DNA from: Rhodoferax sp.
GTDB taxonomy: Bacteria > Pseudomonadota > Gammaproteobacteria > Burkholderiales > Burkholderiaceae_C
Length of the DNA: 35,505 nucleotides
Reading direction: 5' to 3'
Assembly (NCBI RefSeq): GCF_011391645.1
Contig: NZ_JAABQC010000019.1
Coordinates: 1 to 35,505 of the forward strand
Shown: positions 1 to 35,505 of the stretch, in pieces
How the letters are laid out: each line of letters begins with the position of its first letter
Numbering within the stretch: the first letter of the stretch is position 1
Program-made: the position numbers and the translations under genes
Notes under the pieces: model-generated
The model's database searches: none
Seen by the model: the letters and a program-made list of their open reading frames with translations, nothing else
Told to the model about the DNA's origin: nothing

Positions 1-456
1 AGGCAGCACTTCGGTCAGGATCACGTACCACATCAGCAGTTGCAACAGCACCGGGATGTTGCGAAAGAATTCCACGTAAGCCATGCACAGGCCACGGACC
101 AGTGCGTTGCGCGAGAAGCGGCCCACACCCAGCAACGTGCCCAGAATGGTCGCCAGGATAATTCCCAAAATGGCTACCCGCAGGGTGTTGGTGACCCCCA
201 CCAGAAATGCGCTCCAGTAGGGTTCACCCGAGTCAAAGGGGTACAGGCTTTCGCCAATGTCAAAGCCGGCCGCCTGGCTCAAGAAGTCAAAACCGCTTTG
301 GATGCCGCGCACCCGCATGTTTTCCAGGGTGTTGTGGGCCAGAAACCAGCCGACCCCGGCAATGGCCGCGAGGGCGATCAACTGATAAATCAGGCCCCTG
401 AACGCCTGACTGCGCCAGGACCAGTTTTTTTTGGGGGGTTTAGTGTTTGCGTTCAT
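1..456 (-). CDS. aapQ: General L-amino-acid ABC transporter permease (AapQ-like), partial at window edge
   Basis: This is the N-terminal 152 residues of an inner-membrane permease; the rest lies beyond base 1. Translating the minus strand from the ATG at 456 gives MNANTKPPKKNWSWRS, a first membrane segment (about residues 22-42), then a soluble stretch with FDFLSQAAGFDIGES and YPFDSGEPYW, both typical of AapQ proteins. A second hydrophobic segment (TNTLRVAILGIILATILGT) and the family motif EFFRNIPVLLQL follow, marking the start of the conserved permease core. It follows the binding-protein gene aapJ on the same strand, so the two should form one broad-specificity polar amino acid uptake operon, presumably continuing into aapM and aapP outside the window. 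A hairpin lies in the 124-base gap between them. Assignment to the AapQ/BztB group is strong; exact substrate range is inferred. Confidence 0.88.
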   Translation of the reverse strand, partial: MNANTKPPKKNWSWRSQAFRGLIYQLIALAAIAGVGWFLAHNTLENMRVRGIQSGFDFLSQAAGFDIGESLYPFDSGEPYWSAFLVGVTNTLRVAILGIILATILGTLLGVGRFSRNALVRGLCMAYVEFFRNIPVLLQLLMWYVILTEVLP

Positions 457-527
457 TGTGCTTGGGTGCCATTTGGCGACGGAATAAAACACACAACAGG
501 CATCGGCCGGGATGCATCATGAAAATA

Positions 528-569
528 AAGCGCCGCTTGAATCGCTTGTGGCGACATCAGGCGGCGCTT
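528..569 (-). promoter_or_regulatory. Stem-loop between aapJ and aapQ
   Basis: A perfect 9-bp inverted repeat (AAGCGCCGC at 528-536, GCGGCGCTT at 561-569) with a 24-base loop lies just after the aapJ stop codon. It has no clear U-tract. GC-rich hairpins after binding-protein genes often stabilise the upstream mRNA or partly terminate transcription, so that the binding protein is made in excess over the permease. The repeat is seen directly; the role is inferred from that pattern. Confidence 0.5.
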
Positions 570-580
570 GGCAGCTTGGG

Positions 581-1615
581 TTAACGAACCGGGAGGGCGT
601 ACATCAGGCCGCCCTTGTTCCACTGGTTGTTCACACCGCGTGGCAATCCCAAAGCCGATTTCGGACCGACATTGCGTTCGAAAATTTCACCGTAGTTCCC
701 CGTGGCCTTGATGGCATTGGCCATCCAGTCCTTACTCAGGCCCAGCAGCTTGCCGGTGTCTTCCGAGACGCCCAGGATACGCGTGACCACCGGGTCAGTG
801 CTGGTGGTCTTCAGGCTGTCCACATTGGCTTGGGTGATGCCATATTCTTCCGCTTCGAGCAGGCCGTAGATGGTCCATTTGACAATGGCAAACCACTCGT
901 CGTCACCGCGGCGCACCATCGGACCCAGGGGCTCTTTGGAGATCAACTCGGGCAGGATGACATGGTCAGCCGGAACCTTGGCGACCTTGTTGCGGGTGGA
1001 GGCCAAACCGGAGGCATCGGTGGTGTAGGCAATGCAACGGCCTGTGAAGTAGGCGTTTTCAGCGGCTTCGAGTTTTTCAAACACCACAGGTTTGATGCTC
1101 AGGCCGCTGGCCTTGGAGTAGTCGGTCAGGTTTTTCTCAGTGGTGGTGCCAGACTGCACACACACCGTTTGACCTTTGAGTTGCTTGGCGCTCTTGATCT
1201 TGCTCTTGACCGGCACCATGAAGCCCTGGCCGTCGTAATAGGTTGTGACCGTGACATGCAGGCCCAGCGACGCGTCACGGGTCAGGCTGAAGGTGGTATT
1301 GCGCGACAGCACGTCCACTTCGCCAGACTGCAAGGCGGTAAAACGTTGCTGTGCGTTCAGCGGCACGTATTTGACTTTTTCAGCGTCGCCCAGTGTGGCG
1401 GCAGCCAAGGCACGGCACACATCAATGTCGAGCCCGCTCCACTTGCCATTGGAGTCGGCAGCTCCAAAACCGGCCAGGCCGGTGTTCACACCGCACACCA
1501 CCTGGCCACGGGCCTTGATGCCGTCAAGGGTTTTGCCGGCATGGGCCGGCAGAGCGGCGAGGGTGCCCAGTACTGCCGCAACGACGGCTACATTCTTTAG
1601 GTTGCTGATTCGCAT
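581..1615 (-). CDS. aapJ: General L-amino-acid ABC transporter periplasmic binding protein (AapJ-like)
   Basis: A 344-residue periplasmic solute-binding protein of the SBP_bac_3 (cluster 3) family. The N-terminus is a classical signal peptide: a charged start (MRISNLKN), a hydrophobic core and cleavage after LPAHA (about residue 26). The mature part begins GKTLDGIKARGQVVCGVNTGLAGF, with motifs diagnostic of AapJ/BztA: WSGLDIDVCRALAAAT, LLSRNTTFSL-like VDVLSRNTTFSLTRD, and the C-terminal NVGPKSALGLPRGVNNQWNK region. Length matches the family (about 340). The ATG at 1615 is preceded by a GGAG Shine-Dalgarno nine bases upstream. It would deliver polar amino acids to the AapQ permease encoded next. 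A TGCAC-N7-GTGCA palindrome upstream suggests nitrogen control by NtrC. Confidence 0.92.
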   Translation of the reverse strand: MRISNLKNVAVVAAVLGTLAALPAHAGKTLDGIKARGQVVCGVNTGLAGFGAADSNGKWSGLDIDVCRALAAATLGDAEKVKYVPLNAQQRFTALQSGEVDVLSRNTTFSLTRDASLGLHVTVTTYYDGQGFMVPVKSKIKSAKQLKGQTVCVQSGTTTEKNLTDYSKASGLSIKPVVFEKLEAAENAYFTGRCIAYTTDASGLASTRNKVAKVPADHVILPELISKEPLGPMVRRGDDEWFAIVKWTIYGLLEAEEYGITQANVDSLKTTSTDPVVTRILGVSEDTGKLLGLSKDWMANAIKATGNYGEIFERNVGPKSALGLPRGVNNQWNKGGLMYALPVR

Positions 1616-1686
1616 GTTGAAAGACTCCAGTAAAAAAGATTAAAAGCTTGTTGAGTTGGACCAAGGTTGGGCTGAACGACAAGAAA

Positions 1687-1703
1687 TGCACTTTAGCAGT
1701 GCA
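1687..1703. promoter_or_regulatory. Probable NtrC binding site upstream of aapJ
   Basis: The 17-base palindrome TGCACTTTAGCAGTGCA fits the enteric NtrC consensus TGCAC(C/T)-N5-(G/A)GTGCA at every specified position. It lies 72 bases upstream of the aapJ start codon, in the divergent region shared with the esterase gene. I found no GG-N10-GC sigma-54 promoter between it and aapJ, so if NtrC binds here it may act on a sigma-70 promoter or as a repressor. The match is seen; the regulator is inferred. Confidence 0.45.
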
Positions 1704-1846
1704 CTGTTTGCCTTTACATACGGGTTTACGCTCAAGATTCATGCAAAGAATTCATAATCTCATTCATTGACATAAAGAAAAGCATCGCCACCAAGTGGCA
1801 AGCAGTAACCATGCCACCCAAGCACTTTTAACGGACAGGAGAAAAG

Positions 1847-3037
1847 ATGACTTTGAAATTGGTGGCCCCTGAGAAAGTGGGTCTGGACCCCCAGCGTTTG
1901 CAGCGCCTGATGACGGTCTTGAGGGGCGAGACAGATAAAAAACGCTTGCCCGGCGCCGTGGCGGTGGTGGCACGGCATGGCCAGGTGGCCTTGTTCGACA
2001 GCGTCGGCCAACTCAACCCGGCCACCGGCGCGGCCATGACGCCAGACGCCCACTTCCGCATCTATTCCATGACCAAACCGATTGTCTCGGTGGCGATCAT
2101 GATGCTGATGGAAGAGGGCAAGTTGTTGCTGAATGACCCGGTGGCCAAATTTTTGCCGGAATTTGCGGGTCAGCAAGTGGCCACGCTGGTGGATGGTGCA
2201 GTCCAATTGCAACCCGTCGGCCGCGCTGCCACGCTGCATGACCTGTTGCGCCACACTGCTGGCATGACCTATGAGTTTTTGGGCAGCACCCCGGTGCAGC
2301 GCCAATACACCCAGTTGCGCATTGGCTCGCGCGAGCGCAGCCTGGCCGAGTTCACCCGGCAGCTGGCTGGCCTGCCCCTGATCTTCGAGCCGGGCAGCGC
2401 ATTTGAATACAGCCGCGCCACGGATGTGCTGGGGCGGGTGATTGAGGTCATATCCGGTCAGACCCTGCAAAACTTCCTCGAAGAGCGCATTTTTGAGCCG
2501 CTGGGCATGATTCATACTGCCTTCGCGGTGGCCGAGCAACACCATGAACTGATTGCCGAACCCTTTGCGCGCGACCCCGATGGCGGCGTGCAGATGCGTG
2601 TGATCGATATCCGCGCCGATGCGGCGCTAGCCTCCGGCGGCGGCGGCCTGGCCTCCACCGCGATGGACTACGCGCGTTTTTTGCAGTTCATGCTGAACCG
2701 TGGCGAACTCGCCGGTGTGCGCCTGCTGGGGCCGCGCACGGTTGATTTCATGACCACTGATCACCTGGGCGACATCCCGGTGCACAGCGCCGGATCGCGT
2801 TCGCTACTGCCCGCCGGTCACGGTTTTGGCCTGGGTTTTGCCGTGCGAAAACACCTGGGTGCGGCGCCGGTGCCGGGCTCGGTGGGCACTTACTTTTGGG
2901 GCGGCCTGGCCGGTACCACCTTTTTTGTCGACCCGGCACTGGACCTGTTTGGCATTCTGATGCTGCAAGCGCCCAACCAGCGTGAGTATTACCGCATGCT
3001 GTTCCGAGACATCGTCTATGCGGCGCTGATGGATTGA
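1847..3037 (+). CDS. Serine hydrolase / esterase of the beta-lactamase (class C-like, EstB) family
   Basis: A 396-residue cytoplasmic protein with no signal peptide. It has the penicillin-binding/beta-lactamase fold motifs: the S-x-x-K nucleophile motif SMTK at residues 74-77 within RIYSMTKPIV, the Y-x-N equivalent YSR at 188-190 (in FEYSRATDVLGRVIE), and a C-terminal W-G-G motif in YFWGGLAGTTFFVDP replacing the KTG box. The missing Asn in the second motif and the WGG box are usual in EstB-type esterases and argue against a true beta-lactamase. An AGGAG Shine-Dalgarno lies five bases before the ATG. It is transcribed alone, divergently from aapJ, and its natural ester substrate cannot be read from sequence. 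A TTGACA hexamer at 1767-1772 could be a -35 element, but I see no convincing -10 partner. Confidence 0.85.
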   Translation: MTLKLVAPEKVGLDPQRLQRLMTVLRGETDKKRLPGAVAVVARHGQVALFDSVGQLNPATGAAMTPDAHFRIYSMTKPIVSVAIMMLMEEGKLLLNDPVAKFLPEFAGQQVATLVDGAVQLQPVGRAATLHDLLRHTAGMTYEFLGSTPVQRQYTQLRIGSRERSLAEFTRQLAGLPLIFEPGSAFEYSRATDVLGRVIEVISGQTLQNFLEERIFEPLGMIHTAFAVAEQHHELIAEPFARDPDGGVQMRVIDIRADAALASGGGGLASTAMDYARFLQFMLNRGELAGVRLLGPRTVDFMTTDHLGDIPVHSAGSRSLLPAGHGFGLGFAVRKHLGAAPVPGSVGTYFWGGLAGTTFFVDPALDLFGILMLQAPNQREYYRMLFRDIVYAALMD

Positions 3038-3119
3038 CCCTTGCTGAGAGCGCATTTGTTTGGATCAGGTTGGCCCATTATTTCGCATCACGAAATGCAG
3101 TTCCTTATCGCAGAAGAGT

Positions 3120-3133
3120 TTGATTCAAATCAA
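3120..3133. promoter_or_regulatory. Perfect FNR-type binding site (anaerobox)
   Basis: TTGATTCAAATCAA matches the FNR consensus TTGAT-N4-ATCAA at all ten defined positions. Its centre is 31 bp upstream of the centre of a plausible -10 hexamer (CATTAT, 3155-3160). That is the class II (-41.5) arrangement in which FNR replaces the -35 contact. It should make the following 2-oxoacid oxidoreductase operon anaerobically induced. An FNR/CRP-family regulator with a matching recognition helix (E-x-x-S-R) is encoded at 22052-22756, although another FNR paralogue could be the one that acts. Confidence 0.75.
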
Positions 3134-3154
3134 TAGTTTGATTTGTCGTCGTAT

Positions 3155-3160
3155 CATTAT
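3155..3160 (+). promoter_or_regulatory. Candidate -10 element of the FNR-dependent promoter
   Basis: CATTAT (4 of 6 matches to TATAAT), with no good -35 hexamer but an FNR box at the class II distance. It would place the transcription start near 3167, about 60 bases before the first gene. An overlapping alternative is TATCAT at 3152-3157. Confidence 0.4.
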
Positions 3161-3228
3161 CCGGTCAGTTGAAAAAAAGGGCTGCAGACACTTCGCCTGT
3201 TTGACCCGCCAACATTTGAGGAGACACC

Positions 3229-3819
3229 ATGTTTCAGGTTCGCATTCACGGACGCGGCGGCCAAGGGGTCGTCACGTGTGCAGAGATGATGTCCATCGCT
3301 GCCTTTTTGGGGGGGCGCCACGCGCAGGCTTTTCCCAGCTTTGGCTCAGAGCGCACCGGTGCGCCGGTGGTGGCTTTTTGCCGCATGGACGACCGCGAAA
3401 TTCGCCTGCGCGAACCCATCATGCAACCCGATGCCATCATCATCCAGGACCCCACGCTGCTGCATCAGGTGGATGTGTTTGGCGGGTTAAAAAAAGACGG
3501 CTTCATTTTGATCAACACCACCCGCAGCTTCAAGGAAATGGGTCTGGGTGAGTTTGTCAAAGGGTTCAATGCCGAGCATTTGCTGACGGTTCCCGCCTCA
3601 GAACTGGCCATGAAGCACGTGGGGCGTGCCGTGCCCAATGTGCCTCTGCTGGGCGCATTTGCCGCCCTGTGCAACCTGATTTCTCTGGATGCCGTGCAGC
3701 GCGCCATTGATGACAAATTCAAGGGCGCCATCGCCCAGGGTAACAAGGCCGCTGCGATGGCGGCCTACAACACGGTCATGGGCCACGAAAAACAGGACGA
3801 GGAGACACACCATGCTTGA
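3229..3819 (+). CDS. 2-oxoacid:acceptor oxidoreductase, gamma subunit (PadE/PorG-like)
   Basis: A 196-residue gamma-type subunit of the pyruvate:ferredoxin oxidoreductase superfamily. It starts MFQVRIHGRGGQGVVTCAEM, where GRGGQGVV is the family's N-terminal glycine motif, then shows FPSFGSERTGAPVVAFCR, the gamma signature (fSeRtGaPv). The length fits a stand-alone gamma subunit (180-200 residues). In the multisubunit enzymes this subunit joins the alpha subunit that binds the 2-oxoacid and CoA. A GAGGAG ribosome site precedes the ATG. The alpha gene starts eight bases before this gene's stop codon, so translation of the two is probably coupled. The order gamma-alpha-beta-flavoprotein resembles the phenylglyoxylate dehydrogenase genes of denitrifying Azoarcus/Aromatoleum. 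The actual 2-oxoacid is not determined. Confidence 0.88.
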   Translation: MFQVRIHGRGGQGVVTCAEMMSIAAFLGGRHAQAFPSFGSERTGAPVVAFCRMDDREIRLREPIMQPDAIIIQDPTLLHQVDVFGGLKKDGFILINTTRSFKEMGLGEFVKGFNAEHLLTVPASELAMKHVGRAVPNVPLLGAFAALCNLISLDAVQRAIDDKFKGAIAQGNKAAAMAAYNTVMGHEKQDEETHHA

Positions 3820-5065
3820 ACAATGCGAAGGCTCACATGCGGTGGCCAAGGCCGTGGCACTGAGCCGCCCCGAGGTGATTTGTGCCTATCCCATTTCCCC
3901 GCAAACCCACATTGTGGAGGGGCTGGGCGAGATGGTGAAGTCGGGCGAACTGACATCCTGCGAGTTTGTCAATGTCGAGTCCGAATTTGCCGCCCTGAGC
4001 GTGGCCATCGGCGCCTCTGCCGCCGGCGCAAGGTCTTACACAGCCACAGCGAGCCAGGGCCTGCTGTTCATGGCCGAGGCGGTTTACAACGCTTCAGGCC
4101 TGGGGTTACCGATTGTCATGACGGTTGCCAATCGCGCGATTGGCGCGCCGATCAACATCTGGAACGACCACACCGACAGCATGAGCATGCGCGATGCCGG
4201 CTGGCTGCAGATTTTTGCCGAAACCAATCAGGAGGCACTGGACCTGCACATTCAGGCCTTCAAGATTGCCGAAGAACTTTCGTTGCCGGTGATGGTGTGT
4301 ATGGACGGCTTTATCCTGACCCATGCCTACGAACGTGTCGACATGCCGGACCAGGCCCAGGTGGACCGGTTCTTGCCACCTTACGAACCGCGCCAGGTGC
4401 TCGACCCGAGCGATCCGGTGACCATCGGCGCCATGGTCGGCCCCGAGGCGTTTACCGAGGTGCGTTACCTGGCGCACGCCAAGCAGATGCAGGCACTCGA
4501 CCTGATTCCGCAAATTGCCGCCGAGTTCAAAAAAGAATTTGGCAGGGACTCCGGCGGCTTGATCAAGACCTACCAGACCGACGACGCAGAAACCATCGTG
4601 ATCGCCATGGGTTCGGTGCTCGGCACCATCAAGGACACGGTGGACGATTTGCGCGCCGAGGGAATCAAGGTGGGGGTGCTGGGCATCACGTCCTATCGGC
4701 CGTTCCCGATTTCAGCCATTCGCGATGCCACCGCCCATGCCAAGCGCATTGTGGTCATCGAGAAGTGTTTTGCCGTGGGTGTTGGCGGTATTGTGTCGCG
4801 CGACGTGCGCAGTGCCGTGCGCAATCGCCCACAGCCGGTGCTGACCGTGGTGGCGGGCTTGGGAGGGCGTGCCATCACCAAGGCATCGGTGCATAAACTG
4901 TTGCTTGAGGCGATTGCCGACAAACTGGAGTTGCTGACTTTTATGGACCTGGACTGGGGCGTGGTCAACCGTGTTTTGGAGCGTGAAAAAACCCAACGCC
5001 GCTCCGGCCCGATCGCCGAAGGCATTTTGCGTGACATGGGCAATGTCGGAACGCAGGTCGTTTAA
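3812..5065 (+). CDS. 2-oxoacid:acceptor oxidoreductase, alpha subunit (PadG/PorA-like)
   Basis: A 417-residue alpha subunit containing the pyrimidine-binding domain of the thiamine-diphosphate enzyme. The signature CAYPISPQTHIVEGLGEM lies near residue 25, and FVNVESEFAALSVAIGAS carries the conserved Glu region (about residues 49-66). TATASQGLLFMAEAVYNASGLGLP and the domain II stretch VIAMGSVLGTIKDTVDDLRAEG follow, so the whole PorA plan is present. I chose the ATG at 3812 because GGAG lies seven bases upstream and the protein then begins MLEQCEGSHAVAKAV, as in relatives. An in-frame extension to 3689 would add 41 residues lying inside the gamma gene. With beta and gamma it should decarboxylate a 2-oxoacid oxidatively to the acyl-CoA. 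Substrate alternatives are phenylglyoxylate, pyruvate or a branched 2-oxoacid. Confidence 0.9.
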   Translation: MLEQCEGSHAVAKAVALSRPEVICAYPISPQTHIVEGLGEMVKSGELTSCEFVNVESEFAALSVAIGASAAGARSYTATASQGLLFMAEAVYNASGLGLPIVMTVANRAIGAPINIWNDHTDSMSMRDAGWLQIFAETNQEALDLHIQAFKIAEELSLPVMVCMDGFILTHAYERVDMPDQAQVDRFLPPYEPRQVLDPSDPVTIGAMVGPEAFTEVRYLAHAKQMQALDLIPQIAAEFKKEFGRDSGGLIKTYQTDDAETIVIAMGSVLGTIKDTVDDLRAEGIKVGVLGITSYRPFPISAIRDATAHAKRIVVIEKCFAVGVGGIVSRDVRSAVRNRPQPVLTVVAGLGGRAITKASVHKLLLEAIADKLELLTFMDLDWGVVNRVLEREKTQRRSGPIAEGILRDMGNVGTQVV

Positions 5066-5089
5066 CGCACAACTCACAGAGCACACATC

Positions 5090-6082
5090 ATGGAACAGTC
5101 ATTGGTCAAGTTTTACCAGACCGGCACCTTTACCGTGGGCAACCGCCTGCTCTCGCCTGAGCAGCGCAGCGTGCAGGCGGGTGCCGCACGCAGCAATTCC
5201 CTCAATTCCGGTCACCGCGCCTGCCAGGGCTGCGGCGAGGCGCTGGGCGCGCGCTACGCCATTGATGCCGCCATGGCGGCCACCAACGGCCAGTTGATTG
5301 CCGCCAACGCCACCGGGTGCCTGGAGGTTTTCTCTACGCCGTACCCGGAGACGTCATGGCAAATCCCGTGGATTCACTCGCTGTTTGGCAACACGGCAGC
5401 GGTTGCCACCGGCATTGCCGCAGCCATGAAGGCCAAAGGCCGCAGCGACGTGCGGGTGGTGGCGCAGGGCGGCGATGGCGGCACCACCGACATTGGCTTT
5501 GGTTGCCTGTCGGGCATGTTTGAGCGCAACGACGACGTGCTCTACATCTGCTATGACAACGAGGCCTACATGAACACCGGCGTGCAGCGCTCCAGCGCCA
5601 CGCCGCCGGCGGCGCGCACTGCCACCACCATGGCCGTTGGAGAGCATCCGGGCAATGAATTTGGCCAGGGCAAAAACGTGCCGCAAATCGCCATGGCGCA
5701 CGAAATCCCCTATGTGGCAACTGCCACCGTGGCGGATCTGCATGACCTGGAATACAAGGTCACCAAGGCCATGTCGATGCATGGCGCGCGCTACATCCAT
5801 ATCTTTGTGCCGTGCCCGCTGGGCTGGGGTGCTGCCTCGCACGACACCATCAAGCTGTCCAGGTTGGCGGTTGAGAGCGGCGTTTTTCCGGTGTTCGAGG
5901 CCGAGCGCGGCGAGGTGACCGGGGTACTGAAAATTCGACGCCAGGTGCCGGTTGAAGACTACCTGAAGCCGCAAAAACGCTTTGCCCACCTGTTTGGAAA
6001 AAAGCCCGATGTGGCCACGCTGGCGCGCTTGCAGGCGCGCGCCGACCGCAATATTCGCCGTTTTGGTTTGTTAGGGGAATGA
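5090..6082 (+). CDS. 2-oxoacid:acceptor oxidoreductase, beta subunit (thiamine diphosphate-binding, PadI/PorB-like)
   Basis: A 330-residue beta subunit. GHRACQGCGEALGARYAID has the CxxC pair C45/C48. C77 (in ATGCLEVF) and a later Cys in FVPCPLGWG complete the likely [4Fe-4S] ligand set of PorB proteins. The thiamine diphosphate/Mg motif is GGDGGTTDIGFG (about 127-138) followed about 24 residues later by YDNEAYMNTGVQRSS, giving the usual GDG...N layout. It follows alpha after 24 bases and overlaps the upstream edge of the flavoprotein gene, so it is part of one operon. The enzyme is oxygen-labile in characterised relatives, which fits the FNR box in front of the operon. Confidence 0.9.
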   Translation: MEQSLVKFYQTGTFTVGNRLLSPEQRSVQAGAARSNSLNSGHRACQGCGEALGARYAIDAAMAATNGQLIAANATGCLEVFSTPYPETSWQIPWIHSLFGNTAAVATGIAAAMKAKGRSDVRVVAQGGDGGTTDIGFGCLSGMFERNDDVLYICYDNEAYMNTGVQRSSATPPAARTATTMAVGEHPGNEFGQGKNVPQIAMAHEIPYVATATVADLHDLEYKVTKAMSMHGARYIHIFVPCPLGWGAASHDTIKLSRLAVESGVFPVFEAERGEVTGVLKIRRQVPVEDYLKPQKRFAHLFGKKPDVATLARLQARADRNIRRFGLLGE

Positions 6083-6084
6083 CA

Positions 6085-7710
6085 ATGCAAAAACCATTTG
6101 CCATCACGCTTGATGTCGGCAGCTCGCTGGCCAACCACACGGGCTCGTGGCGCACCGAGCGCCCGGTGTATTTGAACCGCATGCCACCGTGCAACCACCA
6201 GTGCCCCGCAGGGGAAGATATCCAGGGCTGGCTGTTCCATGCCGAGTCGGGCAACTATCTGGAAGCCTGGCGCACGCTGGTGGAAGACAACCCGTTTCCC
6301 GCCATCATGGGGCGTGTTTGTTACCACACCTGCGAGGGTGCCTGTAACCGGGGCCAGCTTGATTCGCCGGTCGGCATCAACTCGGTCGAACACTTTTTGG
6401 GCGACGAAGCCATCGCCAAGGGCTGGACGTTTCCCAAGCCTCTGGCCAGTTCCGGCAAAAAAGTGATGGTGGTTGGCGCCGGACCGTCGGGTTTGTCGGC
6501 CGCTTACCAATTGGCGCGCCTGGGCCATGCGGTGACCGTGATCGAGGCCGGGCCACTGCCGGGCGGCATGATGCGCTTTGGTATTCCGCAGTACCGCCTG
6601 CCGCGTCAGGTGCTTGATGCCGAGGTGCAGCGCATCGTGGATCTGGGCGTGCGCATCGAGTACAACACCAAGGTGGACAACGTGCTCGAAGCCAAACAGG
6701 CGGGCGGGTACGATGCCGTCTTTCTGGCGGTGGGCGCGCACATTGCCAAACGCGCCTACATTCCCGCAGGGGACTCCGCCAAGGTGCTGGATGCGGTGTC
6801 GGTGCTGCGATCCATGGAAGGCGAGGACAAGCCTTTGCTCGGGCGCCGCGTGGTGGTTTATGGCGGTGGCAACACGGCCATCGATGTGGCCCGCACCGCG
6901 AAAAGGCTGGGCGCGACCGAGTCCATCATTGTTTACCGGCGCAATCGCGACAAGATGCCCGCGCACGACTTCGAGGTCGAAGAAGCGCTGCAGGAGGGCG
7001 TCATGATCAAGTGGCTGTCCACCATCAAGCAGGCCGGCGAGTCGTCCATCATGGTCGAAAAGATGGCGCTTGATGACAAGGGCTTTCCCCAGCCCACCGG
7101 CGAGTTTGAGACGCTGGAAGCCGATTCGGTGGTGCTGGCGCTGGGCCAGGATGTGGACTTGTCGCTGATCGAGGGCGTGCCGGGCATGGTCGTCCAGGAC
7201 GGCGTGGTGCAGGTCAATGCACAAATGATGACCGGCCACGACGGCATCTTTGCCGGCGGCGACATGGTGCCCGCCGACCGCAATGCAACCGTCGCCATTG
7301 GCCACGGCAAAAAAGCAGCGCGCAACATCGATGCCTGGCTGCGCGGCGCGGCTCATGTGCCGGCGCCAAAAAATGAAGTTGCCAGCTTCGATTTGCTCAA
7401 CACTTGGTACTACAGCGATGCGCCCAAGACGATGCGGCCGATGCTCGACATTATTCGGCGCCAATCGACCTTTGAAGAAGTGCAGGGCGGTCTGGATGAA
7501 AGCAATGCCTTGTTCGAAGCCCGGCGCTGCCTGTCGTGCGGCAACTGTTTTGAATGCGACAACTGCTATGGCGTGTGCCCTGATAACGCCGTCATCAAGC
7601 TCGGCCCCGGCAAGGGCTTTGAGTTCAATTACGATTACTGCAAAGGCTGCGGCATTTGTGTCTCTGAATGCCCTTGCGGCTCGATCAAGATGGTGCCTGA
7701 AGACATTTGA
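6085..7710 (+). CDS. GltD-like FAD/NAD(P)-binding oxidoreductase fused to a two-cluster ferredoxin (PadH-like)
   Basis: A 541-residue electron-transfer subunit. The N-terminal Fer4_20-type region has Cys pairs in PPCNHQCPAGEDI and CYHTCEGACNRG. An FAD-binding GAGPSGLSAAYQLA motif lies near residue 131, and a second dinucleotide fold VVVYGGGNTAIDVARTAKRLG (NAD(P)H) lies near 255. The C-terminal 70 residues are a bacterial ferredoxin domain with CLSCGNCFECDNC and CKGCGICVSECPCGS, enough for two [4Fe-4S] clusters. It should pass electrons from the thiamine enzyme to NAD(P)+. No separate delta ferredoxin gene is present, so the fused domain probably does that job. The ATG at 6085 has AGGGG seven bases upstream. 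The overlapping ATG at 6079 is almost on top of that site and is less likely. Confidence 0.87.
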   Translation: MQKPFAITLDVGSSLANHTGSWRTERPVYLNRMPPCNHQCPAGEDIQGWLFHAESGNYLEAWRTLVEDNPFPAIMGRVCYHTCEGACNRGQLDSPVGINSVEHFLGDEAIAKGWTFPKPLASSGKKVMVVGAGPSGLSAAYQLARLGHAVTVIEAGPLPGGMMRFGIPQYRLPRQVLDAEVQRIVDLGVRIEYNTKVDNVLEAKQAGGYDAVFLAVGAHIAKRAYIPAGDSAKVLDAVSVLRSMEGEDKPLLGRRVVVYGGGNTAIDVARTAKRLGATESIIVYRRNRDKMPAHDFEVEEALQEGVMIKWLSTIKQAGESSIMVEKMALDDKGFPQPTGEFETLEADSVVLALGQDVDLSLIEGVPGMVVQDGVVQVNAQMMTGHDGIFAGGDMVPADRNATVAIGHGKKAARNIDAWLRGAAHVPAPKNEVASFDLLNTWYYSDAPKTMRPMLDIIRRQSTFEEVQGGLDESNALFEARRCLSCGNCFECDNCYGVCPDNAVIKLGPGKGFEFNYDYCKGCGICVSECPCGSIKMVPEDI

Positions 7711-7846
7711 CATGCCGGTCGGTCACCCAGTTCCAGGCGTGCGCCGGGAGCCGTGTTGCAGACCACGCCTTTCATGCGTTTTATCAGTTTCTGGCAGAGT
7801 ATCCGGTTCAAAATGCGCTGGTCTGTTCACCTTTAAGGAGTAAGTC

Positions 7847-8284
7847 ATGTTCAAACATATCCTGGTCCCGGTCGATGGCTCTGATACCGCGCAGATGGCG
7901 GTCAGCAAGGCGACCGCGCTGGCCAAAGCCTTTGGCAGCCAGGTCACAGTGATCTATGTGATCGACCCTTATCCCTTTACCGGCGTGGGTACCGACTTTG
8001 CCTACGGCCAGGCGGATTATTTGAGCGCGGCAACAGCCGAGGCCAATGCGTCGGTCAAGCTTGCCAAGCAGTCGTTTGCCGACGCGGGTGTCGAGGTGGA
8101 ATCTTCGGTGGTTGAAGCGCACACCGCCTGGCGCGGCATTGTCGAAGCCGGCGAGTCTTTGCAGGCCGACCTGATCGTGATGGGTTCACACGGCCGCAGC
8201 GCCCTGGAAAAACTGGTGCTCGGCAGTGTCGCCCAGGCTGTGCTGTCGCACACCAAGCTGCCGGTGCTGGTGGTGCGCAACTGA
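7847..8284 (+). CDS. Universal stress protein, UspA family
   Basis: A 145-residue single-domain UspA protein. It begins FKHILVPVDGSDTAQMAVSKA and ends with the ATP-binding signature G-2x-G-9x-G-S in MGSHGRSALEKLVLGSV, so it belongs to the nucleotide-binding (UspFG/MJ0577-like) group. AAGGAG precedes the ATG by seven bases. It lies 136 bases after the 2-oxoacid oxidoreductase operon on the same strand. I saw no FNR box or clear promoter in that gap, so it may be co-transcribed with the operon. Usp proteins are commonly induced anaerobically in denitrifiers, which suits the setting, but its specific role is unknown. Its stop codon is ten bases from the convergent nrdJ stop. Confidence 0.9.
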   Translation: MFKHILVPVDGSDTAQMAVSKATALAKAFGSQVTVIYVIDPYPFTGVGTDFAYGQADYLSAATAEANASVKLAKQSFADAGVEVESSVVEAHTAWRGIVEAGESLQADLIVMGSHGRSALEKLVLGSVAQAVLSHTKLPVLVVRN

Positions 8285-8296
8285 CACAGTTTTCTT
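8279..8296 (+). terminator. Weak hairpin at the uspA/nrdJ convergence
   Basis: AACTG-ACA-CAGTT followed by TTCTT forms a 5-bp stem overlapping the uspA stop codon. It is short and AT-rich, so it is at best a weak terminator. It is the only candidate between the two convergent genes. Confidence 0.25.
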
Positions 8297-11201
8297 ACCC
8301 GCACTGCCCCACATAGCCACAGGCGGTGCAGAAGTCGCAGCCGTCCTTGTGGATCACGGTGGGATTGCCACACTCGGGGCAGGCTTTGCCGGCCATGGTC
8401 TTGCTGGCTTCGCGTGCCTCGGGCGTGTCGAGCACGCCCATGTCGCGCAGCGGATAACCTTCTTCATTCAGGATGCCCAGCATCGCATAGCGGTGGATGA
8501 TCAGCCGTGCGATGTAGGCCACGGTGGACGGCCAGGTTTGCTGACGTTTTTCGCCGTTGGGCAAGCCTGGCACAAAGGCCATGAAGTGACCCAGCGGCTC
8601 GGCGTAATTCAGCAACTTGCGCAGCTTCATGCCGATCCAGGCCGGGTCGATCACCCGCATGTCGAGCGACAGCAGGCGCGCCAGGCCGTCCATGGCTCTC
8701 GGGTAGTTGCCGCTGAAACCCACCGCGCAGGGGCGAGTCACCATGTTGCCGTCAGGGCCGGGCAGGTTGACCTCTTTGAGCGTCACGGTAAAGGCTTCGC
8801 TGGTGGCAGGGTTGTCCACATCGACGGCCCAGGCCAGCGTGCCGGACGGGCCTGTGATGGGCTCGTTGCGGCTGAACATGGCGTCAATGACCGGGGTGTA
8901 GGCCGATGTCTTGTCGGTTGATTTTTTGCTGGCCTGCGCGCTGATTTGCTCACAACGCCACCGGATCACGGCCGCCGTGGCAGCCACCACGCCAGGGAAA
9001 AGGCGCTTCTCACCGTAGGGCGGAAAAGGCATCTCGAACGCATGCTCTTCGCTGACCGTGGCCAGTGCGTCGAGCTTGAGCTGCAGCCAGGCGGGGTCGT
9101 TGGCACGCAAGTCCATCGACAGGGTCTTGGCCAGGGCGCCCAGGCCGCGCGGTTGTTCGGCGCCGTTCACCCACACTTCAAAAGGCTGCGGTGCGCTGCC
9201 TTCCTGCAGAGAGAGTTCGCCTATGAACAGGGCGAAGTCGCCAAACGGGTGGTGCACCATGAAGGTCCAGGCCGGGTTGCCGCCCGGCAGTTCCGGGCGA
9301 CCGGGCCAGCGCAGGGATGACAGCACCGGGGCCGGCAGGCGGTCCAGCAACAGGCGATGGTTGGTGGCGTCAATCTGCAAGGGCTTGGCAATGCTGGGAG
9401 CGGCGCTTGAAGGCGTCACACTCAGCACCGAACCCAGCACCGAATTCGGCCGATAGGTGGCCAGGCCTTTGAGACCCGACTGCCAGGCCTGGGTGTAGAG
9501 GCCCTGAAAGTCTTCATACGGATAGTCGGCAGGCACATTGACGGTTTTGGAAATGGCGGTGTCAATGAAGGGGGCCACGGCCGCCACCATTTCTTCATGG
9601 GCCTGGGCGCTCATCTCGAGGGCCGTGACAAAGGCGTCGGTCAAGGGCGCATCGGTGCCGAACAGATGCCGGTACAGGCGCCAGGCGTGGTCTTCCACCG
9701 CGTATTCCTTGAAGCTGCCGTCGGCCATGCGCTTCTTGCGGTTGTAGGTCCAGCTGAAGGCGGGCTCGATGCCGTTGCTGGCGTTGTCGGCAAAGGCCAG
9801 GCTGATGGTGCCGGTGGGGGCAATCGACAGCAAATGCGAGTTGCGCAGGCCGTGTTTGTGAATGCGCTTTTTCAGATCGGCGGGCAAACGCGACGCAAAG
9901 GTCTGGCCGCTCAGATAGAGGTCGGCGTTGAATAGCGGGAACGCGCCGCGCTCTTGCGCCAGTTCGTTGGAAGCCTGGTAGGAGGTGTCGCGCATCAGCT
10001 CTGAAATATACCGGGCCATGTCGCGTGCAGCTTGCGTGTCGTAGCGCAAATTGAGCATCACCAAGGCGTCGCCAAGCCCGGTGTAGCCCAGGCCGACGCG
10101 GCGCTTGGAGGCGGCTTCCTGCTGCTGCTGTGGCAGCGGCCAGACGGTGGCATCCAGCACGTTGTCGAGCATGCGCACCGCCACCCGGGCGACACCGGCA
10201 AAGGCCTCGCGGTCAAAACTGGCATTTTCAGAGAACGGATCCCGGATGAACCGCGTCAGGTCAATCGAACCCAGGCAGCAGCAGCCGTAGGGGGGCAGCG
10301 GTTGCTCGGCACAAGGATTGGTGCTGGCGATGGTTTCGCAATACGACAGGTTGTTGTCGCGGTTCATCTGGTCCAAAAACAACACGCCGGGCTCGGCGTG
10401 GTCATAGGTGGAGCGCATGATCTGGTCCCACAGGGTGCGGGCCTTGAGCTTGCGGTAAACCCAGACGCCATTGTCCTGGTCGTGAAAGGCGCCGGCATCT
10501 TTCTGGGGCATGCCGGGCTCGGCTTTATGTACCAAGCGAAAGTCGCCATCGGCTTGCACGGCGTTCATGAATTCATCGGAAACACCCACCGAGATGTTGA
10601 AGTTTTTCAGGTCGCCCTGGTCTTTGGCATGGATGAATTCCTCGATGTCGGGGTGGTCGCAGCGCAGCACACCCATCTGGGCGCCGCGCCGGGCACCGGC
10701 AGACTCCACGGTTTCGCAAGAGCGGTCAAACACGCGCATATAGCTCACCGGGCCGGATGCGCTGCTTTGCGTGCTGCCAACCCAGGCACCGCGCGGGCGG
10801 ATGCGGGAGAAGTCGTAACCCACGCCGCCACCACGGCGCATGGTCTCGGCGGCTTCGGTCAGCGCCGTGTAAATGCCGGGGTGGCCGTCTTCGATATGGG
10901 CAATCGAGTCGCCCACGGGTTGCACAAAGCAATTGATGAGGGTGGCCGCCAGGTCGGTGCCGGCGGCTGACTGGATGCGCCCGGCAGGCAAAAAGCCGGC
11001 TTCCAGCGTGGCCAGAAATTTGATTTCCCACTGGGCCTGCTGCTCGGGTGCCTCAACTTTGGCGAGCGCGCGCGCAACGCGCCGGTTGACGTCTGAAATG
11101 CTCTTTTCCGCGCCTTTGCTGTACTTTTCAAGCAACACTTCTTCGCTGATGGGCTGGGCCTGCAGTGCGGCAAAGGTGGGGGTGGTGGTGGGTTGTGACA
11201 T
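8295..11201 (-). CDS. nrdJ: Adenosylcobalamin-dependent (class II) ribonucleotide reductase
   Basis: A 968-residue class II reductase making deoxyribonucleotides with a B12-generated thiyl radical, usable with or without oxygen. Recognisable parts are [13 protein letters not shown] (redox Cys about 91), [18 protein letters not shown], and the active-site N-x-C-x-E in [10 protein letters not shown] (N295, C297, E299) followed by [24 protein letters not shown], with the PTGT turn, follows near 463. The C-terminus is a Cys-rich tail ([18 protein letters not shown] then CGYVGQCG) that shuttles reducing equivalents. Between catalytic barrel and tail lie two copies of a TSCPD-like domain (about 630-755 and 780-910). 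The start at 11201 has AAGGAAAG upstream; an in-frame ATG at 11270 would add 23 residues unlike the family. No R2 subunit gene is nearby, as expected. Tandem NrdR boxes lie upstream. Confidence 0.93.
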
Positions 11202-11298
11202 GGATTCTTTCCTTAAAAACGAGCCGCCATCGTAGTCGGCCGGAACAGCAGTTTCGTTGATCCAGGACAAAAATGGGGGGCTAAATAAAAATATAAAA

Positions 11299-11314
11299 AC
11301 GCTATACCTAGTGT
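11299..11314 (-). promoter_or_regulatory. NrdR box 2 (proximal) upstream of nrdJ
   Basis: Read on the minus strand, ACACTAGGTATAGCGT has the NrdR architecture ACAC(A/T)A-N4-TA(A/T)(C/T)GT-like, with near-dyad arms ACACTA and TAGCGT. It is exactly 31 bp, three helical turns, from the second box, the spacing seen for paired NrdR sites. NrdR is the ATP-cone repressor of ribonucleotide reductase genes. An AT-rich stretch with possible -10 sequences lies immediately downstream, so binding could occlude the promoter. Confidence 0.7.
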
Positions 11315-11329
11315 TTTCACTTACTTATT

Positions 11330-11345
11330 CGACTACGGGTAGTGT
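11330..11345 (-). promoter_or_regulatory. NrdR box 1 (distal) upstream of nrdJ
   Basis: Minus-strand ACACTACCCGTAGTCG contains the inner dyad ACTAC-CC-GTAGT and the same ACACTA left arm as the proximal box. The two boxes sit on the same face of the helix, 129 and 98 bases upstream of the nrdJ start codon (nearest edges). Confidence 0.65.
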
Positions 11346-11407
11346 ATTTGCAGGCCAATTGTCATGTCAATACAGTGAGCCAGAAGCCACACCCGCATGC
11401 TGAATCG

Positions 11408-14236
11408 TCATGGCGAGGGCAGGGCCGTCGTGGCAAGCATGCGATGCAACTGCGGCAGGCACGAGCCGCAGTTGGTGCCGCATTTCAGACTGGTTTGCAA
11501 GGCGGTCAGGCGCTGCGCAGGCGCGGCAGTGCTTTGCGCCAGGTGCTTGGCAATGGCCAGGTCGGTCACGTTGAAGCAGGCGCAGACCTGCTGGCCGCGT
11601 GACACTACCGACACGGGTGGCGTGGCGCCAGGAATCAGCAGCGCCCGGCCGTAAGAATGGGCGGGAAGGGATTCCTTGAGCAGGGTGCTGATCCAGCTTT
11701 GGGCGCTGATGTCGCCTGCCAGCAAGAAGCTCTCCAGCTCGGTTTGGGTGTCGGTCTCAATCAGCCGGGCGGCGCGGCGCTGGCCGCGTCGGGCGTCTGA
11801 ATAGCGCAGCACTTCCGGGCCCTGAATTTGGAGCAGCCGCTCAATTTGTGCCAGCAGCGCAGGCTCTGGCGCGGCATGGCGTGCGGCGCGAAACAACAAG
11901 CCGCTGCGCTCACCCTGTGCGCTTGCGGTCGTGCTGGAAAACGGCACACAGGTGGCAAAGTCGAACTGCGCCATCAGGCTTTGCAGCGCCGTCCTGGCCG
12001 CGATGCCCTGCGATTGCGGCAGCCACGCCATGGCCAGAAGCTGCCAGGGCATCTCGGCTTTGAGGATTTTGACCGGCGTGTGTTTGAACTCGGGTTGCCT
12101 GGAGTCGGGGCAAAAGCTCCCGCTGGTCAGGGCATTGACGCCGCCCAAGCGTTCACCCTGGGCGCTTTGGCCGCTCAGGAACTCTTCGCCCCAGTGCATC
12201 GCCATGAAAGCCTGGTTCAAGCCAAGCTCCCGGCTGGCCTGGACCGGCACCAGCACCGAACCCCGGGGGCTGGTGAGGTGGACCAGGTCGCCATCCTTGA
12301 GTTGACGCTGCAGCATGTCTTGCGGGTGCATTTGCACGCAAGGCTCGCTGGCATGGCCAAATAACTGGCCGAGCGTGCCGGTGCGGCTCATGCCGTGCCA
12401 TTGGTCGCGCAGGCGGCCGGTGGTGAGCGCGAACGGATAGCGCGCACTGCGCGGCTCAGCCACGCTCTGGTAGGCCGCGCTGATGAAACGCGCCTTGCCG
12501 TCTGCGGTGGGGAAAATGCCGTCCTCGTAAAGCCGGGCTTTCCCATGCAGTTCGCCCTCTCTCAGCGGCCATTGTTGCGGGGCTGCCTCGAGCATGGCAT
12601 AGCTCATGCCGGTGATGTCGAGGTCGCGGCCCCGGGTGGATTCACGGTGTTCCAGCCAGACGGCTTCTGGCGTTTTGTAGGGGAAGAGGGGGGCCAAACC
12701 CGCATGGATTGGCGTTCGCTGCGGCTTCAACAGCAGCTCCAGCCGTTGGGCCAGGTCGGTGGCAATCTGCCAGTCGTGTCGTGCCTCGCCGGCGGGGGGA
12801 ACCGCAGCGCGAACGCGGCTGATACAGCGCTCGGAGTTGGTCACCGTGCCCTCCTTTTCGCCCCAGGTAGAGGCTGGCAGCAGCAGGTCGGCATAGGCAC
12901 AAGTGGCGGTGCCGGCATAGGCCTCCTGCATCACCACAAATTCTGCGCGCTCCAGGGCCCGGCGCACCAGGGTCTGGTTGGGCATGGATTGCGCCGGGTT
13001 GGTGCAGGCAATCCACAGGGCCTTGATTTCACCATCGGCGGCGGCCTGAAACATCTCCACCGCCGTCTTTCCGGCCTGCCGGGGCACACTGGGCAAACCC
13101 CAGAGCGCGGCTATTTCAGCGCGATCATCGGCATTTTTCAGGTCGCGGTGGCCACTGAGCAGATTGGCCATGCCACCCACCTCGCGCCCGCCCATGGCGT
13201 TGGGCTGGCCGGTGAGGGAAAACGGCCCGGCACCCGGTTTGCCGATTTGCCCGGTGGCCAGATGCAGGTTGATGAGCGAGGTGTTTTTGGCGGTGCCGCT
13301 GCTGGACTGGTTCAGGCCCTGGCAGTACAAACTCAGCGTGGGCGTGCGGGTCTTGCCGCCGGCCGACACGCCGGCAAACAGGCGCGTGGCTTCAAGCAGC
13401 GCCTCCTGGCTGATGCCGCAGGTGCGCGCCACCACCTCGGGCGTGCAGTCGCGCAGCCCTGTTTTGAGCGACTCGAAACCGCGGGTGTGGGCGGCCATGT
13501 ACGCGGCATCCAGCCAGCCATCCCAAAGCATCAGGTGCAACATGCCGTGGTGCAGCATGACGTCGGTGCCGGGCTGAATCTGCAGGAACAGGTCGGCCAT
13601 GTCCGCAGTGTCGGTGCGCCGCGGATCAACCACCACAATCTTCAGGGCCGGGTTGGCGCGACGGGCGTCTTCGATGCGCCTGAACAAAATCGGGTGCGCA
13701 TAGGCGGTGTTGCTGCCGGTGATGAACAGGGTGTTGGCGTGCTGGAGGTCGTCATAACACGCGGGTGGCGCGTCCATGCCGAGGCTCTGCTTGTAACCCG
13801 CCACGGCGCTGCTCATGCACAGGCGCGAATTGCTGTCGATGTTGTTGCTGCCGATCAGGCCCTTGGCGAGCTTGTTGAAGACGTAATAGTCCTCGGTCAG
13901 CAGTTGGCCCGAGATGTAAAAACCCACGGCATCAGGACCATGTTGTTGGATGATGCCGGCAAAACGGTTGGCTGCCTGGTCAAGGGCGCTGTCCCAACTG
14001 ATGCGTTGCGCCGGCGCGCCGCGCTGGCTGCGTTGCATCGGGTAAAGCAGCCGCGCCTGGGCCGTGATGTCGGCGCTGGCCGTGAGGTGCAGGCTGGCTC
14101 CTTTGGTGCACAGGCGCCCAAAATTGGCCGGGTGGTCCGGGTCGCCACGCACGCCGGTGATCTGCTTGCCTTTTGACTCAATGATCACGCCGCAGCCAAC
14201 GCCGCAATAGGGACAGGTGGAGCGGGTTTCTGTCAT
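11408..14236 (-). CDS. nasA: Assimilatory nitrate reductase catalytic subunit
   Basis: A 942-residue cytoplasmic molybdenum (bis-MGD) enzyme reducing nitrate to nitrite for assimilation. It has no Tat signal. The N-terminal [4Fe-4S] ligands are C8, C11, C15 and C43 (TCPYCGVGCGV and LCTKG). The molybdopterin domains carry NNIDSNSRLCMSSAV with the conserved Cys expected to ligate Mo, then FITGSNTAYAHPI and KIVVVDPRRTDTADMAD. The C-terminal MGD-binding domain includes LTTGRLRDQWHGMSRTGT. The last 80 residues add a BFD-like [2Fe-2S] domain (VCACFNVTDLAIAKHL and KCGTNCGSCLPQL), as in Klebsiella NasA. It is the last gene of the nrt-nir-nas operon, 22 bases after nirD. No NasC/NasB-type NADH dehydrogenase subunit is encoded nearby, so the electron donor is unclear. 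Confidence 0.92.
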   Translation of the reverse strand: MTETRSTCPYCGVGCGVIIESKGKQITGVRGDPDHPANFGRLCTKGASLHLTASADITAQARLLYPMQRSQRGAPAQRISWDSALDQAANRFAGIIQQHGPDAVGFYISGQLLTEDYYVFNKLAKGLIGSNNIDSNSRLCMSSAVAGYKQSLGMDAPPACYDDLQHANTLFITGSNTAYAHPILFRRIEDARRANPALKIVVVDPRRTDTADMADLFLQIQPGTDVMLHHGMLHLMLWDGWLDAAYMAAHTRGFESLKTGLRDCTPEVVARTCGISQEALLEATRLFAGVSAGGKTRTPTLSLYCQGLNQSSSGTAKNTSLINLHLATGQIGKPGAGPFSLTGQPNAMGGREVGGMANLLSGHRDLKNADDRAEIAALWGLPSVPRQAGKTAVEMFQAAADGEIKALWIACTNPAQSMPNQTLVRRALERAEFVVMQEAYAGTATCAYADLLLPASTWGEKEGTVTNSERCISRVRAAVPPAGEARHDWQIATDLAQRLELLLKPQRTPIHAGLAPLFPYKTPEAVWLEHRESTRGRDLDITGMSYAMLEAAPQQWPLREGELHGKARLYEDGIFPTADGKARFISAAYQSVAEPRSARYPFALTTGRLRDQWHGMSRTGTLGQLFGHASEPCVQMHPQDMLQRQLKDGDLVHLTSPRGSVLVPVQASRELGLNQAFMAMHWGEEFLSGQSAQGERLGGVNALTSGSFCPDSRQPEFKHTPVKILKAEMPWQLLAMAWLPQSQGIAARTALQSLMAQFDFATCVPFSSTTASAQGERSGLLFRAARHAAPEPALLAQIERLLQIQGPEVLRYSDARRGQRRAARLIETDTQTELESFLLAGDISAQSWISTLLKESLPAHSYGRALLIPGATPPVSVVSRGQQVCACFNVTDLAIAKHLAQSTAAPAQRLTALQTSLKCGTNCGSCLPQLHRMLATTALPSP

Positions 14237-14258
14237 GGCTGCGTTTGTGCGGTCGGTT

Positions 14259-14642
14259 TCAGGCGCAGGTCGTGCGGCGCGCCGGGCCCGCCACCGGTCG
14301 GGTTTGGTCGGTGGCGTGGCTGGTCAGCTCGGCGGTGTTCAGAAACACCTGGCCGTCTTCCAGCTTTACCTCGAAGCGCGGCGTGCAGCCTTCATCGGGC
14401 GCAGCCGCCTGGCCGGTGCACAGGCCAATCGTCCAGTTGTGCAAGGGGCAGGCCACGCTGGTGCCAAACACAATGCCCTGGCTCAGCGGCCCACCCTTGT
14501 GGGGGCAACGGTCGAGCAGGGCAAACACCTCGTCCTGGTCGTTGCGAAACACCGCCACGTCCAGGCCTTGCTTGCGCGCCACGCGGCGCGAGCCCAGCAC
14601 CGGAATGTCGTCGATGCGGCAGATGGGGGTCCATTCATTCAT
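14259..14642 (-). CDS. nirD: Nitrite reductase [NAD(P)H] small subunit with intact Rieske motif
   Basis: A 127-residue Rieske-fold small subunit partnering NirB. It contains RCPHKGGPLSQGIVFG and VACPLHNWTIGL, giving C46-x-H48, 16 residues, then C65-x2-H68: the complete Rieske [2Fe-2S] ligand set. The E. coli NirD subunit lacks these ligands, so this belongs to the cluster-bearing NirD/NasE type. The start at 14642 has AAGGA eight bases upstream. It lies 11 bases after nirB and 22 bases before nasA, so the three are certainly one transcript. Confidence 0.92.
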   Translation of the reverse strand: MNEWTPICRIDDIPVLGSRRVARKQGLDVAVFRNDQDEVFALLDRCPHKGGPLSQGIVFGTSVACPLHNWTIGLCTGQAAAPDEGCTPRFEVKLEDGQVFLNTAELTSHATDQTRPVAGPARRTTCA

Positions 14643-14653
14643 GTTGGTTTTCC

Positions 14654-17098
14654 TTAAACGCTCAGGGCGTCAAACTGGCGGGTGTCGACGGCGGCCTTGT
14701 CAAACTCGAACCAGGGGTCGGGCTCGCCATCCAGGGCGAATTGCAGGTTTTCCCAGAGTTCCTTGCGGCCGGCGTGGTCTTCGACAATGCGTTTCTTCAC
14801 GTAGTCCAAGCCGACGCGATTGACGTAATGCACGGTGCGCTCCAGGTACCAGCCCTCGGTGCGGTACAGCTCGCAGAAGGCGCCGGTGTACTCCAGCACC
14901 TCGGCCGCCGTCTTGACCTTGACCAGAAAGTGTGCCACCTCGGTCTTGATGCCGCCGTTGCCCGCCACATACATCTCCCAGCCGGAATCCACACCGATGA
15001 TGCCGACGTCCTTGATGCCGGCCTCGGCGCAATTGCGCGGGCAGCCTGACACAGCGAACTTGACCTTGTGCGGCGCGTACATGCGCCACATCGCGCGCTC
15101 CAGGTCTTTGCCCATCTGGGTGCTGTCTTGTGTGCCCATGCGGCACCACTCGCTGCCGACACAGGTTTTCACCGTGCGCAAGGCTTTGGCGTAAGCATGG
15201 CCAGACGGCATGCCGATGTCTTTCCAGACGTTGACCAGGTCTTCTTTCTTCACACCGAGCAAGTCAATGCGCTGGCCGCCGGTGACCTTCACGGTGGGAA
15301 TCTTGTATTTGTCCACCACATCGGCAATACGGCGCAGTTCGCTGGCTGTGGTTTCGCCGCCCCACATGCGCGGAATCACACTGTAGGTGCCGTCCTTCTG
15401 GATGTTGGCGTGCGAACGCTCGTTGATGAAGCGGCTTTGTGGATCGTCTTTGGCCAGTTTGGGCCAGGTGCTGATCAGGTAATAGTTGATGGCCGGGCGG
15501 CAGCTGGCGCAGCCGGTGGGAGTCTTCCATTCCATGAAGGCAAACACGTCGGCAATCTTGAGCAGCTTGTTGGTCTTGATGGCATCGCGGACCGCCTGAT
15601 GGCCGTGGTCGGTGCAAGCGCACATGGCCTTGGTTTTGGGTGTGACCGAGTAGTCGGCACCCGCGGTGAAGATCAGCAACTGCTCGACCAGACCGGTGCA
15701 GGAGCCGCAGGATGCGCTGGCCTTGGTGTGTTTGCGTACCTCGTCCAGCGTGAACAGGCCTTTTTCACGGATCGTCTTGCAGATGGTGCCCTTGGTCACA
15801 CCGTTGCAGCCGCAAACCTCGTCGCTGTCTTTCATGGCAGCGGCCTTGTTGTGACCTTGGTGGCCGGCATCGCCAATGTTGGATTCGCCAAACATCAGCT
15901 TGTCGCGGATATCGCCCACCGGGCGGCCGTCGCGCAGCAGTTTGAAGTACCAGCTGCCGTCCACCGTGTCGCCATACAGGCAGGCGCCCACCAGTTTGTC
16001 GTCTTTGAGAACCAGCTTTTTGTAGACCCCGCCTTTGGGGTCGCTCATGATGATTTCCTCAAAGCCTTCGCCACCGGCAAAGTTACCCGCTGAAAAAAGG
16101 TCAATGCCGGTGACCTTCAATTTGGTCGACGTCAGCGAGCCCACATAACGGCCAATGCCAAACTGCGCCAGGTGGTTGGCCGCCACCTTGGCCTGCTCAA
16201 ACAGCGGCGCCACCAGGCCGTAAGCGGTGCCACGGTGCGCGGCGCATTCGCCCACGGAGTAAATGCGGGCGTCGGTGATGGTTTGCAGCGTGTCGTTGAC
16301 CACAATGCCCTTGTCGCAATGCAGGCGCATGCTCTGGGCCAGTTCCACGTTGGGGCGAATGCCAACCGCCATCACCACCAGATCCGCGGGCACTTCACTG
16401 CCTTCTTTGAACTTGATGGCAGTGACCCGGCCATCGGGCCCGCCGACCAGCTCCTGCGTTTGTGCGCCCATCAAGAAGTTCAGGCCACGCGCTTCCAACG
16501 ACTTTTGCAGCAGTTTGCCGGCCACATCGTCCAACTGGCGGTCCATCAAGGTGGGCATGACGTGCACCACGCTCACCGTCATGCCGCGCAGCATCAGGCC
16601 GTTGGCGGCCTCCAGCCCCAGCAGGCCGCCGCCAATCACCACGGCGTGTTGGTACTGTGTGGCCGCTTCGATCATGGCCTGGGTGTCGGCAATGTCGCGG
16701 TAGGCAATCACCCCCTGCAGGTCCTTGCCGGGGATCGGCAGCATGAAGGGGTTGGAGCCGGTGCACAGCAGCAGCCGGTCGTATTCGGCGCTGGTCGTCT
16801 CGCCGTTGGCATTCGTCGCATGCACCAGGCGCTTGACCCGGTCCACCGAGGTCACGCGCCAGCCGGCATGCAGGGTGATGTGGTTGTCTGTGTACCAAGA
16901 CCAATCGTTGAGAACGATCTCGTCCAGGGTTTGCTCGCCCGCCAGCACCGGGCTGAGCAGAATGCGGTTGTAGTTGGGGTGCGGCTCGGCGCCGAACACC
17001 GTGATGTCATACAGCTCGGGGGCAATCTTCAGCAGCTCTTCCAGGGTGCGCACACCGGCCATGCCGTTGCCGACCATCACGAGTTTCATTTTTTTCAT
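14654..17098 (-). CDS. nirB: Nitrite reductase [NAD(P)H] large subunit
   Basis: An 814-residue cytoplasmic enzyme reducing nitrite to ammonium with NAD(P)H. Domains in order: an FAD-binding fold (VMVGNGMAGVRTLEEL, residues 7-22), an NAD(P)H fold (VVIGGGLLGLEAANGL, 153-168), a first BFD [2Fe-2S] domain (C429, C431, C464, C467) and a second (C493, C495, C530, C533). The sulfite/nitrite reductase half carries the siroheme-[4Fe-4S] ligands C646, C652, C686 and C690 (TCVGSEWCRMG and GCPRNCAEAG). Length is slightly below the 830-850 usual for NirB but all domains are present. AAGGAAAG lies just upstream of the ATG. It follows the GAF gene by 19 bases and precedes nirD. Confidence 0.95.
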   Translation of the reverse strand: MKKMKLVMVGNGMAGVRTLEELLKIAPELYDITVFGAEPHPNYNRILLSPVLAGEQTLDEIVLNDWSWYTDNHITLHAGWRVTSVDRVKRLVHATNANGETTSAEYDRLLLCTGSNPFMLPIPGKDLQGVIAYRDIADTQAMIEAATQYQHAVVIGGGLLGLEAANGLMLRGMTVSVVHVMPTLMDRQLDDVAGKLLQKSLEARGLNFLMGAQTQELVGGPDGRVTAIKFKEGSEVPADLVVMAVGIRPNVELAQSMRLHCDKGIVVNDTLQTITDARIYSVGECAAHRGTAYGLVAPLFEQAKVAANHLAQFGIGRYVGSLTSTKLKVTGIDLFSAGNFAGGEGFEEIIMSDPKGGVYKKLVLKDDKLVGACLYGDTVDGSWYFKLLRDGRPVGDIRDKLMFGESNIGDAGHQGHNKAAAMKDSDEVCGCNGVTKGTICKTIREKGLFTLDEVRKHTKASASCGSCTGLVEQLLIFTAGADYSVTPKTKAMCACTDHGHQAVRDAIKTNKLLKIADVFAFMEWKTPTGCASCRPAINYYLISTWPKLAKDDPQSRFINERSHANIQKDGTYSVIPRMWGGETTASELRRIADVVDKYKIPTVKVTGGQRIDLLGVKKEDLVNVWKDIGMPSGHAYAKALRTVKTCVGSEWCRMGTQDSTQMGKDLERAMWRMYAPHKVKFAVSGCPRNCAEAGIKDVGIIGVDSGWEMYVAGNGGIKTEVAHFLVKVKTAAEVLEYTGAFCELYRTEGWYLERTVHYVNRVGLDYVKKRIVEDHAGRKELWENLQFALDGEPDPWFEFDKAAVDTRQFDALSV

Positions 17099-17117
17099 AG
17101 TCTTTCCTTGTTCACCG

Positions 17118-18005
17118 TTAAAGGGTCAGGCCAAGCACGGCGGTGACACGGCCCTGCATGGCTACCGGCACCAGCAAGGTTTGGCCATCCAGCTTGGGAA
17201 CGCCCGTGCTGAAGACTTGTCCAGGCAAACTACCCGCGAAGGTCAGTTTGTCTTGGGTGGCGCTCAGCTCGGCACCATCGTCTTCAGAAAAGCCAAAGCT
17301 GTGCACCAAGTGGGACTGCATCGCGTCGGGCGCCCACACGTCCACGCGCCGCGCAATCGGGGTGGCCAGAGCGCTCAAGAAGGCCAGCACATAGTTTTGG
17401 CCATCGGCACTGCTGCAAGGCACGGCAAAACCCCGGTTGATGCCCACCTTGACGGCGCTGTCAGCACGCAAAAAACCGGAGCCCCGGCCCAGGTCGGGCA
17501 TGAACACCGGTGCCTGCGTGCCCCAGGCCCGCCCGGGCAAGCCGGTGCCTTCGCGAAAACTGGTGTGGCGTGACAAAAACTCAAAGGTGTCGCCGGTGGT
17601 GCCGTAATAGCCGTCTTGCAGGTTCAGGTCAACGTTTTCCTCGGGATCGTTGTGCCACAACTCGATGGCGCCCGCGTGCTCGTCGTCACCGCCACAAAAC
17701 AGCACGGTGACGGCACGCAATTGGTCGCTCACAAAGCTGGGCAAAGCCACCGCGCTGGTCAAACCGTGCGCCTGGGCCGCGGCGGCGCGGCGAAACAGCG
17801 GCGCCTGCAGCGCGGTCAGCATCACCGGATGGCCGGTGTCCCAGGCCTGGCCGGGAAGACCCTCGCCGCGGCCAAAACACAAATTTTCACTGCTGGCTTG
17901 CAGGCGGTTGGCATCGCCATAATAGCCGCCGCCAAACTCCAACAACGTGCCGGTGACGTCAGGCAGCCAGAATTCAACAGCCCGGATAAAAGTTCGTTTG
18001 TTCAT
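17118..18005 (-). CDS. GAF-repeat protein of the nitrate assimilation operon
   Basis: A 295-residue soluble protein without signal peptide or membrane segment, built of repeated GAF-like units. GYYG plus EGLPGQAWDTGHPVML occurs at residues 27-63, GYYG plus TGLPGRAWGTQAPVFM at 132-169, and a shorter third copy has GSLPGQVFSTGVPKLD at 258-273 followed by the GAF-type end LLVPVAMQGRVTAVLGLTL. The G-LPG-x-x-W/F motif with a downstream P-V is typical of GAF domains in sensory proteins, but there is no attached kinase, cyclase or DNA-binding domain. Its place between the nitrate transporter ATPase and nirB suggests sensing or modulation of nitrate/nitrite assimilation. That is inference only; I know of no defined function. 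Confidence 0.75.
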   Translation of the reverse strand: MNKRTFIRAVEFWLPDVTGTLLEFGGGYYGDANRLQASSENLCFGRGEGLPGQAWDTGHPVMLTALQAPLFRRAAAAQAHGLTSAVALPSFVSDQLRAVTVLFCGGDDEHAGAIELWHNDPEENVDLNLQDGYYGTTGDTFEFLSRHTSFREGTGLPGRAWGTQAPVFMPDLGRGSGFLRADSAVKVGINRGFAVPCSSADGQNYVLAFLSALATPIARRVDVWAPDAMQSHLVHSFGFSEDDGAELSATQDKLTFAGSLPGQVFSTGVPKLDGQTLLVPVAMQGRVTAVLGLTL

Positions 18006-18023
18006 GGTGTTCTTTACGCAATC

Positions 18024-18860
18024 TCAAGCGGCTTTTTCGACGTGGCTTTGCCGGGTGTACAAAAAGTCAATCACCGCCTTGCGGTACTGCACATACTGAC
18101 GGTCTTCGGCCAGTGCCACCCGGTTGCGCGGGCGCGGCAGCTTGACGCTCAACACCTCGCCGATGGTGGCGCTGGGACCGTTGGTCATCATCACAATCTT
18201 GTCCGAGAGCAGCACGGCTTCGTCCACATCGTGTGTCACCATCACCACGGTGCTGTGGGTGCGCGCCACGATCTCCAGCAACTCGTCTTGCAGCTTGGCG
18301 CGGGTCAGGGCGTCAAGGGCGCCAAAGGGCTCGTCCATCAGCAGCACCTTGGGCTCCATGGCCAGCGCCCGGGCAATGCCCACGCGCTGCTTCATGCCGC
18401 CGGAGATTTCACCGGGGCGTTTTTGTGCGGCAGGGGTCAGGCCGACCAGCGCCAGGGCGGCGTCAGTGCGTGCCCTCAATTGCACCTTGTTTTCGGACGG
18501 CGCCCCGGTGGAGCGGTTGGCAGCGCCAAACACGCGCTCCACACCCAGGTAAACGTTCTCAAAGCAGGTCAGCCAGGGCAACAGCGAGTGGTTTTGAAAC
18601 ACCACGGCGCGGTCCGGGCCAGGGCCGGCAATTTCGCGGTTGTCGCATAGCAGATGGCCTTGCGTCGGCACGGTCAAGCCGGCAATCAGGTTCAGCAGCG
18701 TTGATTTGCCGCAACCCGAGTGGCCAATCAATGCCACAAATTCACCCTTGGCCACCGTCAGATTGACGTTTTGCAGGGCGCAAAACGGGCCTTTTTTGGT
18801 TTTGAAGGTTTGCTCGACACCGACGATGTCGATGAACTTGGTGGTTTGGTTTTCGTTCAT
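18024..18860 (-). CDS. nrtD: Nitrate/nitrite ABC transporter ATP-binding protein
   Basis: A 278-residue ABC ATPase of the NrtD/NasD/SsuB/TauB family. Walker A is GHSGCGKST (46-54), the Q-loop is VVFQNHSLLPWL (about 87-97), the signature is SGGMKQR (153-159), Walker B is VLLMDEP (172-178), and the switch His is H210 (MVTHDVDEA). The Q-loop LPW motif is characteristic of the nitrate/taurine/sulfonate branch. It is a single-domain ATPase, unlike NrtC of cyanobacteria, which carries an extra binding-protein domain. Its ATG overlaps the permease stop codon by four bases, so the two are translationally coupled. Confidence 0.93.
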   Translation of the reverse strand: MNENQTTKFIDIVGVEQTFKTKKGPFCALQNVNLTVAKGEFVALIGHSGCGKSTLLNLIAGLTVPTQGHLLCDNREIAGPGPDRAVVFQNHSLLPWLTCFENVYLGVERVFGAANRSTGAPSENKVQLRARTDAALALVGLTPAAQKRPGEISGGMKQRVGIARALAMEPKVLLMDEPFGALDALTRAKLQDELLEIVARTHSTVVMVTHDVDEAVLLSDKIVMMTNGPSATIGEVLSVKLPRPRNRVALAEDRQYVQYRKAVIDFLYTRQSHVEKAA

Positions 18861-19789
18861 GACTTCACCTCTTCAAATGTGAACGCGGTGGCGATTTTGA
18901 TCAGGGCGTATTCCAGAATCAGCCCGACGATGCCAATCACAAAAATGGCGATGATGATGTTCTTGACGTTCAGGTTGTTCCACTCGTCCCAGACCCAGAA
19001 GCCAATGCCGACACCCCCGGTGAGCATCTCGGCGGCCACAATCACCAGCCAGGCGGTGCCCACGGCCAGACGCACACCGGTCAGCATGTAGGGCAACACC
19101 GAGGGAAACAAAATCTTGGTGACGATCTTCCACTCGCTCAAGTTCAGCACTCGCGCCACGTTCATGTAGTCCTGCGGCACGCGTTGCACGCCCACCGCGG
19201 TGTTGATGATCATGGGCCAGATTGAGCAGATAAAGATGGTCCAGATGGCAGCCGGGTCGGCGCCCTTAAACACCAGCAGGCCAATTGGCAACCAGGCCAG
19301 GGGCGACACCGGTCGCAGCAGGCTGATCAGCGGGTTGAACATGCGGCTTAAAAATTCAAACCGGCCAATCGCGAACCCGGCCGGAATGCCCACCGCAGCA
19401 GCCAGGCCAAAACCCAGCGCCACGCGCTCCAACGACATCAGGATGTTCCAGCCCAGACCCTGGTCGTTGGGGCCATTGCGGTAAAAAGGGTCGCTGAAAA
19501 TCACCACCGCCTGAGCGAAAGTGTCCGCTGGCGACGGAATGCTGCTGGCGGTTCCGATGGACACCAGTGCCCAGATGCCAACCAGCAGTCCAAATCCGAT
19601 CACGGGCGGCAGCACGGCCAACCACAAGCCACGCCAGTCGTACGGCGGCTTTTGCAAGCTTTTTGGGGTTGCAGCCCTCTTGGTTTCCGCTTGAGCAGTT
19701 GTGTTGTTCATGGTGTTTGATGGGCTGAGGTTGGCCGCAGGCTCAGCGCCTGAGGCTTCCAATGGCGAGTGAAAAATGGCGCTGACCAT
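18857..19789 (-). CDS. nrtB: Nitrate/nitrite ABC transporter permease
   Basis: A 310-residue inner-membrane permease of the NrtB/TauC family. A soluble N-terminal stretch of about 55 residues precedes LWLAVLPPVIGFGLLVGIWALVS, and the EAA-type loop near LLRPVSPLAWLPIGLLVF is diagnostic of nitrate permeases. Further membrane segments include FICSIWPMIINTAVGV and the C-terminal NIIIAIFVIGIVGLILEYALI. The start at 19789 is supported by AAGGAGA six bases upstream; a later in-frame ATG at 19711 has no better site. It lies ten bases after nrtA and overlaps nrtD by four. Confidence 0.92.
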   Translation of the reverse strand: MVSAIFHSPLEASGAEPAANLSPSNTMNNTTAQAETKRAATPKSLQKPPYDWRGLWLAVLPPVIGFGLLVGIWALVSIGTASSIPSPADTFAQAVVIFSDPFYRNGPNDQGLGWNILMSLERVALGFGLAAAVGIPAGFAIGRFEFLSRMFNPLISLLRPVSPLAWLPIGLLVFKGADPAAIWTIFICSIWPMIINTAVGVQRVPQDYMNVARVLNLSEWKIVTKILFPSVLPYMLTGVRLAVGTAWLVIVAAEMLTGGVGIGFWVWDEWNNLNVKNIIIAIFVIGIVGLILEYALIKIATAFTFEEVKS

Positions 19790-19799
19790 GGTGATCTCC

Positions 19800-21044
19800 T
19801 TAAACCTTGACCTTGAACCCGTCGGCGTATTTTTTCGGGTCCTTGCCGTCCCAGACCACGCCGTCGATCAACTTGCTGGTGCGCATCACGTCTTTCGGCA
19901 CCGGCGTTTTGCTGGCCGTGGCGGCTTGTTTGTAGATGTCGATCTGGTTGATCTGTTTGGCCACCGCCAGATAGTCCGGGTGCTCTTTGAGCAAGCCCCA
20001 GCGCTTGTGCTGGGTAAGGAACCACATGCCGTCTGACAGGTACGGGAAGTTGACCGCGCCATCATTGAAAAACTTCATGTGGTTGGGGTCGTCCCACGAC
20101 TTGCCCATGCCGTCCTGGTAGCGCCCCAAAATCCGCTGGTTGATGGCGTCCACACTGGTGTTCACATACGATTTGGCGGCAATGGTTTCGGCCATCTTGT
20201 TCTTGTTCTGCAAGCCCGAGTCAATCCATTTGCCGGCTTCCAGAATGGCGGCGGTGACGGCACGCGCAGTGTTGGGGTACTTCTTGACAAATTCCGCGGT
20301 GGTGCCAAGTACCTTTTCCGGATGGTCCTTCCAGATATCCTGGGTGGTAACCGCAGTGACACCAATGCCGTCGATGATGGCGCGGTGATTCCAGGGTTCA
20401 CCCACACAAAAGCCGTCCATATTGCCAACCCGCATGTTGGCCACCATCTGCGGTGGCGGCACGGTGATGACCTTGGCGTCTTTCATCGGGTTGATGCCGT
20501 TGGCAGCCAGCCAGTAATACAGCCACATGGCGTGGGTGCCGGTGGGAAAGGTTTGAGCGAAGGTGTATTCGCGTTTTTCCAGCCCCATCAGCTTGGCCAG
20601 GCCGACACCATCCACCGCGCCCTTGTCTGCCAGCTTCTTTGACAGGGTGATGGCCTGCCCGTTGTTGTTGAGCGTCATCAGCACCGCCATGTCTTTTTTG
20701 GCGCCACCCACACCCAGGTGCACGCCGTAGATCATGCCGTACAGCACATGGGCAAAGTCCAGCTCGCCATTAACGAGTTTGTCGCGCACGCCGGCCCAAC
20801 TGGATTCCTTGGTGGGGATGATCTTGACACCGTATTTTTTGTCGAGGCCCAGTTCTGCGGCCATCACCACGCTGGCGCAGTCGGTCAGCGGAATGAAGCC
20901 AATCTTGACCTCGGTTTTTTCGGGCGCGTCGGAACCTGCGGCGTAAACCGCTGCGCGCAATGCCGGGCTGATGCCAATGGCGCCGACCGCAGCTGTTTGC
21001 AAGACCGCACGGCGGCTAAGGCTGGGTTTTAGAAAGTCAGTCAT
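19800..21044 (-). CDS. nrtA: Nitrate ABC transporter substrate-binding protein (NrtA/NasF, CmpA family)
   Basis: A 414-residue periplasmic nitrate/nitrite-binding protein. The N-terminus MTDFLKPSLSRRAVLQTAAVG has a twin-arginine motif (S-R-R-A-V-L-Q) and a hydrophobic stretch ending near ALRAAVYA, so it is probably exported by Tat. NrtA landmarks include KIGFIPLTDCASVVMAAELG, GVKIIPTKESSWAGVRDKLVNGELD, HAMWLYYWLAANGINP and MDGFCVGEPWNHRAI. The ATG at 21044 is chosen because AGGAG lies seven bases upstream; an ORF extension to 21110 would run back through the leader terminator. It is the first gene of the assimilation operon, preceded by a sigma-54 promoter and an attenuator. An export signal means it is not itself the cytoplasmic sensor NasS, although the two are homologous. 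Confidence 0.92.
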   Translation of the reverse strand: MTDFLKPSLSRRAVLQTAAVGAIGISPALRAAVYAAGSDAPEKTEVKIGFIPLTDCASVVMAAELGLDKKYGVKIIPTKESSWAGVRDKLVNGELDFAHVLYGMIYGVHLGVGGAKKDMAVLMTLNNNGQAITLSKKLADKGAVDGVGLAKLMGLEKREYTFAQTFPTGTHAMWLYYWLAANGINPMKDAKVITVPPPQMVANMRVGNMDGFCVGEPWNHRAIIDGIGVTAVTTQDIWKDHPEKVLGTTAEFVKKYPNTARAVTAAILEAGKWIDSGLQNKNKMAETIAAKSYVNTSVDAINQRILGRYQDGMGKSWDDPNHMKFFNDGAVNFPYLSDGMWFLTQHKRWGLLKEHPDYLAVAKQINQIDIYKQAATASKTPVPKDVMRTSKLIDGVVWDGKDPKKYADGFKVKV

Positions 21045-21071
21045 GAAGCAACTCCTGAAAAAAATAACAAC

Positions 21072-21132
21072 AAAAAAAGGCGTCCTCACAAGGCTCAACA
21101 CGTTGCACACGTGTCGAGCCTGTGGGGACGCC
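21072..21132 (-). terminator. Intrinsic terminator (attenuator) in the nrtA leader
   Basis: On the minus strand the leader forms a stem of about 24 bp. The 5' arm is 21132-21109 (GGCGUCCCCACAGG, then CUCGACACGU). A five-base loop lies at 21108-21104, and the 3' arm is 21103-21079. One A bulge and one or two wobble pairs interrupt it. It is followed directly by seven U residues (21078-21072). It ends 28 bases before the nrtA ATG and well after the sigma-54 promoter, so it must be overcome for the operon to be expressed. This is the classic arrangement of nas leaders controlled by ANTAR antiterminators. Confidence 0.9.
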
Positions 21133-21139
21133 TTTGTCC
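21126..21139 (-). promoter_or_regulatory. Hexaloop hairpin H3 overlapping the terminator stem
   Basis: GGAC-AAAGGC-GUCC on the minus strand: a 4-bp stem with a six-base loop having A at position 1 and G at position 4, the ANTAR loop signature. Its loop and 3' arm use the first bases of the terminator 5' arm, so the two structures cannot form together. That is how the second hairpin works in known ANTAR leaders. Confidence 0.5.
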
Positions 21140-21153
21140 GGGTCTGACCAAAT

Positions 21154-21171
21154 TCACCCGCCGTTGGATGA
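21154..21171 (-). promoter_or_regulatory. ANTAR-type hexaloop hairpin H2 in the nrtA leader
   Basis: UCAUCC-AACGGC-GGGUGA forms a six-base-pair stem (one U-G wobble) with a hexaloop showing A1 and G4. It is separated from H1 by ten bases and from H3 by 14. Confidence 0.65.
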
Positions 21172-21181
21172 TTTCAATCAA

Positions 21182-21199
21182 AAAACCATCGCTGGTCTT
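21182..21199 (-). promoter_or_regulatory. ANTAR-type hexaloop hairpin H1 at the 5' end of the nrtA leader
   Basis: AAGACC-AGCGAU-GGUUUU forms a six-base-pair stem (one G-U wobble) with hexaloop A1/G4. It begins within a base or two of the transcription start predicted from the sigma-54 promoter, so it would be the first structure of the RNA. Confidence 0.65.
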
Positions 21200-21210
21200 G
21201 GTTATTCACA

Positions 21211-21227
21211 TGCAATCTGCGTGCCAG
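21211..21227 (-). promoter_or_regulatory. Sigma-54 (RpoN) promoter of the nrtA-nasA operon
   Basis: Minus-strand CTGGCACGCAGATTGCA matches TGGCACG-N4-TTGC(A/T) fully, with GG at -24 and GC at -12. The predicted start of transcription is near 21200. This implies activation by an NtrC-type enhancer-binding protein, as for Klebsiella nasF. Confidence 0.88.
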
Positions 21228-21330
21228 GTGCTTCTGGGTGCATGAATGCTACTTATTAAGGAGTATCACGCGTCATATTGGTTGGGACTGGAGCCGCAAA
21301 GTACCCTGAGATTTGCGCTTGTGCCAGATC

Positions 21331-21345
21331 GCACTGTATTTGTGC
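21331..21345. promoter_or_regulatory. Probable NtrC enhancer site for the nrtA operon
   Basis: GCACTGTATTTGTGC has the GCAC-N7-GTGC core of NtrC sites. It lies about 138 bases upstream of the predicted sigma-54 start, in the normal range for an NtrC enhancer, and just past the nasT stop codon. The outer bases of the full consensus are not both matched. Confidence 0.55.
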
Positions 21346-21356
21346 GGTGCACCAAT

Positions 21357-22004
21357 TCAGCCCAGCAAATCGGCCACATCAAGCATGCGCTGCGCCACTT
21401 CGGACAGTTTCAGGCCCTTGTCCATCGCCGTTTTGCGCATTTTTTTGAAGGCCTCGTCTTCGCTCAGGTTCTGGCGTTGCATCAGCAGTCCCTTGGCCCG
21501 GTCGATCAGTTTGCGGTCCTTGAGTTCGGCACTGAGCTCATCGCGCTCGTTCTGCGTGCTGGCCAGGGTTTGCAGCAGGGCCTGCTCGTGCTCAAAGCGC
21601 GCCAGCGCCACGTCCAGAATTGGCCGGATGCGCTCGGCCGACAGACCTGCCACGATGTAGGCCGACACGCCTGCGGCCACGGCATCCCTGACATGGCGGG
21701 TGTCATCGTCGTTGGTGAACATGACAATCGGGCGGCGCTCGTCGCGCGTCGCCATCACCACATGCTCCAGCGCGTCCCGTGCATCGCTCTCGGCATCCAC
21801 AATGATCAGGTCGGGTTGCAGTTGGGCGATGCGTTCGGCCAGAAAGACATCGGCGGGCAGACTGGCGATCAGGTTGAAGCCGTTTTCCAGCAAGCCGATG
21901 CGCAGGCTACGCGAGCGATCGGCCTGTCGAATGGCCTGCCCATCTTCCGGATCAGTGATGTCCAGGTCGGGCACGACAACAACGATTCGAAGACTTGCAT
22001 TCAT
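21357..22004 (-). CDS. nasT: ANTAR-domain transcription antiterminator NasT
   Basis: A 215-residue regulator. The N-terminal half is a receiver-like domain (LRIVVVVPDLDI, LQPDLIIVDAESD, PIVMFTNDDDT, AGVSAYIVAGL). The phospho-acceptor Asp position is held by D in IIVDAE, but the acidic pocket is atypical, so phosphorylation is doubtful, as for other NasT proteins. A coiled-coil linker (FEHEQALLQTLASTQNERDELSAEL) leads to the C-terminal ANTAR RNA-binding domain (LIDRAKGLLMQRQNLSEDEAF then MRKTAMDKGLKLSEVAQRML). Its obvious target is the nrtA leader 150 bases downstream. The partner NasS that normally sequesters NasT until nitrate or nitrite appears is not encoded beside it. The start codon has no Shine-Dalgarno and abuts a hairpin; an in-frame TGA two codons upstream fixes the start. 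Confidence 0.9.
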   Translation of the reverse strand: MNASLRIVVVVPDLDITDPEDGQAIRQADRSRSLRIGLLENGFNLIASLPADVFLAERIAQLQPDLIIVDAESDARDALEHVVMATRDERRPIVMFTNDDDTRHVRDAVAAGVSAYIVAGLSAERIRPILDVALARFEHEQALLQTLASTQNERDELSAELKDRKLIDRAKGLLMQRQNLSEDEAFKKMRKTAMDKGLKLSEVAQRMLDVADLLG

Positions 22005-22018
22005 GCGTCAAACGACGC
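22005..22018 (-). promoter_or_regulatory. Hairpin directly before the nasT start codon
   Basis: GCGTC-GTTT-GACGC on the minus strand is a perfect 5-bp stem ending at the base before the ATG, where a ribosome binding site would be. No AGGAG-like sequence is seen, so translation initiation may be weak or controlled. Confidence 0.4.
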
Positions 22019-22051
22019 AAGATTCAAGCCACCATGAAAGGTGTCGGAGCC

Positions 22052-22756
22052 CTATTGCGCGCCGTAACCCACCAGTTTTTGCACATCCAGGATCCGGATT
22101 TCGCGGCGGTCGATGGTGATGAGTTGCCGGGCTTCGAGCTCATGCAGCACGCGAGAGAAATACTCGGGGGTGAGCGACAGGCGCGAGGCGATGGTGGCCT
22201 TGCTGGCGGGCAGGGACACGGTCAGGGTGGATTGACCGCGTGCCGCGTCCATTTCGACATCACGCAGCAGGTAGCCAATCAGCCGTTGCATGCCGTTTTG
22301 CAGCGCATAGGCTTCGACGTCCTGAATCAGGCGATGCAGCCTTCGGGAGACTCCGGCCAGCATGTGCATGGCAAAGTGCGGGTCTTGCTCGATTTCGCTG
22401 AACACGCCGTTTTTGCTTACGTTCACCAGCACCGTGTCAACCAGCGCTTGCGCACTCAGGATATAGGGCTTGTTCAAGAACACCAGTGCCTCGGCAAAGC
22501 TTTGCCCCGGGCTGATGATTTCAATCACTTTTTCCTGACCGGCCGGCGACACCACAAACAGTTTGACCTGACCGTTGACCACAATGTGAAAGGCTTCACA
22601 GGCTTCGCCAATGCTGAAGACATTCTCTCCCTTGGCATAGCTCTGGAGTTGACTGCTCTTTGCGATGCGCGTCAGCTCATCGGGCATCAAGCCACTGAAC
22701 AGCGGAGAGCTTGCCAGAAATCGCGGCGTGTCGAAAAAGGTGGCGTCCAGGGCCAT
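22052..22756 (-). CDS. FNR/CRP-family transcriptional regulator (DNR/NnrR-like, no N-terminal Cys cluster)
   Basis: A 234-residue regulator with a cyclic-nucleotide-binding-type beta-roll (FSGLMPDELTRIAKSS, GENVFSIGEACEAFHIVVNGQVKLF, GQSFAEALVFLNKPY), a long dimerisation helix and a C-terminal winged helix (ASKATIASRLSLTPEYFSRVL). The recognition helix has E-x-x-S-R, the residues FNR uses for TTGAT half-sites. It lacks the N-terminal cysteines that bind the oxygen-sensing [4Fe-4S] cluster in FNR, so it resembles DNR/NnrR proteins that respond to nitric oxide, possibly through haem. It may control nar/nor genes and possibly the FNR box at 3120. Its ATG lies two bases after the preceding stop with no own ribosome site, so it is probably translated by coupling. 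Confidence 0.88.
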   Translation of the reverse strand: MALDATFFDTPRFLASSPLFSGLMPDELTRIAKSSQLQSYAKGENVFSIGEACEAFHIVVNGQVKLFVVSPAGQEKVIEIISPGQSFAEALVFLNKPYILSAQALVDTVLVNVSKNGVFSEIEQDPHFAMHMLAGVSRRLHRLIQDVEAYALQNGMQRLIGYLLRDVEMDAARGQSTLTVSLPASKATIASRLSLTPEYFSRVLHELEARQLITIDRREIRILDVQKLVGYGAQ

Positions 22757-22758
22757 GG

Positions 22759-23163
22759 CTATTGCAGCAGGATGGCGCTGCCCGAAGTGTCAAAAGCGAT
22801 CATGTTGTCAAGAGCGCCGAGTTTGACGGATTCAACCATCTGGTCCAGCGTCTGCTCAATGTCGCCGCTGCTCGGCGCGGTGTTGTTGGCGCCAGACAGG
22901 GCCGACACAAAAACCACATGCCACTGGCTTTGAAACTGGCCGGATTCCAGCTTGAGTGCTGCAAAGCTTTGGAGTTCATCGGGTGACTTGTCGGCGCACA
23001 TGGCCGGCACCAGGGCACCACCGCCACCGGCTTCAAATTCTCGGCGCTGTTGCGGCGTGCAGTCGTCGGGCAGTTCGGCGCAGGTGAAAACCATCAGCAG
23101 GCGTTGCGGTTGATCTTGCTGGCGCGCGGCCTGCAACAAATCGTCAAAATTGGAAATAGTCAT
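22759..23163 (-). CDS. Conserved small protein of unknown function in the nar cluster
   Basis: A 134-residue soluble protein beginning MTISNFDDLLQAARQQ. Visible features are a hydrophobic strand (RLLMVFTCAELP), an acidic segment with two cysteines (C in FTCAEL and in DDCTPQQ), GGGGALVPAMCADKSPDEL, a second strand pair (WHVVFVSALSG) and a C-terminal ALDNMIAFDTSGSAIL. I recognise no catalytic or binding motif. Proteins of this kind occur beside nar genes in related bacteria, and some database labels such as a ribonucleotide reductase subunit have no support in this sequence. It overlaps the carbonic anhydrase stop by four bases and ends two bases before the regulator gene, so it is clearly a translated member of the operon. 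Confidence 0.7.
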   Translation of the reverse strand: MTISNFDDLLQAARQQDQPQRLLMVFTCAELPDDCTPQQRREFEAGGGGALVPAMCADKSPDELQSFAALKLESGQFQSQWHVVFVSALSGANNTAPSSGDIEQTLDQMVESVKLGALDNMIAFDTSGSAILLQ

Positions 23164-23876
23164 GGTGTTGCCTGGGTGTTGTAAGCTGAATCAATCTCGT
23201 TGAACATGGGCTCTGACAAATGCTCGACATAGGGGCCGTGGCCGCTGTGGGAGGCGACAGAGGCCGGAATAAACTGGCCGCTGTTGACGTCAAAGACGTG
23301 AATTTCACCGTCTTCAATGACATAGTGCCAGCCATGCAGGGTCATCAGGCCGGCCTCCACCTGGGTGCGCACCATGGGGTAGCCCATGAGCCGCTCCAGT
23401 TGCAAGACCACCGCGCGTTGCTCGGTGCGGCGCAAGGCCTCTTCGGTAAGCTGCACCGGCAAAACGGCCTCACGTCCCAACTCCAGCCAGGCGATCAGGT
23501 TTTTCGCCTGCGGATTCACTTCTTCATACAGCGCCCGAATGCCGCCACAATGGCTGTGGCCACAAATAATGATGCGCGACACCTTGAGGTTGAGCACGGC
23601 AAATTCAATGGCGGCCGATGTGCCGTGAAAACCGGCCGAACCGTCATAAGGCGGCACAAAGGCGCCGACGTTGCGCACCAGAAACAGCTCGCCTGGCCCC
23701 ATGCCGGTAAGCATGTAGGGCACCAGGCGCGAGTCCGAGCAACCAATGAACAGTATGGTCGGGTGCTGACCCTCAGCAATCAGAGTCTGGAACTGCTCTT
23801 GCACACCCGGAAAGGTGTGGTCGTGAAAGCGCCGGATGCGCGCCAGCAACTCATCAGGCACTGTGGCGTTGGGCAT
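23160..23876 (-). CDS. can: Beta-class carbonic anhydrase
   Basis: A 238-residue cytoplasmic zinc enzyme interconverting carbon dioxide and bicarbonate. The zinc and catalytic residues are in GCSDSR (C46, D48, R50) and GHSHCGG (H107, C110). FLVRNVGAFVPPY and the C-terminal dimer region (LHGWHYVIEDGEIHVFD) are typical of the family. It follows the PPIase gene by 11 bases, within a run of genes downstream of narI. Carbonic anhydrase is not a standard part of nar operons. A role in bicarbonate supply or pH control during nitrate respiration is inference. The ATG has no strong Shine-Dalgarno. Confidence 0.93.
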   Translation of the reverse strand: MPNATVPDELLARIRRFHDHTFPGVQEQFQTLIAEGQHPTILFIGCSDSRLVPYMLTGMGPGELFLVRNVGAFVPPYDGSAGFHGTSAAIEFAVLNLKVSRIIICGHSHCGGIRALYEEVNPQAKNLIAWLELGREAVLPVQLTEEALRRTEQRAVVLQLERLMGYPMVRTQVEAGLMTLHGWHYVIEDGEIHVFDVNSGQFIPASVASHSGHGPYVEHLSEPMFNEIDSAYNTQATP

Positions 23877-23887
23877 CTTTGGAAGAC

Positions 23888-24682
23888 CTATTGCACCAGT
23901 GGTGTGTCGGCAGCTTCGATGTCCACGCCTTCAATCACGGCTGCACCCGCCAGCAACTGCATGTACTGGCGCAGTGCCGTGACATAGGTTTGTTGCTTGA
24001 GCGACTGGGTGACGGCACCGCGAACCACTTCGAAGGGCTGCTCCACCCCAGCTTCGCGCTGCAGTATTTCAACCACATGCAAGCCAAACCGGCTGTGCAC
24101 CAGACGCGGCAAAACGCCGATCTCTTTGTGCCCGAACAGCTCCTTGGCAAACTCGGGTGCGCAGTCGGCGTGCACCAGCCAGCCCAGGTTGCCGCCCTCG
24201 GCGCCCGTGGGGCAGTTGGACATGGTGCTGGCCGCCTTGGCAAAGGTATCGTCGAGCGCCTGACCGTCGTGGCAGCGCACATCGAGCAGCGTGGTTTCCG
24301 CCCGGTTGCGCAGTGCCACCACATCGATGCCCGGCGTGACCGCAAACAGAATGTGGCGCACATGAACCCGCTCGCCGGTGCTGTAGGTGGCCTGATGGGC
24401 CGCATGGTGGCGCCGGCAGGCTTCGTCTGACGGCTCGGGAATAGCCAAGTTTTTCTCGAGCAACAACTCGATGGCGTCGCTGGCTGCTTCGCTCAGCACA
24501 CCATCGGCCGTAGCTGCGTCGTCTTTTGAGAGCAGGCCTTGGGCCATGGCCTCCTGGCGCAGCAATTCCGAGTAGGCGCGCTGGCGCAATTCGTCAGGCG
24601 CAACAGCTTCGTCCGGCAGTTGCAGGACCACACCGTTGATGCTGGCCAGCTCGGTGAGCAATGAAGTGGGTTGGGTCATCAT
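23888..24682 (-). CDS. Parvulin-type peptidyl-prolyl cis-trans isomerase (NifM/PpiC-like) of the nar operon
   Basis: A 264-residue cytoplasmic protein without signal peptide. An N-terminal helical part (SELLRQEAMAQGLL) precedes a parvulin domain recognisable from VRHILFAVTPGIDV, CPTGAEGGNLGWLVHADCAPEFAKELF and HSRFGLHVVEILQRE, the last giving the catalytic-face His and the F-G-x-H-x-V-x-x-L motif. The same kind of gene follows narI in Pseudomonas aeruginosa nar clusters, suggesting help in folding or maturing NarGHI or related metalloenzymes. Two adjacent ATGs (24682 and 24679) are both close to AAGGGA; the second has the better spacing. It starts seven bases after narI. Confidence 0.85.
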   Translation of the reverse strand: MMTQPTSLLTELASINGVVLQLPDEAVAPDELRQRAYSELLRQEAMAQGLLSKDDAATADGVLSEAASDAIELLLEKNLAIPEPSDEACRRHHAAHQATYSTGERVHVRHILFAVTPGIDVVALRNRAETTLLDVRCHDGQALDDTFAKAASTMSNCPTGAEGGNLGWLVHADCAPEFAKELFGHKEIGVLPRLVHSRFGLHVVEILQREAGVEQPFEVVRGAVTQSLKQQTYVTALRQYMQLLAGAAVIEGVDIEAADTPLVQ

Positions 24683-24689
24683 GATTCCC

Positions 24690-25424
24690 TTACACGCCAG
24701 CGCCGGGTTGACGCGGCTGGTTTTGACCGGCAGGCACATTCATGCGACGGGCACGCACCACCTGGTAAGGGCGGGCCAGGTAAGCCAGGCTGCCAAAACC
24801 ACTCCACACGTGCACCAGACGGCTGAACGGGAACAAGAAGAAAATTGTCATGCCAAGCACCAGGTGAACCTTATAAGGCCAATCCAGATTGACCAGCAGT
24901 TCGGCGCCGCCGTCACGGAAGGTGAGCAGGCGTTGGGCCCACTCGCCTAGCGCCATCATCACGCTGCCATCGGAGTGCGTGAGCGAAAACGGAAGGGTGA
25001 CCAGACCGAGCACCAACTGGCACCACAGAATCACCAGGATGGCGATGTCGGTGCGGTGGCTGGTGAGGCGAATGCGCGGGTCAAACAGGCGACGGTGCAG
25101 CAACAGCGTCAGGCCGATGAAGCAGATAAAGCCGGCTAAACCCCCCGAGTAAACCGCCATCAACTGCTTGTTTTCAGCGGTGATGAAATGCTCGTAGATG
25201 AAGTGCGGTGTCAGCAAGCCGACAAAGTGCCCGAAGAACAGGAACAGGATGCCGATGTGGAACAGGTTGCTGCCCCAACGCAAGCTGCCCTTGCGCAGCA
25301 ACTGCGACGAGTCGCTCTTCCAAGTGTACTGGTCGCGGTCAAAGCGGGCCAGGCTACCCATCAGAAACACGGCAAGGCAAATGTAGGGATAGATCGAGAA
25401 AAAGAAATTATGGAGGGCACTCAT
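24690..25424 (-). CDS. narI: Respiratory nitrate reductase gamma subunit (cytochrome b)
   Basis: A 244-residue membrane cytochrome b that oxidises quinol on the periplasmic side and passes electrons to NarH. Five membrane segments can be picked out. The four haem-ligating histidines fall at H56, H66, H187 and H205 (FHIGILFLFFGHFVG and HLVLGMTIFFLFPFSRLVH), the same positions as in E. coli NarI. The extra C-terminal tail after about residue 225 is basic. Its ATG overlaps narJ by four bases. Confidence 0.96.
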   Translation of the reverse strand: MSALHNFFFSIYPYICLAVFLMGSLARFDRDQYTWKSDSSQLLRKGSLRWGSNLFHIGILFLFFGHFVGLLTPHFIYEHFITAENKQLMAVYSGGLAGFICFIGLTLLLHRRLFDPRIRLTSHRTDIAILVILWCQLVLGLVTLPFSLTHSDGSVMMALGEWAQRLLTFRDGGAELLVNLDWPYKVHLVLGMTIFFLFPFSRLVHVWSGFGSLAYLARPYQVVRARRMNVPAGQNQPRQPGAGV

Positions 25425-26140
25425 ACGGTTACTCCTGGTTGAGGTGTATTGGCGGTGGATTTGCGCACGATGTGGATCGGTTGCGGTTGGTTGGGGTTGG
25501 CCTGGCCTTTGGTGGAACAGCCGTCAAACGCGTTGGGCTCTTCCCAACTGTCGTCAATGGCCTCGTCAGGGGTGACCTTGACAGGCTTGGCCTTCTCGCC
25601 AGCCAGTTCGAGCAGGGCGCCCAGCACACTGGCGTAGCGGGTGTCGCGCTGCTGCAACGCGGCAAAGATGGCATTGAAGATGTGCGCCATCTCGTTCAGG
25701 AACGACTGGGCATCCTTGGGCGGCTGGGTCGAGGTGTACTCCAGCACCACCGGCAGGTAGTCAGGCATTTCGCCAGGTGCCAGATACAGGTTGGCCTTCT
25801 CGAAAGTTTGAGCCAGGTCGATCATGGCCGGACCACGGTCGCGTGAATCACCGTGAACATGCTCGAACAGGTGCAGCGATGTGGCGCGGCCTCGGTCAAA
25901 CAAATCAACGTAAGACTCTTCGACACTCAGCGCATCGTCGTTGCCGCCGTTGCCTGTCATCCAGGTCATCAGGTCTTCCAGTTCGGCCAAGCGGGCCGCC
26001 GACAGGGCGGACTCGTCTCTGAGGGCCTGGCGCAACTCCGGCAAATGCCGGCGCAGCGTCGGGTCCGGGTAGCTCAGCAGCCGGGCCAGAACACGCAGTG
26101 TTTTGGTGGCGACCGGAGGGGTGTTTCCAAGGAATCCCAT
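25421..26140 (-). CDS. narJ: Nitrate reductase molybdenum cofactor assembly chaperone
   Basis: A 239-residue TorD/NarJ-family chaperone that binds the NarG N-terminus and is needed for cofactor insertion and membrane attachment. Family features are LARLLSYPDPTLRRHLPEL near the start, SYVDLFDRGRATSLHLFEHVHGDSRDRG (NarJ core motif, about 85-112) and the GEMPDYLPVVLEY motif (about 137-149). The C-terminal 45 residues are low-complexity and rich in Pro, Asn and Thr, as is common in betaproteobacterial NarJ. It overlaps narI by four bases and follows narH by three. Confidence 0.95.
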   Translation of the reverse strand: MGFLGNTPPVATKTLRVLARLLSYPDPTLRRHLPELRQALRDESALSAARLAELEDLMTWMTGNGGNDDALSVEESYVDLFDRGRATSLHLFEHVHGDSRDRGPAMIDLAQTFEKANLYLAPGEMPDYLPVVLEYTSTQPPKDAQSFLNEMAHIFNAIFAALQQRDTRYASVLGALLELAGEKAKPVKVTPDEAIDDSWEEPNAFDGCSTKGQANPNQPQPIHIVRKSTANTPQPGVTV

Positions 26141-26143
26141 GGC

Positions 26144-27667
26144 TTAAACCTCCGCCTTGATAGGGATGGTGCGTTTCTTTTCGCTACCAAACAAACTGGT
26201 TTCGCTGATGCCTTCAGAGCAACCGTTGCCAAAGCTGAAGCCGCAGCCGCCGCGCACATTGAAGGCGTTCTCGGCGTATTCGCGGTGCGTGCTGGGGATG
26301 ACAAAGCGGTCTTCGTAGTTGGCAATGGCCATCACGTGGTACATGTCTTCGACCTCGTGCTGGGTCATCTGAACCTGCTCAAGCGCGGCAGTGTTGATGC
26401 GACCTTCGACATGTTTTTCGCGCTGGTAGGCGCGCATGGCCAGCATGCGCTCCAGGGCGCGCTCGACCGGGAAGGTGTCACCCGCGGTGAGCAGGTTGGC
26501 CAGGTACTTGACTGGAATGCGCAAGGACTTGACGTCTGGAATCTCACCGTTGATACCCATGTGGCCGGCATTGGCTGCCGCCGTGATGGGGGAGAGTGGC
26601 GGCACGTACCAGACCATGGGCAGCGTGCGGTACTCCGGGTGCAGTGGCAAGGCCACTTTCCAGTCGACGGCCATTTTGTACACCGGACTGCGGCGGGCAG
26701 ATTCCATCCACGCGTCAGGAATGCCGTCAACGCGTGCCTGGGCAATGACGGCTGGGTCATTGGGGTCCAGAAAGATGTCCAGTTGTGCCTGATACAGGTC
26801 GCGATCATGCTCCACGCTGGCAGCTTCCTGGATGCGGTCGGCGTCATACAGCAAGACACCGAGGTAGCGGATCCGGCCCACGCAGGTCTCGGAGCACACG
26901 GTGGGCATGCCGGCTTCAATGCGTGGGAAGCAGAAGGTGCATTTCTCTGCTTTGCCGCTCTTCCAGTTGTAATAAATTTTCTTGTAAGGACAGCCCGAGA
27001 CGCACATGCGCCAGCCGCGGCATTTGTCCTGGTCGATCAGCACAATGCCGTCTTCCTCGCGCTTGTAGATTGAGCCCGACGGGCAACTTGCTACACACGC
27101 CGGGTTCAGGCAGTGCTCGCACAGACGCGGCAAGTACATCATGAAGGTGTTTTCGAACTCTCCGTACATCTCTTTCTGGATGTCATCGAAGTTCTTGTCC
27201 TTGCTGCGCTTGGAGAATTCGCCGCCCAGGATTTCTTCCCAGTTCGGGCCCCACTCGATTTTCTCCATGCGCTTGCCGGTGATCAGGCTGCGCGCACGGG
27301 CCGTTGGTGTGCCTTTGAGTTCCGGTGCCGCCTGCAGGTGGTCGTAGTCGAAGGTGAAGGGCTCATAGTAGTCGTCAATCTCGGGCATGTTCGGGTTGGC
27401 GAAAATGCGCATCAACAGTTTCCACTTGGCACCCTGGCGCGGTTCGATCTTGCCGCTGGACTTGCGAATCCAACCGCCGTTCCATTTGTCCTGGTTTTCC
27501 CATTCTTTCGGGTAACCAATGCCGGGCTTGGTTTCGACGTTGTTGAACCAGGCGTATTCCAGACCGGGGCGGCTGGTCCACACGTTTTTGCAGGTGACCG
27601 AGCAGGTGTGGCAACCGATGCATTTGTCCAGGTTCAGGACCATTCCGATTTGTGCACGAATTTTCAT
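26144..27667 (-). CDS. narH: Respiratory nitrate reductase beta subunit (iron-sulfur)
   Basis: A 507-residue cytoplasm-facing subunit carrying four iron-sulfur clusters from NarI to NarG. The first group is C16, C19, C22, C26 (CIGCHTCSVTCKNVW). Further groups are in CEHCLNPACVASCPSGS, DKCRGWRMCVSGCPY, and CTFCFPRIEAG with CSETCVGRIRYLG. The Trp in CRGWRMC replaces a Cys, making that cluster [3Fe-4S] as in E. coli NarH. The start overlaps narG by four bases (ATGA). Confidence 0.97.
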   Translation of the reverse strand: MKIRAQIGMVLNLDKCIGCHTCSVTCKNVWTSRPGLEYAWFNNVETKPGIGYPKEWENQDKWNGGWIRKSSGKIEPRQGAKWKLLMRIFANPNMPEIDDYYEPFTFDYDHLQAAPELKGTPTARARSLITGKRMEKIEWGPNWEEILGGEFSKRSKDKNFDDIQKEMYGEFENTFMMYLPRLCEHCLNPACVASCPSGSIYKREEDGIVLIDQDKCRGWRMCVSGCPYKKIYYNWKSGKAEKCTFCFPRIEAGMPTVCSETCVGRIRYLGVLLYDADRIQEAASVEHDRDLYQAQLDIFLDPNDPAVIAQARVDGIPDAWMESARRSPVYKMAVDWKVALPLHPEYRTLPMVWYVPPLSPITAAANAGHMGINGEIPDVKSLRIPVKYLANLLTAGDTFPVERALERMLAMRAYQREKHVEGRINTAALEQVQMTQHEVEDMYHVMAIANYEDRFVIPSTHREYAENAFNVRGGCGFSFGNGCSEGISETSLFGSEKKRTIPIKAEV

Positions 27668-30600
27668 GCGGATTCTCCTTGTGCTTGTACGATCTCGATC
27701 TTTTCATCGCCCAGCGGGGTGTCGAGCCAGTCAATTTTGTTCATCTTGCGCACCACCACAAATTCGTCACGGTTGGTGCCGATGGTCCCGTAGTAGTTGA
27801 AGCCGTAGCTGAACTGCGCGTAACCGCCAATCATGTGGGTGGGCTTCAAGACAATCCGGGTGACCGAGTTGTGAATGCCACCGCGGGTGCCGGTGATTTC
27901 CGAGCCCGGGGTATTGATCATTTTTTCCTGGGCGTGGTACATCAGCACCATGCCGTTGTTGACGCGCTGGCTCACCACCGCACGGGCCGCAATGGCACCG
28001 TTGATGTTGAATAGCTCAACCCAGTCGTTGTCCACAATCCCGGCGCTCTTGGCGTCGTCTTCACTCAGCCAGATGATCGGACCACCGCGGCTCAGGGTCA
28101 GCATCATCAGGTTGTCACTGTAGGTGGAGTGAATGCCCCACTTTTGGTGCGGTGTGATGAAGTTAAGCGCAATTTCCTTGTTGCCATTGGGCTTGATGTT
28201 GTGCATGCCGGCAGTGGTTTTCAAGTCAACGGGCGGGCGGTAGGTGGTGAGGCCTTCGCCAAACGCAATCATCCAGGGGTGATCCATGTAGAACTGCTGA
28301 CGACCGGTCAGGGTGCGCCATGGGATCATCTCATGCACGTTGGTGTAGCCGGCGTTGTACGACACGGTTTCACTCTCGATACCGCTCCAGGTGGGCGAGC
28401 TGATGATCTTGCGAGGCTGCGCCTGAATGTCACGGAAGCGGATCTTTTCGTCTTCGCGGTGGATGGCCAGGTGGGTGTGGTCCAGACCGGTTTGTTTGCC
28501 AAGCGCTTGCCAGGCCTTGACCGCCACGTGGCCGTTGGTCTCGGGGGCCAACTGCAAGATCACTTCGCAGGCGTCAATGTCGGTGACGATGTTGGGCATG
28601 CCACACGACACGCCCTCAGCGCGCACGATGCCGTTGAGTTCACCGAGTTGCTTGACCTCGGTTTGCGTATTCCAGCCGATGCCTTTACCGCCATTGCCCA
28701 GCTTGTTCATCAGCGGGCCGAGCGAGGTAAAGCGCTTGAAGGTGTTCGGATAGTCACGCTCGACCACCGCCATTTGGGGCGCGGTTTTGCCGGGAATCAG
28801 ATCGACTTCGCCTTTTTTCCAGTCTTTCACGTCAAAGGGTTGAGCCAGTTCACCGGGGGTGTCGTGCATGATGGGTGTCAACACCATCTCATGCTCTACA
28901 CCGAGGTGGCCAACACACAGCTCGCTGAATTTCTTGGCGAAGCCTTTGTAGATTTCCCAGTCGCTGCGGGCTTGCCAGGCGGGGTCGACCGCCGTGCTCA
29001 AGGGGTGAATGAACGGGTGCATGTCGCTGGTGTTCATGTCGTTCTTTTCGTACCAGGTTGCGGTCGGCAACACGATATCGGAATAGAGACAAGTGGTGCT
29101 CATGCGGAAGTCGAGCGTGACCACCAGGTCCAGCTTGCCTTCAGGGGCTTTGTCGTGCCACTTCACCTCAGTAGGTTTGGCCTGGTCTTTGCCAAGGTCT
29201 TTGCCTTGCACACCGTTGCTGGTGCCCAGCAGGTGCTTGAGGAAATACTCGTGGCCTTTGCCGCTGGAGCCCAGAATGTTGGAGCGCCAGACGAACATGT
29301 TGCGCGGCCAGTTGGCCGGGTTGTCCGGGTCTTCGCAGCTGAGCTTCAAGCTGCCGTCTTTCAGGCTCTTGACGGTGTAGTCCACCGGGGTCATGTTGGC
29401 GGCTTTGGCATCACGCACCACCTGCATCGGGTTGGTTTGCAACTGCGGCGCAGACGGCAACCAGCCCATGCGCTCGGCGCGCACGTTGTAGTCGATCATG
29501 CTGCCGCCGTAGAGATTTTTGTCGGCCAGCGGCGAGATGACTTCCTCCATACCCAGCTTTTCGTAGCGCCACTGGTCGGTGTGCGCGTAGAAAAAGCTGG
29601 TGCCGTTCATTTGGCGGGGAGGGCGAACCCAGTCGGTACCAAAGGCCAGTGGCACCCAGCCGGTTTGCGGGCGGAGCTTTTCCTGGCCCACGTAGTGCGC
29701 CCAGCCGCCGCCCGACTGGCCAATGCAGCCGCACATCATCAGCATGTTGATGACACCACGGTAATTCATGTCGGCGTGGTACCAATGGTTCATGGCCGCA
29801 CCGATGATGATCATGGACTTGCCATGGGTCTTGTCGGCGTTGTCGGCAAACTGGCGCGCTACGGTGATAATTTGGTCGCGCGGCACGCCGGTGATCTGTT
29901 CTTGCCAGGCCGGTGTGTAGGGAACGTTGTCGTTGAAGTCTTTGGCGCAGTTTTCACCCGGCAGGCCGCGGGCAACGCCGTAGTTGGCCACCAGCAAGTC
30001 AAACACCGTGCACACCACCGCGCTGCGCTGGTCACCGGCTTTGCCCAAAGACAAGGTGTGCGTTGGCACGGTGCGGATCAGGACATCTGCACCCGGGTTG
30101 TTCGGAAAGTGCTCGGACACAATGCCACCGAAGTACGGGAAGCCAACGCGGGCCACCTCAGGCGAACCTTCCTGGGACTCGAGCATGGAGAGGCGCAGCT
30201 TGACATCAGTGCCATTACGAGCTTCTTTGGCCTCCAGATTCCATTGGCCCTCGTCAGCACGACCGTCCGCGCCCCAGCGAAAACCAATCGCGCCGTTGGG
30301 CAGCACAGCCTTGCCGTTTTCGTCCAGCGCCACGGTTTTCCACTCGGGGTTATTGGCCTGACCGAGTTTGCCGTTGAAGTCAGAGGCTCGCACGTAGCGG
30401 TCTGGCACCATGATCTTCTCGCCGCTGGCCGTGGTGTGCTCCTTGAGCATGACCAGCATCGGCATATCGGTATAGCGGCGCACATAGTCATCAAAGTAGG
30501 TGCTGCGCTTGTCAAAATAAAACTCTTTCAGAATCACGTGGCCCATGGCCATGGCGACTGCGGCGTCGGTACCCTGCTTGGGGTGCATCCACAGGTCGGC

Positions 30601-31470
30601 CAGTTTGGCGACTTCTGAGTAATCAGGTGTGACGGCGACCGTCTTGCAGCCTTTGTAGCGCACTTCGGTAAAAAAGTGGGCGTCGGGTGTGCGGGTCTGG
30701 GGCACGTTGGAGCCCCAGGCCATGATGAAAGTCGAGTTGTACCAGTCTGCCGACTCGGGCACGTCGGTTTGCTCGCCCCACACTTGCGGGCTGGAGGGAG
30801 GCAGGTCGCAATACCAGTCGTAAAAGCTCAGGCACACGCCACCGATCATGCTCAGGTAACGCGCACCGGCGGCGTAAGACACCATCGACATGGCGGGAAT
30901 GGGCGAGAAGCCGATGATGCGGTCGGCACCATGCTTTTTGATGGTGTAGACGTTGGCAGCGGCAATCATCTCATTGACCTCTTCCCAGCCGGAGCGCACA
31001 AAACCACCCAGGCCGCGCACGCTTTGGTAGTCACGGCGTTTGGCATCGGACTCGGCAATCGAGGCCCAAGCCTCGACCGCAGGCAGGTTTTGACGTGCTT
31101 CACGCCAGCTTTTCAGCAGGCGACCGCGCACCAACGGGTACTTGACACGATTGGCGCTGTACAAATACCAGCTGTAACTGGCGCCGCGAGCACAGCCACG
31201 AGGCTCGTGGTTGGGCATGTCAAAGCGGGTGCGTGGGTAGTCGGTCTGCTGGGTTTCCCAGGTCACGATGCCGCCCTTGACGTACACCTTCCAAGAGCAG
31301 GAGCCGGTGCAGTTCACACCATGGGTGGAGCGCACGATCTTGTCGTGGGCCCAGCGGTTGCGATAGGCGTCCTCCCAAGTGCGGTCTTCACCTGTGGTGA
31401 CACCGTGCTCGCCAGAGAAAGATTCTTTGGGTTGCGAGAAATAAGTGAGTCGATCAAGAAAGTGGCTCAT
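27664..31470 (-). CDS. narG: Respiratory nitrate reductase alpha subunit (molybdenum catalytic)
   Basis: A 1268-residue membrane-bound, cytoplasm-facing catalytic subunit reducing nitrate to nitrite with quinol electrons. The FS0 [4Fe-4S] ligands are H50, C54, C58 and C93 (STHGVNCTGSCSW and RGCARGASYSW). The molybdenum ligand is D222 in YDWYCDLPPSSPQ, the E. coli NarG position. Also present are GSNVPQTRTPDAHF, the bis-MGD-binding MSTTCLYSDIVLPTATWYEKND region and the C-terminal THMIGGYAQFSYGFNYYGT stretch. AGAGGT precedes the ATG. The 115-base gap to narK2 upstream contains two TTTAGTCG direct repeats but no convincing promoter or FNR box. Confidence 0.98.
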   Translation of the reverse strand: MSHFLDRLTYFSQPKESFSGEHGVTTGEDRTWEDAYRNRWAHDKIVRSTHGVNCTGSCSWKVYVKGGIVTWETQQTDYPRTRFDMPNHEPRGCARGASYSWYLYSANRVKYPLVRGRLLKSWREARQNLPAVEAWASIAESDAKRRDYQSVRGLGGFVRSGWEEVNEMIAAANVYTIKKHGADRIIGFSPIPAMSMVSYAAGARYLSMIGGVCLSFYDWYCDLPPSSPQVWGEQTDVPESADWYNSTFIMAWGSNVPQTRTPDAHFFTEVRYKGCKTVAVTPDYSEVAKLADLWMHPKQGTDAAVAMAMGHVILKEFYFDKRSTYFDDYVRRYTDMPMLVMLKEHTTASGEKIMVPDRYVRASDFNGKLGQANNPEWKTVALDENGKAVLPNGAIGFRWGADGRADEGQWNLEAKEARNGTDVKLRLSMLESQEGSPEVARVGFPYFGGIVSEHFPNNPGADVLIRTVPTHTLSLGKAGDQRSAVVCTVFDLLVANYGVARGLPGENCAKDFNDNVPYTPAWQEQITGVPRDQIITVARQFADNADKTHGKSMIIIGAAMNHWYHADMNYRGVINMLMMCGCIGQSGGGWAHYVGQEKLRPQTGWVPLAFGTDWVRPPRQMNGTSFFYAHTDQWRYEKLGMEEVISPLADKNLYGGSMIDYNVRAERMGWLPSAPQLQTNPMQVVRDAKAANMTPVDYTVKSLKDGSLKLSCEDPDNPANWPRNMFVWRSNILGSSGKGHEYFLKHLLGTSNGVQGKDLGKDQAKPTEVKWHDKAPEGKLDLVVTLDFRMSTTCLYSDIVLPTATWYEKNDMNTSDMHPFIHPLSTAVDPAWQARSDWEIYKGFAKKFSELCVGHLGVEHEMVLTPIMHDTPGELAQPFDVKDWKKGEVDLIPGKTAPQMAVVERDYPNTFKRFTSLGPLMNKLGNGGKGIGWNTQTEVKQLGELNGIVRAEGVSCGMPNIVTDIDACEVILQLAPETNGHVAVKAWQALGKQTGLDHTHLAIHREDEKIRFRDIQAQPRKIISSPTWSGIESETVSYNAGYTNVHEMIPWRTLTGRQQFYMDHPWMIAFGEGLTTYRPPVDLKTTAGMHNIKPNGNKEIALNFITPHQKWGIHSTYSDNLMMLTLSRGGPIIWLSEDDAKSAGIVDNDWVELFNINGAIAARAVVSQRVNNGMVLMYHAQEKMINTPGSEITGTRGGIHNSVTRIVLKPTHMIGGYAQFSYGFNYYGTIGTNRDEFVVVRKMNKIDWLDTPLGDEKIEIVQAQGESA

Positions 31471-31585
31471 GGGTTACCTCTGTAAAAATGACGTAAAAAG
31501 TTTTTAGTCGTAGCAGACTTTAGTCGAAGTTCAAGCATTTCCAATGCGTGAAAACCAGTGTTTTTGCCGAATGAAATGCAAGTCT

Positions 31586-33214
31586 TTATGGGTTCTTGAT
31601 TTCGGAGCCGCTACGCAAATAAAACCACCAGTTCAAGATCAGGCACAGGGCATAAAAGATCGCAAATCCGTACATGGCTATTTGTGGTGTTCCGGCCTTG
31701 ATCTGGGCACCAATCACCACCGGGGCAATGAAGGCGCCGTAGGCGGCAACGGCTGATGTCCAGCCCAGCACCGGGCCGGCTTGCTGGCGGTCAAAAATGA
31801 CGCCAATGGTGCGAAAGGTGGAGCCGTTGCCAATGCCGCTGGCGGCAAACAGCAGCACAAAGAGCCACATGAAGGTCGAGAAATACTGCTCTGGCGTGGC
31901 CGAGCCGTAGGCCTGCATCATCACGTAGCCAACGCCGGCCGAGGCGCCCACCATGATGGCCGAGATCACCTGGGTCACGATGGAACCGCCCACCTTGTCA
32001 GAGATCCAGCCACCCACCGGGCGAATCAGGGCGCCGACAAACGGGCCGATCCAGGCGTAGGTGAGGGCGGAGGGCGCGTTCGGGTTTTTCAGGGTGTGCT
32101 GCATGATGCCGGCAGCGTCAGGCACATGGCTGACGCCAAAGATCACCGTGATCGATAGCGGCAAGGCCATCGAGAACCCGATGAATGAGCCGAAGGTGAC
32201 GATGTAGAGAATCGTCATGGACCAGGTGTGCTTGTTCTTGAAAATGTCAAACTGCTTGGCAATGTTGCCCTTCATCTCGCCGAATGCCGCCAGTCGCATG
32301 GCCATCAGGGTGGCCACGATGATCAGTGGCAGGGCCACCCACATGTTGAGCAGACCCAGCCCGGTGGGTGCCGGCAGGTACAGGTACAGCCCCAGGGCAC
32401 CAATCAGGCCGGTAATGCCCCACAGGTAAAGAATTTTGGAAAACGCGGCCAGCGTGCCGCCGTAATTGGGGGAGAGCGGCAGCAGGTTGTTCATGCCAAA
32501 CCAGGCTGCAGCCACCAGCGGCAACAGAATGGCCGCCCAGACGAAGCCAGCGTTTTGAATGAAGGTGGGGGTGCCCGCCAGAATCTTGCCCATGATCCAG
32601 CCGCTGTCCTTGGTCAGCACCATCGAGCCACCGCCCACCGCACCAAACAGGCCCACGGTCATGACCAGGGGAATGAGCACCTGCATGGTGGTGACACCAA
32701 AGTTGCCCAGACCGGCATTCAGCCCCAGACCGGTGCCCTGCAGGCGCTTGGGATAAAAGCCTGAAATATTGGACATCGAGCAGGCAAAGTTGCCGCCACC
32801 AATGCCGCTCAGGAAGGCGCAGGCCTGGAACACCCACAACGGCGTGTTGGTGTCCTGCAGCGCAATGCCGGTCCAGACCGCCGGGATCATCAGCAGTGCC
32901 GAGGTCAGGAAGATGGTGTTGCGCCCGCCGGACAGGCGAATAAAGAACGACGCTGGAATGCGGAAGGTGGCACCCATCAGGCCCGCGATGGCGGTCAGGG
33001 TGAACATTTCGGCGGGCTTGAACGGAAAGCCCAGGTTGATCATCTGCACGGTGATGATGCCCCACATGGCCCACACGGCAAAGGCCACCAGCAGGTTGGG
33101 AATGGAAATCCAGAGGTTGCGGCTGGCGACGCGCTTGCCCGTGGCTTCCCAGAACTGCTCGTCTTCCGGGCGCCAGTCGGCGATGTCTGCGCCTGATGCT
33201 TTTGTATTGCTCAT
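31586..33214 (-). CDS. narK2: Nitrate/nitrite transporter NarK2 type (MFS, NNP family)
   Basis: A 542-residue major facilitator protein with 12 or more membrane segments. It carries both nitrate signatures: GGGNFACSMSNISGFYPKR leading to LGLNAGLGNFG (about residues 140-172), and AASGIGNGSTFRTIGVIF late in the protein (about 453-470). The soluble N-terminus with WRPEDEQFWEATGKRVASRNL is typical of the longer NarK2/E. coli NarK-like group, thought to exchange nitrate for nitrite. The extra hydrophobic insert in the middle (LILYLWGITGLIG-type region) makes it longer than NarK1. It starts eight bases after the narK1 stop, so the two are co-transcribed. Confidence 0.93.
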   Translation of the reverse strand: MSNTKASGADIADWRPEDEQFWEATGKRVASRNLWISIPNLLVAFAVWAMWGIITVQMINLGFPFKPAEMFTLTAIAGLMGATFRIPASFFIRLSGGRNTIFLTSALLMIPAVWTGIALQDTNTPLWVFQACAFLSGIGGGNFACSMSNISGFYPKRLQGTGLGLNAGLGNFGVTTMQVLIPLVMTVGLFGAVGGGSMVLTKDSGWIMGKILAGTPTFIQNAGFVWAAILLPLVAAAWFGMNNLLPLSPNYGGTLAAFSKILYLWGITGLIGALGLYLYLPAPTGLGLLNMWVALPLIIVATLMAMRLAAFGEMKGNIAKQFDIFKNKHTWSMTILYIVTFGSFIGFSMALPLSITVIFGVSHVPDAAGIMQHTLKNPNAPSALTYAWIGPFVGALIRPVGGWISDKVGGSIVTQVISAIMVGASAGVGYVMMQAYGSATPEQYFSTFMWLFVLLFAASGIGNGSTFRTIGVIFDRQQAGPVLGWTSAVAAYGAFIAPVVIGAQIKAGTPQIAMYGFAIFYALCLILNWWFYLRSGSEIKNP

Positions 33215-33222
33215 AGGTTCTT

Positions 33223-34491
33223 TCAGTTGGAAATAATTTGTGCGGTGATCTCAGGCGGGCTCTTGTGGGCAAGATATTCCTTGGCGCGAACTTCGGTCCA
33301 GTACATCCAGATCAGCGACACCCAGACCACGCCGTACATCAGCATGAAGGCGCTTGAGCGCACTCCCGTCAGGTCCATCAGGGCACCGAACATGATGGGC
33401 AGCAGAAAGCCACCCATGCCGCCGGCCAGCCCGACAATGCCGCTGATGGTGCCGATGTTGCCGGGATAGTCGTCGCTGATGTACTTGAAGACGCTGGCCT
33501 TGCCAAAGGCCCATGCAATGCCCAGGATGAACATCAGCAGGGTGAACATGTAGACGTTCAGACCGATGTGAAAGGTTTTGGGGCCGTCGACGGTGATGAT
33601 GGTGAAATCGGTTTGCGGGTAGCTCAACAAGAACAGGCAGATCCAGCTCACCCACAGCACCCACCAGGTCATGGCATGGGCGCCGTATTTGTCCGACAGC
33701 CAGCCGCCCACGGCGCGCAAGACACCGCCTGGCAGCGAAAAGCAGGCGGCAAGCAGCGCGGCGGTTCGAATTTCCAGGCCAAACTCGCCCACGTAGTACT
33801 GCACCATCCACAAAGAAAGCGCCACGTAGCCACCAAACACAATGCTGTAGTACTGACAGTATTTGATGACCTTGGGGTCTTTCAGCGACTTTAGCTGGTC
33901 GCGAAACGTGACATGGCTGGGCACCAGGTGGACCGGGTCGCTGTGGCTGAAAAACCAGAACAGGATCACCGTGCCGAGCATGATGGCGGCGTACACCTGC
34001 GGCACCATGGTCCAGCCAAACCCGACCACCAGGGCTGGCGCCAGGAACTTGTTGACGGCAGCGCCCGAGTTGCCCGCACCGTAGATGCCCATGGCGAAAC
34101 CTTGCTGATTTTTCGGGAACCAGCGCGCCACGTAAGGTGTGCCCACCGAAAACGAGCCACCCGCGAGGCCAACGAAAAGGCCAATGGTCAGGTACTGCCA
34201 GTACTCGGTGGCATACGACATCAGCCAGATGGCAGGTACCGTGGAAGCCATCAGCAGGGTCATCACGATGCGGCCGCCAAAGCGGTCGGTCCAGATGCCC
34301 AGCGGGACCCGAATCAGCGACCCCGTCAGCACCGGCGTGGCCATCAGCAAGCCAAACTGGGTCGAATTGAGGTCGAGTGTTTTCTTGATCGGAATGCCGA
34401 TCACCGCAAACATCATCCACACCATGAAACACACGGTGAAGGCGAAAGTGCTGACGATCAGCACAGAGAGGGCTTGCCCTTTTTTGGTCAT
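33223..34491 (-). CDS. narK1: Nitrate transporter NarK1 type (MFS, NNP family)
   Basis: A 422-residue, 12-segment MFS transporter of the nitrate/nitrite porter family. The first nitrate signature is GLAGGSFSVGTPYVARWFP followed by GFAMGIYGAGNSGAAV (about 112-145), and the second region is GIVGLAGGMGGFLLPIMFG. It is shorter than NarK2 and resembles the proton-nitrate symporter group, which would start uptake before nitrite builds up. AAGGAG lies eight bases before the ATG. It heads the narK1-narK2-narGHJI operon and is divergent from norC across 245 bases containing the GGAACTA array. In Paracoccus the NarK1 and NarK2 domains are fused; here they are separate genes. Confidence 0.92.
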   Translation of the reverse strand: MTKKGQALSVLIVSTFAFTVCFMVWMMFAVIGIPIKKTLDLNSTQFGLLMATPVLTGSLIRVPLGIWTDRFGGRIVMTLLMASTVPAIWLMSYATEYWQYLTIGLFVGLAGGSFSVGTPYVARWFPKNQQGFAMGIYGAGNSGAAVNKFLAPALVVGFGWTMVPQVYAAIMLGTVILFWFFSHSDPVHLVPSHVTFRDQLKSLKDPKVIKYCQYYSIVFGGYVALSLWMVQYYVGEFGLEIRTAALLAACFSLPGGVLRAVGGWLSDKYGAHAMTWWVLWVSWICLFLLSYPQTDFTIITVDGPKTFHIGLNVYMFTLLMFILGIAWAFGKASVFKYISDDYPGNIGTISGIVGLAGGMGGFLLPIMFGALMDLTGVRSSAFMLMYGVVWVSLIWMYWTEVRAKEYLAHKSPPEITAQIISN

Positions 34492-34553
34492 TTAAAAACT
34501 CCTTTTGGGATGGCAAGACTGTAGGTGGTGACAGCTTGTTTGACCATCCCTCC

Positions 34554-34559
34554 ATTAGA
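34554..34559 (-). promoter_or_regulatory. Candidate -10 element for narK1
   Basis: Minus-strand TCTAAT matches TATAAT at five of six positions and lies 63 bases before the narK1 ATG. There is no good -35; instead one GGAACTA repeat overlaps the -35 position, which would fit an activator-dependent promoter. Confidence 0.3.
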
Positions 34560-34577
34560 AGGATTTTGGAGAAATTT

Positions 34578-34652
34578 GGAACTAGGGGTAAGTCCTCGTA
34601 TGTAGTTCCAAGGAACTACGCATCAAAACTTTTAAGAACTAATCAGGAACTA
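34578..34652. repeat. GGAACTA repeat array between narK1 and norC (candidate operator)
   Basis: Copies: GGAACTA at 34578-34584, TAGTTCC (inverted) at 34603-34609, GGAACTA at 34612-34618, AGAACTA at 34635-34641 and GGAACTA at 34646-34652. The middle two form the palindrome GTAGTTCCAAGGAACTAC (34602-34619). Copies one, three and five are spaced exactly 34 bp apart, and the fourth falls 23 and 11 bp from its neighbours, so all same-strand copies lie on roughly one face of the helix. The palindrome is almost midway between the two start codons. I do not recognise the motif as an FNR, NarL, NsrR or NorR site. Confidence 0.6.
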
Positions 34653-34663
34653 GTGGCTTGATT

Positions 34664-34693
34664 TTGACGGTTTTGTAGATTTATTTGTTAAAT
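34664..34693 (+). promoter_or_regulatory. Candidate sigma-70 promoter for norC
   Basis: TTGACG (34664-34669), 18 bases, then TTAAAT (34688-34693), giving a start near 34700. The last GGAACTA repeat ends 11 bases upstream of the -35. An alternative -10, TACAAT at 34704-34709, lacks a well-spaced -35. Confidence 0.3.
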
Positions 34694-34736
34694 CATGCAC
34701 ATACAATGAATCTTTAAAGTTTTGGAGATTCACAAC

Positions 34737-35174
34737 ATGAACCAAGTCAAAGCCAGTGGTTTTACCAAGCAGATGGCGCGCAACATGTTTTATGGCGGGT
34801 CGGTGTTCTTCATCTTTGTCTTTGCGGCACTGATATTTGACAGTGAACGCAAGATTCCGTTTCGCTCCAACGCCGAGGCCATCACACCGGCCGTCATCAA
34901 CGGCAAGAAACTCTGGGAAACACGCAACTGCATCGGCTGCCATACCCTGCTGGGTGAAGGCGCCTACTTTGCACCTGAGCTGGGCAATGTCTACAAGCGC
35001 CGCGGCCCGGACTTCATCAAGGCCTGGATTGCTGCGCAACCGACCCACATTCCGGGTCGTCGCCAGATGCCGCAGTTCAACTTCACCGAAGCACAACTCA
35101 ACGACCTGGTGGAGTTCTTGCGCTGGACCAACAACGTGAACACCGAGAACTGGCCACCGAATATTGAAGGCTGA
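34737..35174 (+). CDS. norC: Nitric oxide reductase subunit C (membrane-anchored cytochrome c)
   Basis: A 145-residue cytochrome c subunit of the cNOR-type nitric oxide reductase, which passes electrons to NorB in the periplasmic membrane face. One N-terminal membrane anchor (MFYGGSVFFIFVFAALIF, about 17-34) precedes the haem c site C65-I-G-C68-H69 and the distal Met ligand M111 (GRRQMPQFNF). NorC motifs LLGEGAYFAPELGNVYKRRG and the C-terminal NNVNTENWPPN are present. The ATG at 34737 has GGAGA eight bases upstream; a TTG codon 15 bases earlier is less likely. norB follows after 37 bases. Confidence 0.96.
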   Translation: MNQVKASGFTKQMARNMFYGGSVFFIFVFAALIFDSERKIPFRSNAEAITPAVINGKKLWETRNCIGCHTLLGEGAYFAPELGNVYKRRGPDFIKAWIAAQPTHIPGRRQMPQFNFTEAQLNDLVEFLRWTNNVNTENWPPNIEG

Positions 35175-35187
35175 TCAGAGAAATTAG

Positions 35188-35505
<318 letters not shown>

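Follow-up and report, generated by a model that had tools for sequence, protein, structure and literature searches.

The leader of the nrtA gene in this Rhodoferax strain is a NasT leader of a known kind with an unusual build of three hairpins. From its sequence and predicted folds, and from conservation and covariation among relatives, we infer NasT binding and the roles of the hairpins: The leader rather likely controls the nitrate assimilation genes by antitermination, with the second hairpin (H2) recruiting NasT, the third (H3) acting as the antiterminator, and the first (H1) serving as a structural hairpin at the 5' end. The features concerned lie in the window, i. e. the whole stretch of 35,505 nucleotides that was analysed, and read in the direction of transcription they are as follows:

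21357..22004, minus strand: nasT, encoding a protein with receiver-like and ANTAR domains (PF03861, 1.3e-21), immediately 5' of the leader
21212..21226, minus strand: sigma-54-type promoter element TGGCACGCAGATTGC (-24/-12), a match to the pattern TGGCAC-N5-TTGC
21183..21198, minus strand: H1, the 5'-end hairpin, with the loop AGCGAU at 21193-21188 and the stem core GACC/GGUU; it folds, and relatives keep its stem but not A1/G4
21143..21182, minus strand: H2, a long imperfect stem with the apical hexaloop AACGGC at 21165-21160, judged by its conservation in relatives the probable NasT recruitment loop
21126..21139, minus strand: H3, GGAC[AAAGGC]GUCC, loop at 21135-21130, the probable antiterminator hexaloop hairpin (AAAGGC in 30/30 leaders of the genus)
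21072..21135, minus strand: intrinsic terminator, supported by fold energies, with a long stem (21135 to about 21076) plus a U7 tract at 21078-21072
19800..21044, minus strand: nrtA-like gene for a nitrate ABC transporter binding protein, the first gene downstream of the leader (NMT1_2, 4.9e-104 over 19800-21041)
11408..19789, minus strand: the remaining gene run, i. e. transporter permease and ATPase, a GAF protein, nirB, a nirD-like ORF and an assimilatory nitrate reductase-like protein (profile matches; nirD-like by eye)

The original prediction of a NasT-type nas leader is borne out by the locus: nasT adjoins the leader and is the single match to PF03861 (ANTAR) in the 2.74 Mb draft genome, and, as in dual-hexaloop leaders, H2 and H3 carry conserved hexaloops with A at position 1 and G at position 4 (A1/G4), and H3 overlaps the terminator. 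The Response_reg match in NasT scores under its cut-off in the profile search. Read from the letters, nrtA starts with the ATG at 21044, with CAGGAG just 5' of it. No NasS partner could be recognised in the genome, which is 93% complete and in which PF13379 finds NrtA and one weaker match on another contig. Within the nitrate run, positions 17118-18005 encode the GAF-domain protein, and one may speculate that it might take the place of the missing nitrate sensor. The search for further NasT targets in the same genome, which is blind to other loop types, gave 12 RACAAMGGCGTY sites (backwards control, 5); among the 11 sites viewed (L404 was left out), only the leader has promoter element and terminator together.

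The promoter element is the single match to the sigma-54-type pattern in the window, yet 47/100 shuffles of the window also contain a match, so that it is the position of the element rather than the pattern match itself that carries weight. The element ends 14 nt ahead of the H1 stem core, and in the three-hairpin leaders of relatives (class A, see below) the distance from the element to the 4-bp core of H1 is 14 nt in 53/76 and 12-16 nt in 72/76 cases. Moreover, it aligns to its counterpart in Rfam RF00625 (P11). By consensus and name, we take the element at 21212..21226 to be of the sigma-54 (-24/-12) type. Sigma-54 promoters have a typical spacing between the element and the start of the RNA, and because of this spacing H1 would lie at the RNA 5' end, with promoter and transcript start just before it.

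Three tandem A1/G4 hexaloops (AGCGAU, AACGGC and AAAGGC), the third built into the terminator before nrtA, had been predicted and are located as claimed; likewise, the terminator stem and its U7 tract are present where expected, and the terminator is strong in the unconstrained fold. At -71.7 kcal/mol (z -7.07; 0/200 shuffles fold as well), this structure of the leader contains the terminator together with H1 and H2. The loop and the 3' arm of H3 are part of the 5' arm of the terminator, with 10 nt common to both, and the proposed folding check with and without constraint gave a preference for the terminator (-69.0 vs -53.8 kcal/mol with H3 forced). Two of the hairpins differ in shape from what had been assumed: H1 of the window is predicted as an A[GCGA]U tetraloop, which is 1.6 kcal/mol better than the hexaloop (-5.5 vs -3.9 kcal/mol), and H2, taken for a short hairpin, caps a long imperfect stem (21182-21143). 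A chance origin of the triple was ruled out: If A1/G4 hexaloops are counted within 130 nt, on stems of at least 4 bp with at least two G-C pairs, 0/5000 dinucleotide shuffles of the leader reach three such loops and 11/5000 reach two. The search of both strands of the window gave no second spaced A1/G4 triple.

For comparison, 238 genomes of the family have an NrtA match, and 110 nrtA leaders were read from the top of this list, so that the sample leans toward close relatives; 26 further leaders of the genus were added, and 132/136 were scored. L045, L054, L106 and L122 were dropped before counting as degenerate or unclear, and L057, L058, L067, L097, L104, L115, L116, L119, L124, L127, L129, L131 and L161 had their loops assigned by eye and their scores added manually. 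We grouped the leaders according to a scheme of our own: (i) Class A (n=78) comprises leaders with three hairpins and A1 in H3; here, A1/G4 is present at H1 in 45, at H2 in 74 and at H3 in 78 leaders. (ii) Class B (n=25) is defined by G1 in H3; this loop has G1 with G4 in 25/25, and A1/G4 is found at H1 in 24/25 and at H2 in 18/25 leaders, a number that could be 20/25 since in L137 and L141 the script took an extra small hairpin as H2 while the later hairpin is A1/G4. (iii) Classes C and C' (n=29) have a single upstream hexaloop hairpin, which is A1/G4 in 28/29. The G4 of H3 is present in all 132 scored leaders. Exactly one upstream loop reads AAHGGC in 69/78 leaders of class A, 20/25 of class B, 19/23 of class C and 4/6 of class C'. 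With kinship uncorrected, this motif is at H2 in 64/78 class A vs 2/25 class B leaders, and at H1 in 18/25 class B vs 7/78 class A leaders. Because of this placement, we regard one strong upstream loop plus H3 as the usual pattern, with the strong hairpin differing by group. A DNA-pattern search for leaders (2/59 loci unscored) required AACGGC at H2 and AAAGGC at H3, and its set is informative at H1 only because the other two loops were fixed by the pattern. The H3 loops of class B are GAUGGC, GACGGC, GAAGGC and GACGAC (L041, L077-L079, L087, L088 and others; 25/132 scored leaders); in folding, GAUGGC closed by G1-C6 as a tetraloop is preferred (-6.0 vs -4.0 kcal/mol), and in such models this pair could close the class B loop to a tetraloop.

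The sequences indicate that H2 and H3 are likely the NasT pair, with H2 as the recruiting hairpin and H3 competing with the terminator. In the leaders of the genus, H2 has A1/G4 in 29/30 and H3 in 30/30 cases, the latter always as AAAGGC, and G4 of H2 is kept in 77/78 class A leaders. In a profile of 76/78 class A leaders, in which high pairing is partly built in because the hairpins were chosen by folding, the pairing of H2 reaches about 15-16 positions from the loop and then fades, mostly above slid controls. Most positions of the H2 stem show 5-6 pair types, with up to six per position. Since the length of the stem is kept but not its letters, the geometry of H2 probably matters. In class A, the linker between H1 and H2 is 1-4 nt in 59/76 leaders, and that between the long H2 stem and H3 is 3-6 nt in 62/76; counted from the short 5-bp apical stem of H2, the linker to H3 in the window is 15 nt. 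Loop spacings of 49, 51 and 57 nt between H2 and H3 occur in three class A leaders, presumably L083, L096 and L050, in which the two hairpins are separated by an additional one that lacks an A1/G4 hexaloop. In L161 (genome G056), H2 is AACCGC and lacks G4, as does H1, making it the sole scored leader (n=132) with just one G4 hexaloop; an error in sequencing or decay of the leader may account for this.

For the still unsettled use of two loops by an ANTAR dimer, recruitment followed by transfer has been proposed (PMC8934654). For EutV, the same source presents one hexaloop as probably bound per dimer, holds that one dimer cannot grip both loops of one RNA, and puts forward a model in which an upstream recruitment hairpin passes the dimer to the antiterminator hairpin (PMC8934654). 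Because of this model, we propose by analogy that H2 recruits and H3 antiterminates: Transcription would begin at the sigma-54 promoter just 5' of H1, the hexaloop on the long stem of H2 would capture a NasT dimer, and H3, transcribed a few nucleotides later, would be the antiterminator hairpin; its loop and 3' arm double as the 5' arm of the terminator. Free NasT on H3 would then block the terminator and allow transcription of nrtA and the downstream genes. H1 would form the 5' end of this RNA, conserved in stem and position, with a drifting loop that in most leaders of the genus takes the form of a GNRA or comparable tetraloop.

The closest solved structure to the NasT of the window is EutV (6wsh/6ww6, 3.3e-17). 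In our own residue mapping, for which the chain index was taken as the published number + 2, the EutV RNA contacts given in PMC8934654 compare with NasT as follows: R142, K143, K149, E160, R168 and M172 are retained as R164, K165, K171, E182, R190 and M194; R replaces K147, F replaces Y164, and N173, R175 and R177 correspond to D, G and K. EutV is described to touch G4 but not A1, and its Met172 may exclude tetraloops (PMC8934654). None of the six retained residues was found to differ in a class-linked way between class A and class B genomes. Residue 186, which corresponds to EutV Tyr164 that stacks on G4, is F in the window, in 24/55 class A and in 0/24 class B proteins. Residues 155-161 form a seven-residue (one heptad) coiled-coil insertion before the ANTAR domain, which is present in 29/69 NasT rows with A1 and 1/24 with G1 in H3, with at least 10 changes on the tree; here and below, the trees are weakly supported in places and the counts of changes cannot separate gain from loss.

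For H1, the stem and the place are kept while the loop drifts. The hairpin is present in 29/30 leaders of the genus (it is absent in L162), and only 14/29 of its loops are A1/G4, which is nevertheless above the chance expectation of 1/16 (binomial test without correction for kinship, p 4e-10). A pair between loop positions 1 and 6 is possible in 20/29 cases (A-U 11, C-G 8, G-C 1), and 16/29 loops form GNRA tetraloops; along the series AGCGAU, AGCAAU, AGUAAU and CGCAAG, the GNRA loop and its closing pair are retained, but G4 is not. Three other leaders of the genus, L142, L144 and L158, retain AGCGAU itself. Between having and lacking A1/G4, H1 switches at least 11 times on the genus NrtA tree (29 rows scored); among 50 class A rows of the NasT tree, it does so at least 12 times vs once for H2. 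In Variovorax, A1/G4 is found in 3/33 H1 loops, and UUCG, GNRA and five-base loops occur; the stem beneath, 5 bp or longer and with varied, compensating sequences, starts 13-16 nt behind the -12 element in 33/33 leaders. The 4-bp core of the H1 stem in class A is 99-100% paired, to which the choice of hairpins by folding contributes, and is mostly GACC/GGUC, with a few compensatory changes. H1 is missing in L162, L046 and L048, all of which keep H2 and H3. Conservation of all three loops in relatives had been set in advance as a test of the prediction; with A1/G4 in 14/29 leaders of the genus and 3/33 of Variovorax, and with no H1 at all in L162, the third loop lacks this conservation. Judged by these sequences, a structural role at the 5' end suits H1 better than NasT binding, and the hairpin most likely shields the start of the RNA or organises it. 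The letters of H1 in the window satisfy both an A1/G4 hexaloop and a GNRA tetraloop; this probably reflects inheritance or chance rather than a working third NasT site.

Outside the genus but within the family, 31/49 class A leaders have an A1/G4 loop at H1, and 22 of these 31 are unable to close a 1-6 pair. These numbers lead us to assume that H1 probably descends from a NasT loop, and in places it may still be one; since 31/49 is well above 1/16, an extra NasT site is plausible in some lineages. It is conceivable, though rather unlikely, that H1 is a working but optional second recruitment site, present in some species and absent from others, and that H1 and H2 together supply H3 with NasT dimers, so that occupancy rises or the response is graded. 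The 45/78 class A leaders with A1/G4 at H1 agree with this, as does the description of freed NasT as oligomeric (PMC3795266), and so do two further groups of leaders. In other families of the order, 60 leaders were fetched and 44 were usable, with two A1/G4 loops upstream of H3 in 14, one in 28 and none in 2; the other 16/60 were left out for want of an H3 with A1 and a terminator, a rule that favours A1. The upstream loops of these families are A1/G4 56 times vs 11 times for the next commonest combination of bases 1 and 4. A Pseudomonas-like genus has P11 matches in 51/56 genomes; in the best 30 of the 51, a long-stem A1/G4 hairpin is present in 30/30, a middle A1/G4 hairpin in 24/30, and H3 as AAAGGC in 30/30, in a search that required AAHGGC at H3. 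A third A1/G4 loop is thus recurrent, yet facultative and differently placed. Against a second recruitment site speak the predicted tetraloop of the window, the pairing of positions 1 and 6 and the drift to GNRA loops within the genus, and the low count in Variovorax; moreover, we saw no link, among few independent pairs, between the state of the H1 loop and the heptad insertion or F/Y at residue 186. A structural H1 remains our preferred reading. A broader version, which we regard as rather unlikely, is that leaders of Burkholderiales and pseudomonads have tandem NasT recruitment loops, one strong (switched between H1 and H2) and one optional, with a constant H3, and that in the window all three bind as a graded relay.

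Three equivalent NasT sites with alternative pairings, as originally envisaged, find no support in this genus, where A1/G4 of H1 is limited to 14/29 leaders and only its stem and place are kept. That NasT bridges either H1-H2 or H2-H3, with the choice deciding the outcome, would suit the nearly fixed loop spacings (H1-H2, 28 nt in 50/76; H2-H3, 28-31 nt in 67/76 class A leaders), and the different placement of AAHGGC in classes A and B, with the class-defining G1 of H3 in the latter, suggests that the lineages differ in their strongest loops. However, the authors of the EutV study hold that a single dimer cannot grip both loops of one RNA (PMC8934654), H1 is absent or not A1/G4 in many leaders that keep H2-H3, and binding to H1-H2 alone would leave the terminator untouched. 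We therefore consider alternative pairings very unlikely. It is highly improbable, too, that NasT works through H1 and H3, with H2 inserted as a spacer whose long stem brings them together: The two-hairpin leaders L067, L071 and L075 have their first hairpin (P1) near the position of H1 and H3 two nucleotides on, and the hand-scored L057 has A1/G4 in H1 and H3 only, but H2 is the best-conserved upstream loop in class A and H1 drifts. The minimal leaders L067, L071 and L075, with a 2-nt P1-H3 linker, come from genomes whose NasT is 73-75% identical to that of the window. The arrangement in which H2 recruits, H3 antiterminates and H1 caps the RNA is the one we retain.

No Rfam family matches the window at its gathering threshold; searches of 20 related leaders up to E 0.1 gave 7 P11 and 8 narK RNA matches, none at gathering. 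P11 (RF00625) matches the window over its full length in cmscan (26.4 bits, E 2.9e-4) and shares with it the sigma-54 element and a terminator-shared GGACAAAGGCGUCC hairpin, but the score is well under the gathering value of 70. P11-type leaders have the long hairpin first and an optional one between it and H3, whereas in the window the optional hairpin is the 5'-most. We take RF00625 P11 to be identical with NalA. NalA, the leader of Pseudomonas nirBD, is described as a sigma-54 leader that is antiterminated by NasT (PMC12830290). A whole-model match to narK RNA (RF03032) includes the promoter element and GACAAAGRCGUC, yet its 22.5 bits are below the gathering value of 43.2. The eut leaders of Enterococcus, which respond to EutV, resemble the window in their two A1/G4 hexaloops, the second overlapping the terminator (PMC3369931, PMC8934654); their linker is given as 5-12 nt (PMC3369931), while leaders of the window type have the long H2 stem as P1, a linker of 3-6 nt in 62/76 and an extra 5' hairpin. 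The nasA leader of Paracoccus denitrificans is likewise a NasT-linked nas leader with hairpins (PMC5424462); there, mutation of HI is reported to lower transcription severely and mutation of HII to have little effect. In contrast to the window, HI and HII are the two mutated hairpins of that leader, and nasS is present (PMC5424462). Our literature search, which covered part of the relevant work, recognised no paper on a third loop in such leaders, and we do not claim that it is undescribed.

Taken across the sequences compared, third loops are real and recurrent in the history of the family, and the third loop of this genus is not conserved. The comparison suggests that in Rhodoferax this loop is optional and that it more likely caps the structure than offers NasT a third grip. 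More than 100 natural leaders, with loops swapped, capped as tetraloops, lost or bearing G1, stand alongside related NasT proteins; they suggest that H3 is indispensable (G4 in 132/132), followed by one upstream loop, mostly AAHGGC, and that the other loop is dispensable. This natural variation points experimenters to the first mutants that are worth making.
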